From Hyphomicrobiales bacterium (GTDB lineage Bacteria > Pseudomonadota > Alphaproteobacteria > Rhizobiales > JACESI01), in contig JBDWKL010000019.1 of assembly GCA_039973685.1 (NCBI GenBank), positions 1 to 64,000 on the forward strand: DNA of 64,000 bases, in the 5' to 3' direction. Of this stretch, positions 1 to 64,000 are shown one piece after another. A program made the translations under genes and the position numbers. Each line of letters begins with the position of its first letter. Positions within the stretch are counted from its first letter, which is position 1. The notes beneath the pieces were generated by a model. That model had not been told where the DNA came from. It searched no databases and saw nothing but the letters and a program-made list of their open reading frames with translations.

Positions 1-481
1 GATTGGTGCCAAACAGAGGTTTGATCCCGCCGCTTGGGGCAACGTAAGGGTAGGCAGATGTAACGGCGATGGCGCACAGGCCTTCATAGGCAAGCCGTTC
101 CACCTCTGGCCACATGGCGGCGATGTGAAACATATTGGTGAAGCCAAGCACCGCAATGCCGTTTTGTTTGGCGCAATCAACAAGCGGTTGATGGGCAATT
201 TTCTGGCCCAATGGTGCATAACCATTATCGCCATCAACGCGAATGGCAGCGGGTGCAAGCTGCTCCACAGTGGGCTTTGCTGAGCCATTAACACGGCCAG
301 ATTTCACGCCGTTGGCGTACCATGGCAAACGAAACAGACCATGCGAATGGCACGCATCGCGCTCTGCTTCAATCATCCGATCTGCAATTGCCTGACTGTT
401 CGTTTCGTCACATCCATTATGAGTGAGGCAACGAAGAGCCAACGCGTGGGCTTCGTCTAGGCTGAGCGGAACGTTTGTCAT
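1..481 (-). CDS. Ldh-family (malate/L-lactate/ureidoglycolate-type) dehydrogenase, partial
   Basis: This is the N-terminal 160 residues of an NAD(P)-dependent Ldh-family oxidoreductase, cut by the left window edge. The family includes malate, L-sulfolactate, ureidoglycolate and piperideine-2-carboxylate reductases, so the substrate cannot be named. Visible family marks are an early SHGLFRLPWY segment (normally SHGxxRLPxY, with the catalytic His) and a late GGIKPLFGTN segment (normally KPLFGTNP). The start ATG (479-481) shares one base with the TAA of the upstream FAD oxidoreductase (TAATG), so the two genes are probably translationally coupled. The neighbour suggests a role in amino- or imino-acid catabolism (inference). 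Confidence 0.85.
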   Translation of the reverse strand, partial: MTNVPLSLDEAHALALRCLTHNGCDETNSQAIADRMIEAERDACHSHGLFRLPWYANGVKSGRVNGSAKPTVEQLAPAAIRVDGDNGYAPLGQKIAHQPLVDCAKQNGIAVLGFTNMFHIAAMWPEVERLAYEGLCAIAVTSAYPYVAPSGGIKPLFGTN

Positions 482-1698
482 TATATCACTGCTTTTTCTA
501 AGAATGGTGTGCCGGTTTCAATGCGGTCATAATGGAAAGGTGTCAGGTCTAGCGTTCTAAATTCGCCATACGTCAAAAGCTCGGACATGCCGCGCCCCAA
601 AGCAGGGGATTGCTGGAAGCCATGGCCAGAAAATCCATTGATGAAGAAGAAGTTTTCAACCTTAGTGTGTGGACCTACAATCGCGTTTTGATCAAACGTA
701 TTAAACGCATAATGCCCCGCCCAAGAATTCACCAATTTAATTGCTTCAAATTGCGGAATGCGGTTAGCGATGGCAGGCCATGCCTTTTCTTCCCATACGC
801 GATGGTCTTCGACGTAATCATCATAATCAACAGGCACGTCATCCTCATCAAAGGGCGGGCAACCGGCCAAATAATAAGTGCCGTCTGTGCGCATATGAAC
901 GCCGGATGGATCTATGGTGAGTGGCAGGTCGCGGTCTAGCGGTTTGGCAGCATCAAAGATGAAGGTATAGCGCTTGCGCGGTTCCACGGGAATTTCGATG
1001 CCTGCCATGCGTGAGGTCAGCACTGCACGCGGGCCAGAAGCATTGACCACCTTGCCGCAGGAAACCACATCACCCGTTTTGAGTGTTATGCTCTCAACAG
1101 CGGTGCCTGCCGCGTTTAGGGTCATGTCGGTTACTTCGTTCGTGCAATATTCAACGCCTTTTTCACGGGCTGAACGCTTCCACCAATCAAACAGTGTGTT
1201 GCCGTCGAAATAGCCTTCGTCCTTAAGGTTATGGTTCGCGCCTATAATGCCATCAAGATTATAAAACGGATAATCACGGGCAATATCGTCGGCGGTCATG
1301 AATTTGGTGCCCGCACCGAGGTCTTGCTGGATTTTCTGGCTTTCGCGCAATGTATCTGCAAAACCCTGGTTGTCGGCCATATACATATAGCCATAGCTTT
1401 GCAGAACCACATCAGGCACGCGCTCATCATTGCCCATGAATTTTCGGAAGTTTTTGATGAACTCCGCACCAAATTGAGAAATGCGCACATTAATCTCGTT
1501 GGAGAATTGCTGGCGAATGCAGCTGTTCGTGTGGGATGTTGAGCAAGCCTCATAAGTTGGGTCACGTTCGACAACCAAGATAGAACCATCAAAGTCTGGA
1601 TTGTTGGCTGTGAACCAAGAAACAGCCGAGCCATACATAGCGCCACCAACAATGACGATGTCATAATTTTTTTGTTTTGGCGTTTGAAAATCAACCAC
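481..1698 (-). CDS. FAD-dependent oxidoreductase, DAO family
   Basis: A 405-residue flavoprotein of the D-amino-acid oxidase/sarcosine oxidase-beta/glycine oxidase superfamily, probably cytoplasmic, oxidising an amine or N-methyl/imino acid. The N-terminal dinucleotide-binding segment IVIVGGAMYGSA is a GxGxxG variant. It is followed by an acidic strand end (VVERD) and an S-T-S-H-T-N-S region where FAD-linked enzymes of this type have their flavin contacts. A C-terminal GFSGHGFQQSPA segment is typical of the family. Translation starts at GTG, supported by AGGAGG eight bases upstream. It is coupled to the downstream Ldh-family gene through a TAATG overlap, so the pair probably works on one substrate (inference). 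The exact substrate is unknown. Confidence 0.88.
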   Translation of the reverse strand: MVDFQTPKQKNYDIVIVGGAMYGSAVSWFTANNPDFDGSILVVERDPTYEACSTSHTNSCIRQQFSNEINVRISQFGAEFIKNFRKFMGNDERVPDVVLQSYGYMYMADNQGFADTLRESQKIQQDLGAGTKFMTADDIARDYPFYNLDGIIGANHNLKDEGYFDGNTLFDWWKRSAREKGVEYCTNEVTDMTLNAAGTAVESITLKTGDVVSCGKVVNASGPRAVLTSRMAGIEIPVEPRKRYTFIFDAAKPLDRDLPLTIDPSGVHMRTDGTYYLAGCPPFDEDDVPVDYDDYVEDHRVWEEKAWPAIANRIPQFEAIKLVNSWAGHYAFNTFDQNAIVGPHTKVENFFFINGFSGHGFQQSPALGRGMSELLTYGEFRTLDLTPFHYDRIETGTPFLEKAVI

Positions 1699-1818
1699 GA
1701 AGCTGCCCTCCTAAGCAACACAGAACCATGGGTTCTTTTGAAACGCTACTCTCTCAGAAATTCAAGCAGATGCAAGACTAGTTTTGAGCTTTTAACGGAG
1801 CAGATACGGGCTGGGTTA

Positions 1819-3198
1819 CTACCAAGCAGAAAGCATTAAATCTGCACGGCGATCATAAAGCGTTGCTGCCTGTGTGTTGCCTGCAAGTTCTGCGGCCTTT
1901 GCACGGTCTCGCAATAGCCATGACACATTGGGAGCAGCGCGCAACTTTTCGTCTAAAAAAGCGCCAGCTTTAGCGTGGTTACTTGTGGCAATGAGGGCTG
2001 AGGAATAAGAGCGCTCAACAATTTGTCGTTGCACGATAGAGCCGCCCAAGCGTTGGAATGTTGGTAGCAAAGGTTCGAAAGCAGCCTGCGCTTTTTGCTT
2101 ATCTTGCGGGTAAAGGCGAATGGCGTCGACCAGCGGGCGTACAACTGTGCGGAAGATATCGCCGACCTCGTGATCGCTATCTTGGTGCGCTGATTTTAGC
2201 GTGTCGAAGAAGCGCGTTGAGGCTTCTTTATCGGGGGTCGATGCAAAGGCGAGGGCTGCGTGCATATCGAGGAACGGGTTGGAATGGGTTTCAGCATAAG
2301 CTGCCCATTTGTCTGCTTCTGCGCTCCAACGATTGCCCACATCAACGCCACTAAGCTGCAATCGCCATAAGAGCGAGGTGCTGTCTGTTAGGCGAAACTG
2401 ATTGTTGGCTGGAATATGGGCCAGCTCTTCATCAAAAAGCTCAAGTGCCGCATCAAACTCTTGCGCTTCCACAAGCCGCAGCGCCATGTGCCACCAGATA
2501 TGTGCGTTGAGTAAATTTTGCTCTTTCCAAATTGGTTGATTGGCTTTGAGAAGACCCATCCCGTCTTGGTGTCGGTTTTGGCTTTCAAAAACATGGGCAA
2601 GACAATGCATAGACCAGCAATCTTCCGGCTCTAAACTCAAGCCCAAGCGTCCATAAGCTTCCGCGTCTGCATAGTGACCGTTTTCTTCCAGTGCGAAGGC
2701 ATATTGGCCAACGGCAACATGATAGGCTTTACCCTCTGGGTTGGCGGCTTCAAAGGCTGATTTTGCTGAGCGCAACATATCGTCCAGGGCGCCGACCATG
2801 AAAAAACTCTCATGAGAGCCTTTCAGTGCCATAACATCATTGGGGCGTTTGGTGAGGCATGTGTCCCAGATGTGACCGGCGGCACTAAAGTTTCCTGCCG
2901 CCATCGCTTCCATCGCATTAAGATGCAGGCGCTCATCAGCGCTCACCCCTTCTGCGGCTTGGCGGGCATTGGTTATGTCTCTTTGGACAGTGCTTGAGTG
3001 TGGATCAAACCCGCTCAATAATTTCATCACCCCGCAATAGACAGGGCCAAGCAGGAAGTCTGGATCGTTAGCGTTTTTGAGGTCCCCGATAGGCGTGCCT
3101 TGAAATCGCAAATAGTCGCGCATGGCCGCATTCCAGATGTTGATGGTCTCTGGCTTACCAGTGGTGATCTGTGTACCGAAAGTGTCAAAGGATTGCAT
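1819..3198 (-). CDS. TPR-repeat protein, TTC38-like
   Basis: A soluble, mostly helical protein of about 459 residues resembling the TTC38-like tetratricopeptide family found in many alphaproteobacteria. No signal peptide or membrane segment is visible. TPR-like helix pairs run through the middle, for example around YADAEAYGRLGLSLEP and the following EDCWSMHCLAHVFESQNR. Such proteins usually act as protein-interaction scaffolds; the cellular role of this family is not established. I prefer the ATG at 3198 because GGAG lies seven bases upstream. An in-frame ATG at 3216 lacks a ribosome-binding site and would add six residues. The gene lies 120 bases upstream of the FAD oxidoreductase on the same strand and may or may not be cotranscribed. 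Confidence 0.8.
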   Translation of the reverse strand: MQSFDTFGTQITTGKPETINIWNAAMRDYLRFQGTPIGDLKNANDPDFLLGPVYCGVMKLLSGFDPHSSTVQRDITNARQAAEGVSADERLHLNAMEAMAAGNFSAAGHIWDTCLTKRPNDVMALKGSHESFFMVGALDDMLRSAKSAFEAANPEGKAYHVAVGQYAFALEENGHYADAEAYGRLGLSLEPEDCWSMHCLAHVFESQNRHQDGMGLLKANQPIWKEQNLLNAHIWWHMALRLVEAQEFDAALELFDEELAHIPANNQFRLTDSTSLLWRLQLSGVDVGNRWSAEADKWAAYAETHSNPFLDMHAALAFASTPDKEASTRFFDTLKSAHQDSDHEVGDIFRTVVRPLVDAIRLYPQDKQKAQAAFEPLLPTFQRLGGSIVQRQIVERSYSSALIATSNHAKAGAFLDEKLRAAPNVSWLLRDRAKAAELAGNTQAATLYDRRADLMLSAW

Positions 3199-3372
3199 GG
3201 GGAGGCTCCGCGTCATGTTGAGCTATTTGACGGGTTTGGAGCGAGAAGATCAAGAGGGGTACCATTCTTTCCCTTCCATAGCCTCCCCAAAGTCGGGTTA
3301 TCAAGTTTTGTTAGATTTCTGAGATCCTTTTCAATGTGTAGAGAGTTGATGATTTCTGGTAAGGAGCACGAG

Positions 3373-4353
3373 CTACATTGTCGCTAATTTTAGCGCATGG
3401 CTGGTGACCTGTGATTTGCCGTTGATGTGGTCATACCCTTGCACTGAAGGGGTTTCCTCGATGGAAGATTGATGATCGACCGACCCCCAAACAACAGTTC
3501 TGTTGCGACCCAAATTTTTAGCTGCATCGAGAGCTTGTCTTGCCTTTTTCAGAGCGGTTTCTTTGGAGTCATTAGCTGGCACAGAGCACGCACCTAGAGT
3601 AACTGAGACGTTTAGGCTGTTTTCGTTATGGGTTACGGTTAGCCTTGCGATTTTCTTTCTTATGGATTCCGCTATTGTTTCAGCTTTTTCAATCGGAACC
3701 TCATGCAAGAAAACACCAAACTCTTGACTGCCTAAGCGGCCAAAAATAATGGCTTCATTTTCGATTGCCCCCGCAAGAGCGACAAGCATTGCATCACCAG
3801 CCTCATAACCATATTTTTCATTGATCTGTCTAAGATGGTCAACGTCGAACGTAATCATTGAAGACGCTTTTTTCGCAGTAAACGACATCATCTTATTATC
3901 TATGCGCTGGAAAAAATCGCGACGATTGCTGATATTTGTGAGGTCGTCTTTTCTCGCCAAACGTAACAATTCGTTTTGAGCCGAAACTGTCCGTTCTGCT
4001 GCTCTTATGCGGGCATTGAGTTCTTGTTGGAGGAACGGTTTCGCCAAGAAGTCATCTGCGCCCGAATCGAGCGCTTCCACCAAGGTCTCTACATCTGAGG
4101 AGCTCGACATGACGATTGAGTAGTTGGAGGTTCCATTTTCTGCACAAGCGTTAGCCGCCCAACACAGCTCCAACCCTGAAACGTTTGGAAGTTCAAGTGA
4201 CGTTAGGAGTATCTCAAATGGATGACCAGCTGTCACATAGTCATAAACGTCTTGGCCATCTTGAAACGTGGTGACTGTATTGCCACGGCTCACGACTTGT
4301 TTCGACACTATATCTAGGATTGATCGACTATTATCCGCTATCAAAATGTGCAT
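3373..4353 (-). CDS. Degenerate receiver-GGDEF protein (PleD-like architecture)
   Basis: A 326-residue protein with a response-regulator receiver domain (about 1-120) and a diguanylate-cyclase GGDEF domain (about 135-300). In the receiver, the phospho-acceptor aspartate position holds Ser52 (TSLELP in place of the usual DxxMP), and the acidic pocket reads D7-N8; Lys105 (AKPF) is kept. In the GGDEF domain the upstream DxLT and FDVDH metal-binding region are present. The signature itself is GSQEF (208-212) instead of GG(D/E)EF. By family knowledge this predicts no phosphorylation and weak or no c-di-GMP synthesis. A sensory or c-di-GMP-binding role is possible (inference). It is divergent from the LuxR-type gene across an AT-rich spacer. 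Start ATG has AGGGG upstream. Confidence 0.87.
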   Translation of the reverse strand: MHILIADNSRSILDIVSKQVVSRGNTVTTFQDGQDVYDYVTAGHPFEILLTSLELPNVSGLELCWAANACAENGTSNYSIVMSSSSDVETLVEALDSGADDFLAKPFLQQELNARIRAAERTVSAQNELLRLARKDDLTNISNRRDFFQRIDNKMMSFTAKKASSMITFDVDHLRQINEKYGYEAGDAMLVALAGAIENEAIIFGRLGSQEFGVFLHEVPIEKAETIAESIRKKIARLTVTHNENSLNVSVTLGACSVPANDSKETALKKARQALDAAKNLGRNRTVVWGSVDHQSSIEETPSVQGYDHINGKSQVTSHALKLATM

Positions 4354-4708
4354 TGTGATTACCCCTAAATTCTCTCAATATTGGTAAAAAGAGAGATACT
4401 AAAACTGTATGTAAAAATACGATATTCAACAAAACTGTAGAAAAGGTTATCGATAATTATAAGATTTTACGATGTTATTTACTAAATTTTGTATTTATTT
4501 TTTTAGCAATTTAAATTAAAATAAGGAATTAAATCACAATTGTATTTCGAGTAAATATAAGAATATATTTTGTTTAGCTCACGTGTATTCAAATATGTTT
4601 CACTGTATATGTGAAGTATTATCTATATATGGGGTTTATTGATTTTTAATAAAGATTTAACCATTGAGGAAGAATGTTTGTTTGAGTTGTATTTCAGGAG
4701 TGGATTAC
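4354..4708. promoter_or_regulatory. AT-rich divergent intergenic region with a dyad (4599-4615)
   Basis: About 350 very AT-rich bases separate the degenerate GGDEF gene and the LuxR-type gene, so promoters for both should lie here. A 17-base dyad, TTCACTGTATATGTGAA, sits at 4599-4615, roughly 95 bases upstream of the LuxR-type start. It could be an autoregulatory operator, though its form is not a classical lux box. No open reading frame or RNA gene is recognisable. Confidence 0.4.
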
Positions 4709-5422
4709 ATGGTTGCAAGTCTAGAAAAGTATCTTGCGGATATAAGCAATATAGAAACAGGCTATGACGCCTTCAGGTCGTTGCGGAAAATTGCGGCTGA
4801 CTATGGCATGGAAAGCTTTAGTTTCATGGGGCTGAGTGGTCAAACACATCAGCTTTGCGAAACTCTGGTTGTCAACAATTGGAACCCAGGCCTTGTGCAA
4901 GCTTATGATGAGTACAAGCTTGCAGAGCGAAGCTGTGTATGGGAAAAATTGCGTCATTCGACAGTGCCCTTTTATTGGGATATCGAAACGCTAAGCCAAG
5001 TTCGGCCCAAGGATGAAGCTAAGATTACCAATGAGCTGTTTAGTGATTATGATATGACGAAAGGAATATTCCTTCCGGTCCATCGTTGTCATTCAGAGCC
5101 ATTGGCAATTTGTTTTACTTTCAATGAAGGCCGGCCAGAATTATCGCAACTCGCTGAGCTACAATTTTTGGCTTCGCATGCGGGTGCGGTTTTACATCCA
5201 AAAGTTATTGCAAAGGGTAAAGCAACCCCTTGTCTGTCGCCTCGTGAGAAAGAATGTTTAAAGTGGACTTCGGATGGTAAGACGAGTTCTGAAATCGGAA
5301 AGATTCTCTCCCTCTCAGAACATACAGTCAACCATCATCTATACGGTGGAATGCAAAAACTAGATGCTACAAATCGTATACATGCAGTCGCTATTGCTGT
5401 TCGTTCCGGTCTGTTAAATTAA
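4709..5422 (+). CDS. LuxR-family regulator with autoinducer-binding-like domain (solo)
   Basis: A 237-residue regulator with an N-terminal autoinducer-binding-like domain (about 10-160) and a C-terminal LuxR/GerE helix-turn-helix (about 172-235: LSPREKECLKW..GKTSSEIGKILSLSEHTVNHHL). In the ligand domain the usual conserved Asp-Pro pair is not seen at the expected place (ERSCVW), and the expected Trp/Tyr pattern is altered, although PFYW is kept. Ligand preference may therefore differ from acyl-homoserine lactones, or the protein may be ligand independent. No luxI-like gene is in the window, so it is a solo here. The ATG at 4709 is chosen because AGGAG lies eight bases upstream; an in-frame start at 4664 is less likely. 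Confidence 0.85.
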   Translation: MVASLEKYLADISNIETGYDAFRSLRKIAADYGMESFSFMGLSGQTHQLCETLVVNNWNPGLVQAYDEYKLAERSCVWEKLRHSTVPFYWDIETLSQVRPKDEAKITNELFSDYDMTKGIFLPVHRCHSEPLAICFTFNEGRPELSQLAELQFLASHAGAVLHPKVIAKGKATPCLSPREKECLKWTSDGKTSSEIGKILSLSEHTVNHHLYGGMQKLDATNRIHAVAIAVRSGLLN

Positions 5423-5572
5423 TTTGCCAAAAATTAAAGGCTTGCTCGGGCAATTATGTTCGGGCATTGCGTGACTAAGATCATTGCATACAAGGTATCT
5501 TTGGCGTTTTTAAGCGTCGTGAAATCGTTGTCTCAAAACGCGGCCTTGTTTTTATAAATTATCGAACTTTCC

Positions 5573-6715
5573 TTAATCTTGTCTGATTGGCTCTCCAGCT
5601 GCATGAATAGCCTTCTTGGCGTTCGGTTGGAAGCCGCACCATGAGGCTATCATAGAGCCCAGTGCGATCCCTACGGAGTTGGCAACCATGTCCAGAAGGC
5701 TCGCAGACCTTCCTGCAAACGGTTGCGTCAGCTCGATAAAGACGCCTATCGCGAATATCACTAAAACTAGATATTTCGACCAATGAAAACGATGGCAGGC
5801 CGCTAAGCCCATCGCGGTCAACGAGAAATAGGCGATCATATGCTTTACTTTGTCATGCGAGAGTTCCCACACTGCATTGAAATCGGGTGAGTAATAAGAG
5901 CCCACGACGACAACAAGAAAGGCGACAAAGAATAAGCAGGTCAGTATATTTGAGCGGCCCTTAGGGGATTTGCTGAACGTATCAACCAGCGGGTGGAACT
6001 GCTGTTCTTTCATTTTGAAGGCCTTGTATAGTAGGGCCAGTAGCAAAATGATGAGAACGCTGTAAACGCAATACCAAGCGATGAAGAACGATTGAGCTTC
6101 TGTTGTTAGCGGCACTAAACTCCGAATAAGCAGCATTGGGTGATTATGCGAGTTTACAGTTTGATAAACAGCAGCATAAGCATTTGGCAAATCGATTTGG
6201 TCGGTTTTGAAAATGAAAATATCATTGCTTCCGCCGTTCAATAAGGATTTGGCATTTTGAAAGTTTACAGGGACCTGAAACTTGTTGTTTTGTAGGTGCC
6301 CTTGATGTTTCTTCCCATCGTGTTGGTCAAAGAATACAGCCCTTGCCATTTCACGGTTGGGGCTTGTTGGCGTTATTTCATTGGATAATTTGCCTGCATA
6401 AGACCCTATTGAAATTGTACAGAGGCAATTTGGATTGATGTAATCCACCTGAAACAGTTGAGAACTTTCAACGATATCATTGGTCAGCCCTATCGTGTTT
6501 CCTACAGCGATGGCTGTAATGACCGGATCTGTTTCATGTGCTTGCAGGTCTACACCTAACTTTGGTAATCGCTTGATGAAATGTTGGGTCCAAAAGGAAG
6601 TTTTCGCTGAAGCTTTGGTGGCAAGGTATCTTGTTTCAAAAGACGCATATTGGCTGCTGAAACCAAAGATTGCGCCTAAAAGCATTATTAAAAATAGCGT
6701 ATTTAACCGAAACAC
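5573..6715 (-). CDS. VanZ-like membrane protein with N-terminal extracytoplasmic domain
   Basis: An integral membrane protein of about 380 residues. One N-terminal membrane segment (FLIMLLGAIFGF) is followed by roughly 190 extracytoplasmic residues of unknown fold, another membrane segment (IAWYCVYSVLIILLLALLY), and a C-terminal VanZ-like domain. The VanZ domain shows the family pattern DKVKHMIAYFSLT, then IELTQPFAGRSASLLDMVAN. VanZ-like proteins are linked to glycopeptide tolerance in Gram-positives, but in proteobacteria the role is unclear. The GTG at 6715 is preferred because a GAGGAAG element lies about eight bases upstream and it places the membrane segment at the start. An in-frame GTG at 6769 would add 18 polar residues. 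It converges with the LuxR-type gene; the 150 bases between them hold no gene. Confidence 0.75.
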   Translation of the reverse strand: MFRLNTLFLIMLLGAIFGFSSQYASFETRYLATKASAKTSFWTQHFIKRLPKLGVDLQAHETDPVITAIAVGNTIGLTNDIVESSQLFQVDYINPNCLCTISIGSYAGKLSNEITPTSPNREMARAVFFDQHDGKKHQGHLQNNKFQVPVNFQNAKSLLNGGSNDIFIFKTDQIDLPNAYAAVYQTVNSHNHPMLLIRSLVPLTTEAQSFFIAWYCVYSVLIILLLALLYKAFKMKEQQFHPLVDTFSKSPKGRSNILTCLFFVAFLVVVVGSYYSPDFNAVWELSHDKVKHMIAYFSLTAMGLAACHRFHWSKYLVLVIFAIGVFIELTQPFAGRSASLLDMVANSVGIALGSMIASWCGFQPNAKKAIHAAGEPIRQD

Positions 6716-6914
6716 CTTTTTTTCTTCCTCTTGATTCGCATTTTTGTTGTTGAAATTAGAAATCAACACTCAAATATGATCTTATTCTTATAAACCCTAA
6801 GATAAATGTGTTTTGAATCAATTGTATTGTTTCAGTGATACTCACCTCCCAAATTCTCACAATTGGGATGAAATACTTTGTTTACCCTACGGAGGGTGGC
6901 TCTCATGAGTGAGA

Positions 6915-6937
6915 CAATCAAGACTTGATCTTGATTG
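6915..6937. terminator. Hairpin in the 6770-7009 spacer
   Basis: A 9-bp perfect stem (CAATCAAGA / TCTTGATTG) with a 5-base loop lies between two genes that both run on the minus strand. On the plus strand it is followed by TTTGTGGTTGTTT, while on the minus strand no T-run follows. It may act as a weak terminator or processing site. The spacer otherwise shows no gene. Confidence 0.35.
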
Positions 6938-7009
6938 TTTGTGGTTGTTTCGAGCCTATGGCCTCTTTAAACCGCAGTATAATTGCCGGTTTTGTGGCGG
7001 CAGTTTAAA

Positions 7010-7888
7010 TCACAACTCGTTAGATATGAGGCGTTTTGACAGGTATTGTCTCAGTGTTTGATGCTCATGGATTAAGTCTGAAGACTGCATCTTATTTAAA
7101 ATTTCTGATACCCAAATATCCTGGTTTTCGGCCAGCTTTGTTGTTGGCGCGTTCATATAAGTCGGGTGGTTCGCAGCGATGACAATTGATCCGCTTTTGA
7201 CAGCTTCAAAAAGCTTGGTGTCCGATCGAGATGCATTCAATTTAGTGTTCATTAAAGGGAGTAAGAAAATACCACCAGCAGGAAGTTGTTCGATGAAGCG
7301 GCAGTATGATGACACATTCATTTCTGGGTGGACTGTTACGCGGTCTAGTGAATTCCATTTTTTTGCCCATTGACCAATCGCAATGACGTCAAAGCTTGCC
7401 TTGGGGGATTTCTCTAAGACCCTTTGTACAATGGGAAATAGGAATTTGTGTTCATGCGAGTGCATTTTCGCAAAATAATAAAGACGGTTCGCGTCTATTG
7501 GTTTTGTGTTAGCTGGCGCAAGTTTCTCAATTGGTGGAAGAACTAACGGCGTTTGTTTAAGTGAGTATTTTTCAGCGAGTACTTTTGCCAGTGGTGGCGT
7601 TGACGCATAGAACTGGTCAAATTTAGAGGCATTACGTCCAAGAAGAAACTCAGTTTGAGCAGGGCGAATTTTGTGCTTAATCGGTATCGACGGATCATAG
7701 ATCATTGCCTGCAAATCATCATCGACCAAGTAGCCGATGGACGTGATCTGTGACCTGTATTGCTTTATTGCGGTAAGAATTCGCCGATTAATATAGCGAT
7801 TAATCAACAATGATATTTTGTCATTGTTATCGAACTGGTGCTTGAGTTCTTGAGAGAATTTCGACGCAGAAGGTTGTATAACAACCAT
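7010..7888 (-). CDS. Glycosyltransferase-like protein (GT-B / GT4-like C-terminal half)
   Basis: A 292-residue cytoplasmic protein without signal peptide. The C-terminal half resembles the sugar-nucleotide-binding half of GT-B glycosyltransferases: LLPLMNTKLNASRSDTKLFE followed by AVKSGSIVIAANHP matches the usual 'xRSxxKxxEAxAxGxPVVA' region. The N-terminal part is divergent. A polysaccharide or surface-glycan role is suggested by the rfbD gene and rfbB remnant just upstream (inference). The ATG at 7888 has GAGGAG immediately upstream; an in-frame TTG at 7921 would extend it by 11 residues without a clear ribosome-binding site. The donor and acceptor are unknown. Confidence 0.65.
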   Translation of the reverse strand: MVVIQPSASKFSQELKHQFDNNDKISLLINRYINRRILTAIKQYRSQITSIGYLVDDDLQAMIYDPSIPIKHKIRPAQTEFLLGRNASKFDQFYASTPPLAKVLAEKYSLKQTPLVLPPIEKLAPANTKPIDANRLYYFAKMHSHEHKFLFPIVQRVLEKSPKASFDVIAIGQWAKKWNSLDRVTVHPEMNVSSYCRFIEQLPAGGIFLLPLMNTKLNASRSDTKLFEAVKSGSIVIAANHPTYMNAPTTKLAENQDIWVSEILNKMQSSDLIHEHQTLRQYLSKRLISNEL

Positions 7889-8394
7889 ATTCTCCTCTTC
7901 ATGCCCGCCAAAAGCTTCCAACCTGTGTTTTATGTAAAAATCAAATGTGGAGTTGTAATCGGAGAAAACTATTAATTTTGTTGGCTTGGATATGGGAGGC
8001 CTCTTTCGGGCGCAAGAAAGATTGTTACCTGTGCAGATTGTATGCCTTCAAAAAACAAACGCAAGTCTATAATTGACCTTCTTTGTTTTGTGGCTCTTGA
8101 GCCGGAGCACGGTTCTTCAGTTGCAACTTTTCGCTCGATTTTTGGACAATACACAGGTTTGTGTGGCTCAAGCCTATACCGGTTAGATTGGCGTGTAATG
8201 GCCAGTCGATAAAGCTTTGGTGTAATTTTCAGCTAAAGATTTAGCGGCACTATTAGTCGCAGATATTGATGATGAAATTCAATTTTGGGGTCATTGAAAC
8301 TCATAAAGTGAACACTTGAATTCATGTCCTCTCTCAACTAACAACGACAGCAATGAGGTTTTTGAAGCTCGACAAACACTCGCGGTAAAAATGA
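7889..8394. other. Gene-free spacer before the rfbB remnant
   Basis: About 500 bases hold no convincing gene. A short minus-strand reading frame at 7972-8154 has no family resemblance and no ribosome-binding site. The stretch may contain further decayed rfbB sequence, because the recognisable remnant starts abruptly after an in-frame stop, but I cannot identify it by eye. Confidence 0.4.
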
Positions 8395-8526
8395 GCTGCA
8401 TTGGTAAATGGCAGAAAGTTTGAGATGGGCATCAAGAAAACCCTCAAATGGAAATTTGAAGATGATGGCTGGTGGGAACCGTTGAGGCGCCGCTATTTTG
8501 GTGATCACCTTGGATTGAAAAGTTAA
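8395..8526 (+). pseudogene. rfbB: C-terminal remnant of dTDP-glucose 4,6-dehydratase (rfbB)
   Basis: The frame ending at the TAA at 8524-8526 encodes about 43 residues that match the C-terminal end of RfbB: FEMGIKKTLKWKF, then GWWEPLRRRYFGDHLGLK. The family pattern is 'FxxGIrkTVxWYLdnxxWWxpl..yxgxRLG'. The frame is closed upstream by TGA at 8392-8394, and no catalytic region is present, so this is a broken gene. It lies two bases before the rfbD start and keeps the usual rfbB-rfbD order. The intact copy would have made dTDP-4-keto-6-deoxyglucose for dTDP-L-rhamnose. Confidence 0.7.
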
Positions 8527-8528
8527 TC

Positions 8529-9446
8529 ATGCGCGTATTGGTGATAGGGCAATCGGGACAAATTGCACGGGTGCTTTCGGTGTTGGGCAGGAAGAGCGAT
8601 CATCAAATTGCGACAAAAGGGCGCGCAGATTGCGATCTGATGCAGACCGCCAATATTCCAAAATGCCTTTTAATGCCAAATGGTGAAAAGCCCGAAGTGA
8701 TTGTGAACGCCGCTGCTTATACGGCCGTGGATAATGCCGAATGTGATGGTCAAACTGCTTATATTTTGAACCGTGATGCGTGCCAAGCATTGGCGTTGGC
8801 CTGCAAGGATTCAGAAATTCCGCTTGTGCATATATCTACTGACTATGTTTATAAATCAGATGGAAGTGCGGCTTTATTGGAGACAAATCCTACTGGACCG
8901 ATAAACGTTTACGGACATTCAAAATTAGCTGGTGAATTTGAGATCACCAAAGAACATGATCAACACATCATTTTACGTACGGCTTGGGTGTTCAGTTCGA
9001 CAGGCAATAATTTTGTAAAAACAGTGCTGCGACTTGCTGCAGATCATGACGAGTTGCAGATTGTTGCTGACCAAATAGGTAATCCAACAGCCGCCAATGA
9101 TCTCGGCGCTGCGATTATAACGATAATCGATCGTTTGAGCCGTAAAGAAAAAGATGATGACTTCTTTGGGGTTTATAACTTTGCAGGGCGTGGGGATATC
9201 AGTTGGGCAAATTTCGCACGCACAATTTTCTCTATATCAAAGCAAAATGGAGGCCCAAGCTGTGATGTGAGGGACATCCTTACGGATGAATTTCCGTCGC
9301 GGGCTTCAAGGCAACTCAATTCTCGGCTTGATACAACAAAATTTGAGACTGTATTTGGCCCTATACCGAGTTGGGAAGGACAGCTGCAGGAGGTTGTCAA
9401 AGAATTGGTTTCAACAGGTGGCTCCCTGTTGTCAAAACCTGAATAA
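8529..9446 (+). CDS. rfbD: dTDP-4-dehydrorhamnose reductase
   Basis: A 305-residue RmlD/RfbD-type enzyme, the NAD(P)H-dependent reductase of the last step of dTDP-L-rhamnose synthesis. It has the N-terminal nucleotide-binding loop VLVIGQSGQIA, the segment HISTDYVYKSDG (family STDYVFDG) and the active-site YGHSK (YxxxK). The C-terminal half carries the substrate-binding RASRQLNSRLDTTKF (family RPxxSxLdxxK). Length and start fit the family. rfbA and rfbC are not in the window, and rfbB survives only as a fragment directly upstream. Either the other rhamnose genes are elsewhere or this gene is a leftover of a decayed cluster. Confidence 0.92.
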   Translation: MRVLVIGQSGQIARVLSVLGRKSDHQIATKGRADCDLMQTANIPKCLLMPNGEKPEVIVNAAAYTAVDNAECDGQTAYILNRDACQALALACKDSEIPLVHISTDYVYKSDGSAALLETNPTGPINVYGHSKLAGEFEITKEHDQHIILRTAWVFSSTGNNFVKTVLRLAADHDELQIVADQIGNPTAANDLGAAIITIIDRLSRKEKDDDFFGVYNFAGRGDISWANFARTIFSISKQNGGPSCDVRDILTDEFPSRASRQLNSRLDTTKFETVFGPIPSWEGQLQEVVKELVSTGGSLLSKPE

Positions 9447-9510
9447 GCTAACCACTTTAAGCGTTTAAACGAAGCCGCTATGCCGCTGTTTGCGTATATC
9501 TGCGCGCCAT

Positions 9511-10080
9511 TTATTGCGTAAGGCGGCGTTTTAGGAGTTCTACTGCGTTGTCAAAGAGGCTTGGGTCTTCTTCCGAGCGTGCTGCAAGTTGTGCGCCTTC
9601 AAATAGGGACAGCGTTGCAGTGGCCTCCATGGTTGGGTCGGCTACATTTGAAATTGACCCATCAGATTGACCGGCATGAAAAGCTGCAACAAGCCATTCA
9701 GTCACCATTGTGCGAAAACGGCGAACGAGCTGGCTTACTTCATCGGGTAGGCTTTCACGGCTGGTGGTGAAAGAGACGCATAAGCAAACGCTTTTGCCTT
9801 CATCGATACCGTTGCGGTAGCTGTTTATCATCGCTGAAAGCTGTTCAGCCCCAGTTCTAGGGCTGGAGCGGAACTCCGCTCGTATCGCTTCAAACTTTGC
9901 AAGATAGCGTTGCATTAGCTCGACAGACAAATTTGCCTTGGATGGAAAATGATGATGGATACTGGCTTTACGAATACCGACTTCATTTGCCAAGTCAGCA
10001 TAGCTAAATCCATCAAAGCCTAATGTTCTGGCTGCTCGTTCAGCCGAATCCAAAAGTGCGTTTCTGGTATCAGAAGCCAT
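9511..10080 (-). CDS. TetR/AcrR-family transcriptional regulator (TetR-1)
   Basis: A 189-residue one-component repressor. The N-terminal helix-turn-helix (about 5-55) has FSYADLANEVGIRKASIHHH as its recognition region, followed by FPSKANL. The C-terminal ligand domain is helical and has a Cys pair (SVCLCVSF) near residue 97, which could sense electrophiles or oxidants as in some AcuR/NemR-like members (inference). It is the last gene of a minus-strand set after the PNPOx-like and ChrR-type cupin genes, 36 bases from the cupin stop. Related 16-bp dyads upstream of the cupin, the PNPOx-like/GST pair and the VOC gene are the best candidates for its operators. Confidence 0.9.
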   Translation of the reverse strand: MASDTRNALLDSAERAARTLGFDGFSYADLANEVGIRKASIHHHFPSKANLSVELMQRYLAKFEAIRAEFRSSPRTGAEQLSAMINSYRNGIDEGKSVCLCVSFTTSRESLPDEVSQLVRRFRTMVTEWLVAAFHAGQSDGSISNVADPTMEATATLSLFEGAQLAARSEEDPSLFDNAVELLKRRLTQ

Positions 10081-10116
10081 AGTGACTTATCCTCTTATAC
10101 ATCCTGCAAGTTTGCC

Positions 10117-10797
10117 TTATGTACGCGGCGGCTTTGCATGTTGCAAGTGACCTGTTTTCATCCATACTTTTGCGCCATCTTTGCCTGCAACCGCGTTGAG
10201 TGGTTTACCTTCTGGCAACCGTAGCCATCCACCCTTGGGAAGCTCTTCGCCAGACACAATTAAAGAGCCACCAATCATGAGCAGTTCAATGCCGCCAGCA
10301 TCCGTATTGGCGAAGGCCGCATTTGCATCGACATGGTTGTAAGTCACGTGTTCACGGCCATCCTTGTGTAGTTCAGCCGTTGCCACACCATTGAGCGGAG
10401 CTTCGAGCTCATCTGCCATATTTTTGCGGAACTGGGTGCGGTCATCCAAGTCAAATTGCCATAATTTTACAAAAATCGTGCAACCCGGCTCGGAACCTGG
10501 CGTGTGCGACGTTGTTGGTGGATTGCGAACATACGTGCCGACAGGATAGTCGCCATGTTCATCTTGGAAGACGCCATCAAGAACGATGAATTCTTCACCA
10601 CCTGTATGTTCGTGGGCGGAGAATTTGCTGTTTGGTACATATCGAACGAGGGACGTGGCGCGCGCCACTTCGCCACCAATGCGGTCCAGCATCCGTCGAT
10701 CTACACCAGGCATTGGTGATGCGACCCATTCTAATTCTTCAGAATTAACAATGACTTGTTTAGTGAAATCAGCGTTTAGTTCCATTTTGACGTCCAT
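10117..10797 (-). CDS. ChrR-like cupin protein
   Basis: A 226-residue two-cupin protein resembling the C-terminal cupin of ChrR anti-sigma factors. The first cupin (about 50-115) has the metal-binding pattern [20 protein letters not shown], followed by [15 protein letters not shown]. The second, weaker cupin lies at about 145-220. The zinc-binding anti-sigma N-terminal domain of true ChrR is absent, so sigma-factor control is not expected. Stand-alone ChrR-like cupins are often near oxidative-stress or detoxification genes. A candidate TetR operator at 10820-10835 lies just upstream of the start, between it and the upstream PNPOx-like gene. An alternative in-frame ATG is at 10785. Confidence 0.85.
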
Positions 10798-10819
10798 ATT
10801 AGTGAATCAAGTTTTTAGC

Positions 10820-10835
10820 AGCCTACCAATAGGTA
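10820..10835 (-). promoter_or_regulatory. Candidate TetR operator 1 (cupin promoter)
   Basis: On the minus strand this reads TACCTATTGGTAGGCT and lies about 23 bases before the cupin start. It shares the A-[CT]-C-T-n5-T-A-G core with four other dyads in this neighbourhood (11829, 13322, 16143, 16199). Confidence 0.5.
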
Positions 10836-10837
10836 GT

Positions 10838-11794
10838 TTATTCGGCAAGGTCTGTATCATCTGCCATAGTTGCCGGATTGCGATCAGAGTATTGTTCAAA
10901 TTTGTAGCGATAAGGCAATCCACCTTCCACGCGTGTGATTATATCAACGTGAATGCGAAGGCCTCGCCCCATCAATGGCAATTCACCATTATTGATGTCT
11001 TCGACAAGCACAGCAGTGCCTTTAAGATTGAGGAGTGTGCCCGTTTCAAAATCAACAAATTGCAGGCCGACACGATTGTCAGTCACGATGTTTCCGAAGG
11101 TATTGTAAAAGCTATTACCTTTATAATCGGGGAACTGGATTGTGTTGTCATCTAAGACAGTAACGAAGCCCGGCATGCCGCCACGATGATTTATATCAAC
11201 GCCTGCGCGGGGGTCATCGCCTAGTTGGGCCGCACGTGAAGCGATGAGCAAAGTGTCGGCACGGGTGATTTGAGCTTTGTCTACTTCACTAAGGGTGGTT
11301 GAGGCTTCTATGTGGGCGGGTTGTGTCGCAGTTGCCGATGCCTTTGTTCTGATTTGAATGTATTTGGGGCAGTTTCCATAGCTTTGATCCACATGCAAAG
11401 CCAAGGTGTCAGCTTCTTCGGCCTCAATCGTCGCGTTAAGGCGGTTGCGGCGCTGAGTTTCAAATTCAATACCAACAACACTGACTTTAGCACCAACTGA
11501 GAAATCAAGATCAGCAGGTTCACCCAAAAGGGGTGATGATGAAATGTTCAATGTTTTTTCATCGGAAGAAGCCATGAAACCTGCCGAGCCAACCCGCATT
11601 ACAGCCCAAGGGTGGCCTGAACTGTCGAGTGCGCCGATATGGACAGAAGAAAGTGAAGCAAAGAATTCACGATGCTGATCAGGCATATGATCACGAATCA
11701 TGCGTAGGCCCAATTGGTGTTGGCGTTCGCTGATATCTAGTTTTTCATGTAAGCTCTGCTCGCCTGCGTGGAAAACGCTGTCTTCATTTAGCAT
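10838..11794 (-). CDS. Pyridoxamine-5'-phosphate-oxidase-like flavoprotein (PNPOx-like), large form
   Basis: A 318-residue protein with PNPOx-like split-barrel segments, probably FMN-dependent and cytoplasmic. Split-barrel features include FFASLSSVHIGALDSSGHPW (about 44-63) near the N-terminus and a second region near FVTVLDDNTIQFPDYKGN (about 215), then NSFYNTFGNIVTDNRVGLQF, which is typical for flavin-contacting strands. The double-length form is known from 'pyridoxamine 5'-phosphate oxidase family' proteins that are not vitamin B6 enzymes. The natural substrate is unknown. It heads a minus-strand set with the cupin and TetR-1 and is divergent from the GST gene. A candidate operator lies in the shared promoter region at 11829-11844. 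Confidence 0.82.
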   Translation of the reverse strand: MLNEDSVFHAGEQSLHEKLDISERQHQLGLRMIRDHMPDQHREFFASLSSVHIGALDSSGHPWAVMRVGSAGFMASSDEKTLNISSSPLLGEPADLDFSVGAKVSVVGIEFETQRRNRLNATIEAEEADTLALHVDQSYGNCPKYIQIRTKASATATQPAHIEASTTLSEVDKAQITRADTLLIASRAAQLGDDPRAGVDINHRGGMPGFVTVLDDNTIQFPDYKGNSFYNTFGNIVTDNRVGLQFVDFETGTLLNLKGTAVLVEDINNGELPLMGRGLRIHVDIITRVEGGLPYRYKFEQYSDRNPATMADDTDLAE

Positions 11795-11828
11795 TTCAAA
11801 TGTCCTTTACTATGGTCTGAAAGAAATA

Positions 11829-11844
11829 TACCTTCCATTAGGTA
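11829..11844. promoter_or_regulatory. Candidate TetR operator 2 (PNPOx/GST divergent promoter)
   Basis: TACCTTCCATTAGGTA is a dyad with ACCT-n6-AGGT half-sites. It lies 35 bases upstream of the PNPOx-like gene and about 120 bases upstream of the GST gene, so one bound repressor could control both directions. Confidence 0.55.
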
Positions 11845-11964
11845 GGTACACGCAATGAATTAAAAAAGCTATTGCGACAAAAGTAACAAACGCGTGTCCC
11901 AACGTTGGGAAGAAGGACCATGTTCGCGGAACAGTCCAGTTTGTACCATGATAAAGGAAAAGAA

Positions 11965-12612
11965 ATGAAGTTTTACGATAGTTTCGGTTTGCCAAACCCT
12001 GATCGGGTCCGGATCGCATTGAATGAAAAAGGGGTTCTAGATCAAGTCGAGATTATTCAGGTGAACTTGTGGGAAGGTGAGCATCGTACTGCTGAATTTA
12101 AAGCCAAGAACCCAAGCGTAACCATTCCCCTTTTTGAACTTGATAATGGTCTGGCGATTTCAGAAACCACGGCAATTACTGAATATATAGATCATACTTT
12201 TGAGGGTATTTCATTGACTGGGCGCAGTGCTGAAGAGCGCGCCGTTGTGCATATGATGCAGCGCCGTGGTGAGCAAAAAATCGTTGATGCAATCGGTACT
12301 TATTTCCACCATGGAACACCTGGTTTTGGGCCGGAAATTGAGCTTAATCAAAATAAATCATGGGGCGAGGCACATTTGCAAAAGACGCTAGATGGCATGG
12401 CTTATTTTGATGAAGTGCTACAAGATACCCCCTATATCGCGGGTGAAAATTATTCCATGGCGGACATCACCGTTTTTACGGGGCTTAACTTTTCAGAGAC
12501 CCATCCAAAGGTTATGGTACCTGAAACACTGAAGGCTTTGGCTGAGTGGCGTGCACGCATTGGTGCTCGTGAAAGCTGTGCATTTGTGCCTGAAACCATG
12601 AAAGTAAGCTAA
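11965..12612 (+). CDS. Glutathione S-transferase
   Basis: A 215-residue GST with an N-terminal thioredoxin-like domain (about 1-80: MKFYDSFGLPNPDRVRIALNE; NPSVTIPLFELDNGLAISET with the cis-Pro and the glutathione-binding E-T) and a C-terminal helical domain (about 90-210, YSMADITVFTGL). It conjugates or reduces electrophilic substrates with glutathione in the cytoplasm. The ATG at 11965 has AAGGA seven bases upstream and starts exactly at the domain; an in-frame ATG at 11905 would add 20 unrelated residues. The stop overlaps the start of the next gene (TAATG), so it is coupled to the second PNPOx-like protein. Its position beside TetR-controlled flavoproteins suggests a detoxification response (inference). 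Confidence 0.92.
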   Translation: MKFYDSFGLPNPDRVRIALNEKGVLDQVEIIQVNLWEGEHRTAEFKAKNPSVTIPLFELDNGLAISETTAITEYIDHTFEGISLTGRSAEERAVVHMMQRRGEQKIVDAIGTYFHHGTPGFGPEIELNQNKSWGEAHLQKTLDGMAYFDEVLQDTPYIAGENYSMADITVFTGLNFSETHPKVMVPETLKALAEWRARIGARESCAFVPETMKVS

Positions 12613-13250
12613 TGACTGATCCGGTTCGTTCAGAATATTTGATCAAGGACATCTCTGAATTCAGAGAGCGCTATGGTGATACGGGGCCAGCAATCTACGA
12701 TAAGTCGGCGCCGTTTTTGAGCGAACCAATGCAGGATTTTGTCCGTCTCTCCCCCTTCTGTGTTGTGTCTTCGCAAGATGATGAAGGGCATACTGATATT
12801 TCCCCGCGGGGAGATCCGGCAGGTTTTGTTGAAATCGTTTCCGCAAAACATCTGCTAATACCGGACAGGCCCGGCAATCAGCGTTTCGACACCTTCCGAA
12901 ATATCTTGGTCAATCCGCCTGTATCGGTGCTGTTCATCATACCAGGTGTGTTTGATACATTGCGGGTAAACGGTCGCGGGTTTGCCACGCGCGATCCAGA
13001 ATTGTTAGCTAGATGCGCGATCAAAGATCGTGTGCCGCCAGTTGGTTTGTTGATCGAGATTGATGAGGCTTACGCTCATTGTTCCAAAGCGATTAGGCGC
13101 TCTGGTCTATGGGATGAAGAGACGCAGATTGATCGAAAATTAGCACCAAGCCTAAGTCATATGATGACTGCGCATCAAAGTTATTCGCAAGACAAATTGG
13201 ATGAGTTGGTCGGCAAGATTGACCGCGATATTGTAAAAAATATGTACTAG
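12612..13250 (+). CDS. PNPOx-type flavoprotein, MSMEG_1061-like
   Basis: A 212-residue FMN-binding split-barrel protein of the pyridoxamine-phosphate-oxidase superfamily, close to the MSMEG_1061-type subgroup. Typical segments are CVVSSQDDEGHTDISPRGDP (about 50-69), LLIPDRPGNQRFDTFRNIL (flavin phosphate contacts) and the C-terminal YAHCSKAIRRSGLWDE. The reaction is unknown; members reduce quinone-like or cofactor F420/FMN-linked substrates. Its start overlaps the GST stop (TAATG). No terminator is evident after it, and the following VOC gene has its own candidate operator. Confidence 0.85.
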   Translation: MTDPVRSEYLIKDISEFRERYGDTGPAIYDKSAPFLSEPMQDFVRLSPFCVVSSQDDEGHTDISPRGDPAGFVEIVSAKHLLIPDRPGNQRFDTFRNILVNPPVSVLFIIPGVFDTLRVNGRGFATRDPELLARCAIKDRVPPVGLLIEIDEAYAHCSKAIRRSGLWDEETQIDRKLAPSLSHMMTAHQSYSQDKLDELVGKIDRDIVKNMY

Positions 13251-13321
13251 CCGTCCCATGATTCGTTGGGAGAATAAAAATAAAGTGAGCCTGGTTGGTT
13301 TTTCCTTGCTATTTATCAGTC

Positions 13322-13337
13322 AACCTTCTAGTAGGTT
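13322..13337. promoter_or_regulatory. Candidate TetR operator 3 (VOC promoter)
   Basis: AACCTTCTAGTAGGTT is a near-perfect dyad 29 bases upstream of the VOC start. It matches the other four sites at A2, C4, T5, T11, A12 and G13 of the 16-base alignment. Confidence 0.55.
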
Positions 13338-13365
13338 TATATAAAACAAATCGAAGGAAAAACTC

Positions 13366-13728
13366 ATGATTGGTTATACAACAATCGGTGTTAAAGACAT
13401 CGCAAAAGCTAAAGAATTCTACACAGCATTGTTCGACGCAAGTGTGCTCGTTGACATTGGCCGTTTGGCAATGATCGGCAAATCTACAGACGCGCCAATG
13501 GTTGCTGTTTGTGAGCCTTTTGACGGCAATGCACCTTCATGCGGTAACGGTTCAATGATCGCATTTGGCGCATCTTCAAAAGAAGAAGTAGACGCAATGC
13601 ACGCGAAAGCGATTTCATTGGGTGCGACAACTGATGGTGACCCAGGTCAGCGCATCGAAGACGTATTCTATGGCGCGTATGTACGCGACCCAGATGGCAA
13701 CAAGCTTGCTTTCTTTATCTTTGGATAA
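13366..13728 (+). CDS. VOC-superfamily (glyoxalase/bleomycin-resistance-like) protein
   Basis: A 120-residue vicinal-oxygen-chelate protein with the usual paired beta-alpha-beta-beta-beta units: MIGYTTIGVKDIAKAKEFYT at the N-terminus and YGAYVRDPDGNKLAFFIFG at the C-terminus. Such proteins bind a metal or a small electrophile; the substrate is unknown. A ribosome-binding site (GAAGGA) precedes the ATG. A dyad operator upstream and a strong hairpin terminator directly after the stop make this a one-gene transcription unit. It probably belongs to the same TetR-linked response as the GST and flavoproteins (inference). Confidence 0.88.
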   Translation: MIGYTTIGVKDIAKAKEFYTALFDASVLVDIGRLAMIGKSTDAPMVAVCEPFDGNAPSCGNGSMIAFGASSKEEVDAMHAKAISLGATTDGDPGQRIEDVFYGAYVRDPDGNKLAFFIFG

Positions 13729-13735
13729 GTGCTTC

Positions 13736-13760
13736 GGCCGCTTGGATATTCCAAGCGGCC
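13736..13760 (+). terminator. Intrinsic terminator after the VOC gene
   Basis: A perfect 11-bp stem (GGCCGCTTGGA / TCCAAGCGGCC) with a TAT loop begins seven bases after the stop. The trailing T-run is short (AAGTTTC), so termination may be partial. Confidence 0.7.
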
Positions 13761-13889
13761 AAGTTTCACGACGGTGCGGCGACGCACGGGAAGCAGGCAG
13801 GCAAGAGTGCCACCTACAGCTAGCCCTGATACTTCAAGGCAAATGCCCCAAAATCAAATCTCTTTAAAAAATCTAATATTGCGCGTAAT

Positions 13890-15041
13890 TCAGCCCGCTG
13901 GCTCGATCCCAAACTCTGCTAAAATCTCATCCGTATGCTCACCCAATGCAGGCGCGGGGCGTCTGATTGATGCAGGTGTTTTGGAGAAATTCGCAGGGTG
14001 CTTTGCTTGGCGCAGCATACCGGCGGTTGGATGAAGCGTTTCCACAACAATGCCGTTTGCTTCAACCTGCGGGTGGCTGCGCATTTGTGTTCGCGATAGC
14101 ACAGGACCATTCGGCACATTCTCAGCATCAAGAGCGGCAATAAGATCTGCTGATGCAAACCCAACCACCGCATCCTGGATGGCATTTAAACGTGCATCTT
14201 TGTTGAGTTCACGAAGTTCTGGCGTGGCAAAGCGTTCATCTTCCAGCAGGTCAGGACGGTTCACGGCCTTGGTGAAGCCTTGCCATTGTTTGTCCTGCAT
14301 AACGGCAATACTCACAAAGCCGTCTTTTACCTCGTAGATCAAATCAATATAGGATTGAGCCTCTTCGCGCTCCAATTCGTCACCCACAAAGGTGTGACCG
14401 TTCATGTCCGAACTCCATAGGAACGCGATGATAACATCAAGCATTGAGATTTGAATGTGCTGGCCTTCGCCTGATCGCTCACGCGCAAATAAAGCGGCGG
14501 CGATGGCTTGGCTTGTTTGTATGCCTGTCAGCTTATCTGGCAATATCGTGCGAACAAGGCGAGGGCGGTCTTCGTCTGATCCTGCTTGCACAGAGGTCAA
14601 GGCTGAGATTGCTTGGATGAGCGGATCATAGACAGGTTTTTGGGCAAGCGGCCCTGTATGACCGAAGCCTGCAATCGACACGTAAATTAAACGTGGATTG
14701 AGTTTTGAAAGAGCTTCATAACCCAGCCCTAACCGCTCAGCGACACCCGGTCTGAAATTTTGAATGAAGACATCTGATTGGGCTGCCATGGTTTTCATGG
14801 CCTCAATGCCGTGCTCAGATTTTAGGTCTAAGGTTATCGAGCGCTTGTTGCGATTGTTATTGAGGAAAGAGGCTGAATAGCCCGCGCGCCGTGTTGCCAC
14901 ATGCCGCGAAAAATCGCCACCATTTGGGATTTCGACCTTGATGATGTCTGCCCCTTGATCGCCTAGCGTCATTGTTGCGAGCGGACCAGAAATCACCGTT
15001 GTTAAGTCGATTACGCGGATACCAGCGAAAGGGGCGGTCAT
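13890..15041 (-). CDS. CaiB/BaiF-type (family III) CoA transferase
   Basis: A 383-residue family III CoA transferase that moves CoA between acyl groups in the cytoplasm. The N-terminal FAGIRVIDLTTVISGPLATM and the segment ADIIKVEIPNGGDFSRH are family hallmarks. NRNKRSITLDLKSEHG and DVFIQNFRPGVAERLGLGYE follow in the expected order; the conserved Asp of the family should lie in the YDPLIQAISALT region. The ATG at 15041 has GGAG nearby and starts the domain; a TTG at 15053 is unlikely. The acyl substrate is unknown. It lies downstream of the Tat-exported metallo-hydrolase on the same strand with a 135-base gap. Confidence 0.9.
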   Translation of the reverse strand: MTAPFAGIRVIDLTTVISGPLATMTLGDQGADIIKVEIPNGGDFSRHVATRRAGYSASFLNNNRNKRSITLDLKSEHGIEAMKTMAAQSDVFIQNFRPGVAERLGLGYEALSKLNPRLIYVSIAGFGHTGPLAQKPVYDPLIQAISALTSVQAGSDEDRPRLVRTILPDKLTGIQTSQAIAAALFARERSGEGQHIQISMLDVIIAFLWSSDMNGHTFVGDELEREEAQSYIDLIYEVKDGFVSIAVMQDKQWQGFTKAVNRPDLLEDERFATPELRELNKDARLNAIQDAVVGFASADLIAALDAENVPNGPVLSRTQMRSHPQVEANGIVVETLHPTAGMLRQAKHPANFSKTPASIRRPAPALGEHTDEILAEFGIEPAG

Positions 15042-15176
15042 ATGTTTCTCCAATTATGCAGGGTGATGGTAGATGATTTGCGACAGGAGAAAACTTAAAT
15101 CCTTATGAGCCACCAAATTTGGACCTGCCGCAGGCAGCATTAAATTTGTTTCGATGCGCATGCGGCAGGAAGTGTT

Positions 15177-16127
15177 TTATTTCTTTGGGAACAGGAAGAG
15201 GTTTTGGATGTCGACCAATCCCGCAGCAAGGTAGGATGGATAGCGTTCCAAAATTGCCGCTTTCAGCTCGTCGCCCGTGTTTGATTTCGCGAAGGCGCCT
15301 TGAACGTGATCAAGATAAACAAGCGCATCGTCCATTGCTTGGCGTGAGCCAGCTGTTGGACCGTGACCTGGCAAGACAAGATCATAAGACGTGTCGTTGC
15401 GCATATCTGTCAGGCCATTTTTCCAACCGTCAAAGTTACCGTGACCACAGAACAAGTGACAATTATTGTAGAGCATGTCTTGTGCAATCAGCACTTTTTG
15501 ATCCGGCAAATAAATCGTCATCATGTTGTCTGATTCAGCATCAGTAACATGTGAGAATTCAAATCTCACGCCGTCGATAACTTCGCTTGAAGCATGTGGA
15601 ATGACGCGGTTTGGAACAACCTTTGTCGGTGGCACATGTTTGCCTAATGATTCGAGGCTAATTTTGATAAAGAAGTCGCCAAGCTGATCAATTTCAGCTT
15701 GCGTTTCAGCAAAAGAGTAGATTGGAACATCGCGGAATTGATAAGCGCCAAACCAATGGTCTGGGTGCAAATGCGAGATAATCATGCGGTCCACTGGCTT
15801 GCCTGTCTTCTCAGCATAATCACGGACTTCTTGACCGTAAATGACAGAGCGTTGACCATCAACAAAGACGAGACGTTCAGGTGTTTCAATCACGTGTGTC
15901 GTTACGCAGCCGGTTAAATCAGGACTTTGGTAGCTGTGAATCTTCACATCTCCAAAGTCTGCAACGGTGACGATGCCATGCTCAAGCGGCTTAACACCCT
16001 GGCCCAAAGGACCTCCGCCCAGAGTGCTGGCTTTAACGATTGATGGGGCCGCGAGAGTTGTCGCAGCGATCGTCGTCGCGGCGCTGCCAAACAGCACAGA
16101 ACGGCGGGATATAATGGGATTTGTCAT
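15177..16127 (-). CDS. Tat-exported metallo-beta-lactamase-fold hydrolase
   Basis: A 316-residue MBL-fold enzyme with a twin-arginine leader (SRRSVLFGSAATTIAATTLA, about 7-26), so it is exported folded to the periplasm. The zinc motif is HLHPDH (119-124). Further ligands are expected around HVTDAESDN, AQDMLYN and LPGHG. The reaction is unknown; the family includes lactonases, alkylsulfatase-like and quinohaemoprotein-associated enzymes. AAGGA lies about five bases before the ATG. Two dyads in the divergent promoter shared with TetR-2 suggest direct repression by that regulator. Confidence 0.88.
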   Translation of the reverse strand: MTNPIISRRSVLFGSAATTIAATTLAAPSIVKASTLGGGPLGQGVKPLEHGIVTVADFGDVKIHSYQSPDLTGCVTTHVIETPERLVFVDGQRSVIYGQEVRDYAEKTGKPVDRMIISHLHPDHWFGAYQFRDVPIYSFAETQAEIDQLGDFFIKISLESLGKHVPPTKVVPNRVIPHASSEVIDGVRFEFSHVTDAESDNMMTIYLPDQKVLIAQDMLYNNCHLFCGHGNFDGWKNGLTDMRNDTSYDLVLPGHGPTAGSRQAMDDALVYLDHVQGAFAKSNTGDELKAAILERYPSYLAAGLVDIQNLFLFPKK

Positions 16128-16142
16128 TGTGTTCCTTTTATC

Positions 16143-16158
16143 TATCTAGTACTAGGTA
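16143..16158. promoter_or_regulatory. Candidate TetR-2 operator A
   Basis: TATCTAGTACTAGGTA lies 16 bases upstream of the metallo-hydrolase start. It is almost identical to operator B at 16199 and related to the three sites of the neighbouring TetR-1 genes. Confidence 0.65.
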
Positions 16159-16198
16159 GATTGCAGAATTGACATTTCTTGTTTATGCTGTCAAGCCT

Positions 16199-16214
16199 TA
16201 TCTAGTACTAGATA
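16199..16214. promoter_or_regulatory. Candidate TetR-2 operator B
   Basis: TATCTAGTACTAGATA is a perfect 16-base palindrome 15 bases upstream of the TetR-2 start. With operator A, 56 bases away centre to centre, it forms a pair flanking the divergent promoter. Confidence 0.7.
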
Positions 16215-16229
16215 GATAGTGAAGTTGTG

Positions 16230-16805
16230 ATGATACCGACAAACACCAGCGACAAAGCAGTCGCCATTTTGAATTCAGCGCGCGTGTTGATGATGGACCG
16301 TGGCTATAACGGGTTTAGTTTTCGCGATGTTGCCGCAGAAGTGGGCATCAAGAGCGCGAGCATCCACTATCATTACCCGACAAAAGCAGATTTAGCTGAG
16401 GCGACAGCTAAGGCTTATCGCGAGGGTTTCTTAGACTCTGCAAATGGAATTGAAGCCGCGACGACGGCTGATCGCTTGCGTGGCTACGGCGCTTTGTTTA
16501 TCGCAACATTGCGAGATCAAGGCGGATTGTGTCTTGGTGGTGTGTTAGCCGCAGACATCACCACGTTGCCAGAACAGGTTCGTGATGAGGTGACGCTGTT
16601 TTTCCAGCAGCAACATGACTGGGTCGCAGACGTTTTGCGTGAGGGGCAGCTTCAAGGGGAAATCCGTCAAGATATAGATGCGGACGCTTTTGCGAAAATG
16701 TTCGTCTCAGGTCTCGAAGGCGCAATGATGGTCTCCCGCGGGATCAAGCAGCCACAAAATCTTGAGACGGCGTTGGAGACATTGATTCAACTGGCAAAAG
16801 CGTAG
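16230..16805 (+). CDS. TetR/AcrR-family transcriptional regulator (TetR-2)
   Basis: A 191-residue repressor with an N-terminal HTH (GFSFRDVAAEVGIKSASIHY, then HYPTKADL). It is closely similar in the recognition helix to TetR-1 (IRKASIHHHFPSKANL). The C-terminal ligand domain carries a GGLCLGGV segment near residue 95, comparable with the Cys-containing SVCLCV of TetR-1. The ATG at 16230 follows an in-frame GTG at 16227. It is divergent from the metallo-hydrolase and is expected to repress both genes through the two palindromes between them (inference). The inducer is unknown. Confidence 0.9.
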   Translation: MIPTNTSDKAVAILNSARVLMMDRGYNGFSFRDVAAEVGIKSASIHYHYPTKADLAEATAKAYREGFLDSANGIEAATTADRLRGYGALFIATLRDQGGLCLGGVLAADITTLPEQVRDEVTLFFQQQHDWVADVLREGQLQGEIRQDIDADAFAKMFVSGLEGAMMVSRGIKQPQNLETALETLIQLAKA

Positions 16806-16852
16806 GGCATACACAGCAACCACGATTGTATGGCCACCTTAATTGAGCAGCT

Positions 16853-18109
16853 TTATTGTGCTGGATACTCCAAAGGCATATTCCAGAAATTGCCTTCAAT
16901 GCGGGTGAGCGGGCGCGATGGCGTTCCTGGCAGAGAGCCTTCTCGAATGATCGCGCTAATATCCGATAAAACATTTCGATTGGTTCGGTAATAAGCATGG
17001 CCGGTGAGGCCTTTAACCCCTTCGACGTTGACTAAATTCACGGTCTTGAGCTCTGCAAATATCTTTTGTTCTGCGGGTTGCAGTTTGTCCTGCGTTAATT
17101 TGCCCAATCGCTCTCCAGTCAATAGGGCTTGCGCTAATCCAAGGGCTGTGTCGCCGGGGTTCACATAGACGGTGATTTGTCCGATCGACGCGCCGAAACC
17201 TTCAGCAATCAAACGTTGGCGTACCACTGAAAAATCAAGATCAGGTGCGGCCATAACAAGGTTCTCGATTTTGAGAACGTCTTTAGGGTTTTTGTTTTGA
17301 GCACGCACAGCAATGATCAATTCACGCAAAGCCGTGGTTGTTACATCTGTGCCTCTGCTGTGCGCGATGATATGGATCTTCTCAAGCTCAGGGATCTGCG
17401 ATAATTGGGTTATAAATTCTTTGAGGTGGAAGACTGTAAATTCACCAGATTCACGGTCTTTGAAATAGCCAAATGCACCCCCTGCACCCGCAGGCCAAGT
17501 ATAGGCAATAGGCACGCCACGGCGACCGCTAAAATGCCAAATATCGGCGATCGAATAGACCGCGTCCTCAAATGAATTATTAAACCCATGAACAAAGATT
17601 ACGACTTCGTTTTTGTTGGCAATCCGCATTTGTTCGCGGATTTGGGCTTGGAATAGCGACCGCTTGCGGTTGTAGGATGCGACAGCGTCAGGATTGCGAA
17701 CAGGTTTACCATTCACGACCTTGAAAGCCGTTGGTGTTTCATCAAACCTCAAAATTTCGCGATTTTCTAAAACGTTGAGCGGTAGTTTTTGCGTCCGTTT
17801 AATCGCACCACTTGCCGCACTTAATGATTGCCAGTTTTGGTTTTTGCCAAAGGAAACCTTAGAGGCACCAAACACTGTGGAGTTTGATCGCTCTTCATTA
17901 TAGGACAACTTTCCGTTTTCATGGACGGGTGCGCGGTCTGTCATATAAAAAATTGATGGAGTTGCGGTGCGATAAGCCGGTGGAACGTCATTATGAGGGT
18001 AGGTTCCATTCGCATAAATATTAGGCGTTGGTGCAAGAACCCTTGTTGAACCACAGGCCGACAGCGTCGCCAAAATTACGAAAAGAAGTAGGCGCTGGAA
18101 ATAAGTCAA
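16853..18109 (-). CDS. Lipoprotein alpha/beta-hydrolase, DUF900 family
   Basis: A 418-residue envelope-anchored alpha/beta hydrolase of the DUF900 type. The N-terminus is a lipoprotein signal (QRLLLFVILATLSACG) with the lipobox LSAC and lipidated Cys19. The core has VVIFVHGFNNSFEDAVY (oxyanion-hole HG), then IHIIAHSRGTD with the presumed nucleophile Ser (family GHSMG/HSxG). Substrate unknown; esterase or lipase activity is the usual guess. The start is TTG at 18109 with AGGA eight bases upstream. It converges with TetR-2, leaving 47 bases between the stops, and no neighbour points to a specific pathway. Confidence 0.85.
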   Translation of the reverse strand: MTYFQRLLLFVILATLSACGSTRVLAPTPNIYANGTYPHNDVPPAYRTATPSIFYMTDRAPVHENGKLSYNEERSNSTVFGASKVSFGKNQNWQSLSAASGAIKRTQKLPLNVLENREILRFDETPTAFKVVNGKPVRNPDAVASYNRKRSLFQAQIREQMRIANKNEVVIFVHGFNNSFEDAVYSIADIWHFSGRRGVPIAYTWPAGAGGAFGYFKDRESGEFTVFHLKEFITQLSQIPELEKIHIIAHSRGTDVTTTALRELIIAVRAQNKNPKDVLKIENLVMAAPDLDFSVVRQRLIAEGFGASIGQITVYVNPGDTALGLAQALLTGERLGKLTQDKLQPAEQKIFAELKTVNLVNVEGVKGLTGHAYYRTNRNVLSDISAIIREGSLPGTPSRPLTRIEGNFWNMPLEYPAQ

Positions 18110-18529
18110 CTAAGAGTTCCTGAACTTTATGGGCCAATTCTTGAATTTGCGCATCATCGAATGAACTGGAATACTAATTTGACGTGGCGTGATGAGGGCA
18201 GTCCTTCACAGCGACACAGTAACCTAGAAAGTATCAGTGATACAAGTGCTGGTTATCGCGTCAATTTCAATTGTAAATAGCTGTAAATAGCACCAAAATT
18301 TTGGCCAAAACGAGCTTGGTCGCGTTATTTCGGCGCATCAAGTATCAAGTTTTAGCAACTTAAATTGACTGTAATTGTACTGATATTCGGTTATTTCTAT
18401 AGGGCAGCGCTCGCTGGCGTGGTTTGTTCCTTGCCAGAATCGTGTTAGTTAACAAGACTGCGACATTGCGAAACTTCATCTCAATGTCTTTTCTCAAGTT
18501 GAGATAATTACAACAAAACAAGCGAATAA
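18110..18529. other. Gene-free spacer with a 10-bp tandem repeat
   Basis: 420 bases between divergent genes (hydrolase on minus, antiporter on plus) with no supported gene. The motif TGTAAATAGC occurs twice head to tail at 18272-18291. The promoters of both genes should lie here, but I see no clear operator. Confidence 0.4.
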
Positions 18530-19747
18530 ATGACAACCGCACTGCTCATTATCTGCCTCTTTACCGTGTGCTTTTGCATGATTGCAAAGCGGATTTCCAA
18601 AACAATTTTAACGGCACCAATGGTGTTTATTGGTTTCGGATTTTTGATGGCTCAAACGGGTGTCATGCCGACCGGAGAAGCTGAGCACCTCCTTCATTTG
18701 GTCGCTGAAATAGCGTTGATCATTCTCCTCTTTCTTGATGCCGCACAAATTGATTTTAATGAACTTCGAAAGCGCCATGTTTGGCCAGTGCGAATGCTGG
18801 CTGTTGGGCTGCCTCTTTGCGTTGTCTTTGGCACGGCAGTCGCATGGCTATTTTTGCCAGATTGGCCAATTTTCGCCGTTGTATTGTTGGCTGCAATCTT
18901 GGCGCCAACGGATGCGGCACTTGGTCAGGCTGTTGTAACAAACCTAGCCGTACCAGAACGCGTTCGCCGTGCGTTGACGGTAGAAAGTGGTTTGAATGAT
19001 GGGCTGGCTCTTCCGGCAATCTTATTGTTTGCAAGTCTCGCGGCAGGTGTCGCCGGACAAACGGATACAAATTGGTTTATATTTGGTGCGAAGCAACTCA
19101 TCTTCGGGCCTCTTGTTGGCATTGCTGTCGGCTTTATAGGCGGGCATTTGTTGATCCGTGCACAGGAAAAGCAATGGACATCAGCAATCTTTGAAGGGAT
19201 TGCCGCTCTCTCCATGGCAGGGTTTGCTTATCTTGCTGCAACGACTGTCGGCGGCAATGGGTTCATTTCCGCATTTGTGGCAGGACTATTGTTTGGCAAC
19301 GTGGTCAAAGGGCGCTGTAAATTCATCTATGAGTTTAACGAAAGTGAAGGACAGATGCTCACATGGGGAGCGTTCTTCTTGCTAGGGCTTGCCTTGGTTC
19401 CTGAAGCCATTCACCACTTGAGTGTACCTGTCTTAGCGATCATCTTCTTGAGCCTTTTCGTTGTTCGGCCCCTTTCCATTTGGATATCTCTGATTAAGAC
19501 CGATGCGCAGCCTACCACGAGATTGTTTTTCGGTTGGTTTGGTCCGCGCGGGCTGGCAACAGCGTTGTTTGCTCTTTTGATCGTTCCCATGGTTGGGCAC
19601 GAATTAGCAGAGCCAATTTTGTATCTTGCAGTTAATGCGGTATGGATTAGTGCGCTTTTACATGGTTTAAGTGCGGTCCCAGGCGCAAATTGGTATGGCA
19701 GTTGGTATAGCAAGAAATCAAAATCAGATGAACTTCCCCCAAACTGA
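18530..19747 (+). CDS. Cation:proton antiporter, CPA1 (NhaP-like) type
   Basis: A 405-residue inner-membrane antiporter with about 12 hydrophobic segments. Transport-core motifs are AILAPTDAALGQAVV (TM5-like, with the Asp) and ALTVESGLNDGLALP (ND in the TM6-like segment), the pattern of CPA1 Na+(K+)/H+ antiporters. The C-terminal cytoplasmic tail is very short. It exchanges monovalent cations for protons and fits a marine or saline habitat. It lies 77 bases upstream of the Rieske operon on the same strand, with no visible terminator between, so read-through is possible. Confidence 0.88.
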   Translation: MTTALLIICLFTVCFCMIAKRISKTILTAPMVFIGFGFLMAQTGVMPTGEAEHLLHLVAEIALIILLFLDAAQIDFNELRKRHVWPVRMLAVGLPLCVVFGTAVAWLFLPDWPIFAVVLLAAILAPTDAALGQAVVTNLAVPERVRRALTVESGLNDGLALPAILLFASLAAGVAGQTDTNWFIFGAKQLIFGPLVGIAVGFIGGHLLIRAQEKQWTSAIFEGIAALSMAGFAYLAATTVGGNGFISAFVAGLLFGNVVKGRCKFIYEFNESEGQMLTWGAFFLLGLALVPEAIHHLSVPVLAIIFLSLFVVRPLSIWISLIKTDAQPTTRLFFGWFGPRGLATALFALLIVPMVGHELAEPILYLAVNAVWISALLHGLSAVPGANWYGSWYSKKSKSDELPPN

Positions 19748-19824
19748 CGCACCCGAACTGAAAAATGCGGACGAGTAAAACAAACAACCTCTAATATCGG
19801 CTAACAGCCTTCAGCTTACAAATT

Positions 19825-21447
19825 ATGGAAAAACCTATGAATTTAGTATCCGTCGCAAAATATGACGAACTTCCAGACCGTGACCCACAATATGCGCTTG
19901 TTGGAAGCGTTGATTTGGTTGTGGTTCGTTTTGATGAAAGAGTTTCCGTCATGTATGGACGATGTCTTCACCGAGGCGCGTTGATGTCGGATGGTTTTGT
20001 CCGTGGTGATGATCTGATCTGTGGGGTTCACGATTGGGATTATCGTTTGGATGGCGGCGTCTCCGCTTACAACAACAAAGAAGCGCTGCCTGTGTTTAAA
20101 TCATGGGTGGAAGATGGTGAGGTTGTTGTTGATGAAGATGAGATCAACGAATGGGGCAAAAAGCACCCGCAACCCTTTAATCGCGATAGTTATTTGGGCC
20201 TTTATGCAGACACCGAGCACGGCAATGCAGAAGAGCCATATACTGGATTGATCCAGCACTATGCGAAAAATGGCCTAACAAAAACGGGACATCACGGCAA
20301 ATTAGATGCCATGGGTGTACCACGTGGTGAACTGCCTGATTGGGATGAAATCCAGCTTTTAACAGCACAGCTCCACAAAGCGCCGCTGCTTGATGAGGAT
20401 GCAGTGGGCACCGAGGTAATCATCGGGCCAAATGCACAAAAGCCGCTGACATTGAAAATTCCGTTGTTCGTATCAGACATGAGTTTCGGTGCTTTATCCG
20501 AGCCTGCCAAAATTGCTTTGGCGCGCGGGGCGGAACTTGCTGGCACTGGCATTTGTTCGGGTGAGGGCGGCATGTTGCCAGAAGAGCAAGAAGCCAATTC
20601 TCGCTATTTTTACGAACTTGCCTCGTCCAGATTTGGCTTTAGCTGGGACAAGCTTGATAAGGTTCAAGCGTTCCATTTTAAAGGCGGTCAAGGCGCGAAG
20701 ACAGGCACGGGCGGCCACTTGCCGGGCAATAAAGTACATGGAAAAATTGCAGAAGTGCGTGGGCTAAACCCAGGCGATGACGCTATTTCACCACCGCGGT
20801 TCCCAGAATGGACAGAGCCAAGCCAAATCAAAGAATTCGCCGACGAAGTGCGTGACCGTACAGGCGGAATACCAATCGGCTACAAACTTTCTGCTCAACA
20901 CATTGAGAAAGATATTGATGCTGCCCTTGAGGTTGGCGTTGATTACATCATCCTTGATGGCCGTGGCGGTGGTACAGGTGCAGCGCCGATTATCTTCCGC
21001 GATAATATCTCTGTGCCAACCATTCCCGCACTTGCTCGCGCCCGTCGTCATCTCGACAATCTTGGGCGACAAGACATAACGCTCGTCATCACAGGTGGTT
21101 TGCGTAAGCCAGCAGATTTCATCAAGGCATTGGCGCTTGGTGCTGACGCGATTGCGCTTTCAAATTCTGCCATGCAAGCGATTGGCTGTATTGCTATGCG
21201 CGCTTGCCACACCAATAACTGTCCAGTTGGTATCGCGTCACAAAAACCGCATTTGGCGAACCGTCTGATTGTCGAAAAATCAGCGCGTCAATTGACCAAC
21301 TTTTTTGATGCGTCCGTAGAATTGATGCAAGTTATGGCGCGTGCTTGCGGCCATGACCATCTGTCTAAATTCAACAGTGACGACCTCACAACTTGGAAGC
21401 GGGAAATGGCCGATCTTACCGGCGTTTCTTATGGTGGTGTAGCATGA
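19825..21447 (+). CDS. Rieske-glutamate-synthase-like FMN/Fe-S fusion protein
   Basis: A 540-residue soluble fusion. The N-terminal Rieske domain (about 8-110) has CLH (C47, H49) and CGVH (C66, H69) for a [2Fe-2S] cluster. The rest (about 175-535) is the FMN-binding glutamate-synthase alpha-subunit fold: FVSDMSFGALSEPAKIALA, GICSGEGGM, FKGGQGAKTGTGGHLPG and the triad C455-C461-C466 (CIAMRACHTNNC) for a [3Fe-4S] cluster. The glutaminase domain of true glutamate synthase is absent, as in archaeal-type and N-methylglutamate-synthase-related proteins. It is the first gene of a coupled six-gene operon (ATGA overlap with the next). The substrate is unknown. The start could also be the ATG at 19837. 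Confidence 0.9.
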   Translation: MEKPMNLVSVAKYDELPDRDPQYALVGSVDLVVVRFDERVSVMYGRCLHRGALMSDGFVRGDDLICGVHDWDYRLDGGVSAYNNKEALPVFKSWVEDGEVVVDEDEINEWGKKHPQPFNRDSYLGLYADTEHGNAEEPYTGLIQHYAKNGLTKTGHHGKLDAMGVPRGELPDWDEIQLLTAQLHKAPLLDEDAVGTEVIIGPNAQKPLTLKIPLFVSDMSFGALSEPAKIALARGAELAGTGICSGEGGMLPEEQEANSRYFYELASSRFGFSWDKLDKVQAFHFKGGQGAKTGTGGHLPGNKVHGKIAEVRGLNPGDDAISPPRFPEWTEPSQIKEFADEVRDRTGGIPIGYKLSAQHIEKDIDAALEVGVDYIILDGRGGGTGAAPIIFRDNISVPTIPALARARRHLDNLGRQDITLVITGGLRKPADFIKALALGADAIALSNSAMQAIGCIAMRACHTNNCPVGIASQKPHLANRLIVEKSARQLTNFFDASVELMQVMARACGHDHLSKFNSDDLTTWKREMADLTGVSYGGVA

Positions 21448-21833
21448 ACCAAGCGGAAGTAATCCTTTACGGCCTCCAAATCTGGCTGACCATCGGCGCC
21501 GTCATTGCCGTAGTGTTTTTGACAGTTGGCATTGACCGTATTGATGAAGATGCACAAGGCGCTTATGTATTTCGTCCTCTACTTGTTCCTGCTGTTTTGA
21601 TTATTTGGCCGTTGATTCTATGGCGTTGGTACATACTTGAGAGCGGTAAAGATGCATGGGATAAACGCCATAAATCGCCGCGTAATGCTCATTTTTGGGT
21701 GGCAATTTTGTTTGTGGTCGCAATTCCTTCCATCATGGTTGCAGGCCTTTCACTGCGCCAACAATGGCCAGCTGACTTTACACCGCAAAAGATTGCACCT
21801 GCTGAAACTGCCGAACAGGAGCAAGCTCAATGA
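21444..21833 (+). CDS. Small membrane protein of the Rieske operon
   Basis: A 129-residue protein with three hydrophobic segments (about residues 5-27, 43-60, 78-98) and a polar C-terminal tail (KIAPAETAEQEQAQ). I do not recognise a family. Position and topology suggest a membrane anchor or subunit for the adjacent redox proteins (inference). The ATG at 21444 overlaps the upstream stop (ATGA), which decides the start, and the stop overlaps the next ATG in the same way. An in-frame start further upstream inside the previous gene is therefore unnecessary. Confidence 0.8.
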   Translation: MNQAEVILYGLQIWLTIGAVIAVVFLTVGIDRIDEDAQGAYVFRPLLVPAVLIIWPLILWRWYILESGKDAWDKRHKSPRNAHFWVAILFVVAIPSIMVAGLSLRQQWPADFTPQKIAPAETAEQEQAQ

Positions 21834-22888
21834 GTGTTAAATATACCCCCGTTCAGTGGAACCCTAATAAATGGAAATACAACGCCGTTATGCTGGTGAG
21901 TGTATTTGCCTATCTCTACTTGTTCATCAACTACACACCAGCCTTGTTGGACAATGCAGGCCGCATTGATGGCCGCGTGCATAATGCCCGTGCTTTTGGA
22001 TCTTGTGCGTTTTTGATGCTGACGGTGATTTTATGTATCGGGCCGCTCGCTCGTCTCGATCAGCGCTTCTTGCCGCTTCTATATAACCGTCGCCATTTCG
22101 GTGTGATGACTGCTTTTGTCGGCATTACCCACGCGAGCTATATCATCAACTGGTATTTTGCGTTTTCATCATCAGACAAATATGAAGCACTTTTGAATGC
22201 CAACACCAGCTATGGGCAACTTTCAGGTTTTCCCTTTGAAGTCTTCGGCATATTTTCTCTGAGTTGCCTCATCATTTTGGCTGTGACGAGCCATGATTTT
22301 TGGATGAAGTTCTTTACGCCACGCATTTGGAAAAGTGTGCATTATCTTGTCTATGCTGCCTATATATCCGTGGTCGCTCATGTGAGTTTCGGTATCTTGC
22401 AAGATCAGCAAAACCATACCTTCACGGTGATCTTCATCTTGGGTGGTTTGATCGTTGCTTTGTTGCATCTGCTTGCAGCCCTTCATGAACGCAAACATGG
22501 CGATCGGTTTGTTGACCGTAACGCTGAATGGGTGAAGGTTTGTGATGTCGGCGAAATGAGCGAAGGATATGCCAAGATCGTGCAATTGTCTGAAGGTGAG
22601 CGTGTTGCTGTTTATCTACAAGAGGGCAAATTGTCTGCTATCTCAAATGCCTGTGCTCACCAAAACGGGCCGCTGGGCGAGGGTAAAGTGATTGATTGTC
22701 TCGTCACCTGCCCATGGCATGGTTTCCAATATGATGTGAGAAGTGGCCGTTCACCGGCACCGTTTACTGAAACCGTTCCGACCTACCGTGTCAGCATTCA
22801 AGGGGACGCCGTGATGGTTGACCCGAACGCTAATCCACCAGGCACCTATGTTGAGCCAGTCCCTCTTTCACTTGCAGGAGCACAATAA
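21830..22888 (+). CDS. Ferric-reductase-like membrane domain fused to Rieske domain
   Basis: A 352-residue fusion. The N-terminal part (about 18-215) has six or so membrane segments resembling the ferric-reductase/MsrQ-like haem b domain, with candidate haem ligands H101 (GITHAS), H171 (SVHYLVYAAY) and H184 (VVAHVSFG). The C-terminal Rieske domain (about 233-340) has CAH (C275, H277) and CPWH (C294, H297). By topology the Rieske domain probably faces the cytoplasm and passes electrons to or from the haems and the quinone pool (inference). It overlaps both neighbours (ATGA before, TAATG after), so the six proteins are made together. Confidence 0.88.
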   Translation: MSVKYTPVQWNPNKWKYNAVMLVSVFAYLYLFINYTPALLDNAGRIDGRVHNARAFGSCAFLMLTVILCIGPLARLDQRFLPLLYNRRHFGVMTAFVGITHASYIINWYFAFSSSDKYEALLNANTSYGQLSGFPFEVFGIFSLSCLIILAVTSHDFWMKFFTPRIWKSVHYLVYAAYISVVAHVSFGILQDQQNHTFTVIFILGGLIVALLHLLAALHERKHGDRFVDRNAEWVKVCDVGEMSEGYAKIVQLSEGERVAVYLQEGKLSAISNACAHQNGPLGEGKVIDCLVTCPWHGFQYDVRSGRSPAPFTETVPTYRVSIQGDAVMVDPNANPPGTYVEPVPLSLAGAQ

Positions 22889-23649
22889 TGAGCCCAGAGA
22901 ATAAACCCTTTTTCGTTGGATATTTGGGTATTCCAAAAGGCCTAGGCGTGTTCTTGGGCTTTATATCGATCATGCTTCTAACGGCTTTTGCCACCAGTGC
23001 AGCCTTGATTGGCGGCACCCAAGATGATCCGGGTAAAGCAGGTTTTCGCTTTGATTATGGACGCCAAACGTTAGAAGGCGTGATTGAAGCAAAGCCTTAC
23101 CCGCTTCTTTATGTAACAAAAGGCAATAAGCGCATCAAAGCCGGACGCACGCTGATGCTTTCTGGCCAAGGTAAATCCGGCGCCATGAAATCCGTCATTG
23201 CCCTTGATGGACAACTTGTGGAAGCAAAAGGGATCATTTTGGAGCGCGGCGAACTTGATATGCTGCAATTGTTTCCTCGTAAGCGCGGTATCAAAAAGCT
23301 TTCAGACCAAGCCAATATTCCACAAAGCACACCCATTGGCACATGGCGTGTTCAAGGGGAAATCTGCGATGGGAAATGTCTTGCTGGCGCCATGAAACCA
23401 GGCCGAGGCCTTGCCCATAAGGCCTGTGCAAATCTTTGCCTTGAAGGGGATATTCCACCCGTGTTCGTGAGCAGCCAACCTGTTGAAGGCCACGAGTTTT
23501 TGTTGATTGGCAATGTCAACGGCGGCCCGCTTGGTAAAGAGCTTTATGATTATGTTGGTCAGTTCGTGGATATTGAAGCGAAAATTGAAAAACGCGGCGA
23601 CGTGCTGGTTCTGCTTGTTGATCCGAACAAAGTAAGGTTGATCCCATGA
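22888..23649 (+). CDS. Membrane-anchored protein with a conserved-looking Cys/His motif
   Basis: A 253-residue protein with one N-terminal membrane segment (LGVFLGFISIMLLTAFATSA, about 19-38) and a large domain, probably periplasmic. Near residues 160-184 it has C160-x3-C164, H177-x2-C180-x3-C184, inside GEICDGKCLAGAMKPGRG and LAHKACANLC. That arrangement suggests metal or haem binding, or disulfide exchange (inference). I do not recognise a named family. It starts on TAATG with the upstream ferric-reductase-like gene and ends on ATGA with the next. In this context it is the best candidate for the extracytoplasmic electron acceptor or donor of the operon. Confidence 0.75.
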   Translation: MSPENKPFFVGYLGIPKGLGVFLGFISIMLLTAFATSAALIGGTQDDPGKAGFRFDYGRQTLEGVIEAKPYPLLYVTKGNKRIKAGRTLMLSGQGKSGAMKSVIALDGQLVEAKGIILERGELDMLQLFPRKRGIKKLSDQANIPQSTPIGTWRVQGEICDGKCLAGAMKPGRGLAHKACANLCLEGDIPPVFVSSQPVEGHEFLLIGNVNGGPLGKELYDYVGQFVDIEAKIEKRGDVLVLLVDPNKVRLIP

Positions 23650-23903
23650 GACGTGTAATCAGTCTTGCAATTGTAACCTTTGTTGGCTTCGTTTTGTTTT
23701 ATGTATCCCGTTTTTGGGCCTTTAGGTTGTGGGATCGTCCAGGCCTTTTTGAGTGGAAAGAACTCAGGCCTCAAGGAGACCTTGTTGCCAAATGGTTGCG
23801 CGGTACGGATTTTGCGCCTTTCGAATTGATGATATGGGCGATTGGCGTCTTTTTGATTTTGACTTGGCTTCAAAAGCTATTCGACAAAACAAGCGGCCAC
23901 TGA
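23646..23903 (+). CDS. Small membrane protein of the Rieske operon
   Basis: An 85-residue protein with two hydrophobic segments (about 5-25 and 61-77) separated by a hydrophilic, probably extracytoplasmic loop. No family is recognised. ATGA overlap with the preceding gene fixes the start and indicates coupling. A 51-base gap follows before the Rieske-ThDP gene. It may be an assembly or anchoring subunit of the membrane redox complex (inference). Confidence 0.72.
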   Translation: MRRVISLAIVTFVGFVLFYVSRFWAFRLWDRPGLFEWKELRPQGDLVAKWLRGTDFAPFELMIWAIGVFLILTWLQKLFDKTSGH

Positions 23904-23954
23904 ATGCATTTTGCATTTGAAAATTAAACCATTGGAATTGTGCGGAGACGAAAA

Positions 23955-25931
23955 ATGAATAAAGAAAATCTTGAGTGGATCAGCGTCGGCCATGTGGAAG
24001 ACCTTCCCGAGGGGCGTGTCAAAACAGTGACAGCCCGAACGGTTTCTATGTGCCTCTCCCACTTTGATGGACAATGGGCTGCAATGGACAATCGCTGTCC
24101 TCACCAAAATGGCCCGCTCGGCGAAGGCTCCATTGAAAAAGGCGTCGACGGCAAGTGCTGGATCAGATGTCCTTGGCACGGCTGGGACTTCGATCCGCTC
24201 ACTGGTGCTCCTCCAGGGGGACACGAAGACACAGGCCAAGAGCTTTATCCCGTTGATATTCGCGATGGCGAAATCTTTGTCGGCCTTGAGGCAGAAGAAC
24301 CTCGTGAGCGCACTGTTACTGACGTAATGGCCGAAACGATGGTCAACTGGGGCGTGAAGCGCGTTTTCGGCATGGTTGGTCACTCAAACCTTGGTCTTTC
24401 AGAAGCCATCCGCCAACGCGACATTGCTGGAGAATTGAGCTTTGTTGGTATTCGCCACGAAGGTGCGGCGGCTTTTGCAGCGTCAGCCTATGGTAAGTTG
24501 ACCAACAAGCCAGCCGCCTGTTTGACGATTGCAGGCCCCGGCGCGACGAACCTGATTACAGGCCTATGGGACGCTAAAGTTGACCGTGCGCCTATCTTGG
24601 CACTTACGGGTCAGGTCCAAACTCAAGTGTTCGGCCCCGGTGCGTTTCAGGATATTGATCTGAAATCTGCCTTTGATGCCGTATCCCGTTTCTCACAACC
24701 CGTTCTTGATACATCCAAGCACGCAGAGCTTATGTCACTTGCATGTAAGACGGCATTGGTAGAGCGCGATGTTGCTCATTTGATTTTCCCAGATGATGTT
24801 CAAACCAACCCAAGTGATGCGCCTGCAGGTACGTCTGATGGCCGAATGGGCAATCCGGTTGTCATCCCAGTAGATGAAGATGTTACAGCTGCGGTCAATC
24901 TTATCAAACAATCCAAACGTCCAATGGTTGTGATCGGCCACGGTGCTGTTGAAGCGCTTGACGCGATCATTGCCTTTGCAGAAAAAATCGGCGCGCCGGT
25001 TGTTACTACCTTTAAAGGCAAAGGTTTGATCTCAGACAGCCACCCTAATGCTGCTGGCGTTATCGGTCGCTCGGGTACGCCTATTGCCAGTTGGTTTATG
25101 AACGAATCTGATTTGATTGTTGCCCTTGGTACGTCGTTCTCTAATCACACGGGTATCGAGCAAGGCAAGAAGATCATTCAGGTCGATTTTGAGCGTATGC
25201 AGCTTGGTAAATTCCATCCGGTTGAATTGCCGATATGGGGTGAGTTGGGTGCTTTTTGTGAGGCTGTCGCGCCGAAACTTAAAGGCTACAAACCAGCTGT
25301 TGATCAATTGCCAGAATTGGCAGAGCGCTGGAAAATTTGGCGTGATGAAAAACAAACACGTCTTGATGAAAGCCGCGGTAAAGGCATCCATTCAGTTTCA
25401 ATCTTCGACGCGCTTACCAAGCTTTGCCCTGAAGATGCGATTATTGCTTGTGATGTGGGCAACAATACTTATTCCTTCGGTCGCTATTTTGAAACCAAAG
25501 GTCAACGAGTGTTGATGTCTGGTTACCTTGGCTCAATCGGCTTTGGTTTCCCTGCGGCCATAGGCGCATGGTCTGCAACACAAGACTTTGAAGAATATGC
25601 AGGCCGCAAGGTTATCTCAATCTCTGGTGACGGTGGTTTTGGCCAATACCCAATGGATTTCACCACAGCGGTGAAATACGGCATGAACATCACGCATATT
25701 CTGCTCAACAACTCCGAGCTTGGCAAAATCTCGAAAGAGCAAAAAGCAGGTGAATGGGAAGTCTGGGCAACCGATCTCCACAATCCATCCTTTGCAGCCT
25801 TTGCCAGACTATGCGGCGGCCACGGAACCCGTGTGACGGAAACAGCGGAAATCGAAAAAGCAATCGCAGAAGCGCTTGCCTATGATGGACCATCATTGGT
25901 TGAGATCGTGACAGACGCTGAATTGGTATAA
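23955..25931 (+). CDS. Rieske-ThDP enzyme fusion (acetolactate synthase/pyruvate oxidase-like)
   Basis: A 658-residue fusion. The Rieske domain (about 5-112) has CPH (C48, H50) and CPWH (C72, H75). The ThDP enzyme (about 118-655) has the catalytic Glu169 (IRHEGAAAFAASAYG), the PAGPGATNLITGL-like segment, FGPGAFQDID in the central region, and the ThDP/Mg motif GDG (558-560) to NN (585-586). The central domain resembles those of FAD- or ADP-using members. A 2-oxo acid such as pyruvate is the likely type of substrate, with the Rieske cluster taking electrons from the ThDP intermediate or flavin (inference). The ATG at 23955 has GGAG seven bases upstream; an in-frame GTG at 23940 is less likely. 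Confidence 0.9.
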   Translation: MNKENLEWISVGHVEDLPEGRVKTVTARTVSMCLSHFDGQWAAMDNRCPHQNGPLGEGSIEKGVDGKCWIRCPWHGWDFDPLTGAPPGGHEDTGQELYPVDIRDGEIFVGLEAEEPRERTVTDVMAETMVNWGVKRVFGMVGHSNLGLSEAIRQRDIAGELSFVGIRHEGAAAFAASAYGKLTNKPAACLTIAGPGATNLITGLWDAKVDRAPILALTGQVQTQVFGPGAFQDIDLKSAFDAVSRFSQPVLDTSKHAELMSLACKTALVERDVAHLIFPDDVQTNPSDAPAGTSDGRMGNPVVIPVDEDVTAAVNLIKQSKRPMVVIGHGAVEALDAIIAFAEKIGAPVVTTFKGKGLISDSHPNAAGVIGRSGTPIASWFMNESDLIVALGTSFSNHTGIEQGKKIIQVDFERMQLGKFHPVELPIWGELGAFCEAVAPKLKGYKPAVDQLPELAERWKIWRDEKQTRLDESRGKGIHSVSIFDALTKLCPEDAIIACDVGNNTYSFGRYFETKGQRVLMSGYLGSIGFGFPAAIGAWSATQDFEEYAGRKVISISGDGGFGQYPMDFTTAVKYGMNITHILLNNSELGKISKEQKAGEWEVWATDLHNPSFAAFARLCGGHGTRVTETAEIEKAIAEALAYDGPSLVEIVTDAELV

Positions 25932-25945
25932 TTTGAGAAATGAAG

Positions 25946-25986
25946 CCACATCACTGCAGGCGCAATCCTCGCAGTGGTGTGGTTTT
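25946..25986 (+). terminator. Intrinsic terminator of the Rieske operon
   Basis: A 12-bp stem (CCACATCACTGC / GCAGTGGTGTGG, one G-T pair) with a 13-base loop is followed by TTTT. It starts 14 bases after the Rieske-ThDP stop and cleanly ends the operon before the tRNA gene on the other strand. Confidence 0.85.
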
Positions 25987-26024
25987 GATCGCACCAGAAC
26001 AAGACATAAAGTGTTGAGAGAAAA

Positions 26025-26099
26025 TGGTGCTGCCGGAGAGAATTGAACTCTCGGCCTCTCCCTTACCAAGGGAGTGCTCTACCCCTGAGCTACGGCAGC
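26025..26099 (-). tRNA. tRNA-Thr (GGT anticodon)
   Basis: The minus strand folds into a complete cloverleaf. The acceptor stem is GCTGCCG/CGGCAGC, the D-arm region TAGCTCAGGGGTAGAGCA, and the anticodon stem CTCCC/GGGAG with loop TTGGTAA gives anticodon GGT (threonine, ACC/ACT codons). The T-arm contains GTTCAATTC. The 3' CCA is encoded (25-27 of 26025-26027). Confidence 0.96.
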
Positions 26100-26240
26100 A
26101 AATAGTAAACACGTTGGGTGTTGAGCTTCGTTTGCCATAGGGCAGCACTTGTTGCAAGTGGGTTGTTGGCAAAAACGCTACACTTGACTTTATTGCCGCA
26201 GGATTTGATACCAAACCTCACAGTAAATTCGATCAAGATC

Positions 26241-26408
26241 ATGGCTGAGACGAAGCAAGAACGAGAAAAACGGTTGGCTGCTGCCCTGCGTGAAAACTTA
26301 AAACGTCGGAAGGTGCAGACGCGTGAAGCGTCCCATAGTGATGGCGACACCGCAGAAGCACGAAAGTTTCGTGAAAAGCCAATTCAGCCACCAAAAAAAA
26401 ATAAATAG
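26241..26408 (+). CDS. Small basic protein upstream of murA
   Basis: A 55-residue, highly charged, probably helical protein (AETKQEREKRLAAALRENLK, then RRKVQTREAS). Short proteins with this AALRENLKRRK pattern commonly lie just before murA in Hyphomicrobiales; no function is known. The start is the ATG at 26241, decided by this shared N-terminus rather than by a ribosome-binding site. It is followed by a 146-base gap before murA with no visible terminator, so it may be cotranscribed with it. Confidence 0.7.
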   Translation: MAETKQEREKRLAAALRENLKRRKVQTREASHSDGDTAEARKFREKPIQPPKKNK

Positions 26409-26554
26409 TAACTTTCTCCGCTTAAATTAATCTCAAACGTAAGCATGCCTTGATTCTGCCCTTAAACATGGGTTAGCAGCTTGGCTGACAAGTAAAACCA
26501 TAATGAAATACATCAACCAGCAAGTTGAAGCGGTTGATCACGGGGTAGAAGACA

Positions 26555-27850
26555 ATGGACAGCATTCGTGTAGTTGGCGGCAATGAGCTTAATGGGACGA
26601 TCCCGATTTCTGGCGCTAAAAATGCTGCCTTGCCGTTGATGATCGCAAGTTTGCTGACTGACGGTACGTTGACGCTGGATAATCTCCCGCGCCTTCGCGA
26701 TGTTGAACAGTTGATCCGCATTCTCGTTAATCACGGTGTGAACTATTCCATTGACGGTAAACGCGCAGGTGCTGGCATGTTGAAAGGTCAACGTGTGCAC
26801 TTCACCGCGAAGGATATCGTGGATACGACAGCACCTTATAATATGGTTTCAAAAATGCGGGCCAGCTTTTGGGTTATTGGCCCAATCCTAGCGCGGATGC
26901 ACGAAGCGAAAATTTCGCTGCCGGGCGGTTGTGCAATTGGTACGCGGCCTGTTGATTTCTTCATTGATGGTTTGCGCGCTCTCGGCGCTGATATTGAAAT
27001 TGAAAACGGCTACGTATTGGCATCTGCCAAAGGTGGGCTTGTTGGCAATCGTTATGAAATGCCAACCGTTTCAGTTGGTGCCACTCATACGCTGTTGATG
27101 GCGGCGACTTTGGCCAAAGGCGAGACTGTATTGGAAAATGCAGCCCGCGAGCCTGAAGTAAAAGATCTCGCTGATTGCCTCATTAAAATGGGTGCAAAAA
27201 TCTCTGGTGCTGGTACATCAACGATCACCATTCAAGGCGTGAACGAGCTTTACGGTGCCCACCACCAAGTGCTGCCTGATCGCATTGAAGCAGGTACTTA
27301 TGCCATGGCTGTTGCGATGACGGGTGGCGACGTGATGCTAGAAGGCGCACGTGGCGATCTCTTCCAAAATGCATTGGATGTTTTGGGTCAAACGGGTGCA
27401 GAAATTACTGAAACCAAAGAAGGCATTCGTGTGCGCCGCAATGGTGGCGGCATTCAGCCTGTGGATGTGGTGACAGACCCATTCCCTGGTTTCCCAACCG
27501 ACCTTCAAGCTCAATTCATGGCTTTGATGACGAAGGCAAATGGCACATCAAAAATCACCGAGACAATTTTCGAAAACCGCTTCATGCACGTTCAAGAACT
27601 CGCCCGCTTCGGTGCGAATATCTCGCTTGATGGCCAAGTAGCAACGATTGAAGGTGTTGATACGCTGACCGGTGCTGAAGTGATGGCAACCGACCTTCGG
27701 GCTTCGGTGTCGCTGGTTATTGCGGGCTTGGTTGCTGAAGGTGAGACGACGGTTAATCGCGTTTATCACCTCGATCGTGGCTTTGATCAGTTGGAAGATA
27801 AATTGTCTGCCTGCGGCGCCAACATTGAGCGAGTCTCGGGCGAGCACTAG
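26555..27850 (+). CDS. murA: UDP-N-acetylglucosamine 1-carboxyvinyltransferase
   Basis: A 431-residue cytoplasmic enzyme of the first committed step of peptidoglycan synthesis, transferring enolpyruvate from PEP to UDP-GlcNAc. The N-terminal K22-N23 ([12 protein letters not shown]) and the loop Cys126 ([14 protein letters not shown]), the fosfomycin target, are present. The full EPSP-synthase-like two-domain fold is of normal length. The last 136 bases have a diverged second copy at 28995-29130, so the present 3' end may have been recombined (see findings). It is essential in most bacteria; the reading frame is intact. Confidence 0.97.
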
Positions 27851-27919
27851 GGGCAGTTTTGTCATATTAGTTCAGTGGCAATGGTGGTTGGTCTAGACGC
27901 TTCGGCATGAGCTAAGTAG

Positions 27920-28069
27920 CTGTTCGTTACAAACGTCGGTGGTAAGAAACATTGGTTGCGGCGTGCCGTTGATGAAGATGGCGCGCTCCTCGAAGAGGAC
28001 GTTCGATCCCGCTCAAAACACAACGCTCTTCAAGCTGACATTCATCGTCTCACCGCGATGGCCGAGTGA
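27920..28069 (+). pseudogene. IS6-family-like transposase remnant
   Basis: The frame between TAG (27917) and TGA (28067) encodes about 49 residues: VGGKKHWLRRAVDEDGALLE, then EDVRSRSKHNALQA. This resembles the catalytic-core section of IS6/IS26-type DDE transposases ('v.i.GkrhyLwRAVDqdG.vLdvlvqsrR...A'). Only this segment remains; the N-terminus, the other catalytic parts and terminal inverted repeats are not recognisable. It marks past transposon activity next to murA. Confidence 0.6.
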
Positions 28070-28144
28070 AAAGCCGTGACTAGAGCTGCCGCTTGATCCA
28101 TGTGTTGACATCTCAATTAACGTGGCAGCGCCCTAACAATTAAC

Positions 28145-28447
28145 TTATTTACAAATAAAATTTCTACATAAAATGAAAAATAAAACGAAAAATGCGGCCA
28201 CCCCCCCATGATACATAATAAATTCAAGAAAATAATAAAAAGGGCCGTAGTATATACCCCTAACAGATGCCGTTAAATAAATATAAATAAAAGCAATAAA
28301 GATAAATATAAATTTATTATATCTTCCCTTTTTTTCAAATATTTTTATTTCCGTTATATTTGTAAGAAATAAAATTAAACAAAAATTAACTAATGTGCTT
28401 GCGTACAAACTAAGAAAATTCAATTTTCTGAAAATAAATTTATTCAT
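28145..28447 (-). CDS. AT-rich ORF, putative small membrane protein
   Basis: A 100-residue predicted protein with three hydrophobic segments (LYASTLVNFCLILFLT, FIFIFIAFIYIYLTASV, YYFLEFIMYHGGVAAFFVLF). No family is recognised and no ribosome-binding site is visible. It lies in a strongly AT-rich patch with a base and codon use unlike the rest of the window, which suggests foreign origin. Open frames with Phe/Ile/Tyr-rich translations arise easily in such DNA, so it may not be a gene. Confidence 0.35.
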   Translation of the reverse strand: MNKFIFRKLNFLSLYASTLVNFCLILFLTNITEIKIFEKKGRYNKFIFIFIAFIYIYLTASVRGIYYGPFYYFLEFIMYHGGVAAFFVLFFILCRNFICK

Positions 28448-28479
28448 CGCAATAATTTCACGTTGCGGAAGTGCTTCAA

Positions 28480-28731
28480 CTAAAATATGAAAATTTTTTT
28501 TGTTATTCCAAAATCAAAAACCGGAATATTTAAAACTTTATTGAATAAAAAAACTGAGCCCTCTTTTGGCAAAAATAAAAAAATAAAAAACCATGAAAAA
28601 AATATAATTGGATAAATTGAAAATAACATAAACCATAATTTTTTTTCAAAATTTTTGATCCCACTATAATCTACAGGCTCCATCACCCAAAAATGATTGT
28701 ATAGATACTTATCAATAAATTTCATCGGCAT
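28480..28731 (-). CDS. AT-rich ORF, putative small membrane protein
   Basis: An 83-residue predicted protein with a hydrophobic middle (LWFMLFSIYPIIFFSWFFIF). It lies 32 bases upstream of the 100-residue AT-rich frame on the same strand. The end of the frame runs into a run of eight T's (plus strand), so the two frames could be parts of one damaged gene. No family is recognised, and the composition is foreign to the neighbourhood. Confidence 0.33.
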   Translation of the reverse strand: MPMKFIDKYLYNHFWVMEPVDYSGIKNFEKKLWFMLFSIYPIIFFSWFFIFLFLPKEGSVFLFNKVLNIPVFDFGITKKIFIF

Positions 28732-28944
28732 AGCATGCGAGTCCAGTCTCGTATATCAATGGGTGATTGACAATCCAACTTTAAATTTTCGAAGGATAAA
28801 ATTATAAAAATCACTTTATCTGATTGCAATTGATTTAGTTATAGAACCCTTGCACGAAAATAAAATATAATTTTCAAGTAAATTTTAAAACTCAGATTAC
28901 CTATTTTGGTCCTTGTCACGTTAATTGATACTGTCCGCAATTAG

Positions 28945-29130
<186 letters not shown>

Positions 29131-29147
29131 GGTCTCGCCCCTGAGGC

Positions 29148-29912
29148 TTAGTCAGCGGTCCAGCCGCCATCCACTAACAAAGACGAGCCTGTAACGAGCG
29201 CTGACATATCGCTTGCAAGGTAGAGCACGGCACCCATAATATCTTCAATCTCACCCACACGCCCAAGCTTGATTTTGGACGTGAGCCAAGCAACGCGTTC
29301 TGGATCGTCAAATGTGGATTGCGTCATCGGCGTTCTAATGAAGGTGGGGCAAATGGTGTTGACCCTGATTTTATGTTCCGCCAACTCAAGAGCCATGGTT
29401 TTCGTCAAGCCTTCAATGCCAAATTTGGTTTGGCAATAGACAGAGCGATCCAGACCACCCACATGGGCCATTTGACTAGATGTGTGAATGATCGAGCCAC
29501 CTTTACCTGCCGCTATCATCTTTTTCACAACGGCTTGCGCTACGAAGAAGGCCGCGCGTGAATTGATGTTTGAGATCGTGTCATATTGATCTGGTGTCAC
29601 ATCAATGAATGGCGTGGGCTTGTTGGTGCCTGCATTGTTAAACAGAATGTCAAACGGTGCTTGATCGTTGATGAAAGCATTGAGCGCATCAAGGTCGGTA
29701 ACATCCAAAACCACCGCGTCCGCGTTATAGCCTGCTTCTCTGATTTCAGCAGCCGATGCGTTCACCTCATCCGCCGTTCTGGCGGTAATGACAACATGTG
29801 CCCCCGCTTCCGCAAGCGCTACCGCACCACCAAGGCCGATGCCGCGAGAACCACCTGTTATAAGGGCGCGTTTGTTGTCTAATCTGAAAGATGGCGTTTT
29901 GGGTAAGGTCAT
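29148..29912 (-). CDS. SDR-family oxidoreductase
   Basis: A 254-residue classical short-chain dehydrogenase/reductase with the cofactor loop [10 protein letters not shown] (about 17-26), NNAGTNKP, the catalytic Ser of [11 protein letters not shown] and YCQTK (YxxxK). It oxidises or reduces a hydroxyl/carbonyl group with NAD(P). Its start overlaps the stop of the HisD-like gene (ATGA), so the two dehydrogenases are coupled and may act in sequence on one polyol or sulfonate-type substrate (inference). Its stop lies 17 bases from the duplicated murA end. Confidence 0.92.
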
Positions 29913-31216
29913 TTCGCGGCTTCTCCATAAGGGACATTTTGGCCACCATATCGGCGTAGGCGCACATTGGCTTGTTCAGCATGTCCAACAAAACCTTCTA
30001 ACATGCAAAGTCTAGAGCAATAGGCACCCATTTGGGTGGCGGCTTCATCGGTGAGTACTTTTTGGTAGGAGTGCGTTTTCAAAAACTTGCCGACCCAAAG
30101 CCCGCCCGTGTATCGGCCCGCTTTCTTCGTAGGCAGTGTGTGGTTTGTGCCAATAACCTTGTCACCATTGGCAACATTGGTACGCGGCCCTAGGAAAAGT
30201 GCTCCGTAGCACACCATGTTTTCTAAGAACCAATCATCGCGGTCTGTCATCACTTGAACATGTTCGGAGGCAATGTCGTCTGCTACTTGAAGCATTTCGT
30301 CATAGGTATCGCATAAGATCACTTCGCCGTAGTCTCTCCAAGAAGCACTGGCTGTTTCAGCTGTGGGGAGAATTTTCAGCAAGCGCTCGATTTCGTCCAT
30401 CGTATCGCGAGCAAGTTTTTCGCTATTAGTGAGGAGGACCGCAGGCGAATTGTAACCGTGCTCGGCTTGTCCAAGTAGGTCCGTTGCGCAAAGCTCAGCG
30501 TCCACGGTCTCGTCAGCGATGACCATGGTTTCTGTGGGGCCAGCAAATAGGTCAATTCCAACGCGGCCAAATAGTTGTCGTTTGGCTTCTGCAACATAGG
30601 CATTGCCCGGTCCAACAAGCATGTGCACGGGGTCAATTGTTTCCGTGCCAAGCGCCATTGCACCAACCGCTTGAATGCCACCAAGGACATAAATTTCATG
30701 GGCGCCGCCCAAATGCATCGCGGTGACAATTGCTGGATGTGGTTCGCCGTTTTGTGGTGGGGCAGAGGCGACAATACGAGGCACACCAGCGACCGATGCT
30801 GTGAGCACAGACATATGCGCGGACGCGACCATTGGGAATTTACCGCCTGGCACATAACAACCAACCGACTGCACGGGGATGTTCTTATGCCCCAGTATTA
30901 CGCCCGGCATCGTTTCAACTTCAATATCCGTCATGGAGGCACGTTGAGCTTCTGCGAAAGTTCGGATTTGGGTTTGGGCAAATTTGATGTCTTCCATGTC
31001 GCGGTCAGAGACGCGGCTCATGGCAGCTTCAATTTCTGATTGGGTCAGGCGAAATTGCGGCGGACTGTATTTATCAAATTTTTCTGAGAATGCACGGACA
31101 GCCTGATCGCCGTTTTGTTCAATGTCTTTCAACGTTGCTTCAACCACAGCACGAACAGCAACGTCATCTTCTGCCCGTTCGTCCGCTGTCTTGCTGGATT
31201 TAAGATAAGTAATCAT
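29909..31216 (-). CDS. HisD-like dehydrogenase (sulfopropanediol 3-dehydrogenase-like)
   Basis: A 435-residue zinc-dependent, NAD-dependent dehydrogenase of the histidinol dehydrogenase superfamily. Family parts include [53 protein letters not shown] (zinc ligands), ASEHVQV (catalytic Glu-His) and [15 protein letters not shown]. It is not in a his operon. The N-terminal segment and partner SDR recall HpsN-type enzymes that oxidise a sulfonated polyol (2,3-dihydroxypropane-1-sulfonate) in marine alphaproteobacteria. That specific function is an inference; true histidinol dehydrogenase is less likely. Confidence 0.82.
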
Positions 31217-31245
31217 GGTGGTCTCCTCCCAAAGCCCTCAAATAA

Positions 31246-31698
31246 TTAAAACCAGCGGCCAACGCGGTCGTGGTATTCAATATATTCATTGCCAAATTTT
31301 TCGCGCAGAATTTCTTCTTCTGGCTCAATTTGAAATTTGTTGATCCACCACACAAAGCCCAATATCACAAGGGTAGACAGCGGGTTGGAAAGCCAGACTG
31401 CATAGGCAATCAAGAGGAACGCAAGGCCAAGATACATGGGGTTGCGGCTGTATTTATAAAGGCCGCTTACCACTAGGCTTTCCGTTTTTTGCGGAGAAAG
31501 TGGGCTAACGGTGGTCTTTGCTCGCAAGAACATGAACATCGCCGCAAACTCAATAGCGAGGCCGAACGCGCCAACAACAATTGCTAATTTAAGGCTGCCA
31601 TTAAACGGTGTGTTGAGCGCTGGAACGAATTTAGCAAATGCCCACATTAAGACGGCGGCAATAACCCCTTGAACGGGTGGTGGAATGACTAGACGCAT
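31246..31698 (-). CDS. Isoprenylcysteine carboxyl methyltransferase (ICMT)-family protein
   Basis: A 150-residue integral membrane protein with about four membrane segments and the C-terminal ICMT/PEMT-like SAM-binding pattern: SGLYKYSRNPMYLG (about 79-92) and EPEEEILREKFGNEYIEYHD near the C-terminus. Members methylate lipids, isoprenoid thiols or other small amphiphiles; bacterial substrates are mostly unknown. It lies 30 bases upstream of the HisD-like gene on the same strand and could be the first gene of that transcript. Confidence 0.88.
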   Translation of the reverse strand: MRLVIPPPVQGVIAAVLMWAFAKFVPALNTPFNGSLKLAIVVGAFGLAIEFAAMFMFLRAKTTVSPLSPQKTESLVVSGLYKYSRNPMYLGLAFLLIAYAVWLSNPLSTLVILGFVWWINKFQIEPEEEILREKFGNEYIEYHDRVGRWF

Positions 31699-31811
31699 GA
31701 TGTTTTCTCCTCGTCCTTCTCAATATCGCGAACTTCGCGCAAAAACCAGTGGAGGTCGTCATGGAAAAGCTGATAAGGGTATAAACTGAATAAACGGGAG
31801 GGTTTAAGTTC

Positions 31812-32804
31812 ATGAAAAAGCGTCAGTTAGGGCAGGGCGGACCAATGGTGTCCGCGATTGGTTTGGGATGTTGGAACATTACCGGCGCTTATGGCGAGAC
31901 CAATGAAGAAGAAAGCCGCGCAACGCTTTCTAAGGCATTAGACCTTGGCGTGGATTTTCTCGATACTGCCAATGTCTACGGCGGCGGTTTATCAGAGCAG
32001 ATTATCGGACGCTTTATCAAAGACCATCCCAACAGGTTTAAGATTGCCAGTAAAGTTGGTATTTACCGCGACCCTGAAACCAATGTTCGTGGCTTTAACA
32101 ATTCGCCGGAACATCTGCGGGCATCACTTGAGAAAACGCTGACCCATCTGGGTGTCGATTATATCGATCTTTATTATATCCACCGTCGTGAAGCCGAGCG
32201 TCCGATTGAAGAGGTGATGGATACCTTGGGGCGGTTTGTTGATGAGGGTAAAATTGGCGGGATTGGATTTTCTGAAATTTCGCCAGGGTCGCTGAGACGC
32301 GCCCATGCGGTTCGTCCTGTCGCGGCTGTTCAAAGTGAATATTCTTTGTGGGTAAGAATGCCAGAACTTGGCGTTATTCAAACCTGCAAAGAATTGGACG
32401 TTGCCTTTGTTCCGTTCTCACCATTGGGGCGCGGTGTGTTTGCGGAAAAGACGCCTGATCCATCAAGTTTTGCCAATGATGATTTCCGTAAAAACAATCC
32501 GCGTTTTTTGGAGCCTAATTTTTCTTACAATGCAAAAGCCATCGAGCCGTTTAAAGAATTGGCCCGCACCATGGGCGTGACCACGCCAGCCTTAGCGATT
32601 GCTTGGATTTTAGCGCAGGGGGAGCACATGATCCCGATACCGGGCACACGTTCACCGACCAATCTGGCTGATGATGTATCCGCCATTGATATTGATTTAA
32701 GCAGTGACGACCTTGCTGCAATCGAGAAAATCTTGCCCGTTGGATTTGCGCATGGTGATCGTTACTCGCAAGCGCAATTGGCGGGCGCGGAGCGCTTTTG
32801 TTAA
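31812..32804 (+). CDS. Aldo/keto reductase
   Basis: A 330-residue NADPH-dependent (beta/alpha)8-barrel oxidoreductase. The catalytic tetrad is visible: D51, Y56 (DTANVYGGG), K81 (IASKVG) and H124 (YYIHRRE). The C-terminal cofactor segment IPIPGTRSPTNLADDVSAID is present. It reduces aldehydes or ketones; the natural substrate is unknown. It is divergent from the ICMT-family gene, with about 110 bases between starts, and is followed by a 140-base gap to asmA with no clear terminator. Confidence 0.93.
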   Translation: MKKRQLGQGGPMVSAIGLGCWNITGAYGETNEEESRATLSKALDLGVDFLDTANVYGGGLSEQIIGRFIKDHPNRFKIASKVGIYRDPETNVRGFNNSPEHLRASLEKTLTHLGVDYIDLYYIHRREAERPIEEVMDTLGRFVDEGKIGGIGFSEISPGSLRRAHAVRPVAAVQSEYSLWVRMPELGVIQTCKELDVAFVPFSPLGRGVFAEKTPDPSSFANDDFRKNNPRFLEPNFSYNAKAIEPFKELARTMGVTTPALAIAWILAQGEHMIPIPGTRSPTNLADDVSAIDIDLSSDDLAAIEKILPVGFAHGDRYSQAQLAGAERFC

Positions 32805-32943
32805 ATCTCGCGCAGAATTCATTGCTTTAGGCTAAAATCCTTATTGACGACACAGTTAATTGCTTGCTTTCATGAGTGTTCGTATCAGGCAGTTGTAAGC
32901 GGCGGTTTATATGTCTGAGTAATTTTTATCGAGGAATGGTTAG

Positions 32944-35900
32944 CTGAATCAATTATTTATTACAATTGGCGGTTTGATTGTCGTTGCTCTCGTTGCAGTG
33001 CTTGTCGTCCCGTTTTTTATTGATTGGTCAGATCACCGCGAAACTTTTGAACGTGAAGCCAGTGCTTTGATCGGGCACAAGGTTACTGTGAAGGGGGAAG
33101 CGGACGCGAAGTTTCTACCGATCCCGACCTTTACCTTTACCGATATTGAGGTTGGTAAAAAAGGCGAACAGCCTTTGATGAGCGCTGGGCGTTTGAAAGT
33201 TCGGGTCGAACTTATTGCGCTCTTAAGTCGAAAAATAAACGTTATCGACATGGAGCTGGATGCGCCGCAGGCAAGTTTTCGTGTTGGGACGGATGGCAAA
33301 ACAAACTGGGCTTTGAATAATGCTAGCGCGAGCCTTGATGAGGGGTTTCAAGTAAAGCTTGGTCCTGTCGCGATCCGCAGTGGAGCGATTTATTTTGTCG
33401 ATCAAAAAACCCTACGTTCTTTTTCCGTTGAAGACATCGACGCAACGGTGACTGCCCAATCGTTGATTGGTCCATGGAAGCTTGAAGGGCAAGCAAAGCA
33501 GGGCGATGATCCTTTTGATTTCAAGCTTGCGACGGGCAAGTTTTCTGACAATAAAATACGGGTCAAAACAACCTTGTTGCCTAAAGACCTTGGTCTTGAT
33601 GGAATTTTTGATGGCGATGTGTTGTTGCCTGCTGCAGGCAAGCAAGCGACTGGTTTAACCTATAAAGGTAGTATGCTGGTTCGTCCTCGCCGCACACCAC
33701 GTAAAACCGGTGAAGATGCCCCCGAACCAAGTTCTCGTTTTGAGTTAGCTGGTCTGTTTGAATTAGATCGGACGAAGTTCTTATTAAGCCAAGCAATCTT
33801 TGAAGACGGTGCGCGCGAGGCACCTCTCAGTTTGAACGGATCATTGCGTGTTCCTTTGGATGGGGATGTGCGTTTTCAGGCAGTTGTTTCTTCGCGGCAA
33901 ATCGATCTTGATCGTGCGTATGGTAAGGGGGTCGAAGAGCCAATTTCTCTGCAAGATGCCAGCACCGTCGTGATGAATATCATTCGTGGTCTACCAAAGC
34001 CTCCAATTCCAGGTACGATCAGTTTTGATGTTCCTGGCGTCGTTGTGGGTGGTGATGTTGTGCGCTCTGTACACTTTGATGCAACGCCCAATGAGCAAGG
34101 TTGGAAGATCGAGGATTTCGGTGCGATTTTACCCGGCACAACGCGGGTTGGATTTGAAGGCCTTGTTGAAACAGGCGATGCATTCTTGCTCGACGGTGAT
34201 CTGGAAATAAACTCGGACCGTCCAATTTCGCTAGCGCGCTGGTGGCGGCCAAAAAGTGGCGATGATGTTCGACGCCTTCGTGTGCGTGATTTTCGGCTTT
34301 CAAGCAAAATTTCTGCTGAAGAAAATGCGGTTCGCCTATCTGATCTAAAAGCTGTAATTGGCCCTTCTGACCTTGGTGGCAAAATGGCGTTCAGCAAAGT
34401 ATCAGAACGCCAAAATAGATTTGATGCCAACCTAACTGCAAAGAGCCTTAATCTTGATGTAATCCAGGCATTGACCGCGCTATTTGTTGGCGAGGGAAAT
34501 GTTTCTGGCTTCGGCTCGCAAGATGTTGTGACGGTGAAGTTGCAAGCCGACACCATGATCACGCAGGCTGTGCAAGGTCGTAATGCGCTCATTGATTTGA
34601 AAATCTCAGATAATGAGATTGATATTGGGTCCTTGAAAATTGCAGAGTTTGCTGGAGCTGAAATTGATATTTCAGGGTCTATCAAAGATGTTCTGACTAA
34701 TCCTGCTGGCAGACTTTTAGGATCGATCAAGGCGGATAATACAAAGGGTCTGGTCAAACTGGGTGACGCCTTGTTCCCTAATCATGAGATGCTCAACCAC
34801 TTAAAGCGATATGGCTCTGCCTTCGTTCCGCTCGATGTGCAGGTCAATTTTTCTGGCGATCAAAAACAAGACCGAAGCGCCAGTGATTTTGCGGCAACGA
34901 TTACCGGATCACTTGGTACTGGCGACATGCGAGCGGGTATGCGGTTTGTTGGTGATTGGCAAAAGGCGCGTGAGGGCGATGTCGAGCTTTCTTTTGTTTC
35001 CACCTATGATGATGGCACGGCCCTCTTAAAGCAGCTGGGTTGGCCAGCGTTTGATGTGGGCACATCTGGGCCGGCGGAAATTGACATTATTGCCCGTGGC
35101 AAAGGGACAACGGGCATCGCGCTTAAAACGGACCTTCTGCTTGAAGAGGTTCGCACGAAATCCGACGGTATTGTTTTCCTCGAAGAAGCAAAGCCACCGC
35201 GCTACGAGATGGATGCAAGTTTGGACGGGCAAAACGTTGAGCCGATGTTGCAGATGCTCGGCTTCACGCTGCCTGCAAGTGGGCTTGGTTCATCAGGCAA
35301 CTTTTCTGCAAAGCTCTCAGGTGCAGGACTAAAGGGCGAATTCAAGGAATTAACAGGTTCGCTTGAAGGCCAAGAGGTTTCTGGTGCGCTTAGTTTTGTT
35401 GGGCAAGCTTTAAATTCTGACAAACCGTGGCGTTGGAACGGTGATTTGCAGGTTGAGAAATTATCTCTTAACTGGCTCTCGGCCCTTGGTACAGGTGAAA
35501 TCATCACGCCAGTCGATTTGTCGATCTCACCTGATGGTGTTGGAGAAGCGCATCTTGCTGCAGATGACCCCAACGAAGAAAACGGTGACGCCATATCAAA
35601 TTGGTCGCAAGCCCAGTTCAACGAACCTTATCTTGAAAAGGTTTCAGCGGATATCAAACTATCAGGGCAAGCTTTTGAGATTAGTGAGAGTATCGAACTG
35701 AACAAGCCAAGCGTCATGCTGCGGTTGCGGGAAGATAGCCTAGTTTTCAACGATTTGAAGGCGCAATTTGGCGGTGGAGAAATCAGTGGTTCCATGCGGT
35801 TTGAAAATGCGGGCGGCGCGGTCACAGTGTCTGGCTTGATGGAGCTTGCCAAAGTCAGTGCATCTGATCTTTTTTGGCAAGACGACCAGCGCCCTTTGGT

Positions 35901-36801
35901 TGAAGGCGATGTATCTGGGTCCATTCAATTTGAAGGAACAGGCCGCAGTGTAGACGCCGTGGTGAATACGCTTGGCGGTGGTGGTTCTTTGAGCCTAAGT
36001 GATGGTCGGATCAGACGCATCAACCCCTCTGCTTTCGGTCTGATTTTGGAAGCTGCTGATAAAGATGGTCTCACCCTTGATGATGAAACCCTGCGCCCTC
36101 TTATCGAGAGCCATCTTGATGCAGGCGTTTTGGAGGTGAAGAAGGCTGAAGCATCATTCACGATGACATCTGGTGTTGCGCGGGTTGCTAATACATCTTT
36201 GAATAATGCGGATGTGCGCTCTAATGTTTCAGCAAGTTTTGATCTGCCTGAACTCACTATGAAAGGCAGCATGGCTTTATCTGTTGATCCAGCAACGGTT
36301 GATAAAACGCCGGTTAGTGGGTCAACGCCAGAGATTGGTGTGTTGTTTGAGGGGGCTTTAGAAAACCCAGCAAGGAGCCTCGATCTTCAGCCATTGCTCA
36401 GCTATTTGACGGTTCGTCGTTTTGAACAAGAAGTTAAACGTGTCGAGATCTTGCAAGCAGATATTTTGGAAAAGCAACGCTTGTCCCGCTATGCCCGTTG
36501 GGTCTCATCTGAGGTTGCCCGTGAGCAGCGATTGTTAGAGGAAGAACAACAACGCCTTGAAGAGGAACAAGAACGGTTACGTCTTGAGGCGATTGAAGAG
36601 CAGGCAGCGCGTGAGCGTGCGGCGAGAGAGAAGGCGCGCAGCCAAGCTCAAGCCGCTGCCAACCGTGCTGCCGAGCGCGAGAGACTGGCCAATCAACCAA
36701 TCAATATCGATGAAGAATTACGGCGGCTTGAAGAAGATGCACGAACGGATATTCCAGCCGCCAGCGCACCGCTTGAGTTGCGTCCAAACTTTGGCAACTA
36801 A
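32944..36801 (+). CDS. AsmA-family protein, with probable CTG start
   Basis: A 1285-residue envelope protein of the AsmA/TamB-related family, anchored by one N-terminal membrane helix with a long beta-rich periplasmic domain. Proteins of this family take part in outer-membrane lipid transport and assembly. No ATG, GTG or TTG starts the conserved N-terminus. A CTG at 32944 follows GAGGA by eight bases and gives LNQLFITIGGLIVVALVAVL, the usual family beginning. The first TTG (32974) would cut the membrane helix and has no ribosome-binding site. The last about 120 residues are a charged coiled coil (LLEEEQQRLEEEQERLRLEA). The stop overlaps the convergent RHH stop. Confidence 0.87.
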   Translation: MNQLFITIGGLIVVALVAVLVVPFFIDWSDHRETFEREASALIGHKVTVKGEADAKFLPIPTFTFTDIEVGKKGEQPLMSAGRLKVRVELIALLSRKINVIDMELDAPQASFRVGTDGKTNWALNNASASLDEGFQVKLGPVAIRSGAIYFVDQKTLRSFSVEDIDATVTAQSLIGPWKLEGQAKQGDDPFDFKLATGKFSDNKIRVKTTLLPKDLGLDGIFDGDVLLPAAGKQATGLTYKGSMLVRPRRTPRKTGEDAPEPSSRFELAGLFELDRTKFLLSQAIFEDGAREAPLSLNGSLRVPLDGDVRFQAVVSSRQIDLDRAYGKGVEEPISLQDASTVVMNIIRGLPKPPIPGTISFDVPGVVVGGDVVRSVHFDATPNEQGWKIEDFGAILPGTTRVGFEGLVETGDAFLLDGDLEINSDRPISLARWWRPKSGDDVRRLRVRDFRLSSKISAEENAVRLSDLKAVIGPSDLGGKMAFSKVSERQNRFDANLTAKSLNLDVIQALTALFVGEGNVSGFGSQDVVTVKLQADTMITQAVQGRNALIDLKISDNEIDIGSLKIAEFAGAEIDISGSIKDVLTNPAGRLLGSIKADNTKGLVKLGDALFPNHEMLNHLKRYGSAFVPLDVQVNFSGDQKQDRSASDFAATITGSLGTGDMRAGMRFVGDWQKAREGDVELSFVSTYDDGTALLKQLGWPAFDVGTSGPAEIDIIARGKGTTGIALKTDLLLEEVRTKSDGIVFLEEAKPPRYEMDASLDGQNVEPMLQMLGFTLPASGLGSSGNFSAKLSGAGLKGEFKELTGSLEGQEVSGALSFVGQALNSDKPWRWNGDLQVEKLSLNWLSALGTGEIITPVDLSISPDGVGEAHLAADDPNEENGDAISNWSQAQFNEPYLEKVSADIKLSGQAFEISESIELNKPSVMLRLREDSLVFNDLKAQFGGGEISGSMRFENAGGAVTVSGLMELAKVSASDLFWQDDQRPLVEGDVSGSIQFEGTGRSVDAVVNTLGGGGSLSLSDGRIRRINPSAFGLILEAADKDGLTLDDETLRPLIESHLDAGVLEVKKAEASFTMTSGVARVANTSLNNADVRSNVSASFDLPELTMKGSMALSVDPATVDKTPVSGSTPEIGVLFEGALENPARSLDLQPLLSYLTVRRFEQEVKRVEILQADILEKQRLSRYARWVSSEVAREQRLLEEEQQRLEEEQERLRLEAIEEQAARERAAREKARSQAQAAANRAAERERLANQPINIDEELRRLEEDARTDIPAASAPLELRPNFGN

Positions 36802-37031
36802 GCGCCTAAGTGCTCCGTATTTTTTAGAGCTCGTTGCTGATAAGTTTTGAGGATGTGCACCCGAATTGCCGACGATAGATTGTCATCAGGCAAACGCTGA
36901 TTGTCGATATCTGCAATCAGGTTCGTTGGGGTTGTATTTTGTTCTTGAGCTAATGCGCCCAGCGCATCCCAAAACGGTTTTTCCAAAGATACACTGGTTC
37001 GATGGCCACTTAATGTGATGGAGCGTTTCAT
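36798..37031 (-). CDS. Ribbon-helix-helix domain protein
   Basis: A 77-residue small protein of the ribbon-helix-helix type (RHH_4-like): ITLSGHRTSVSLEKPFWDAL contains the DNA-binding strand, and LAQEQNTTPTNLIADID the helices. It may bind DNA as a dimer. It is the last gene of the SspB-DUF4169-RHH set, an arrangement common in Hyphomicrobiales. Its stop overlaps the stop of the convergent asmA gene by three bases of a CTAA sequence, so no terminator separates them. Confidence 0.82.
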   Translation of the reverse strand: MKRSITLSGHRTSVSLEKPFWDALGALAQEQNTTPTNLIADIDNQRLPDDNLSSAIRVHILKTYQQRALKNTEHLGA

Positions 37032-37043
37032 CGCAAGCGCTGC

Positions 37044-37238
37044 CTATTCTATTTCAGATTCTGGCTTGTCGAGCTTGTGACCATCAAGATTTTTATTGAG
37101 CTTGTTCCGTGTGAATTCAACGATGTCGCGCTCGGATTTTTTTATGCCAAATTGCACACGTTTAACCGCGCTGTTTTTTTCTTTGTTGTCACGATCACGC
37201 TGTTTTCGTGCCTGTCTAAGATTGATTACGTCTGACAT
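37044..37238 (-). CDS. DUF4169-family small protein
   Basis: A 64-residue basic protein matching the DUF4169 pattern: MSDVINLRQARKQRDRDNKE at the N-terminus, then VQFGIKKSERD and NLDGHKLD. Function unknown. It lies 12 bases after sspB and 12 bases before the RHH gene, so the three are probably one transcript. Confidence 0.85.
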   Translation of the reverse strand: MSDVINLRQARKQRDRDNKEKNSAVKRVQFGIKKSERDIVEFTRNKLNKNLDGHKLDKPESEIE

Positions 37239-37250
37239 GGCGCGACTTCA

Positions 37251-37868
37251 CTATTCCGCTTTTTTGCGAAAAGCATCTAACGATACAACATCAGCTGATG
37301 CTGGTTCGCCGTCATTTTTAGTGGAAGCGTCTTTTTCTTTTGAAGAAGCTTCTTCTTGCGTCGCCTCAAGGGATGCTTCCGTGGTTTCTTCAGCCTCAGC
37401 GGCTTCATCGAGATCTTGGCCCGCGATAGAAAGAGCTGTCGGTGCAATGGCGCCTAAGGCCGTTGAGGTTTTCTCGTCATTTTCAGTCAATTCTTCGTCG
37501 ATATGCTCGTCTTCCAACAAATCAAATTGCAGGCCGAATTGAACAGATGGATCAACAAAGCTTTTGATTGAACCGAATGGTACAAGGAGCCGCTCTGGAA
37601 CACCGGAGAAGGCAAGACCAATCTCAAAGGACTGGCTGTTGACTTCCATGTCCCAAAATTGGTGTTGAACCACGATGGTCATTTCTTCAGGGTAACGTTC
37701 ACGCAGACGCGATGAAATGCGTACGCCAGGCGCTTGCGTGTTGAAGGTGATGTAGAAATGGTGCTCGCCAGGAAGGCCCACACGCAAAACCTCGGTCAAA
37801 ACTTTTTTGACAACGCCACGCATCGCTTCTTGAGCTAGCACATCATATCTAATTAAATCTTCAGCCAT
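37251..37868 (-). CDS. sspB: SspB-family ClpXP adaptor
   Basis: A 205-residue alphaproteobacterial-type SspB. The N-terminal substrate-binding domain (about 1-125) includes IRYDVLAQEAMRGVVKKVL, HHFYITFNTQAPGVRIS and YPEEMTIVVQHQFWD. The C-terminal linker is acidic and low in complexity. By family knowledge it tethers ssrA-tagged proteins to ClpX for degradation. Its position just downstream of the tmRNA gene on the same strand fits this role. SspB and tmRNA are separated by a hairpin with a poly-T stretch. Confidence 0.93.
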   Translation of the reverse strand: MAEDLIRYDVLAQEAMRGVVKKVLTEVLRVGLPGEHHFYITFNTQAPGVRISSRLRERYPEEMTIVVQHQFWDMEVNSQSFEIGLAFSGVPERLLVPFGSIKSFVDPSVQFGLQFDLLEDEHIDEELTENDEKTSTALGAIAPTALSIAGQDLDEAAEAEETTEASLEATQEEASSKEKDASTKNDGEPASADVVSLDAFRKKAE

Positions 37869-37957
37869 CGTTCAATCATAGGTTATTTGTTTGCAATGTC
37901 GAGAGAGACATTAACTATTTCAAGGCCAATCCCACAGACAAATGCAAGAGTGATCCA

Positions 37958-37992
37958 CAAAAAAGAAAAAAGTGGCAGCTTCTGTTGCCAGG
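37958..37992 (-). terminator. Intrinsic terminator after ssrA
   Basis: Reading on the minus strand, a GGCAAC..GCTGCC hairpin is followed by ACTTTTTTCTTTTTTG. It lies directly after the coding piece of the tmRNA gene and before sspB. Confidence 0.75.
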
Positions 37993-37994
37993 TG

Positions 37995-38265
37995 CCGCCG
38001 GACCCCGCCCAAAGGTGCTAAACCAAAGGGACTTTAAGTCGGCTTTTTAGGCACCGCATTACGCAGCGACTGCAAAACCTTCAGCTGTGTTGTCATTTGC
38101 AACTACTGATTTGACCCGATAACGGTGGTATCATACCGAGCAAAAGCTCAACCTTTACGCCCTCGTCGATCCTATTTCGCCCCCGCCAAAAACCAGCCAA
38201 TCATTCAACTGGGTTTTGGTGGAGGCGCCGGGTACCGCCCCCGGGTCCGATAGGTTTATTACGCA
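37995..38265 (-). ncRNA. ssrA: Permuted two-piece tmRNA
   Basis: Minus-strand order is acceptor piece first, then coding piece, as in alphaproteobacterial permuted tmRNA. The acceptor piece ends in GGCGCCTCCACCA (CCA at 38217-38219). A spacer of about 30 bases follows, then the coding piece begins GGGGGCGAAATAGGATCGAC, which pairs with CGCCTCC as the acceptor stem. The tag frame (38100 to 38062, stop TAA 38059-38061) encodes ANDNTAEGFAVAA, ending in the ClpXP-type AVAA. Segments GGTGCC and GGCACC-like repeats form pseudoknots. The exact outer ends are approximate. The product rescues stalled ribosomes. Confidence 0.93.
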
Positions 38266-38765
38266 GGCCATTTATTGCCATAGCTGCAAGCAGCATCGCT
38301 AATATAGATATAAAAAGCCCACGATGCAAAAGGTGATTGCGTTGTAGGCTGAAATAAAATGATGAGTTGTTTAAAATGACACTCTTTATGACGCCAATTA
38401 TAGATGAGCTTTGCGATTGGTAATTGGCCTTAAAAACGGGCTGGAGATTAGCACAAGTTGCATTGTTAGCGATGTGCAAAAAGTCACATCGTTCTGCTGA
38501 TTTTTGTGAAACAGTTATCAAGGAAACTTCACTGAACTATCCTGATAGTTCGTGAATGTCGTTGCCGTGATGATCTCGATCGGTGGTTGAGCAGGTGGGG
38601 CACCTGAAACTGTTTACTGCATAAGTGATCAAATTCGTCACATAGTCAGATGATGCCTGTATATTTTTTGGGAAATGTGCGGTTTAGTCAAAAAGTGCTC
38701 TTATTAGGCATTTAAGCCATCGAAGTGGGGGAAGCTAAGGTGGTGTTGAGTTTGGAAGTTTGAAT
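38266..38765. other. Spacer upstream of ssrA with a long hairpin/dyad (38528-38556)
   Basis: About 500 bases hold no supported gene but should hold the tmRNA promoter. At 38528-38556 an interrupted inverted repeat combines TTCAC/GTGAA and GAACTATC/GATAGTTC around a CT centre. No T-run follows, so it looks like an operator rather than a terminator. The sequence GAACTATCCTGATAGTTC is the core. Confidence 0.45.
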
Positions 38766-39590
38766 ATGACATTTGAGGTATCAACCTGGGGGGCGCGCGG
38801 GTCGGTAACTGTTGGTAAGAGTGAACCGAGCATTGTTGGGGCAAACACCACCTCCATCATGGTAAGAAGTTGCGACCGTGTCATCATCATTGACGCAGGC
38901 AGCGGCATAATACCTCTTGGAGAGTATTTATTGACGCAAGACGTGCGCAAAATTGATCTGCTTTTTACGCATTTCCATTTTGATCACATTAGTGGCCTTC
39001 CATTTTTCGCCCCATTATTGAATCCAGAATTCAAAACAACCATATGGTCAGCAGGCTCTGAAAAGCATGGCAGTACGCTTGATGTTTTGCATGCATTCTT
39101 AAGCCGTCCGTTTTTCCCTATTTCCATGGATATTTTCAAAAACACGGCATCATATGAGACTTTCAGCAAAGGCGATGTTTTGCAGATAGGCGAGCGCGTT
39201 TCAGTGCAAACGTCAGCTGTTAATCATCCTGGTGGGTGTACCGCTTATCGTGTGAACAAAGACAATGGCAAGAGCTTCGCATTTACCGGCGACTTTGAAC
39301 ATGATGACGGTGAAAAAGATGCGACCCTTGTGGACTTTCTATCAGGTGCTGGGCTGGTCTTTGCAGATTCAACTTATGCCCCTCATGACTATGAGCAGCA
39401 TCGCGGGTTTGGACATACTCATTGGGGCAAGGCTGGTGAGATTTGCGAAGCAGCCAATGTGCAAAAATGGCGTTTGTTTCATCACATGTATTCACGCACC
39501 GACGCTGAGCTGCTTCAAATTGAAAAAGATGCAAAAGCGCGCTTCCCAAATTGTGGCCTTGCTCGAGAAGGCGATGTCTTTAAGCTTTAG
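38766..39590 (+). CDS. Metallo-beta-lactamase-fold hydrolase
   Basis: A 274-residue cytoplasmic MBL-fold enzyme of the RNase Z/cyclic-phosphodiesterase-like group. The zinc motif is THFHFDH (H69, H71, D73, H74) in FTHFHFDHISGLPFF. Further ligands are AVNHPGGC, TGDFEH and HTHWG. Members of this group act on cyclic or linear phosphodiesters; the substrate is unknown. GGAAG lies about seven bases before the ATG at 38766, which is preferred to the TTG at 38760. It is the first gene of a plus-strand pair with the DUF2161 protein 100 bases downstream. Confidence 0.87.
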   Translation: MTFEVSTWGARGSVTVGKSEPSIVGANTTSIMVRSCDRVIIIDAGSGIIPLGEYLLTQDVRKIDLLFTHFHFDHISGLPFFAPLLNPEFKTTIWSAGSEKHGSTLDVLHAFLSRPFFPISMDIFKNTASYETFSKGDVLQIGERVSVQTSAVNHPGGCTAYRVNKDNGKSFAFTGDFEHDDGEKDATLVDFLSGAGLVFADSTYAPHDYEQHRGFGHTHWGKAGEICEAANVQKWRLFHHMYSRTDAELLQIEKDAKARFPNCGLAREGDVFKL

Positions 39591-39695
39591 GGCTGTGTCC
39601 GCTGCATCCATGTTCCGTAAACCGCTCTTTGCTATCCTTGTTGTCAGATGATTCGCCCCGCACACGGCGAATGACCGACGGAGCATGTGAACTGT

Positions 39696-40415
39696 ATGGC
39701 GAAGAAGCCGAAAATTGCTGAAACCGATCTCTACCAGCCCGTGAAGACGTTGCTGGAAGGGCAGGGTTATGAGGTTAAAGGCGAAGTGGCTGCTGCTGAT
39801 ATCGTTGCGATACGAGGCGAAGAAGATCCGATTATTGTTGAGTTGAAAACAGCTTTCTCGCTCACACTCTTTCACCAAGCGATCGAGCGCCAAAGTCTTT
39901 CTGACCATGTTTATATCGCGGTCCCGCGTGGCACGAACAAAGCTTATTTGAAGAGTTTAAAGCGCAACAAAACGTTGTGCCGACGGCTTGGTCTTGGCTT
40001 GATGACCGTGCGGTTGAAAGATGGTTTTGTTGAAACCCATCTTGATCCCGAACCCTATAAGCCGCGCCCTTCGAAGGTCAAAAAAGGGCGCTTACTGCGA
40101 GAGTTTTCACGCCGTGTGGGTGATCCCAACAAAGGCGGCGCTGCTCGAACAACCATTATGACAGCTTACCGTCAAGATGCGCTTCGATGTTTGGGGGCTT
40201 TGGATCAAAACGGTCCAACGAAAGCAGCCGAGGTTGCCAAAATGACCGCTGTTGAGACGGCGCGGCGTATTATGGCTGATGATCATTATGGTTGGTTTGA
40301 GCGGGTAGATCGTGGTGTTTATGCACTCACGCCAAAGGGCAAAGAAGCTGTTAAAACCTATGCTTCAGATTTGACCGAGCTAACAAGGGCAATTGCACAA
40401 GCGCCTGCTGCCTAG
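39696..40415 (+). CDS. DUF2161-family PD-(D/E)XK nuclease-like protein
   Basis: A 239-residue protein with a restriction-nuclease-like core: ADIVAIRGEEDPIIVELK (about 35-52) gives the D-x12-E-x-K pattern of PD-(D/E)XK enzymes. A winged-helix-like C-terminal part (about 150-225, ALRCLGALDQNGPTKAAEVA, then KMTAVETARRIMADDHYGWF) could bind DNA. Family function is unknown. The ATG at 39696 is preferred; an in-frame GTG at 39687 would add three residues. The stop overlaps the stop of the convergent reductase-like gene (CTAG). Confidence 0.78.
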   Translation: MAKKPKIAETDLYQPVKTLLEGQGYEVKGEVAAADIVAIRGEEDPIIVELKTAFSLTLFHQAIERQSLSDHVYIAVPRGTNKAYLKSLKRNKTLCRRLGLGLMTVRLKDGFVETHLDPEPYKPRPSKVKKGRLLREFSRRVGDPNKGGAARTTIMTAYRQDALRCLGALDQNGPTKAAEVAKMTAVETARRIMADDHYGWFERVDRGVYALTPKGKEAVKTYASDLTELTRAIAQAPAA

Positions 40416-41290
40416 CGAACAGATTTGGCGGCTTGTTTACCTGCATCAAATGCCGCTCGCTTTTGGGCAAGCTCTTCTGGGCTCAATTTTTCTGGATTAG
40501 AATAATCCTCTTTCCAAGTATGGTCGCGAGACCAGACTTGTGAATTGTTCACGGTTCCAGGGCTGGTTGCTTGATCTAGCAAGTTTAAAGCAAGCGCTAA
40601 GGTTTCTTTTTGAGACGCTTCATCGTGCGGTTTGCCCGCGCCATTGCCGAGCGGAAAATCAGAGAAAACAAATCGTGGTGCGCCCGCACTTTCAACAATA
40701 TCTTTCGCGCAACCCATCACCACAGTCGGCATGCCTGCTTCTTCCAGATACCGAGCTGCAAGCGTTGCGCTTTGATGGCAAACTGGGCAGTTGGGAACGA
40801 TAATTGCGGCGTCTGCTTGATCACGCTTGAGCGCCTCAAGCAGGAGTACCGCATCGTCTTCAATTGTTGCTCGTTGTGATCGGTTTGTTGGTAGGCCGTG
40901 AAAATGCTTTGTGACCCCACCAATCAAACCATCGTTCGCCGCTTGCTTTAAAGTATTCAAAGGTAGCCAAGCTTGTTCGTCTGTTGCAGGGCTGTGCTTG
41001 CGGTCATAGGCAATATGAGAGATGCCTGTTTTAGGCGCATCTTCAACAGGAGCTAGGTACGGCGTATAAAATTTTGCGCCACCATTATAAGGAGCGTTCG
41101 GGCCTTGATCCCCTTTTGCAGGATCAAAAAGAGCGGCTGTCGTTACCAGTGCAACCTTGGTTTTTGACAATGGTTTTTGTAATCGCGTGAATGGGATGTC
41201 GGAATTTTTCGCCCATACATACGGCGCGTCATAGCCGAGCGCTAAATAATAGGCGCGGGTGCGATCAATATACCGAAGTGGATCTGTCAT
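40412..41290 (-). CDS. Glycine/D-proline-reductase B-like protein with Cys instead of Sec
   Basis: A 292-residue protein resembling the selenoprotein B subunits of glycine, sarcosine, betaine and D-proline reductases. Signs are VALVTTAALFDPAKGDQGP, SHIAYDR, the region GLIGGVTKHFHGLP and IIVPNCPVCHQSATLAARYL. The last contains C168-P-V-C171, where clostridial enzymes have the Sec-containing site; the codon at 168 is TGC. Conserved DFPLGNGAGKP follows. True reductases need proteins A and C, which are not in the window, so the function in an aerobic alphaproteobacterium is unknown; a thiol-redox role is possible. The stop overlaps that of the DUF2161 gene. Confidence 0.75.
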   Translation of the reverse strand: MTDPLRYIDRTRAYYLALGYDAPYVWAKNSDIPFTRLQKPLSKTKVALVTTAALFDPAKGDQGPNAPYNGGAKFYTPYLAPVEDAPKTGISHIAYDRKHSPATDEQAWLPLNTLKQAANDGLIGGVTKHFHGLPTNRSQRATIEDDAVLLLEALKRDQADAAIIVPNCPVCHQSATLAARYLEEAGMPTVVMGCAKDIVESAGAPRFVFSDFPLGNGAGKPHDEASQKETLALALNLLDQATSPGTVNNSQVWSRDHTWKEDYSNPEKLSPEELAQKRAAFDAGKQAAKSVR

Positions 41291-41327
41291 ACTTCGACTT
41301 TAAAGAAAGAGCGATCTAGCGGCAATG

Positions 41328-42845
41328 TTATCTTGGCTTGTATAAATTATCAGAAAAATTGCCAAGCGCTTTCATGCGCGGGCGATAGATGCAACCATCA
41401 ATCACTTCTAACCGTCCAACGCGGTTGAGGGTGTGGATTTTACGCCCTGGCCATTCTGGTCCACCAGGTTGAATAACCGTATCGATGCGTTGGTCAAAGC
41501 CTTCGTCATCTAACTGCGTCACCTCAGCCAATCCTAATGCGGCACCATAGCCTGCTTCACAATCTTGAACAGGCCGCCAAAGTTTGTCGTTTTTAATCAC
41601 CATATTGCCTGCAGGGCGGGCAGATTTATGGTCGATCAAAACGGGGTTTTGTGGGTGTGCTGTCCATGGGCCAAGCGGGTTGTCTGCTTTATAAATGCAT
41701 AGGGTATCTGAATATCCGCCAAGCCCTTCGCGCTCAACAACAAACATCCACCATGCTCCGTTGAACTCAATAATCGTAGCATCCGCAGCTTCAAGCCCGC
41801 TCAACAACGTTTCGTGCCGTTCCCATTTTAGCGGAAAGTCCGTTGCACGGTAAACCGCGACATCGTTGTTGTTTGAACTTTCAGGGATCATCCAAATATC
41901 ACCCTGCCATTTGAACATGAAGGGATAGGATAAATGCCACGGTTCTTCCAACACAGGCTCAGTTGGCCCCGGATTGCCGTTTTCATCAAAGCGGATAACG
42001 GCCAAAGTGCCTTTGCCGACATGATGATCGAGCATTTCAAAAAACAAGTAATCACGACCCTCATGATTGAATAAAACAGGGTCAGCATAAAAGTGATTGT
42101 AAGGGTGATCGATAAGTTGCCACGGTGCCCCAGTAAGGTTCTTATTCTCTAAAACACCATTGCCATCAATAAACCGATAGCCAATGCGCCAATGGCCAGA
42201 ATAGCAACACAGCTGATAGATTTCACGAATGATGTAGTTCGCGACATTTTTAGCAAGGTGCTTTGAATGGTGAATAGAGGACAAAGGGGTGAAATATTGA
42301 AACGGCGTGATCGTCGTTTCATCTTCTAAGCCTTGCAAAACACGTTTTAGCAACATGATAAATCGTGAATAAACGGCTTCCAATGCCCCGCTCAACCCTT
42401 GTGCAGCTTCGAGTGAGGGCGTGCCGCTTGCAATGGTTTTATGGTTCGTCAAATCATCAATTGTCATCAATGGTGCGCCTTTGGAAAGGAGCAAGCCTGC
42501 AAGCGCGGGCTCACCTCGTGTTCCATCATAGGAAGGAGCAAGAACGCGGGTGTTGTTATCTGGTACGAACGGGCGAGATGTAAGATCGATGATCAGGTCA
42601 GGCTTGGTTTTGCCTGCAAGCTCAAGACCGAGTTCACGCAGCGTCCGTCTTTCGCAACTGTTTTCTCGGTTACGAAACACGATCATTTTTTCAAGCGTCA
42701 AGAGCGTTTGTAGCCCAGAGCGCTTTTCGGCGCGTGGCGCAATGTGGAGATAGAGCGAATGATCGCCCATGCTGTGAATAGCGCGGACGAGGTGTTTCAA
42801 CCAATCGCGCAACTGATGGCCTTCGAGGCGAATATGGATGATCAT
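41328..42845 (-). CDS. Glucosamine-inositolphosphorylceramide-transferase-like protein
   Basis: A 505-residue protein. The N-terminal half (about 1-170) looks like a Rossmann-type formyltransferase-like domain (PDLIIDLTSRP). The C-terminal half (about 215-500) is a beta-propeller of the type found in glucosamine inositolphosphorylceramide transferases: HPYNHFYADPVLFNHEGRDY, FFEMLDHHVGKGTLAVIRFD, IWMIPESSNNN, and repeated WWMFVVE-like strands. It is likely to modify or transfer sugars in polysaccharide synthesis (inference). It is coupled to the upstream GT4 gene by ATGA overlap. Confidence 0.72.
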   Translation of the reverse strand: MIIHIRLEGHQLRDWLKHLVRAIHSMGDHSLYLHIAPRAEKRSGLQTLLTLEKMIVFRNRENSCERRTLRELGLELAGKTKPDLIIDLTSRPFVPDNNTRVLAPSYDGTRGEPALAGLLLSKGAPLMTIDDLTNHKTIASGTPSLEAAQGLSGALEAVYSRFIMLLKRVLQGLEDETTITPFQYFTPLSSIHHSKHLAKNVANYIIREIYQLCCYSGHWRIGYRFIDGNGVLENKNLTGAPWQLIDHPYNHFYADPVLFNHEGRDYLFFEMLDHHVGKGTLAVIRFDENGNPGPTEPVLEEPWHLSYPFMFKWQGDIWMIPESSNNNDVAVYRATDFPLKWERHETLLSGLEAADATIIEFNGAWWMFVVEREGLGGYSDTLCIYKADNPLGPWTAHPQNPVLIDHKSARPAGNMVIKNDKLWRPVQDCEAGYGAALGLAEVTQLDDEGFDQRIDTVIQPGGPEWPGRKIHTLNRVGRLEVIDGCIYRPRMKALGNFSDNLYKPR

Positions 42846-43954
42846 GATGCAACCTCGCCTATTGCTAGTTTTTCATAAACATCGACCATATGGTTCATTG
42901 AATACTTGCTTTTCAATTGTTGTCCATGAAAGCTCAACCGTGCAGATAGCGCGTCATCAGTGAGAATAGTGTTTACCGCCTCGGCAAAGGCAGCTTGATT
43001 TGTAACATCAACAAATTGTGCCGCAGCGTCTCCGTCTATATCAAGCACTTCACGCAGAACTGGTAAATCATTTGCAACGATTGGAATGCCTGCTTGTCCA
43101 GCTTCAACTGCCGCAAGACCAAAGGTTTCAGCTCGTGATGGGAAGACGAAAAGGTCTAACGTCTTTAAAACGTCACCGATATTGGTTTGGCTCACTTCGC
43201 CAATGAAGTGGGTTCGCTCGCTTGCTTGTAGCTCGCCAACAAGACCTTTGAGGCGTTCTTCGTCTGGTCCTTGACCTGCAATCAACAAATGCCAATCAGG
43301 CTTATCTTCGAGCAACTTGATTGCGCAATCAATCTGTTTGGCTTCATTCAACCGTGCGACAGTGCCGAGCAAAGGAACATCTGTAGGAATACCGTATTTG
43401 GCACGCGCTTGGTCTTTAGTAAGGGTTGTTGTCTTTTCTTCAAAGCCATGAGGAACCAGCACGATTTTCTTCGTGTAGCGGTTTGGGAAAACGGAGTAGT
43501 CTTTTAGCAAGTCATGTGAGTTCACGGTGATCGCTTGATAAAGGCCTGAAAGCCCCATCAGTAAATCAGCATAGCGTAGAACAGGATGAATGGTTTCGCG
43601 CGCTGACACCTGATTAGCGACGATGAGAGGAACACCAGCAAGCTTTGCAGCAGGTGCGCCAACAGTATTGCCGAAATGTTGGAAGGTGAACACCACGTCA
43701 GGTTTCACAGCTTTAATATCGGCTACCAGTTTTTTGAAAAACCCAAACATTTGAAGCGGACCACTGGGGCGCTCTTGGCAACAAATTGTTGTGTTTTCTT
43801 GCCCATCGAACCCATCGGTTTTGCGATAGAAAAACAAGTGATGCACATCATGGCCGCGCGCTGTGAGCTCTTTGCCAAGCAACCGTGATATTTCTTGTGC
43901 ACCGGCATTTTCAGCCTGTGTTTGGACGAATAAGATACGTTTTGAGACTGTCAT
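42842..43954 (-). CDS. GT4-family glycosyltransferase
   Basis: A 370-residue GT-B glycosyltransferase. The N-terminal Rossmann domain starts ILFVQTQAENAGAQEISRLL. The C-terminal domain has LLIAGQGPDEERLKGLVGEL, then VFPSRAETFGLAAVEAGQAG (donor-binding E-x7-E) and IPIVANDLPVLREVL. It would transfer one sugar from a nucleotide donor to a lipid-linked glycan at the inner face of the membrane. ATGA overlaps on both sides place it in one operon with the polymerase and the propeller protein. Confidence 0.93.
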   Translation of the reverse strand: MTVSKRILFVQTQAENAGAQEISRLLGKELTARGHDVHHLFFYRKTDGFDGQENTTICCQERPSGPLQMFGFFKKLVADIKAVKPDVVFTFQHFGNTVGAPAAKLAGVPLIVANQVSARETIHPVLRYADLLMGLSGLYQAITVNSHDLLKDYSVFPNRYTKKIVLVPHGFEEKTTTLTKDQARAKYGIPTDVPLLGTVARLNEAKQIDCAIKLLEDKPDWHLLIAGQGPDEERLKGLVGELQASERTHFIGEVSQTNIGDVLKTLDLFVFPSRAETFGLAAVEAGQAGIPIVANDLPVLREVLDIDGDAAAQFVDVTNQAAFAEAVNTILTDDALSARLSFHGQQLKSKYSMNHMVDVYEKLAIGEVAS

Positions 43955-45501
43955 CTAAAGACGCCCCCAGCTTTGCAATAAGCACCCAAGATCATCCCGT
44001 TAAAGGCCATGATGAAACCAAAGGCGAGCGGTGAAAACAGGGCTTCTTCCTGAAAAACTCCATTTGCCAAGATCACAAGCAACATAAAACCTGCAACAAG
44101 ATGAACCGATTGACCTGTTTTTGCGCCAACTTGAACCGTCTTCCAAGCAAACCAACCGCAAATACCAAGATATAAAAACGCCCCAAAACCGAGTTGATAA
44201 AGGAGCACTCCGACCGCGCTTTCAATGGCTATTGGTGTGCGTCCTGCTGCTTGATAAGCACTCCAGTCAAGTTCGGCAAAGTTGGTGGCAAGGTTGCCGC
44301 CAGTGCCAATGCCGCGTCCAATTGGGAATTCAAAGAAGTTATAAACACCGCCCATAAAGCCGAGCACATGATAGTCGCCAATGGACAGTCCAACAATCAC
44401 ACCAAGGCATATGTAGGCGAAAACGGCGGCTAGCAAGCTGAAGAACGCAAATCGATGTCCAAAAAGCTGGGCGGCAATCCAAGCAAAAGAGACCAGAACA
44501 AGCAGAATGATAGGACCTTTGGCATTTGTGAAAATGAGCAATGGTAATAGCAATGCCGCCAGAATGAACTTTCCGCGGTACAGGGAGAATGCGAGGAAAA
44601 AACCGATGATATAGGCAAAGCTGATTGGGTGAAGGTTTGGTCCTAAAAGGCGTCGAATAGAGATTTTTAAATCAGCCAATAGGGGGGTGTTGAAAAGGTC
44701 GACGGTGAAAACATCGAAGATTGATTTAACGACAATCCCGCGCTCCCTCGCATCACGATCCCAGATGAGTGAATTACGGCCGTCAATGAAGGTTAGATTC
44801 CAAAAAGATTCACCGTTTATCAGGCGGTTCCACTCGTTGACGAAGAACAGTTCAACATAACCGATAAGAATGATCGCCAAGGTTATCATGGTCATGACAG
44901 GCGTAAATCGAGGTTTGAAGAAGCCAAATATGATCAGACAGACGTGGAACAACATAACGGCTGTTGCAACACTCCTAAGGTAGATCACAGCACCCAATGG
45001 ATTTTGGACAAAGCCGATTAGAAAATACACGCCGATAATGCCGAGCAGAATAAAAACAACATTCGAAAGGCGGTCAAGCTCGCTGTTTTGCCCCTTAAAA
45101 TGGAACAGATACATCAAGACAGAAATACCCCATGTGCCGCACAAAATTAAGAAGTTATAGCCGCGAACAATGTTGAAGCTCGTCGTGGTGTCGATGGAAG
45201 GTGAGACCAACGCTACAAAGGTGTTTTGGAAAATCATCGCGATTAGCACAGCAATTAATGCTGTTTCGGGCATCCAGCGGGCCATTGCGGCAATCAAAAT
45301 GATGGTCATTCCGATTGCGAATATTGGGCTGACGATGTGACCCGAAACAGCAGTAGCAATAACGATCGTGCCGCACAACAATCCGAGGAAAGCGCGGACG
45401 AGGTCGCCAGAACTATCAAGCGGGTTTTGGGCGCTTGCTAGATGATAGTTATTTGGAGGTGAGAAAGCGGATTTGCTCAATTCTTTTATCCAATTGCGCA
45501 A
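43951..45501 (-). CDS. O-antigen/exopolysaccharide polymerase-like membrane protein (Wzy-like)
   Basis: A 516-residue polytopic membrane protein with about 11-12 hydrophobic segments and a large loop near the middle (FFVNEWNRLINGESFWNLTF onwards), the topology of Wzy/ExoQ-type polymerases or ligases. A segment TNAKGPIILLVLVSFAW and a later FPIGRGIGTGGNLATN fit the Wzy_C-like pattern loosely. It would join repeat units in the periplasm. The start is TTG at 45501, as no ATG or GTG is nearby. It is the first gene of the minus-strand operon, divergent from the Wzz-like gene. Confidence 0.8.
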   Translation of the reverse strand: MRNWIKELSKSAFSPPNNYHLASAQNPLDSSGDLVRAFLGLLCGTIVIATAVSGHIVSPIFAIGMTIILIAAMARWMPETALIAVLIAMIFQNTFVALVSPSIDTTTSFNIVRGYNFLILCGTWGISVLMYLFHFKGQNSELDRLSNVVFILLGIIGVYFLIGFVQNPLGAVIYLRSVATAVMLFHVCLIIFGFFKPRFTPVMTMITLAIILIGYVELFFVNEWNRLINGESFWNLTFIDGRNSLIWDRDARERGIVVKSIFDVFTVDLFNTPLLADLKISIRRLLGPNLHPISFAYIIGFFLAFSLYRGKFILAALLLPLLIFTNAKGPIILLVLVSFAWIAAQLFGHRFAFFSLLAAVFAYICLGVIVGLSIGDYHVLGFMGGVYNFFEFPIGRGIGTGGNLATNFAELDWSAYQAAGRTPIAIESAVGVLLYQLGFGAFLYLGICGWFAWKTVQVGAKTGQSVHLVAGFMLLVILANGVFQEEALFSPLAFGFIMAFNGMILGAYCKAGGVFR

Positions 45502-45628
45502 TCGGCCACAACATCCGTTAGTATTAACTGGATTTCGTTGCTTTTTTGCTAACGAAAGCTGAGACCCAAGCTCCCGTTGCTCGTATTTTGGTCATGTAAA
45601 TCGGGCCTAAACTCGTGTGAGTAAAATA

Positions 45629-45643
45629 ATTAACGACGTTAAT
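45629..45643. promoter_or_regulatory. Dyad in the wzy/wzz divergent promoter region
   Basis: ATTAACGACGTTAAT is a perfect 15-base dyad in the 250-base spacer between the polymerase operon and the Wzz-like gene. It could be an operator shared by both directions. The TTAA half-sites are reminiscent of CtrA sites but the spacing (5, not 7) does not fit. Confidence 0.4.
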
Positions 45644-45749
45644 CCATATTTCATTAACTATAATTTATTCTACCGATCGTGTCAGTCGGCGTTTATCTCG
45701 AGCGCTCAAGACGACAGCTTTGACTAATAAAGGGAATGCAGAAAATCTC

Positions 45750-48062
45750 ATGAACGATTGGGGTAGTTTTGATTTAGGCAAGCATAATGAACATGCTCGC
45801 CCACAACCAAAATCTGATGCAAGCGCAACGGCGCGGCATGGGGTAGGTGCGCCTGTTGATGGCTTATTGGACCCTATAGCTTTCCTTCGCATGATTGGGC
45901 GTAACTTTTTCAAGATCATAATCTTGACTGTGTTGCTAACCACTTTGGGTGTTGTTGCGTTCAAATTTGTTTCGTTTCCCTACACGGCAAAAGCAATCGT
46001 ATTGGTTGACCCTCGCCAACAAGGGGTAAAAGTTTCAGAACAAGTGGTTGGTGATATTGGTGGTGACGCGGCTGTCTTGGAAAGTATCATTGAGATACTC
46101 AATTCCGACGGATTTTTGCGACCGCTGATAAAGCAATTGAAAGTTTCGGAAGACCCACAATATAAAAATGCTATTTCTGGCACGAGCGGTGATACTCGTT
46201 TGTTGTTGGCTGAATTCAAAAAATCATTGAAAATTCAGAGGCTTGGCGCGACTTACGTCATTGAGATTTTCTTTACGTCCAATGATGCAGAAAAGTCCGC
46301 TTTTTATGCCAATGCTGTGGCAAAAGCTTTTGTTGAACAACAAAAAGATTTTCAAACTTCTGCAACAGCAGATGCTGCAAATTCATTGTCGGAACGATTG
46401 ATTGGCTTGCGTAAAGCTCTCCAACAATCGGAAGAGGCTGTTGCGCAGTTTCGTTCGCGAAACAATATTATTAGCGTTGATAATGCCAGCACACTATTAC
46501 AGCGTGAATTGCAAGAACTCAGCGCACAGGTTGCTATTGCCAAAACCGCAAGTGAAGTGGCGCGGTCGCAATATAATCAAATCAGGAAATCAAGCCCCGG
46601 TGCATTTAATACATCAAATGCCCAAAGCGAAACGCAACAGCTACAAGCATTACAACTTCAAAAAAGCACCATCACTCAGTCGCTCGCCCAATTAAATCTC
46701 ACATTTGGTAATCGCCATCCCCGCATCGCCGCAGAGCAGAGCCGATTAAACGCTCTTGATCGTCAAATCGAAGGAGAGCGCCGTCGTCTTATCTCATCAA
46801 GTAAACAGCGCCTTGATGCTTCCGTTACTACGCTCAATGCGCTTGAAAAAGACATGGCTGCTTTGAGTTCTAAGGCAAATGCAGGCGAAGAACAGCTTGT
46901 TATTTTGAGCGAATTGGAGCGGGAAGCTTCTGCTAACCGTGCGATTTTTGAGGATTTCCTTGGTCGATTTAAGTCGGCGGAAAAGCAACAAGGATTGCAA
47001 GGTCAAGAAGCAAAAATCGCGTCACTTGCAACCCCACCCTTAAGATCGACGCGCCCTTCATTAGCACTGGTTGGTGGTGTCTGGGGGCTGTTGAGCTTTG
47101 CTTTGTCGATTTTGATTGTTGCTTCAATTGAAGCGCGGACAACGCGAGGTCACAGCGTGGATCATAACGGTGTGGATTATGAAAGAGCAGGGGCTGGAGA
47201 CGGTCCTTCACAAGACCCTCATTATGTCGACCCAGCTTTGGCGCCAGCGATGGCTTCTGAAACCCCACCGCCGCCGCTGGCATGGTTGAACAAACCGCGC
47301 GCGCAAAATCATCAACCTGAAATGCCTGCGCAAAATATTGAAAATACTAAGCCAACAGTCCCAGAGGCCCCGCGGACTAATTTTGAGGCGCAAACGGGTG
47401 CGGTTGCTGAGCGACTGCAAAAAATCAACGCGCCGCATTCGACGAATCTCCAAGAAGAAGGACGGTCAAAAAAATCGACAATCAATCCGTACACGCCAAT
47501 TCTTCCTAATTTGATGGCGGCGGATTTTGCATCGCTTTTTGATATGGAGCGTGCACTTGCCTCGCACATGAAGTCATTGCCACTGTTTAAGAAAAACAGA
47601 ATGCCTCGGCTGATTCTTGTTGGCTCTTGGATGCCGCAAGAAGGTAAGAGTTTCGTTTCTCAATCAATTAGTCACCTAGCAACCATTAACGGTGCAACGG
47701 CGGCCATTATCAAGACCCCTTATAATGGCGAAGTGGAACGTAGGGCCGGTATTGATCATGGTCTATTAGAGCGCCCATATGATTTTATTGATCCTGAGGC
47801 CATGTCTACAAATAGGCAGCAATCAATGGTTAGTTTTGCAGGCTTTAAAGCGCTGTTGAAAGCAAGTTTACAATCATATGATGTGGTCGTTATTGATGCT
47901 GCGACCGTTCAAGAAGAAGCTGATTTTGAAGCATTAAGTAGCTTGGCAGATGCAACTTTCTTGCTGCTTGATCGCCCTCAACAAGAAGAAGTACCTCGGG
48001 TTGTTGAACGTACTATTGAGGCCGGTTTGAGCAAGGTCCAGATTTTGCTGAACCGTATTTGA
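45750..48062 (+). CDS. Wzz/GumC-type chain-length protein with degenerate BY-kinase domain
   Basis: A 770-residue polysaccharide co-polymerase. A membrane helix (about residues 53-75) and Wzz domain are followed by a long coiled coil (about 180-400), a second membrane helix (about 435-458), a Pro-rich linker and a C-terminal BY-kinase-like domain (about 610-770). The Walker A is SWMPQEGKSF. The Walker A' segment, normally DxDxR, reads IIKTPYNGEV. Walker B is VVVIDAAT. No C-terminal Tyr cluster exists. Kinase activity is doubtful. It controls chain length and export of the polysaccharide. The ATG at 45750 is chosen; a TTG at 45720 lacks a ribosome-binding site. Confidence 0.88.
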   Translation: MNDWGSFDLGKHNEHARPQPKSDASATARHGVGAPVDGLLDPIAFLRMIGRNFFKIIILTVLLTTLGVVAFKFVSFPYTAKAIVLVDPRQQGVKVSEQVVGDIGGDAAVLESIIEILNSDGFLRPLIKQLKVSEDPQYKNAISGTSGDTRLLLAEFKKSLKIQRLGATYVIEIFFTSNDAEKSAFYANAVAKAFVEQQKDFQTSATADAANSLSERLIGLRKALQQSEEAVAQFRSRNNIISVDNASTLLQRELQELSAQVAIAKTASEVARSQYNQIRKSSPGAFNTSNAQSETQQLQALQLQKSTITQSLAQLNLTFGNRHPRIAAEQSRLNALDRQIEGERRRLISSSKQRLDASVTTLNALEKDMAALSSKANAGEEQLVILSELEREASANRAIFEDFLGRFKSAEKQQGLQGQEAKIASLATPPLRSTRPSLALVGGVWGLLSFALSILIVASIEARTTRGHSVDHNGVDYERAGAGDGPSQDPHYVDPALAPAMASETPPPPLAWLNKPRAQNHQPEMPAQNIENTKPTVPEAPRTNFEAQTGAVAERLQKINAPHSTNLQEEGRSKKSTINPYTPILPNLMAADFASLFDMERALASHMKSLPLFKKNRMPRLILVGSWMPQEGKSFVSQSISHLATINGATAAIIKTPYNGEVERRAGIDHGLLERPYDFIDPEAMSTNRQQSMVSFAGFKALLKASLQSYDVVVIDAATVQEEADFEALSSLADATFLLLDRPQQEEVPRVVERTIEAGLSKVQILLNRI

Positions 48063-48190
48063 TCGCCATAATATTTACTGAATTTATGGTAACTAAAACT
48101 TCAATTAAAAGTGCAAATTTTTAGGTTTGCATCAATCATTTATTTATTCAAAAGCGATATACTGTTTCTAAGTTAAGATAGGGAAATATC

Positions 48191-48985
48191 GTGTCACCAT
48201 TAAAGCAAAACTCTGAAGAAAATATCATGTCGACTTGGCCTGTCCGCCAATTGGGTGGCCTGCCAATTACGGTTGCTGATCGTAATGAGATTGCTGACGC
48301 TTTCGTCGAATGGGCTCTCGCAGCAAGAGACAAAGATGCGCGTCCGTTTTATTCTACTTCTGCCAATGGTCAGGTTATGGCCATGTGCGCTGAGGACAAA
48401 GATCTTTTGGACGATTTTCTGTTTGCTGATCAAATCGTAGCAGACGGCATGCCAATGGTGATTTATTCCAAATTATTTGGAACAAACCAACTCCCAGAAC
48501 GTGTCGCAACAACAGACTTGTTCCATGATGTTGCGGCTGTCGCTGCTGAACATGGCGCCAGTTACTTTATGTTTGGCGCCGACGAAATTTCCAATCTAGT
48601 CGCCACCCAAAAAACGCAAGAACGCTATCCTGATTTGAAAATTGCAGGACGTCGTAATGGGTACTTCTCCAAGGAAGAAGAGGCTGACATTGTTGCTGAG
48701 ATCAACGACGTTAAGCCTGATATTTTGTGGGTGAGCATGGGCGTGCCCCGTGAACAACGTTTTATCCGTGAGCATATTGATAGTTTGAAAAATGTCGGTG
48801 TGATCAAAACCTCTGGCGGCCTATTTGACTTCCTATCTGAGCGTAATTCTCGCGCACCAGCTTGGATGCAAAGTTTAGGTTTCGAATGGGCTTATCGCGC
48901 GGCTCAAGAGCCAAGCCGGTTAGGTCCGCGTTATCTTTTGACCAATCCGCAAGCTTTAAAACTACTGTTCACACGCTCGCGATAG
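48191..48985 (+). CDS. WecG/TagA/CpsF-family glycosyltransferase
   Basis: A 264-residue GT26 enzyme that transfers an N-acetyl-hexosamine-type sugar to a polyprenyl-diphosphate-linked sugar. Family hallmarks are YSTSANGQVMAMCAEDKD, the FADQIVADGMPM segment with the catalytic Asp region, DILWVSMGVPREQRF and the C-terminal SGGLFDFLSERNSRAPAWMQ, then EPSRLGPRYL. The GTG at 48191 follows AGGGA by seven bases; an in-frame ATG at 48227 would be weaker. It acts early in repeat-unit assembly, after the initiating transferase, which is not in the window. Confidence 0.9.
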   Translation: MSPLKQNSEENIMSTWPVRQLGGLPITVADRNEIADAFVEWALAARDKDARPFYSTSANGQVMAMCAEDKDLLDDFLFADQIVADGMPMVIYSKLFGTNQLPERVATTDLFHDVAAVAAEHGASYFMFGADEISNLVATQKTQERYPDLKIAGRRNGYFSKEEEADIVAEINDVKPDILWVSMGVPREQRFIREHIDSLKNVGVIKTSGGLFDFLSERNSRAPAWMQSLGFEWAYRAAQEPSRLGPRYLLTNPQALKLLFTRSR

Positions 48986-49011
48986 CACCCATTTATTGGG
49001 CAGGGATAGTG

Positions 49012-50184
49012 ATGCTATTTTTTGGCAAGACTTGTTTCGCTTTACTAGCATCCCTTGTGTTTTTGCAGGTGTCTGCAACCCGTCCATCAGTTGCTGCGGA
49101 TGTATCGGCTGTTTGTCGTCAACAACCAGCCTTTGAAAATCATCCCAATAAAGCCTTCGTTTCAAAAACACGACGCGGATTTAATCTGCCAAATTGGCAT
49201 CGTAACGATCCAAATGACAGACCAGATTGGCGTACGCTCATTGCCCTAAAGCATGAAGGTTTTTCCCACATCCGATTGCCGTTTTTTCATGATGCCTTCG
49301 TGCAAGGGGATTTGAAAGCTGGCGCCGTGCAATCGTATCTTGATTGGATGGTCCGCGATGTCGAACGGCTCAACTTAATAGGCTATGCAGTAAGCCTAGA
49401 CCTTCATCCCTCATCTGACTTTAATAGCCTGCTCAAAAACCATCCTTTATTGGGGGTGAACAGATTGCGTGAGGTTTGGTCTGCGGTAGCAAAAAAGATT
49501 GCTCATTTGCCAGTGGACCATGTTGGCGTTGAATTGTTAAATGAGCCGGACAGCGACGATAAAATCTGGCAAACAGCGCTGCCAAACTTGGTTCGAGCAC
49601 TGCGTTATGAACTGCCAAACCACACGTTGATCATTTCACCTTCTGGCCCGCAGCGCCATGAGGCTTTGTTTCGAATGAGGCCTGTTGAAGATAGCAATGT
49701 TCTCTACGCGGTTCATTATTACGACCCCTTTTTCTTCACCCACCAAGGGGCGGAGTGGTTGCCGGATGCGGAGCCAGTGCGGGCGTTTAAAGGCCTTTCA
49801 TTTCCCTTGCATAGCAATGAGCCGAGCGTTGTTGAAAATCGCAACCGTTTGGTGCGTAACAATCAGCGTGAGGCGCTAACATTCTTAGAGCGCCAAGTGC
49901 TGGTGCCTTGGGATGAAAGCATGATCAAAGATGCTTTTGAGGCGATGGGGAAATGGTCTCGAGAAACGGGGCGTATGCTTCTTGTCAATGAATTTGGAGT
50001 ACTATCCCATCACGCGCCCCACCATGCGCGGCTTCGTTGGTTGGGTGAGATTGCTCGTGCATCCACGGAGAACTGCATTGGTTGGGTTCATTGGGAATAT
50101 TCAGATGGGTTTGGGTTTGTTGATCCATCAACCAACAGACCGGATGCATCAATAGTGAAAACCTTGCTTGAAAAAGAAAAGTAG
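49012..50184 (+). CDS. Secreted glycoside hydrolase family 5 (cellulase-like)
   Basis: A 390-residue secreted endoglycanase-like protein. A signal peptide (GKTCFALLASLVFLQVSATR) precedes a (beta/alpha)8 barrel with RRGFNLPNWHRND, FSHIRLPFFHDAF, acid/base Glu178 (ELLNEPDSD) and nucleophile Glu327 (LLVNEFGVLS). The GH5 fold cleaves beta-linked glucans or mannans. In exopolysaccharide loci such enzymes trim or release the polymer in the periplasm. The ATG at 49012 gives the signal peptide and has AGGGA upstream; earlier in-frame starts would overlap the WecG gene. It lies 27 bases after that gene. Confidence 0.9.
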   Translation: MLFFGKTCFALLASLVFLQVSATRPSVAADVSAVCRQQPAFENHPNKAFVSKTRRGFNLPNWHRNDPNDRPDWRTLIALKHEGFSHIRLPFFHDAFVQGDLKAGAVQSYLDWMVRDVERLNLIGYAVSLDLHPSSDFNSLLKNHPLLGVNRLREVWSAVAKKIAHLPVDHVGVELLNEPDSDDKIWQTALPNLVRALRYELPNHTLIISPSGPQRHEALFRMRPVEDSNVLYAVHYYDPFFFTHQGAEWLPDAEPVRAFKGLSFPLHSNEPSVVENRNRLVRNNQREALTFLERQVLVPWDESMIKDAFEAMGKWSRETGRMLLVNEFGVLSHHAPHHARLRWLGEIARASTENCIGWVHWEYSDGFGFVDPSTNRPDASIVKTLLEKEK

Positions 50185-50195
50185 AAAGAGTGGTT

Positions 50196-51314
50196 ATGGG
50201 TATGGCTTCAGCGCAAGCAAGTGCATCGCAATCCTATGAAATTGACGTGCTTTCTTCTTTTGATTTTAAGAGTGAGGAATACGCAGCATTATTTGCAAAA
50301 TCTGATGGCACAGCGTTTCAAAGCCCGCGTTGGCTTGATGCATTTTATGAAAGCCTATGTCTGTCGCTCGGTGTTGAGCCGTTTATCATTATTGCTCGCG
50401 ATAGCAGTGGCACTTTACAGATGGTTTTGCCGATGGTGCGCAAGGCTGTATCGTTTGCCAAAATCATCCAGCCTGCCGATTTAGGCATCACGGATTATAA
50501 CCAGATCATAGCGAGCGCCGAAACGCTCGAGACAGCTTCAAAAGACCCCGCGTTTAAATCCCAACTCATAAAAGCGCTAAAGCCGTTTGATTTATTCCTC
50601 TTCAGAAAGGTGCGCTCAGACAGTTTCGACATTGTACGTTTGTTTGATAATGCCACGAAGATTGATGGTGATAGCGCGGCCCATGATTTGCCGATGCCGA
50701 TGCCATTTGATGAGTGGAAGCAAGCGACATTATCGAAATCCACTCGCAAAGGGTTGGATCGCAAGCGCCGCAATATTGAAAAGGACGTTGGCCCTTTAAC
50801 ATTCAAAACGTTGATTGATGAAGCAGAAATTGAAACGGCTTTTGAGATGCTGCGCTTAGAGCGTGGCAAGAAATACCCAGGTGATCTGCTCTCGCAAGAC
50901 GCCTACTATGACTTTTATCTGAAAGTTGCCAAAGAGGGGGCTGCGTCTGGTGATGCGGTAACGATCATTGGGCAGGTTGAAGGAAAAACCCTAACCGTCG
51001 ATTTCGGCCTTCATCAAGACGGCCGTCATTTGCTGCTTTTGGGCGCATTTGATTCTTCTGAAGAATTCAAAAAATATTCGCTCGGCCTTCAAGGCATTTT
51101 AGATGTGATGAAAGGTCGTAAAGAGATCGGCATTGATATGTTTGATTTCACAACCGGTGATGAAGATTACAAAGCATCATTGCACACCACACCGGTCCCC
51201 ATGCATCATTATATCTTGAGCAATGGTGTTGTTGGTCGCATCGGCCAGATGGCCTATCAAGACAATTCCTTTGCAAGAAAACTTGTCCAACGTCTTTTGC
51301 CAAATCTCAAATAA
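50196..51314 (+). CDS. GNAT/BioF2-like (CelD-type) acetyltransferase
   Basis: A 372-residue cytoplasmic protein of the BioF2-like GNAT family (formerly CelD), found in polysaccharide clusters. An N-terminal region (FQSPRWLDAFYESL) is followed by the acyltransferase-like domain (about 170-330: RKGLDRKRRNIEKDVGPLTF, FEMLRLERGKKYPG, VDFGLHQDGRHLLL, FDFTTGDEDYKASL). It probably acylates a sugar or lipid precursor (inference). It lies 12 bases after the GH5 stop, so it shares that transcript. Starts at 50190 (GTG), 50196 and 50202 are all possible. Confidence 0.82.
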   Translation: MGMASAQASASQSYEIDVLSSFDFKSEEYAALFAKSDGTAFQSPRWLDAFYESLCLSLGVEPFIIIARDSSGTLQMVLPMVRKAVSFAKIIQPADLGITDYNQIIASAETLETASKDPAFKSQLIKALKPFDLFLFRKVRSDSFDIVRLFDNATKIDGDSAAHDLPMPMPFDEWKQATLSKSTRKGLDRKRRNIEKDVGPLTFKTLIDEAEIETAFEMLRLERGKKYPGDLLSQDAYYDFYLKVAKEGAASGDAVTIIGQVEGKTLTVDFGLHQDGRHLLLLGAFDSSEEFKKYSLGLQGILDVMKGRKEIGIDMFDFTTGDEDYKASLHTTPVPMHHYILSNGVVGRIGQMAYQDNSFARKLVQRLLPNLK

Positions 51315-51344
51315 GACCGCTTTTATAGCGCCCCATAAAACGAA

Positions 51345-51370
51345 AAAGGCCGGATCAAAATCCAGCCTTT
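51345..51370. terminator. Bidirectional intrinsic terminator
   Basis: An 11-bp stem (AAAGGCCGGAT / ATCCAGCCTTT, one mismatch) with a CAAA loop lies between two convergent genes. A-rich sequence precedes and T-rich follows, so it can end transcripts from both sides. Confidence 0.8.
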
Positions 51371-51408
51371 AACTCATTGTTTTCGCAATGCTGTAAAGCA
51401 AGAGCCTC

Positions 51409-52353
51409 TTAAGCAGCGAGCTCGTATGGATCGATCGAAACCAAACCATCTTTAGCTGATGGATCAACACGGAAGTCGATCATGTGTTTGAACTCACGCG
51501 CCTTTTGAAGTTTCAGACGTTTCCAAAGCAAAGATGCCGCCGCCTTTGGATAGACGTGCATGCCTTGTGGAACGGTTGAAAAATTGTTCAAACCTGTTGT
51601 ACGGCGCAACACACCATTGCCGAAGTTCACGACATATGAGTTCCAAATGGTCTGTGTCCAGTGCTCTGTTGTCACTGAAATATTCATGCAGTCGAGGTTC
51701 TCAACGCGGTGCGGTGCATAAAGTGGCCAGTGAACCATTTGCCCTGCTTCAAGCTCATACACTTCCGCATATTCGTCATACCAAGGCTCGTAAGGAACCT
51801 CTTCTTCTGTCTCGCGAAGCAGAACCTTTTCAATGGATTCTGGAGAAATGAATGCAGGTGTCGGTGGGTAAACATAAACGCGTTTACGTCCAGCCAATTG
51901 CCATAGGCTTTGGCCTTGAATATCTGCATGATAGTAAACTTGGATGTTCGGTGAAGAGATCAGCAAAGTCATGTTGCGTCTGAATGTTTTCAGACCCGGG
52001 ATTTTGCCTTCAAATTCACTGAAGATTTGGTCGAGAACTTTTTGATAAACTGGATCGCGGTCCATGATGCGGTGCAAGTTTAGCCACATACGGCCATTCT
52101 TAATCGCTTGAATAACCTCAAGACCAGAGATGCCAACGATCTCGCCATTACGCCATTCCTTCACCTCTTTATTGGTGCCCATGGTGCTGACGATGTAGTC
52201 GTCTGGGGAGCATCTATCAATCAATCCACCCAGTGCCTCTTCAGAGAATAGGCCTGTCTCTAAAAGCTTGTGTTGGATTAAAATCGTCTGCTCATCGAAT
52301 AGGCGCGAATGTTTATCGCTGAAATTGCCAAGGATATTTGATGTTTCAATCAT
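51409..52353 (-). CDS. JmjC-like cupin protein
   Basis: A 314-residue protein with a JmjC/cupin-8-like core: VYYHADIQGQSLWQLAGRKR (an H-x-D pair, about 155-157) and later GQMVHWPLYAPHRVENL with a second His and an Arg, the metal and 2-oxoglutarate-binding arrangement of this group. It could be an Fe(II)/2-oxoglutarate oxygenase (inference). The ATG at 52353 is preferred; a TTG at 52395 would extend it by 14 residues. It converges with the GNAT gene at the end of the polysaccharide region and probably belongs to it. Confidence 0.75.
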   Translation of the reverse strand: MIETSNILGNFSDKHSRLFDEQTILIQHKLLETGLFSEEALGGLIDRCSPDDYIVSTMGTNKEVKEWRNGEIVGISGLEVIQAIKNGRMWLNLHRIMDRDPVYQKVLDQIFSEFEGKIPGLKTFRRNMTLLISSPNIQVYYHADIQGQSLWQLAGRKRVYVYPPTPAFISPESIEKVLLRETEEEVPYEPWYDEYAEVYELEAGQMVHWPLYAPHRVENLDCMNISVTTEHWTQTIWNSYVVNFGNGVLRRTTGLNNFSTVPQGMHVYPKAAASLLWKRLKLQKAREFKHMIDFRVDPSAKDGLVSIDPYELAA

Positions 52354-52501
52354 TGTTCTCAAAACCAGATAATTACGAATAACTAATTTCAGCAATATGC
52401 CATAAATGTCTTAAATCTGGGTTGAACTTCTTGGTGTATAGTTAACTACACAGTGTCGGAAAATTTAGAGATTAGCTTGGTCTTTTGTTAACGATGACCC
52501 T

Positions 52502-53245
52502 TCAAATAAGTGCGTTCACGATCAAATTAGTACCGAGCAGAAAGAAGATGCCGAGCAGTATTTTTCGAAATTGTTCAGCCTCTAAAAATGATCTTGCCCA
52601 TTCCCCAATGGCAAATCCTGCAAGGGTTGGGATGACCATCAACAAGGAATAGAGCAGGAGCGTAGGCGTGGTTAGTCCAGCGCTTATATAACCGCCGAGC
52701 AGGGGGATAGAGCCTGCCATCAGCAATACCCCAACAGAGGCGACGAACTCGTCTTTAGATACGCGTTTTGAAAGCAAATACATTACAACAGGCGGCGCCC
52801 ATAAGGATGTCATTCCTCCCATGATGCCAGCAGCGGCACCAAAGCCAATTTGATATGCTTTGTCGTGATTGTCTGAAATTGTAAGTTTCTTGAGAAACAG
52901 GTTGGTTACAACAAAAAGCACAATCATTATGCCGACTGAGAGCGTTAGCGCTTTGGTCGAGATGGTGGCTGCAAACTGTGATGTGATGAAAATCAAAGAG
53001 CACATGAACAAGCTAAAGAGCCAAAGCTTCTTGAACATTTTTACCGCCATGCCACTGCGATAAATTTGCCATGTATTAGAAATCAGAATGGGCAAAAGCA
53101 ATAGAGCAATCGCTTGGCGTGGATCTGTGAACTGCGCCAGTATGCCAATAACTGTTGTTGGTAAGCCAAGACCAACCAACCCTTTGACGGTGCCCGCAAA
53201 CAAGAAGGCCACGGCTGCAACAACAAGGAGCATTTCAAACGACAT
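52502..53245 (-). CDS. TauE/SafE-family membrane exporter
   Basis: A 247-residue membrane protein with about eight hydrophobic segments and the two TauE/SafE repeats: LFAGTVKGLVGLGLPTTVIG (about 16-35) and the second copy FGAAAGIMGGMTSLWAPPVV (about 133-152). The family exports sulfite, sulfoacetate or related organic anions. It follows the three-gene TRAP system on the same strand, 26 bases after the DctM stop, so it may export a product (for example sulfite) of a substrate imported by the TRAP system (inference). Confidence 0.9.
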   Translation of the reverse strand: MSFEMLLVVAAVAFLFAGTVKGLVGLGLPTTVIGILAQFTDPRQAIALLLLPILISNTWQIYRSGMAVKMFKKLWLFSLFMCSLIFITSQFAATISTKALTLSVGIMIVLFVVTNLFLKKLTISDNHDKAYQIGFGAAAGIMGGMTSLWAPPVVMYLLSKRVSKDEFVASVGVLLMAGSIPLLGGYISAGLTTPTLLLYSLLMVIPTLAGFAIGEWARSFLEAEQFRKILLGIFFLLGTNLIVNALI

Positions 53246-53271
53246 GTAACGTCCTTATATTGTGGCCTTGA

Positions 53272-54588
53272 TCAATAAAGGACACGGACCAAATAGAGCG
53301 TGAGACTTGGGAATGCGATCAGGATGGCGACCCTGATAAAATCAGAAATCAAGAAAGGCATCACGCCTTTAAAGCTCTCCACCATGGGCACATCTTTGGC
53401 AAGCTTATTGATGACAAAAACATTCAGGCCAACCGGTGGCGTAATCAGCCCCACCTCCACGACGATCAGCGCAATAATACCAAACCAGATGGCTGCTTCT
53501 TCAGGCCCAAGCCCAAAATCCAAAACTTGAATGATGGGAAAGAAGATAGGGATCGTGAGCAAAATCATGGAAAGGGAATCCATCACGCAGCCCAAAATGA
53601 GATACATCAACAAGATTAGCATCAGCACGAGCATCGGTGAATAACCACTGTCGCCAATCACCTGCGCAAGCGTTTGGGGCAATTGTGTTTGGGTGAGAAA
53701 CGCATTGAAGATGTTCGCACCAAGCAAGATCATATAGATCATGCCTGTGGTGACTGCCGTGCCGGTTAGGCTCTCCGCCATTTCTTCTTTGTTGATACCA
53801 TTCCACCATGCAAGCAGCCCTGTGCCGAGCACGCCAAAGGTGGCAGCTTCCGTGGGCGTGAACACGCCAGCATAAATGCCGCCGATCACGACCACAAAAA
53901 GAATTGCCGCTGGTATAACGCCAATTAAGGCATCAATTTTTTCTTTGGCATCCGCTTTATCACCAGCGGGGCCAGCTTCAGGATAGATGCGTACATAGAT
54001 TGACACCGTGATCATGTAGCCAAGTGCTGCAATGAAGCCTGGAATGAAGGCTGCAAGAAACATCTTCGCGACGTTTTGCTCGGTAATGATGGCGTAGATT
54101 ACCAAGATCACGGAAGGCGGAATTAGAATGCCAAGCGTGCCACCTGCAGCTAACGAACCAGTTGCCAAAGCGCCTGAATAGTTAAACCGCTTCATTTCTG
54201 GCAGGGCGACTTTGCCCATGGTGGCAGCCGTTGCAAGCGAAGAGCCACTGATGGCGCCAAACATCGCGCAGCCGCCAATTGAGGCAATCGACAGTCCTCC
54301 GCGCCATGATCCAAAAAAGGCATTGGCTGCCCGAAATAGCGCTTTAGAAATGCCAGCATGGGTTGCCAAGTGCCCCATGAGCAGGAACATGGGCACCACG
54401 GAGAGTGAATAGGATGAAAGCTGCGAATACGGATTGCTTTTCAAAAAGCCCAAAAGCGGCGTGAGGCCTGCGACTGAAATATAACCAATAGAGCCGGAGA
54501 CGAACATGGAAACGGCGATAGGCACCCGCAAGAACATAAGGACGAGCATGCCGCCAATACACAGCGTGCCAATAAGTGGACCTGACAT
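53272..54588 (-). CDS. TRAP transporter large permease (DctM-type)
   Basis: A 438-residue polytopic permease of the TRAP (tripartite ATP-independent) DctM family with about 12 membrane segments, driving uptake with a sodium gradient. Signatures are FLRVPIAVSMFVSGSIGY at the N-terminus, ATAATMGKVALPEMKR and GGTLGILIPPSVILVIYAII, then GVFTPTEAATFGV. It lies two bases after the small permease gene and works with DctQ and the periplasmic binding protein. Confidence 0.95.
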   Translation of the reverse strand: MSGPLIGTLCIGGMLVLMFLRVPIAVSMFVSGSIGYISVAGLTPLLGFLKSNPYSQLSSYSLSVVPMFLLMGHLATHAGISKALFRAANAFFGSWRGGLSIASIGGCAMFGAISGSSLATAATMGKVALPEMKRFNYSGALATGSLAAGGTLGILIPPSVILVIYAIITEQNVAKMFLAAFIPGFIAALGYMITVSIYVRIYPEAGPAGDKADAKEKIDALIGVIPAAILFVVVIGGIYAGVFTPTEAATFGVLGTGLLAWWNGINKEEMAESLTGTAVTTGMIYMILLGANIFNAFLTQTQLPQTLAQVIGDSGYSPMLVLMLILLMYLILGCVMDSLSMILLTIPIFFPIIQVLDFGLGPEEAAIWFGIIALIVVEVGLITPPVGLNVFVINKLAKDVPMVESFKGVMPFLISDFIRVAILIAFPSLTLYLVRVLY

Positions 54589-54590
54589 GA

Positions 54591-55130
54591 CTACTCCTGT
54601 TCCGCTGTAAGGTGCGGATCGACGCCATGGGTGCCCTTAAGCGATCGCCAAGCGGTGACGAGCCCAGCCAAGGTCAGCAAACCAAGACATGGGACGATGA
54701 TAACAAAGGCTTTCCATGTGTTGAACTGGAGGATCATTGTTTGATCATTGTAGCGATGCAAATCCATGCCGCTGAGACCAACCCGCCATGTCATTAAGCC
54801 TGCCATGATGGCGAGCAAGATGCAGCCAATGGCATCGAGGATATTTTTAAAGGCTTGCGGCGCTTTAAGGGTGAAGAGGTCGACAATCACATTGCCTTGT
54901 CTGAGTTGGCAATAAGGCAAGAAACAAGCGACCGCGATGGCGCAGCCAATCTCAACAATTTCAAAGTCGCCAGAAACGGGCGTGTTAAATAGATAGCGGC
55001 CCAAAACACTGATCACTGTTGTCAACGCTAAGGCGATAAGCACGGCCGCACCGATTAGGGCCAACACCCAGCATAGCTTTTCTAGAACACGCACAGCCCC
55101 ATGCTCGTTCTTCAATGATTGTGTCTGCAC
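54591..55130 (-). CDS. TRAP transporter small permease (DctQ-type)
   Basis: A 179-residue DctQ-type subunit with four membrane segments (about 18-40, 50-75, 88-110, 130-155) and the motif VSVLGRYLFNTPVSGDFEIV-like region (VISVLGRYLFNTPVSGDFEI). It forms the membrane complex with DctM. It starts at GTG with AGGGA about six bases upstream. A strong terminator lies between it and the binding-protein gene upstream, so permease expression should be lower than that of the binding protein. Confidence 0.92.
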   Translation of the reverse strand: MQTQSLKNEHGAVRVLEKLCWVLALIGAAVLIALALTTVISVLGRYLFNTPVSGDFEIVEIGCAIAVACFLPYCQLRQGNVIVDLFTLKAPQAFKNILDAIGCILLAIMAGLMTWRVGLSGMDLHRYNDQTMILQFNTWKAFVIIVPCLGLLTLAGLVTAWRSLKGTHGVDPHLTAEQE

Positions 55131-55150
55131 CTTGTTCCCTACCCAAATAA

Positions 55151-55186
55151 AAACCCGACCGCGGCATGATGTCCGCGATCGGGTTT
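55151..55186 (-). terminator. Intrinsic terminator between dctP and dctQ
   Basis: On the minus strand, AAACCCGATCGCGG and CCGCGGTCGGGTTT form a long stem followed by TTTTATTT. It lies 20 bases after the binding-protein stop and 20 bases before the small-permease start, so it would attenuate permease transcription. Confidence 0.85.
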
Positions 55187-55206
55187 AAGTTCAACTGATT
55201 CGATGC

Positions 55207-56238
55207 TTAGTTTGAATATTTATCCAAAAGAGCGTTTGCATCATCAAATAAGGCTTGTCCGTCAGAGCCTTGATCAGCAATCCATTTATCCGTCACAACT
55301 TGAGTTTTCTCTTTCAAGATCGCGATTTCAGAATCGGCCATTCTATGAACAGGGTTGCCTTTCGTATTCACAACGGAAAGGCCCGTATTTTCTGCATCAT
55401 CCCAAATTTTACCAGTGCTTTTCGCCATGGCAATGCCAGAATTATCATCAATGATTTTCTTCAAGTCATCAGGCAAAGCGTTGTACTTATCTTTGTTCAT
55501 GGCAATCACGAACACAGCTGTGTAGAGGCCACGTGCACCCGGTGTTTCCGTGTGGTTTGGCGCAAGGTCTTGCACTTTAAGCGGTGGTACGATTTCCCAA
55601 GGGATCACGGCACCATCAACAACGCCTTTTGACAAAGCTTCCGGCAATGCTGGAACAGGCATAAAGACAGAGGCTGCCCCCAACGCTTCCATTGCTGTAC
55701 CGATGCCACGGTTTGGTGCACGAAGTTTCATGCCATCAAAATCGGCGGCTGTTTTGATTTGCTTTTCACGTGTGTGGATTACGCCACGAGCATGTGTGTG
55801 GAACCAAAGCGGTTTTACGTCAGCAAATTCTTCGGTTGCATATTTTTCATAAAACTCTTGAAGCGCTTGCGATGTTGCTTCTGCTGAGGAAACCATGAAC
55901 GGCAGCTCATAGGCTGCAATACGCGGGTAACGACCGGCAGTGTAGCCAGGAAGTGTCCACACGATGTCAGCAACGCCGTCACGTACTTGGTCCATAAGCT
56001 GCGGCGGCTTACCGCCAAGCTGCATACGCGGGAAGATAGTCATTTTAATACGACCACCAGATTCTTTTTCGATCTTCTCAGCCCACGGTGCCAAAACTTT
56101 AGCATGTGTGTTGTGCTTGTCAGATAAGAAGTGGTGAACCCGAAGGTTTACTTCTTGCGCCATTGCGCCAAAACTGGCCAATCCAAGCGCTGAACCCACG
56201 AGAGCCGACAGCCCTAGTCGTTTCAAATTGAACATCAT
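55207..56238 (-). CDS. TRAP transporter substrate-binding protein (DctP-type)
   Basis: A 343-residue periplasmic binding protein with a Sec signal peptide (LGLSALVGSALGLASFGAMA, cleavage about residue 27). The DctP family features are LRVHHFLSDKHNTHAKVLAP at the mature N-terminus, YELPFMVSSAEATSQAL and FDGMKLRAPNRGIGTAMEAL with the conserved Arg that binds the substrate carboxylate. The substrate is an organic acid or sulfonate; the exact one is unknown. GGAGGA precedes the ATG pair at 56238/56235. Confidence 0.93.
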   Translation of the reverse strand: MMFNLKRLGLSALVGSALGLASFGAMAQEVNLRVHHFLSDKHNTHAKVLAPWAEKIEKESGGRIKMTIFPRMQLGGKPPQLMDQVRDGVADIVWTLPGYTAGRYPRIAAYELPFMVSSAEATSQALQEFYEKYATEEFADVKPLWFHTHARGVIHTREKQIKTAADFDGMKLRAPNRGIGTAMEALGAASVFMPVPALPEALSKGVVDGAVIPWEIVPPLKVQDLAPNHTETPGARGLYTAVFVIAMNKDKYNALPDDLKKIIDDNSGIAMAKSTGKIWDDAENTGLSVVNTKGNPVHRMADSEIAILKEKTQVVTDKWIADQGSDGQALFDDANALLDKYSN

Positions 56239-56350
56239 AATTTTTCCTCCCCAAAATGTCTAAACCGTGTTTTGAGTCAAACACACAACGAATAATCCAG
56301 CAACTAGTTTTTTTTGTAACTAATTGGGGCCTCGTTGCAACACTCTTGCA

Positions 56351-56363
56351 TTACCTAGGGTAA
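56351..56363. promoter_or_regulatory. Perfect 13-base dyad upstream of dctP
   Basis: TTACCTAGGGTAA lies about 113 bases upstream of the binding-protein start, in the 156-base spacer after the SulP gene. It may be an operator for the TRAP operon, but the binding protein is unknown. Confidence 0.35.
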
Positions 56364-56394
56364 GCGTAAAGAACCTTGAGTGGATGGAAAGAAA

Positions 56395-58620
56395 TTAGCG
56401 CGAAAGGGCGACGACTTCTCTATTGGCCCTGCTTAGGCGGTCTGACATCAGTTGAATAATATAAGTATGGAAAATACCGGCTTGTGCTGGATGTTGTTTT
56501 TGCAGATTTTGATACGTCTGGACGCTCAATTTGCATAAGGTGCATTCTTCTTTTGCTAAGGCTGTTGCGGATCTTGCGGCACCTGTGAACAAGGCCATTT
56601 CGCCAACCACAGCACCAGCGCGCATGGTGCGCACCGACAAGCTGTCTCCGTCGCCAAGGTCGATACTGATATTGAGGGCACCCTTCAACAGGAAGTAAAG
56701 CGCATCACCGGGATCACCTTGCTCGAAGAGCATTTTGCTTTCTTCAAGCTCAACAATTTCACCGTAGTCAAGAATAAGCTTTGAGGTGAGCTCGTCGCCC
56801 AAAATGCTCAGTGTGAGAGCGGCGATATCAGCAGTTCCCCCTAGATTATTTCCTTCAAACGTTTCCAGTCGTTGGTCATCCATCCATTCAATGCCACTAT
56901 TAATGTCATCAAAAAACACGACGCGGTTGCCGGCTATTTTAATGTCTTCAAGATTTTGAAGCTGTTTCGTAATTTTATAAGAGCAGCCTGTAAGGATAAG
57001 GGTGAGATCAGCGTTTGTGCAAAGTTGTGCAAGTTTTGAAAAGCTGTTCGCGGCTGACGTGTCGAGGGCGTCCACTGCGCGAAAATCTATGAGGACGTAG
57101 CGAAGATTTTCTTGATCAGACGACTTTAAAAGCGCTTTCACTTCATCAACAAAGCGACTGGCTGACCCGAAAAATAGGAAACCTTGTAGGATGAAAATTT
57201 CGCAGACGCCCCTTTGGCTATCCAAGAAGGCTTGCTCTTGCGGATGACGATCCACTGAGCTGCTGAACTCATCAGCCTTTAACTGGGATCTCACGATGCT
57301 AAGCCGACTGTATTGGTGGACGAACAAGAAGATCGCCATGACAACACCAACCGCGATGCCTTCTAAAATGCCGAAGTTTATCATCACAGCCAAAATGACC
57401 AAAACCACAAGATAGTCACCCAGAGCCACCTTTTTACGCAGATCCCAAACCCACACAATCAAAAGACCGCCACCGCTAAAGAGCAGGACGCTGCCTAAAA
57501 CAAAATTAGGTATCCAAGTAATGAGGGAGGGGCCAACGGCGATGGCGGCGAAAACGATCAAGCTGTAAGCCACAACCATAATATGGTTGGTGCCACCAAG
57601 CTTATGGGAAACAAGCACGTCAGATACACTTTGGAAGGTGAGCGGGCTGCCAACAAAGCTGCCGATTACATTTGTTTTTCCAGCGGCGACCAATTCCCTG
57701 TTCGGGTCCATGTCCTTGTTCAACACAACTTCAATGCCTGAGACATCAAGCAGCAACATGATGATGCTGAGGAAGACCAGTACGGCGATTGCGCCTGCTT
57801 GTTGCGTGATAGCTGTCCAGTTAACCAGCGCAAAATCTGATGGGACAAGGGGCGGGAAAAAGGTGGCAGTTGCAGATGGTGTTGGGGGAAGCCAATGATG
57901 CAATGTTGCTTCGCTCATTGTCGTATCTGTTAAGAACAAAACACCATAAAACACGCCGCCCGCAGCAAGCATAGTCAATGGCACGACAGACCAATGTTTT
58001 AGTTTTTTGTCGAGGCCATAAAGAAGGATGCCGACGATGACGACAGGCAATAATAAGGTGAGCGTCTTTTTAGACGTCATATAATCGAGCAAAGTTTCTT
58101 CACTGTGGCCGCCAAGCCCGACGTTCAACCCACCGATAATAAGCAAATAACCAAGGCCTGCGAAAAAGCCACCCATCACGGGGTAGGGGATGTAGCGCAC
58201 CAAACCGCCAAGTTTAGCGCGGCCAACCCCATACATAAGTATGCCGGTTGCAAGGGTGGAAATCAGAATGGTGATCATCACCGTGATGGCAATTGTTTTT
58301 GCGTCTGCACCGCTCATGGCAGAGACGATGCTGACACCCATGGCTGCAAAGATGGGAGCCTGCGCGCTGCGCGGCCCGCCTATATTCGCTTTGTAATCGC
58401 TGAATAGCGGGAGGGAGAGTGCTGAAAAAAGAGTGGAAATTAGGAATATGCCAACACCAGCAGATAGCTCGCTGGAAAGAGGGCCAGAAAATATCAAGGC
58501 GGCGATGGATAAAGCTGTCGCAATGTTGAGAAGGCCTAATACCAGCCCTGCCATGAAATTTGGCGTTACACTCCGGCCCCAATTTTGCCCATGCTGAGTC
58601 GTCTTGCCTTCAATTGACAT
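56395..58620 (-). CDS. SulP-family transporter with STAS and cNMP-binding domains
   Basis: A 741-residue transporter. The N-terminal SulP membrane domain (about 20-440) has about 14 segments and the GGPRSAQAPIFAAMG pattern. A STAS domain follows (about 480-580, YVLIDFRAVDALDTSAANSF). The C-terminal cyclic-nucleotide-binding domain (about 620-735) has FEQGDPGDALYFLLKGALN, then VVGEMALFTGAARSATA with the phosphate-binding cassette Arg. SulP proteins carry sulfate, bicarbonate or other anions, and the cNMP domain may adjust transport to cAMP or a similar signal (inference). Confidence 0.92.
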   Translation of the reverse strand: MSIEGKTTQHGQNWGRSVTPNFMAGLVLGLLNIATALSIAALIFSGPLSSELSAGVGIFLISTLFSALSLPLFSDYKANIGGPRSAQAPIFAAMGVSIVSAMSGADAKTIAITVMITILISTLATGILMYGVGRAKLGGLVRYIPYPVMGGFFAGLGYLLIIGGLNVGLGGHSEETLLDYMTSKKTLTLLLPVVIVGILLYGLDKKLKHWSVVPLTMLAAGGVFYGVLFLTDTTMSEATLHHWLPPTPSATATFFPPLVPSDFALVNWTAITQQAGAIAVLVFLSIIMLLLDVSGIEVVLNKDMDPNRELVAAGKTNVIGSFVGSPLTFQSVSDVLVSHKLGGTNHIMVVAYSLIVFAAIAVGPSLITWIPNFVLGSVLLFSGGGLLIVWVWDLRKKVALGDYLVVLVILAVMINFGILEGIAVGVVMAIFLFVHQYSRLSIVRSQLKADEFSSSVDRHPQEQAFLDSQRGVCEIFILQGFLFFGSASRFVDEVKALLKSSDQENLRYVLIDFRAVDALDTSAANSFSKLAQLCTNADLTLILTGCSYKITKQLQNLEDIKIAGNRVVFFDDINSGIEWMDDQRLETFEGNNLGGTADIAALTLSILGDELTSKLILDYGEIVELEESKMLFEQGDPGDALYFLLKGALNISIDLGDGDSLSVRTMRAGAVVGEMALFTGAARSATALAKEECTLCKLSVQTYQNLQKQHPAQAGIFHTYIIQLMSDRLSRANREVVALSR

Positions 58621-58708
58621 GCTTGATTTATTCCTGGTGGCATAATTGCCTAAAATCTAAAGTATTCGCAGCTATTGTGCCGTAGTAATGAATTGTTTCC
58701 TGATATAA

Positions 58709-59845
58709 TCAAGTGCAGATACGTGAAGCTATATAATTGGCAAAATCATAGTTTGGCCGTTCTAAATGAGAAAGTGGGCCGGGCTTGGCCAATCCAGAGC
58801 TAAGACCTTTATAGACCTTCTCTGTGCAATGCTTATCTTCCTGATTAACGCGGTCGAGCAATTCTTTGGTATCAGCCAGCATTTTTTCAGCTTCTGGGTC
58901 ACCGATAAAATCGGGGCTCATCCCACCACCATATTGGATGCGGACTTTCCCAGTTCCTATTGGATGAAGGCTCAAATACCAAAAATAGCCAGGTGTCAGC
59001 GTGATCATAAGGCTTGGGTAAAGACAAAAGAGATAAGTGGTCAGGCGCCGTTCGCCCGTGAGCTTTTTGTTGTCGGGGTGCGCGACGGATAATTTAAATT
59101 CTGGGTCTTTTAAAATGGTGTGATAGTTGAAATTGGGCGGGCTTGCTGGGCAATCCATTTTTTCAAGATCAACCGACCAACCAACAGTACCAGCATGGCA
59201 AACAGGAAGGTGGTAACTCTCGATGAAGTTTTCTGTCAGCACTTTCCAATTGGTATCCCAAATATGGGTTTCGCAATAAGTTTGCTGATAATCCTCCATC
59301 CCATAATCGCTGATCATGTCTTCAAGCCCTATTAGGCTTTCGGCAAGGGAAGGTGCATTTGGATTAAGCGTCACCATGACCCAGCCTAAATAGGTTTCAC
59401 ACCTGATTTCAGGCAAGTGCATTTTGTCTTTGCAAAAGGCTTCGTTGAGCGTCATGCCCGGTGCACTGCGCATACTTCCATCTAAATTATATGTCCAAGC
59501 ATGGTAGGGACAGACGATTGCTTTCGTATTGCCGGTTCCTTCCAATAGTGTCGACATGCGGTGTAAGCAAACATTGGATTGGGCGCGCAATGTACCGTCG
59601 TGGCCTCTGATGACCATGATGGGTTGGCCTGCAATCTCTAGCGTTAGATAGTCTCCAGTATTTGGCAATGTTTCGGCACGTCCCGCACAAATCCAATCTT
59701 TGCGAAAAATATGCTCAAGCTCTAATTCGAGAAATTCTTCAGACGTATAAACACTTGTCGGCATGGCATGGGCGCGCTCGAAAGGGACAGCGACATTCGC
59801 CCTTAGCTCTTCAACAGCACTGGTTGCTTTGTGGTGCATGTTCAT
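58709..59845 (-). CDS. Rieske non-haem iron oxygenase, alpha subunit
   Basis: A 378-residue ring-hydroxylating-type oxygenase. The Rieske domain has CLH (C93, H95) and CPYH (C112, H115). The catalytic domain has N206, H212 and H217 (ENFIESYHLPVCH) for mononuclear iron. The form resembles members that demethylate or hydroxylate quaternary amines (GbcA, carnitine or stachydrine oxygenases) as well as aromatic acids. No reductase is adjacent. GAGGAGG precedes the ATG. It is divergent from the methyltransferase-like gene across 182 gene-free bases. Confidence 0.92.
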   Translation of the reverse strand: MNMHHKATSAVEELRANVAVPFERAHAMPTSVYTSEEFLELELEHIFRKDWICAGRAETLPNTGDYLTLEIAGQPIMVIRGHDGTLRAQSNVCLHRMSTLLEGTGNTKAIVCPYHAWTYNLDGSMRSAPGMTLNEAFCKDKMHLPEIRCETYLGWVMVTLNPNAPSLAESLIGLEDMISDYGMEDYQQTYCETHIWDTNWKVLTENFIESYHLPVCHAGTVGWSVDLEKMDCPASPPNFNYHTILKDPEFKLSVAHPDNKKLTGERRLTTYLFCLYPSLMITLTPGYFWYLSLHPIGTGKVRIQYGGGMSPDFIGDPEAEKMLADTKELLDRVNQEDKHCTEKVYKGLSSGLAKPGPLSHLERPNYDFANYIASRICT

Positions 59846-60027
59846 GGGGTTCGCCTCCTCAGGTCTGCCTGTTGATTAAAGTGGCCTTTTGATTTTGCAA
59901 GACGTCCGTTTTTTCAGCAAATCAAATGTTGTTTTATAGAAGTAGTTTGCTTGTTTGAGTGTCACGTGTAACGTCATTCTATCCATTTTAAACCAAAGCC
60001 TCCACCAATGTTTATAGAAAGCTTTAT

Positions 60028-60738
60028 ATGAGCGCCCTTTTTGAGGAAATTGATTATTGCCCAACGCCCATCGGCGCGATCAGTCTGCGCCGTCGGCGTG
60101 TTTTGTCGTTAGATCAGGATGTTTATGAGGTTATTTTGGGTGACGAGCATCTTATGTCGAGTTTGTTCACGGCATCTGAAGTGGCTCTTTCAAAACTAGG
60201 GTTGTCGGCTTTAACAGGCTCATCACTTGATGTGGTGGTTGGAGGGCTAGGCATGGGGTATACGGCCGCCGCTGCTTTAGAAGATGAGCGGGTGGCTTCC
60301 CTCCAAGTGGTTGAGTTCTTGGATCCGGTCATCAGATGGCATCGCGACCATCTCATGCCATTAACGCCGCCGTTATCCTCTGATCCGCGTTGTTTAATCC
60401 GCCAAGGTGACTTTTTTGAACTTGTACGCTCTGAAGGCGGATTCGATAACGAACAGCCAAAACGGAAGTATGACGCAATCTTAGTGGATATTGATCACAC
60501 GCCTGATTGGTTGTTGGATGAACGCAGCCAAAGTTTTTACCATGTTGAAGGTTTGCGCGCGATTGCGAGCCACTTGAAGCCGGGGGGTGTTTTCGGTTTG
60601 TGGTCAGACACGACAGAAGATCCAGATTTCACCGCGCGATTGGCGCAGGTGTTTGATAAAAGTTGGGCAGAGCCTGTGACATTTCCTAACCCGTATCTTG
60701 GCAATACTTTCACGCAATGTGTGTATCTAGCGCAATAA
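60028..60738 (+). CDS. Spermidine-synthase-like methyltransferase-fold protein
   Basis: A 236-residue Rossmann-type protein related to spermidine synthases: VVVGGLGMGYTAAAALEDER (about 70-89, SAM or dcSAM loop), LQVVEFLDPVIRWHRDHL (acidic residue after strand 2) and YDAILVDIDHTPDWLL. The usual polyamine-synthase active-site pattern is not clear, so it is probably an uncharacterised relative. It stands alone and ends in a small terminator hairpin. Confidence 0.8.
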   Translation: MSALFEEIDYCPTPIGAISLRRRRVLSLDQDVYEVILGDEHLMSSLFTASEVALSKLGLSALTGSSLDVVVGGLGMGYTAAAALEDERVASLQVVEFLDPVIRWHRDHLMPLTPPLSSDPRCLIRQGDFFELVRSEGGFDNEQPKRKYDAILVDIDHTPDWLLDERSQSFYHVEGLRAIASHLKPGGVFGLWSDTTEDPDFTARLAQVFDKSWAEPVTFPNPYLGNTFTQCVYLAQ

Positions 60739-60757
60739 TAACTGAAAATAAGTTATT
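60737..60757 (+). terminator. Hairpin after the spermidine-synthase-like gene
   Basis: AATAACT and AGTTATT form a 7-bp stem around a 7-base loop, overlapping the stop codon and followed by ATTAGTATTTTA. An A-T-rich stem makes it a weak terminator. Confidence 0.5.
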
Positions 60758-61091
60758 ATTAGTATTTTAGCTTGAATCAAGTTAAATAAATACCGGCTGG
60801 CCGTTTGGTGGCGAAAATGACTAATTTTTGATCAAAAAATAAATACTCACCCAAATGAACAGCTGAAACGGAACTTGCATCACAAATTTTGAATTGGTAG
60901 GGTCCGGCCAGACCAGGGCATTAGGTTCTGGTGGGAGGACGTATTTGCGTGGTGCTGAAATTGGTTGCCTAAGGGGCTCAACTAAGTAACTCGGGAATTC
61001 CAGTGTTGGCATCAACCACTCAAACACGTTCGTAAGTATAAAATGACCCTATCTATCATTCTGATAACGTAGGGTATTCGGAGGGAATTAT
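60758..61091. promoter_or_regulatory. Upstream region of the TakP-like TRAP operon with an inverted repeat (61046-61075)
   Basis: 334 gene-free bases. At 61046-61075 an interrupted dyad pairs ACCCTA with TAGGGT and TATC with GATA. It ends 16 bases before the binding-protein start, placing it in the promoter or the 5' leader, as an operator or a leader hairpin. The ribosome-binding site GGAGGG follows it. Confidence 0.45.
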
Positions 61092-62174
61092 ATGGAACGC
61101 CGCAATTTTCTAAAAGGCGCCGCTCTTGCAGCTGGTGCAACAACACTTGCAGCTCCTGCAATCGCGCAGAGCTCAAAAGACATGGTAATCGTGTCCACAT
61201 GGCCACGGGACTTCCCAGGTCTTGGTATTTCAGCGCAGCGCTTTGCCGCTCGTGTTGCTGAGCTAACTGAAGGTTCAATCAACGTTCAATACTTCGCTGC
61301 TGGCGAACGTGTTGGTGCGTTTGACTCGTTTGATGAAGTTGCATCAGGCAACTCACAAGCATACATCGCTGCTGACTACTACTGGAAAGGTAAGCACCCA
61401 GGTTGGGCTCCTTTCACAGCTGTACCATTTGGTCTTACATACACTGAAATCGACGCTTGGATTAAATACGGCGGCGGTCAACAGCTTTGGGACAAAATTG
61501 CCGGCGAATTTGGTTTGAAAAACCTCGCAGTTGGTAACACAGGCGTTCAAATGGGCGGTTGGTTCAACAAAGAGATCGAATCTGCAGACGACCTTAAAGG
61601 TCTTAAAATGCGTATTCCTGGTCTTGGTGGCGACGTTATGGCGAAATTGGGTGCTTCACCTGTTTCACTTCCAGGCGGTCAAATCTTTGAAAACCTTGTA
61701 TCAGGTGCGATCGACGCGACTGAGTGGGTTGGCCCTTACAATGACTTCTTCATGAAGTTCTACGAAGCAGCTAAATACTACTACTGGCCAGGTATGCACG
61801 AGCCAGGCTCACAGCTTGCACTCGGCATGAACGGCGCATGGTGGGGTACGCTTACTAAGACTGAGCAAGCCATCATCGAAGCTGCTGCAAATGAAGAAAA
61901 TGCACGTCAAATGGCTGAAACAAACGCCAACAACGGTGCATTCCTCACTAAGCTTCAAAAAGAGCATGGTGTTGAGCTTCGTGAATTCAACGATGATGTT
62001 TATGACTCATTCGGTGAAGCTGCTGCTGAAGTTCTTGAAGAAGCGCGCGATCACAGCCCGCTTTCAAAAGAAATCTACGACAGCTTTATCTCTGCTCGTA
62101 AAGACATCGGTTCATGGACTGCGATTTCAGACGCTGCGTACGTCATGAAACGGAACCGTGTTCTAGGTCTCTAA
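61092..62174 (+). CDS. TRAP transporter substrate-binding protein, TakP-like
   Basis: A 360-residue periplasmic binding protein with a twin-arginine leader (MERRNFLKGAALAAGATTLA). It resembles the TakP subgroup, which binds 2-oxo acids such as pyruvate and forms dimers. Features are STWPRDFPGLGISAQRFA at the mature N-terminus, KMRIPGLGGDVMAKLGA (conserved Arg) and DATEWVGPYNDFFMKFYEAA. The substrate here is inferred from the family only. GGAGGG lies seven bases before the ATG. Confidence 0.92.
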   Translation: MERRNFLKGAALAAGATTLAAPAIAQSSKDMVIVSTWPRDFPGLGISAQRFAARVAELTEGSINVQYFAAGERVGAFDSFDEVASGNSQAYIAADYYWKGKHPGWAPFTAVPFGLTYTEIDAWIKYGGGQQLWDKIAGEFGLKNLAVGNTGVQMGGWFNKEIESADDLKGLKMRIPGLGGDVMAKLGASPVSLPGGQIFENLVSGAIDATEWVGPYNDFFMKFYEAAKYYYWPGMHEPGSQLALGMNGAWWGTLTKTEQAIIEAAANEENARQMAETNANNGAFLTKLQKEHGVELREFNDDVYDSFGEAAAEVLEEARDHSPLSKEIYDSFISARKDIGSWTAISDAAYVMKRNRVLGL

Positions 62175-62211
62175 GGTCTGATTTTCAGACAATAGAACTG
62201 ACATAAAAATG

Positions 62212-62238
62212 CGGGGCGGTTGTAATGCCGTCCCGTTT
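62212..62238 (+). terminator. Intrinsic terminator between the TakP-like and permease genes
   Basis: CGGGGCGG and CCGTCCCG form an 8-bp stem (one G-T pair) followed by TTTCTAATT. A smaller hairpin, GTCTG-ATTTT-CAGAC, precedes it at 62176-62190. Both lie between the binding-protein stop and the permease start. Confidence 0.75.
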
Positions 62239-62286
62239 CTAATTGAGTATTTGTAATCGTAATGATTGGTTATGGGGAGGGCTAGC

Positions 62287-63315
62287 ATGGCTGCTGAAGG
62301 CAATGCTTCCACGATGGATGCAGCTGAAGAAACATTGGTAGAGGCTACGCCCGCCGTTGCTATTCGGATTATCGGCTGGACTGTGTTAAGTCTAATGGCC
62401 GCTTTTTTAATAAATGTCGTATTGACGTTTTGGGGAGGCTGGCCTGGTATCGGACAATTGTTCGGTTGGCTCTCAAATGGCGATGGGTCAACAGCCCAAT
62501 CTGCTATTCAACTCGCTCTTTATTTTATCTCTATCGCCGTTGCTATTGCTTTGGTCACCAAGACCAAATCACGCACTCTGCGCGATGATGAGAAATTGAC
62601 CAACGACATTTGCGCCTTTGTAATCCGTGCTTGCTTCTGGATTGTTTTGCTTGTCGGTATGGTCGATATGGTTATTTCATTCCTTCGAGTAGAAGGATTG
62701 TTGGCAGGTATTGTTGGTGCTGATTTGACGGGCGATTTGGGCCGGTCTCAGTTTCGCGGCCTGTTCGTCCATACACCACTTGTGGTGCTTGGCATCATTT
62801 TGGGGAAAATGACCCGAACACTTGGCTTCCATTGGTTAGCTCTTTTGGTTGTGGGTGCAGAACTCTTAATCGTGTTCTCCCGCTTCGTGTTTTCTTATGA
62901 ACAAGCCTTCATGGCCGACCTTGTACGTTTTTGGTACGGCGCTTTGTTCTTGTTTGCTTCTGCTTACACACTTCTTGACGATGGTCATGTGCGCGTTGAC
63001 CTGCTCTATGCAGGCTTCCGTCATAAGACCAAAGGCAAGATCAATCGCTGGGGCGCTGTGTTCCTCGGCATTCCGCTTTGCTGGACAATCTTGCTCATGG
63101 GCATGTGGTCTAAATCCGCAGTGATTGTTAGCCCAATCCTTGTGTTTGAAGTGACGCAGGCCGGCTTCGGTCTCTACATCAAATACTTCATGGCAGGGTT
63201 CTTGGGCATTTTCGCGGTGTCGATGATGATCCAGTTTGTCAGTCAGTTCTTCGGCGCCACTGCGGATACCCGCGGTGAAGCTGGTGGTCGGGTCACCGGC
63301 CACGAAGTCATGTAA
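62287..63315 (+). CDS. TRAP transporter small permease, long TakQ-like form
   Basis: A 342-residue membrane protein with about eight hydrophobic segments, twice the length of usual DctQ subunits. The C-terminal half (about 190-325) holds the DctQ-like core: EQAFMADLVRFWYGALFLFA, then ASAYTLLDDGHVRVDLLYAG. The N-terminal half adds membrane segments, as in TakQ-type members. GGAGG lies seven bases before the ATG at 62287, which decides the start; the earlier in-frame TTG and ATG are not used. Confidence 0.88.
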   Translation: MAAEGNASTMDAAEETLVEATPAVAIRIIGWTVLSLMAAFLINVVLTFWGGWPGIGQLFGWLSNGDGSTAQSAIQLALYFISIAVAIALVTKTKSRTLRDDEKLTNDICAFVIRACFWIVLLVGMVDMVISFLRVEGLLAGIVGADLTGDLGRSQFRGLFVHTPLVVLGIILGKMTRTLGFHWLALLVVGAELLIVFSRFVFSYEQAFMADLVRFWYGALFLFASAYTLLDDGHVRVDLLYAGFRHKTKGKINRWGAVFLGIPLCWTILLMGMWSKSAVIVSPILVFEVTQAGFGLYIKYFMAGFLGIFAVSMMIQFVSQFFGATADTRGEAGGRVTGHEVM

Positions 63316-63349
63316 TTTAGTTTGAATACGTTTTAAGGCATCTCCTGTT

Positions 63350-64000
63350 ATGGAACTTTTATTCCTCCTCCTTTTGGTTGTTTTAATGGCATATGCGCTA
63401 GGTTCTGGTTATCCAGTAGCCTTTGCATTGCCTGGCTCAGCAATTTTAACAATCGCCATTGCAGCCCTCAGCGGCTACTTGTTTGCAGGGGATGCTGATG
63501 CATTCTTTGCGCAAGATGGTCCCGTCCAGTGGCTCAGTGCCGGCGTTACAAATCTTCGAGGGGTTTATTGGGAACCCGAACGAGATACGCTGATTGCGAT
63601 CCCGCTCTTTATCTTTATGGGCATTATGCTCCAGCGTTCTAAGATCGCTGAAGACTTGCTCGTAACGATGGCGCAGCTGTTTGGCCCAGTTCCTGGTGGT
63701 CTTGGTATCTCAGTTGTTCTCGTGGGCGCATTGCTTGCTGCAACAACAGGCATCGTGGGTGCGACCGTGGTTGCTATGGGCTTGATTTCATTGCCAGCCA
63801 TGCTGAAGCAGAACTATTCAAAGTCTCTCGCGACAGGCACAATTGCTGCCTCGGGTACACTTGGACAAATCATTCCTCCTTCTATCGTATTGATCATTCT
63901 TGCTGACCAATTGGCCAGTGCGGTTGACCAAGCCGATGCATCGCGTAAGGCGCTTTATAAAGCGTCTACGGGTGAGCTGACTATGCCGTCAGAGTTCGGC
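63350..64000 (+). CDS. TRAP transporter large permease (DctM-type), partial
   Basis: The first 217 residues of a DctM-family permease, cut by the right window edge. It begins MELLFLLLLVVLMAYALGSG, then YPVAFALPGSAILTIAIAAL, and contains the DctM signature GTIAASGTLGQIIPPSIVLI. An unusually hydrophilic insertion (DQADASRKALYKASTGELTM) starts near residue 195, as in TakM-type members. It lies 34 bases after the small permease and completes the second TRAP system. Confidence 0.93.
   Translation, partial: MELLFLLLLVVLMAYALGSGYPVAFALPGSAILTIAIAALSGYLFAGDADAFFAQDGPVQWLSAGVTNLRGVYWEPERDTLIAIPLFIFMGIMLQRSKIAEDLLVTMAQLFGPVPGGLGISVVLVGALLAATTGIVGATVVAMGLISLPAMLKQNYSKSLATGTIAASGTLGQIIPPSIVLIILADQLASAVDQADASRKALYKASTGELTMPSEFG

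Follow-up and report, generated by a model that had tools for sequence, protein, structure and literature searches.

The window analysed here, a stretch of 64,000 nucleotides from a Hyphomicrobiales genome, encodes a Cys-containing relative of PrdB, the selenoprotein subunit of the D-proline reductase with which fermenting anaerobes convert D-proline to 5-aminovalerate. In the clostridial enzyme the substrate is held by the pyruvoyl group of PrdA, which binds the amine; GrdB, GrdF and GrdH are the corresponding selenocysteine (Sec) subunits of glycine, sarcosine and betaine reductase. Comparison of the window protein with its relatives revealed that Sec and Cys replace one another at the active-site position within its own subfamily, that in some relatives the gene is linked to one for a family III CoA-transferase, and that the pyruvoyl-subunit family was found in none of 50 genomes. 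Our reading, put forward tentatively and with less than even confidence, is that the window protein is a free-standing (seleno)thiol reductive-cleavage enzyme of a PrdB-like family in Proteobacteria, oxygen-respiring ones among them, and that the linked branch of this family uses CoA activation in place of a pyruvoyl group.

The gene occupies positions 40412-41290 on the minus strand and, from the list of open reading frames, encodes 292 residues from an ATG start. Its assignment by profile scans and alignment upholds the preliminary description, which had called it a cysteine homologue of selenoprotein B. The PrdB model TIGR04483 matched the window protein with 85.5 bits (E 3.6e-24), short of the model cut-off of 300, versus 422.4 bits for the annotated PrdB in locus L128. 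Matches to the GrdH, GrdF and GrdB models were weaker (E 5e-11 to 2e-8), and the Pfam GRDB family PF07355 scored 21.5 bits against a gathering cut-off of 22, with a Sec-containing sister (L182) at 22.5 bits. The likeness to clostridial glycine and D-proline reductase B proteins noted beforehand thus holds for the B family, with PrdB and not GrdB as the nearest member. Codon 168 is TGC (40787-40789, read from 40789 to 40787 on the minus strand) and occupies the aligned position at which four annotated PrdB proteins, encoded on plasmids from Terrisporobacter, Peptoclostridium, Ligilactobacillus and Enterococcus, carry Sec in the motif UGTCHR; codons 171-172, for Cys-His, lie at 40775-40780 on the same strand, C171 being read as TGC from 40780 to 40778. 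Reading these codons against PrdB confirmed the C168-P-V-C171 site, with TGC at the Sec position, that had been pointed out earlier. Over 73 rows including the four annotated PrdB, D104, P110, C/U168, H172, E183, R206, P213, G215 and G219 are invariant; H172 is invariant in annotated PrdB too and C171 almost so, and both the U/C-x-x-C-H site of PrdB and its surrounding invariant residues are present in the window protein. A chance resemblance to B proteins is ruled out by the E value of 3.6e-24 together with the aligned invariant residues. The gene is present as a single copy in its genome, where the sole other match had an E value of 0.11.

An AlphaFold2 model built from 68 rows (mean pLDDT 96.7, pTM 0.93) predicts an alpha/beta protein in which C168 lies between a strand (161-165) and a helix (169-184). 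No solved relative was credible by sequence, and a fold search returned nothing at E 0.001 or lower; a likeness to the LacI core (best VIA-align Z 9.2, 144 aligned, 4.1 A) was taken as ordinary alpha/beta resemblance.

Relatives of the window protein are patchily distributed. At E 1e-5 it matched 13 of 199 genomes of the order, and at E 1e-20 it matched 16 of 398 in a sample of the phylum, while the PrdB profile at E 1e-5 found 36 of 289 genomes of the class, none above its cut-off and with up to six places per genome; two alphaproteobacterial genomes (G384 and G477) carry six PrdB-like places each, with in-frame TGA. In species genomes 542 relatives were confirmed by a scan, and the best 80 of them were kept for analysis; their record titles point chiefly to Bradyrhizobium, Afipia, Acetobacteraceae and further Alphaproteobacteria, besides some Gammaproteobacteria and a single Betaproteobacterium. 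We extracted 159 family proteins, including the four annotated PrdB, with repeats between two genome collections only partly removed, and sorted them by score and motif into groups whose boundaries are our own: A (109 loci), A2 (10), B (6), C (6) and D (24, of about 400 residues). Group A is the subfamily of the window protein, whose own row stands outside the 109.

All 109 group A loci have the motif [CU]P[VI]CHQ, as CPVCHQ in 94, UPVCHQ in 13, CPICHQ in one and CPVCHQ in the shortened L187. One of the six patterns used in the 80-loci scan held this motif, which biases those loci towards it; the loci from the order-wide protein search and the class-wide PrdB profile search carry no such bias. 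L187 (G268:C321) has one in-frame TAG and may be a broken gene or an assembly error. Across the groups the first motif position is always U or C: A2 has eight U and two C, B five and one, D 22 and two, and C five UPLDHQ and one CPLDHQ, so that the second Cys is Asp in all six group C loci. The preliminary description had made its assignment depend on conservation of the CxxC; this holds throughout the subfamily, and the motif is lost only outside it, in the paralogous group C. Several neighbourhoods of the family are worth recording. Genes that by eye resemble luciferase-like monooxygenases lie near four of the six group C loci (L135, L137, L139 and L146; the others are L133 and L134). Among the 22 Sec-type loci of group D, a UPxCTR selenoprotein of about 400 residues, ten have selA within about 11 kb on the same contig (L148, L155, L190, L153, L176, L166, L165, L152, L147 and L144), and a selB-like gene and a gene resembling a selD fusion, both recognised by eye, recur nearby. 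A Roseomonas plasmid copy (L126) is convergent with selO, and a Haematobacter plasmid copy (L127) adjoins a cobalamin cluster.

TGA stands at the codon 168 site in 13 of the 109 group A loci, and these Sec forms look genuine. A five-pair SECIS-like hairpin at bases 15-29 from the TGA was found in 12 of the 13 Sec loci versus two of the 96 Cys loci, and in none of the 13 when its register was slid by 1-3 bases. Likewise, among 50 genomes SelA was detected in 27 of the 29 with TGA forms versus none of the 21 without; the two exceptions are G209, which is 77% complete, and G460, which is 100% complete. At least four hairpin pairs are kept in 34 of the 96 Cys loci, a count confounded by the conserved peptide encoded there. 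A vestigial SECIS in the window gene was rejected, with just two of five pairs in the aligned register, and the window genome gave no match to SelA.

The phylogeny of Cys and Sec forms that had been suggested beforehand places both inside the subfamily of the window protein. In a quick maximum-likelihood tree of 74 rows, from which L187, group D and near-duplicates were left out and in which 33 of 71 inner branches are weak, the window row falls inside group A (96), together with three rows labelled Neomegalonema (SH-aLRT 99). The fewest Sec/Cys changes on this tree are nine over all rows and five over the 51 group A rows. Cys predominates in group A and Sec in the outer groups, and the tree does not settle the direction of change. 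The window gene and the copy of the same genus in G043 stand apart on the tree, but a single clade was not rejected (p-AU 0.205), and a separate origin of the two was not retained. As the residue can be Sec or Cys within one subfamily, and even within one gene pair, residue 168 is probably the catalytic nucleophile.

The subunits with which PrdB and the Grd proteins work appear to be missing. PF09338, the PrdA/GrdE-type pyruvoyl subunit, was found in none of 50 genomes, comprising the window genome and 49 others with and without the PrdB-like family; the same search was positive in four of four prd/grd plasmid records, and the scan was positive in two such proteins alone. Genome-wide searches of the window genome detected neither GrdA nor a PrdC equivalog, the best PrdC-model match reaching 53 bits versus a cut-off of 490; weak matches of this kind also occur in control genomes such as that of E. 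coli. The absence of partner proteins A and C, which had been noticed in the window, thus extends to the genome. With these subunits missing, the reaction of the clostridial complex is unlikely as such for the window protein, and the earlier suggestion of a different thiol-based reaction or a still-unknown pathway pointed in the right direction; the lead, a CoA-transferase, lies in related loci and not at the window copy. The genome also contains a COX1 match of 537.8 bits. This supports the preliminary view of the host as a probable aerobe to the extent that it denotes a capacity for oxygen respiration; obligate aerobiosis is not implied.

When the neighbours of the Sec loci were read, a family III CoA-transferase gene (PF02515, 394 bits) was noticed directly downstream. 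Its nearest NCBIfam models are the succinate-glutarate, oxalate, formyl and mesaconate CoA-transferases, all matched below their cut-offs. Counted with a profile made from 11 of the noticed genes themselves, the CoA-transferase lies at most 250 bases away in 29 of the 159 loci. In 25 of the 109 group A loci it is directly downstream on the same strand at -3 to 181 bases, comprising nine of 13 Sec loci and 16 of 96 Cys loci; the other 80 Cys loci have none in that position. The remaining four near loci are one in group A on the opposite strand, and one in A2 and two in D with the gene upstream. Within the pieces examined it occurs farther off in just five more loci, two of which are the same gene viewed from a second family member. 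Of eight new group A genomes in the phylum sample, four carry it (L198, L200, L201 and L204, and not L197, L199, L202 or L205). On the tree, this trait requires at least five changes over the 51 group A rows.

The linkage was also examined from the side of the CoA-transferase, in 385 class genomes that included several already used in its discovery. Orthologues scored at least 635 bits, with the next match at 490, and were found in 11 genomes. A PrdB-like gene, Sec-containing in nine cases and Cys-containing in one, lies upstream on the same strand of ten of the 11, with 22-212 bases between the profile matches; beside the eleventh (L216) there is none within the 2.6 kb examined. Among 20 lower-scoring matches listed, 19 paralogues were checked and none had a PrdB-like gene upstream. 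We recognised no mention of this pairing in the titles and abstracts that our searches of open-licence papers listed.

The window copy itself has no adjacent CoA-transferase, and the partner orthologue is absent from its genome, whose seven family III matches reach at best 294 bits versus about 750 for two orthologues. One family III CoA-transferase lies within the window at 13896-15041 on the minus strand, about 25 kb away (283.7 bits), and is not an orthologue of the partner. Downstream, the gene converges with a 4-base overlap on a DUF2161 gene (39687-40415, plus strand; putative PD-(D/E)XK), apparently outside the system; 37 bases upstream, a gene at 41328-42845 on the minus strand was assigned by profile scan to a GINT1_N-type glycosyltransferase-like protein and is probably unrelated. 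A look for conserved neighbours, as proposed beforehand, found none around the window copy: neither DUF2161, nor a metallo-beta-lactamase-fold protein, nor the polysaccharide genes recur around other members, and a function read from them was discarded. Genes for short-chain dehydrogenases are also found repeatedly close to the family, but in either orientation and at no fixed distance, and were taken as background.

From the homology, the conserved residues, the exchange of Sec and Cys, the lack of the pyruvoyl family and the gene linkage in relatives, all of them observed, we infer a course of reaction whose every chemical step is conditional. C168, which is Sec in relatives, would open a helix that follows a beta strand and lie close in the chain to the invariant H172, with D104, E183 and R206 invariant too. 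It would attack a carboxylic substrate, either at a polarised bond located on the alpha carbon or beside it, or at the heteroatom that leaves. The adduct would be resolved by C171 or by a thiol from outside the protein, which would release the reduced product and leave a disulfide or selenenylsulfide for recycling by a donor of the glutaredoxin or thioredoxin type. In the branch with the conserved neighbour, the dedicated family III CoA-transferase would convert the carboxylate to its CoA thioester, in place of the PrdA pyruvoyl group. According to the part of a review available to us, the scheme proposed for D-proline reductase requires that an alpha carbon be attacked and a selenoether be cleaved although neither is activated (PMC10298544); activation as a CoA thioester should ease both, and the linked CoA-transferase would be expected to supply it. 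The CoA-transferase could also act on a product rather than on the substrate. As the window copy lacks the partner gene, only the family-level part of this reading carries over to it. A bolder version, which we consider rather unlikely, is a pyruvoyl-free B-protein branch in aerobes that would cleave alpha C-N, C-S or C-halogen bonds of CoA-activated acids, the CoA thioester standing in for the pyruvoyl imine, and Cys and Sec replacing each other repeatedly within one gene pair.

CxxC and UxxC are classical redox motifs, and the window protein might instead be a general thiol-disulfide or peroxide reductase whose CxxC pair acts on disulfides, sulfoxides or peroxides, the CoA-transferase being incidental. 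The Sargasso Sea authors, in the sections available, place PrdB among the thiol-dependent redox selenoproteins (PMC1088965); a glutaredoxin-like ORF lies 31 bases downstream of one Sec relative (L150, group A2; a single case), and a peroxiredoxin-like gene was seen by eye upstream of L167. We nevertheless regard this as fairly improbable, given that group C lacks the second Cys in all six loci, that several non-Cys residues are invariant and that the CoA-transferase link is reciprocal and specific; the best structural matches of the predicted alpha/beta fold are not thioredoxins, which excludes nothing alone. Judged by sequence, the Asp of group C is easier to reconcile with a nucleophile that relies on an external thiol than with a simple CxxC disulfide reductase.

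Homology to PrdB and GrdB and the conserved active-site positions would also suit a true amino-acid reductase whose substrate is D-proline, betaine, sarcosine or a similar compound and whose carbonyl partner has escaped recognition. The lack of PF09338 in the window genome and the 49 others, the lack of GrdA and of a PrdC equivalog in the former, and a score of 85.5 bits against an equivalog cut-off of 300 make this very unlikely. Distinctly unlikely, too, is a thiol-dependent reductive dehalogenase or thioether lyase acting without CoA on free haloacids or conjugates. In its favour are the standalone, patchy gene, found in 13 of the order's 199 genomes, and a precedent in FarB, a GrdB-like protein without a CxxC or a pyruvoyl partner that is proposed, in the text available, to cleave C-F bonds (PMC10838667); yet no dehalogenation genes recur around the family, and the CoA-transferase is left unexplained. 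For the (seleno)thiol reductive-cleavage enzyme that we tentatively propose, the partner gene, the missing pyruvoyl subunit and the Sec/Cys exchange together provide a concrete test of what PrdB-like proteins do in oxygen-respiring cells, and the exchange within one gene pair offers natural enzyme pairs for asking what selenium adds.

Compared with PrdB as defined by TIGR04483, the window protein belongs to the same family by profile and has in common with it the aligned Sec/Cys, the His and seven further invariant positions. It differs in its 23-28% identity to the four annotated PrdB, in being about 50 residues longer, in having Cys and not Sec, and in a genome with COX1 and without PrdA or a PrdC equivalog. 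To GrdB, GrdF and GrdH (PF07355) it is homologous in their C-terminal half and has the U/CxxC site, but the N-terminal half of these models is unmatched and its genome lacks GrdE and GrdA. Two plasmid-borne members of the subfamily bear the RefSeq name 'Glycine/sarcosine/betaine reductase selenoprotein B family protein', which carries no function. FarB of Synergistota resembles it as a B-type protein whose partner is said to form no pyruvoyl group; unlike the window protein, it is a Sec-containing protein without CxxC, from an anaerobe and with an E-type partner (PMC10838667, in the part available). FarB and FarE are described there as GrdB- and GrdE-like, without CxxC and without pyruvoyl formation, and breaking the C-F bond in fluoroacetate is the role proposed for them. 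PrdB-like proteins of ocean surface bacteria, in Sec and Cys forms, have been in print since 2005-2008 (PMC1088965, PMC2398784), are among the most abundant selenoproteins in ocean surveys and number 235 Sec and 110 Cys in the GOS survey (PMC2398784). The sections of the Sargasso Sea and GOS papers available to us give the proline reductase pathway and no other. Their proteins share with the window protein the UxxC/CxxC site and the PrdB assignment, and come from ocean surface samples; the comparison is by description and not by alignment, and either group A or the group D proteins of about 400 residues could be meant (PMC1088965, PMC2398784). As both forms were already in print, a Cys form is in itself nothing new. 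The present analysis adds the occurrence of Sec and Cys forms within the window protein's own subfamily with at least five exchanges on the tree, the absence of the pyruvoyl family from all 50 genomes, and the reciprocal linkage of part of the subfamily, Sec and Cys alike, to a CoA-transferase.
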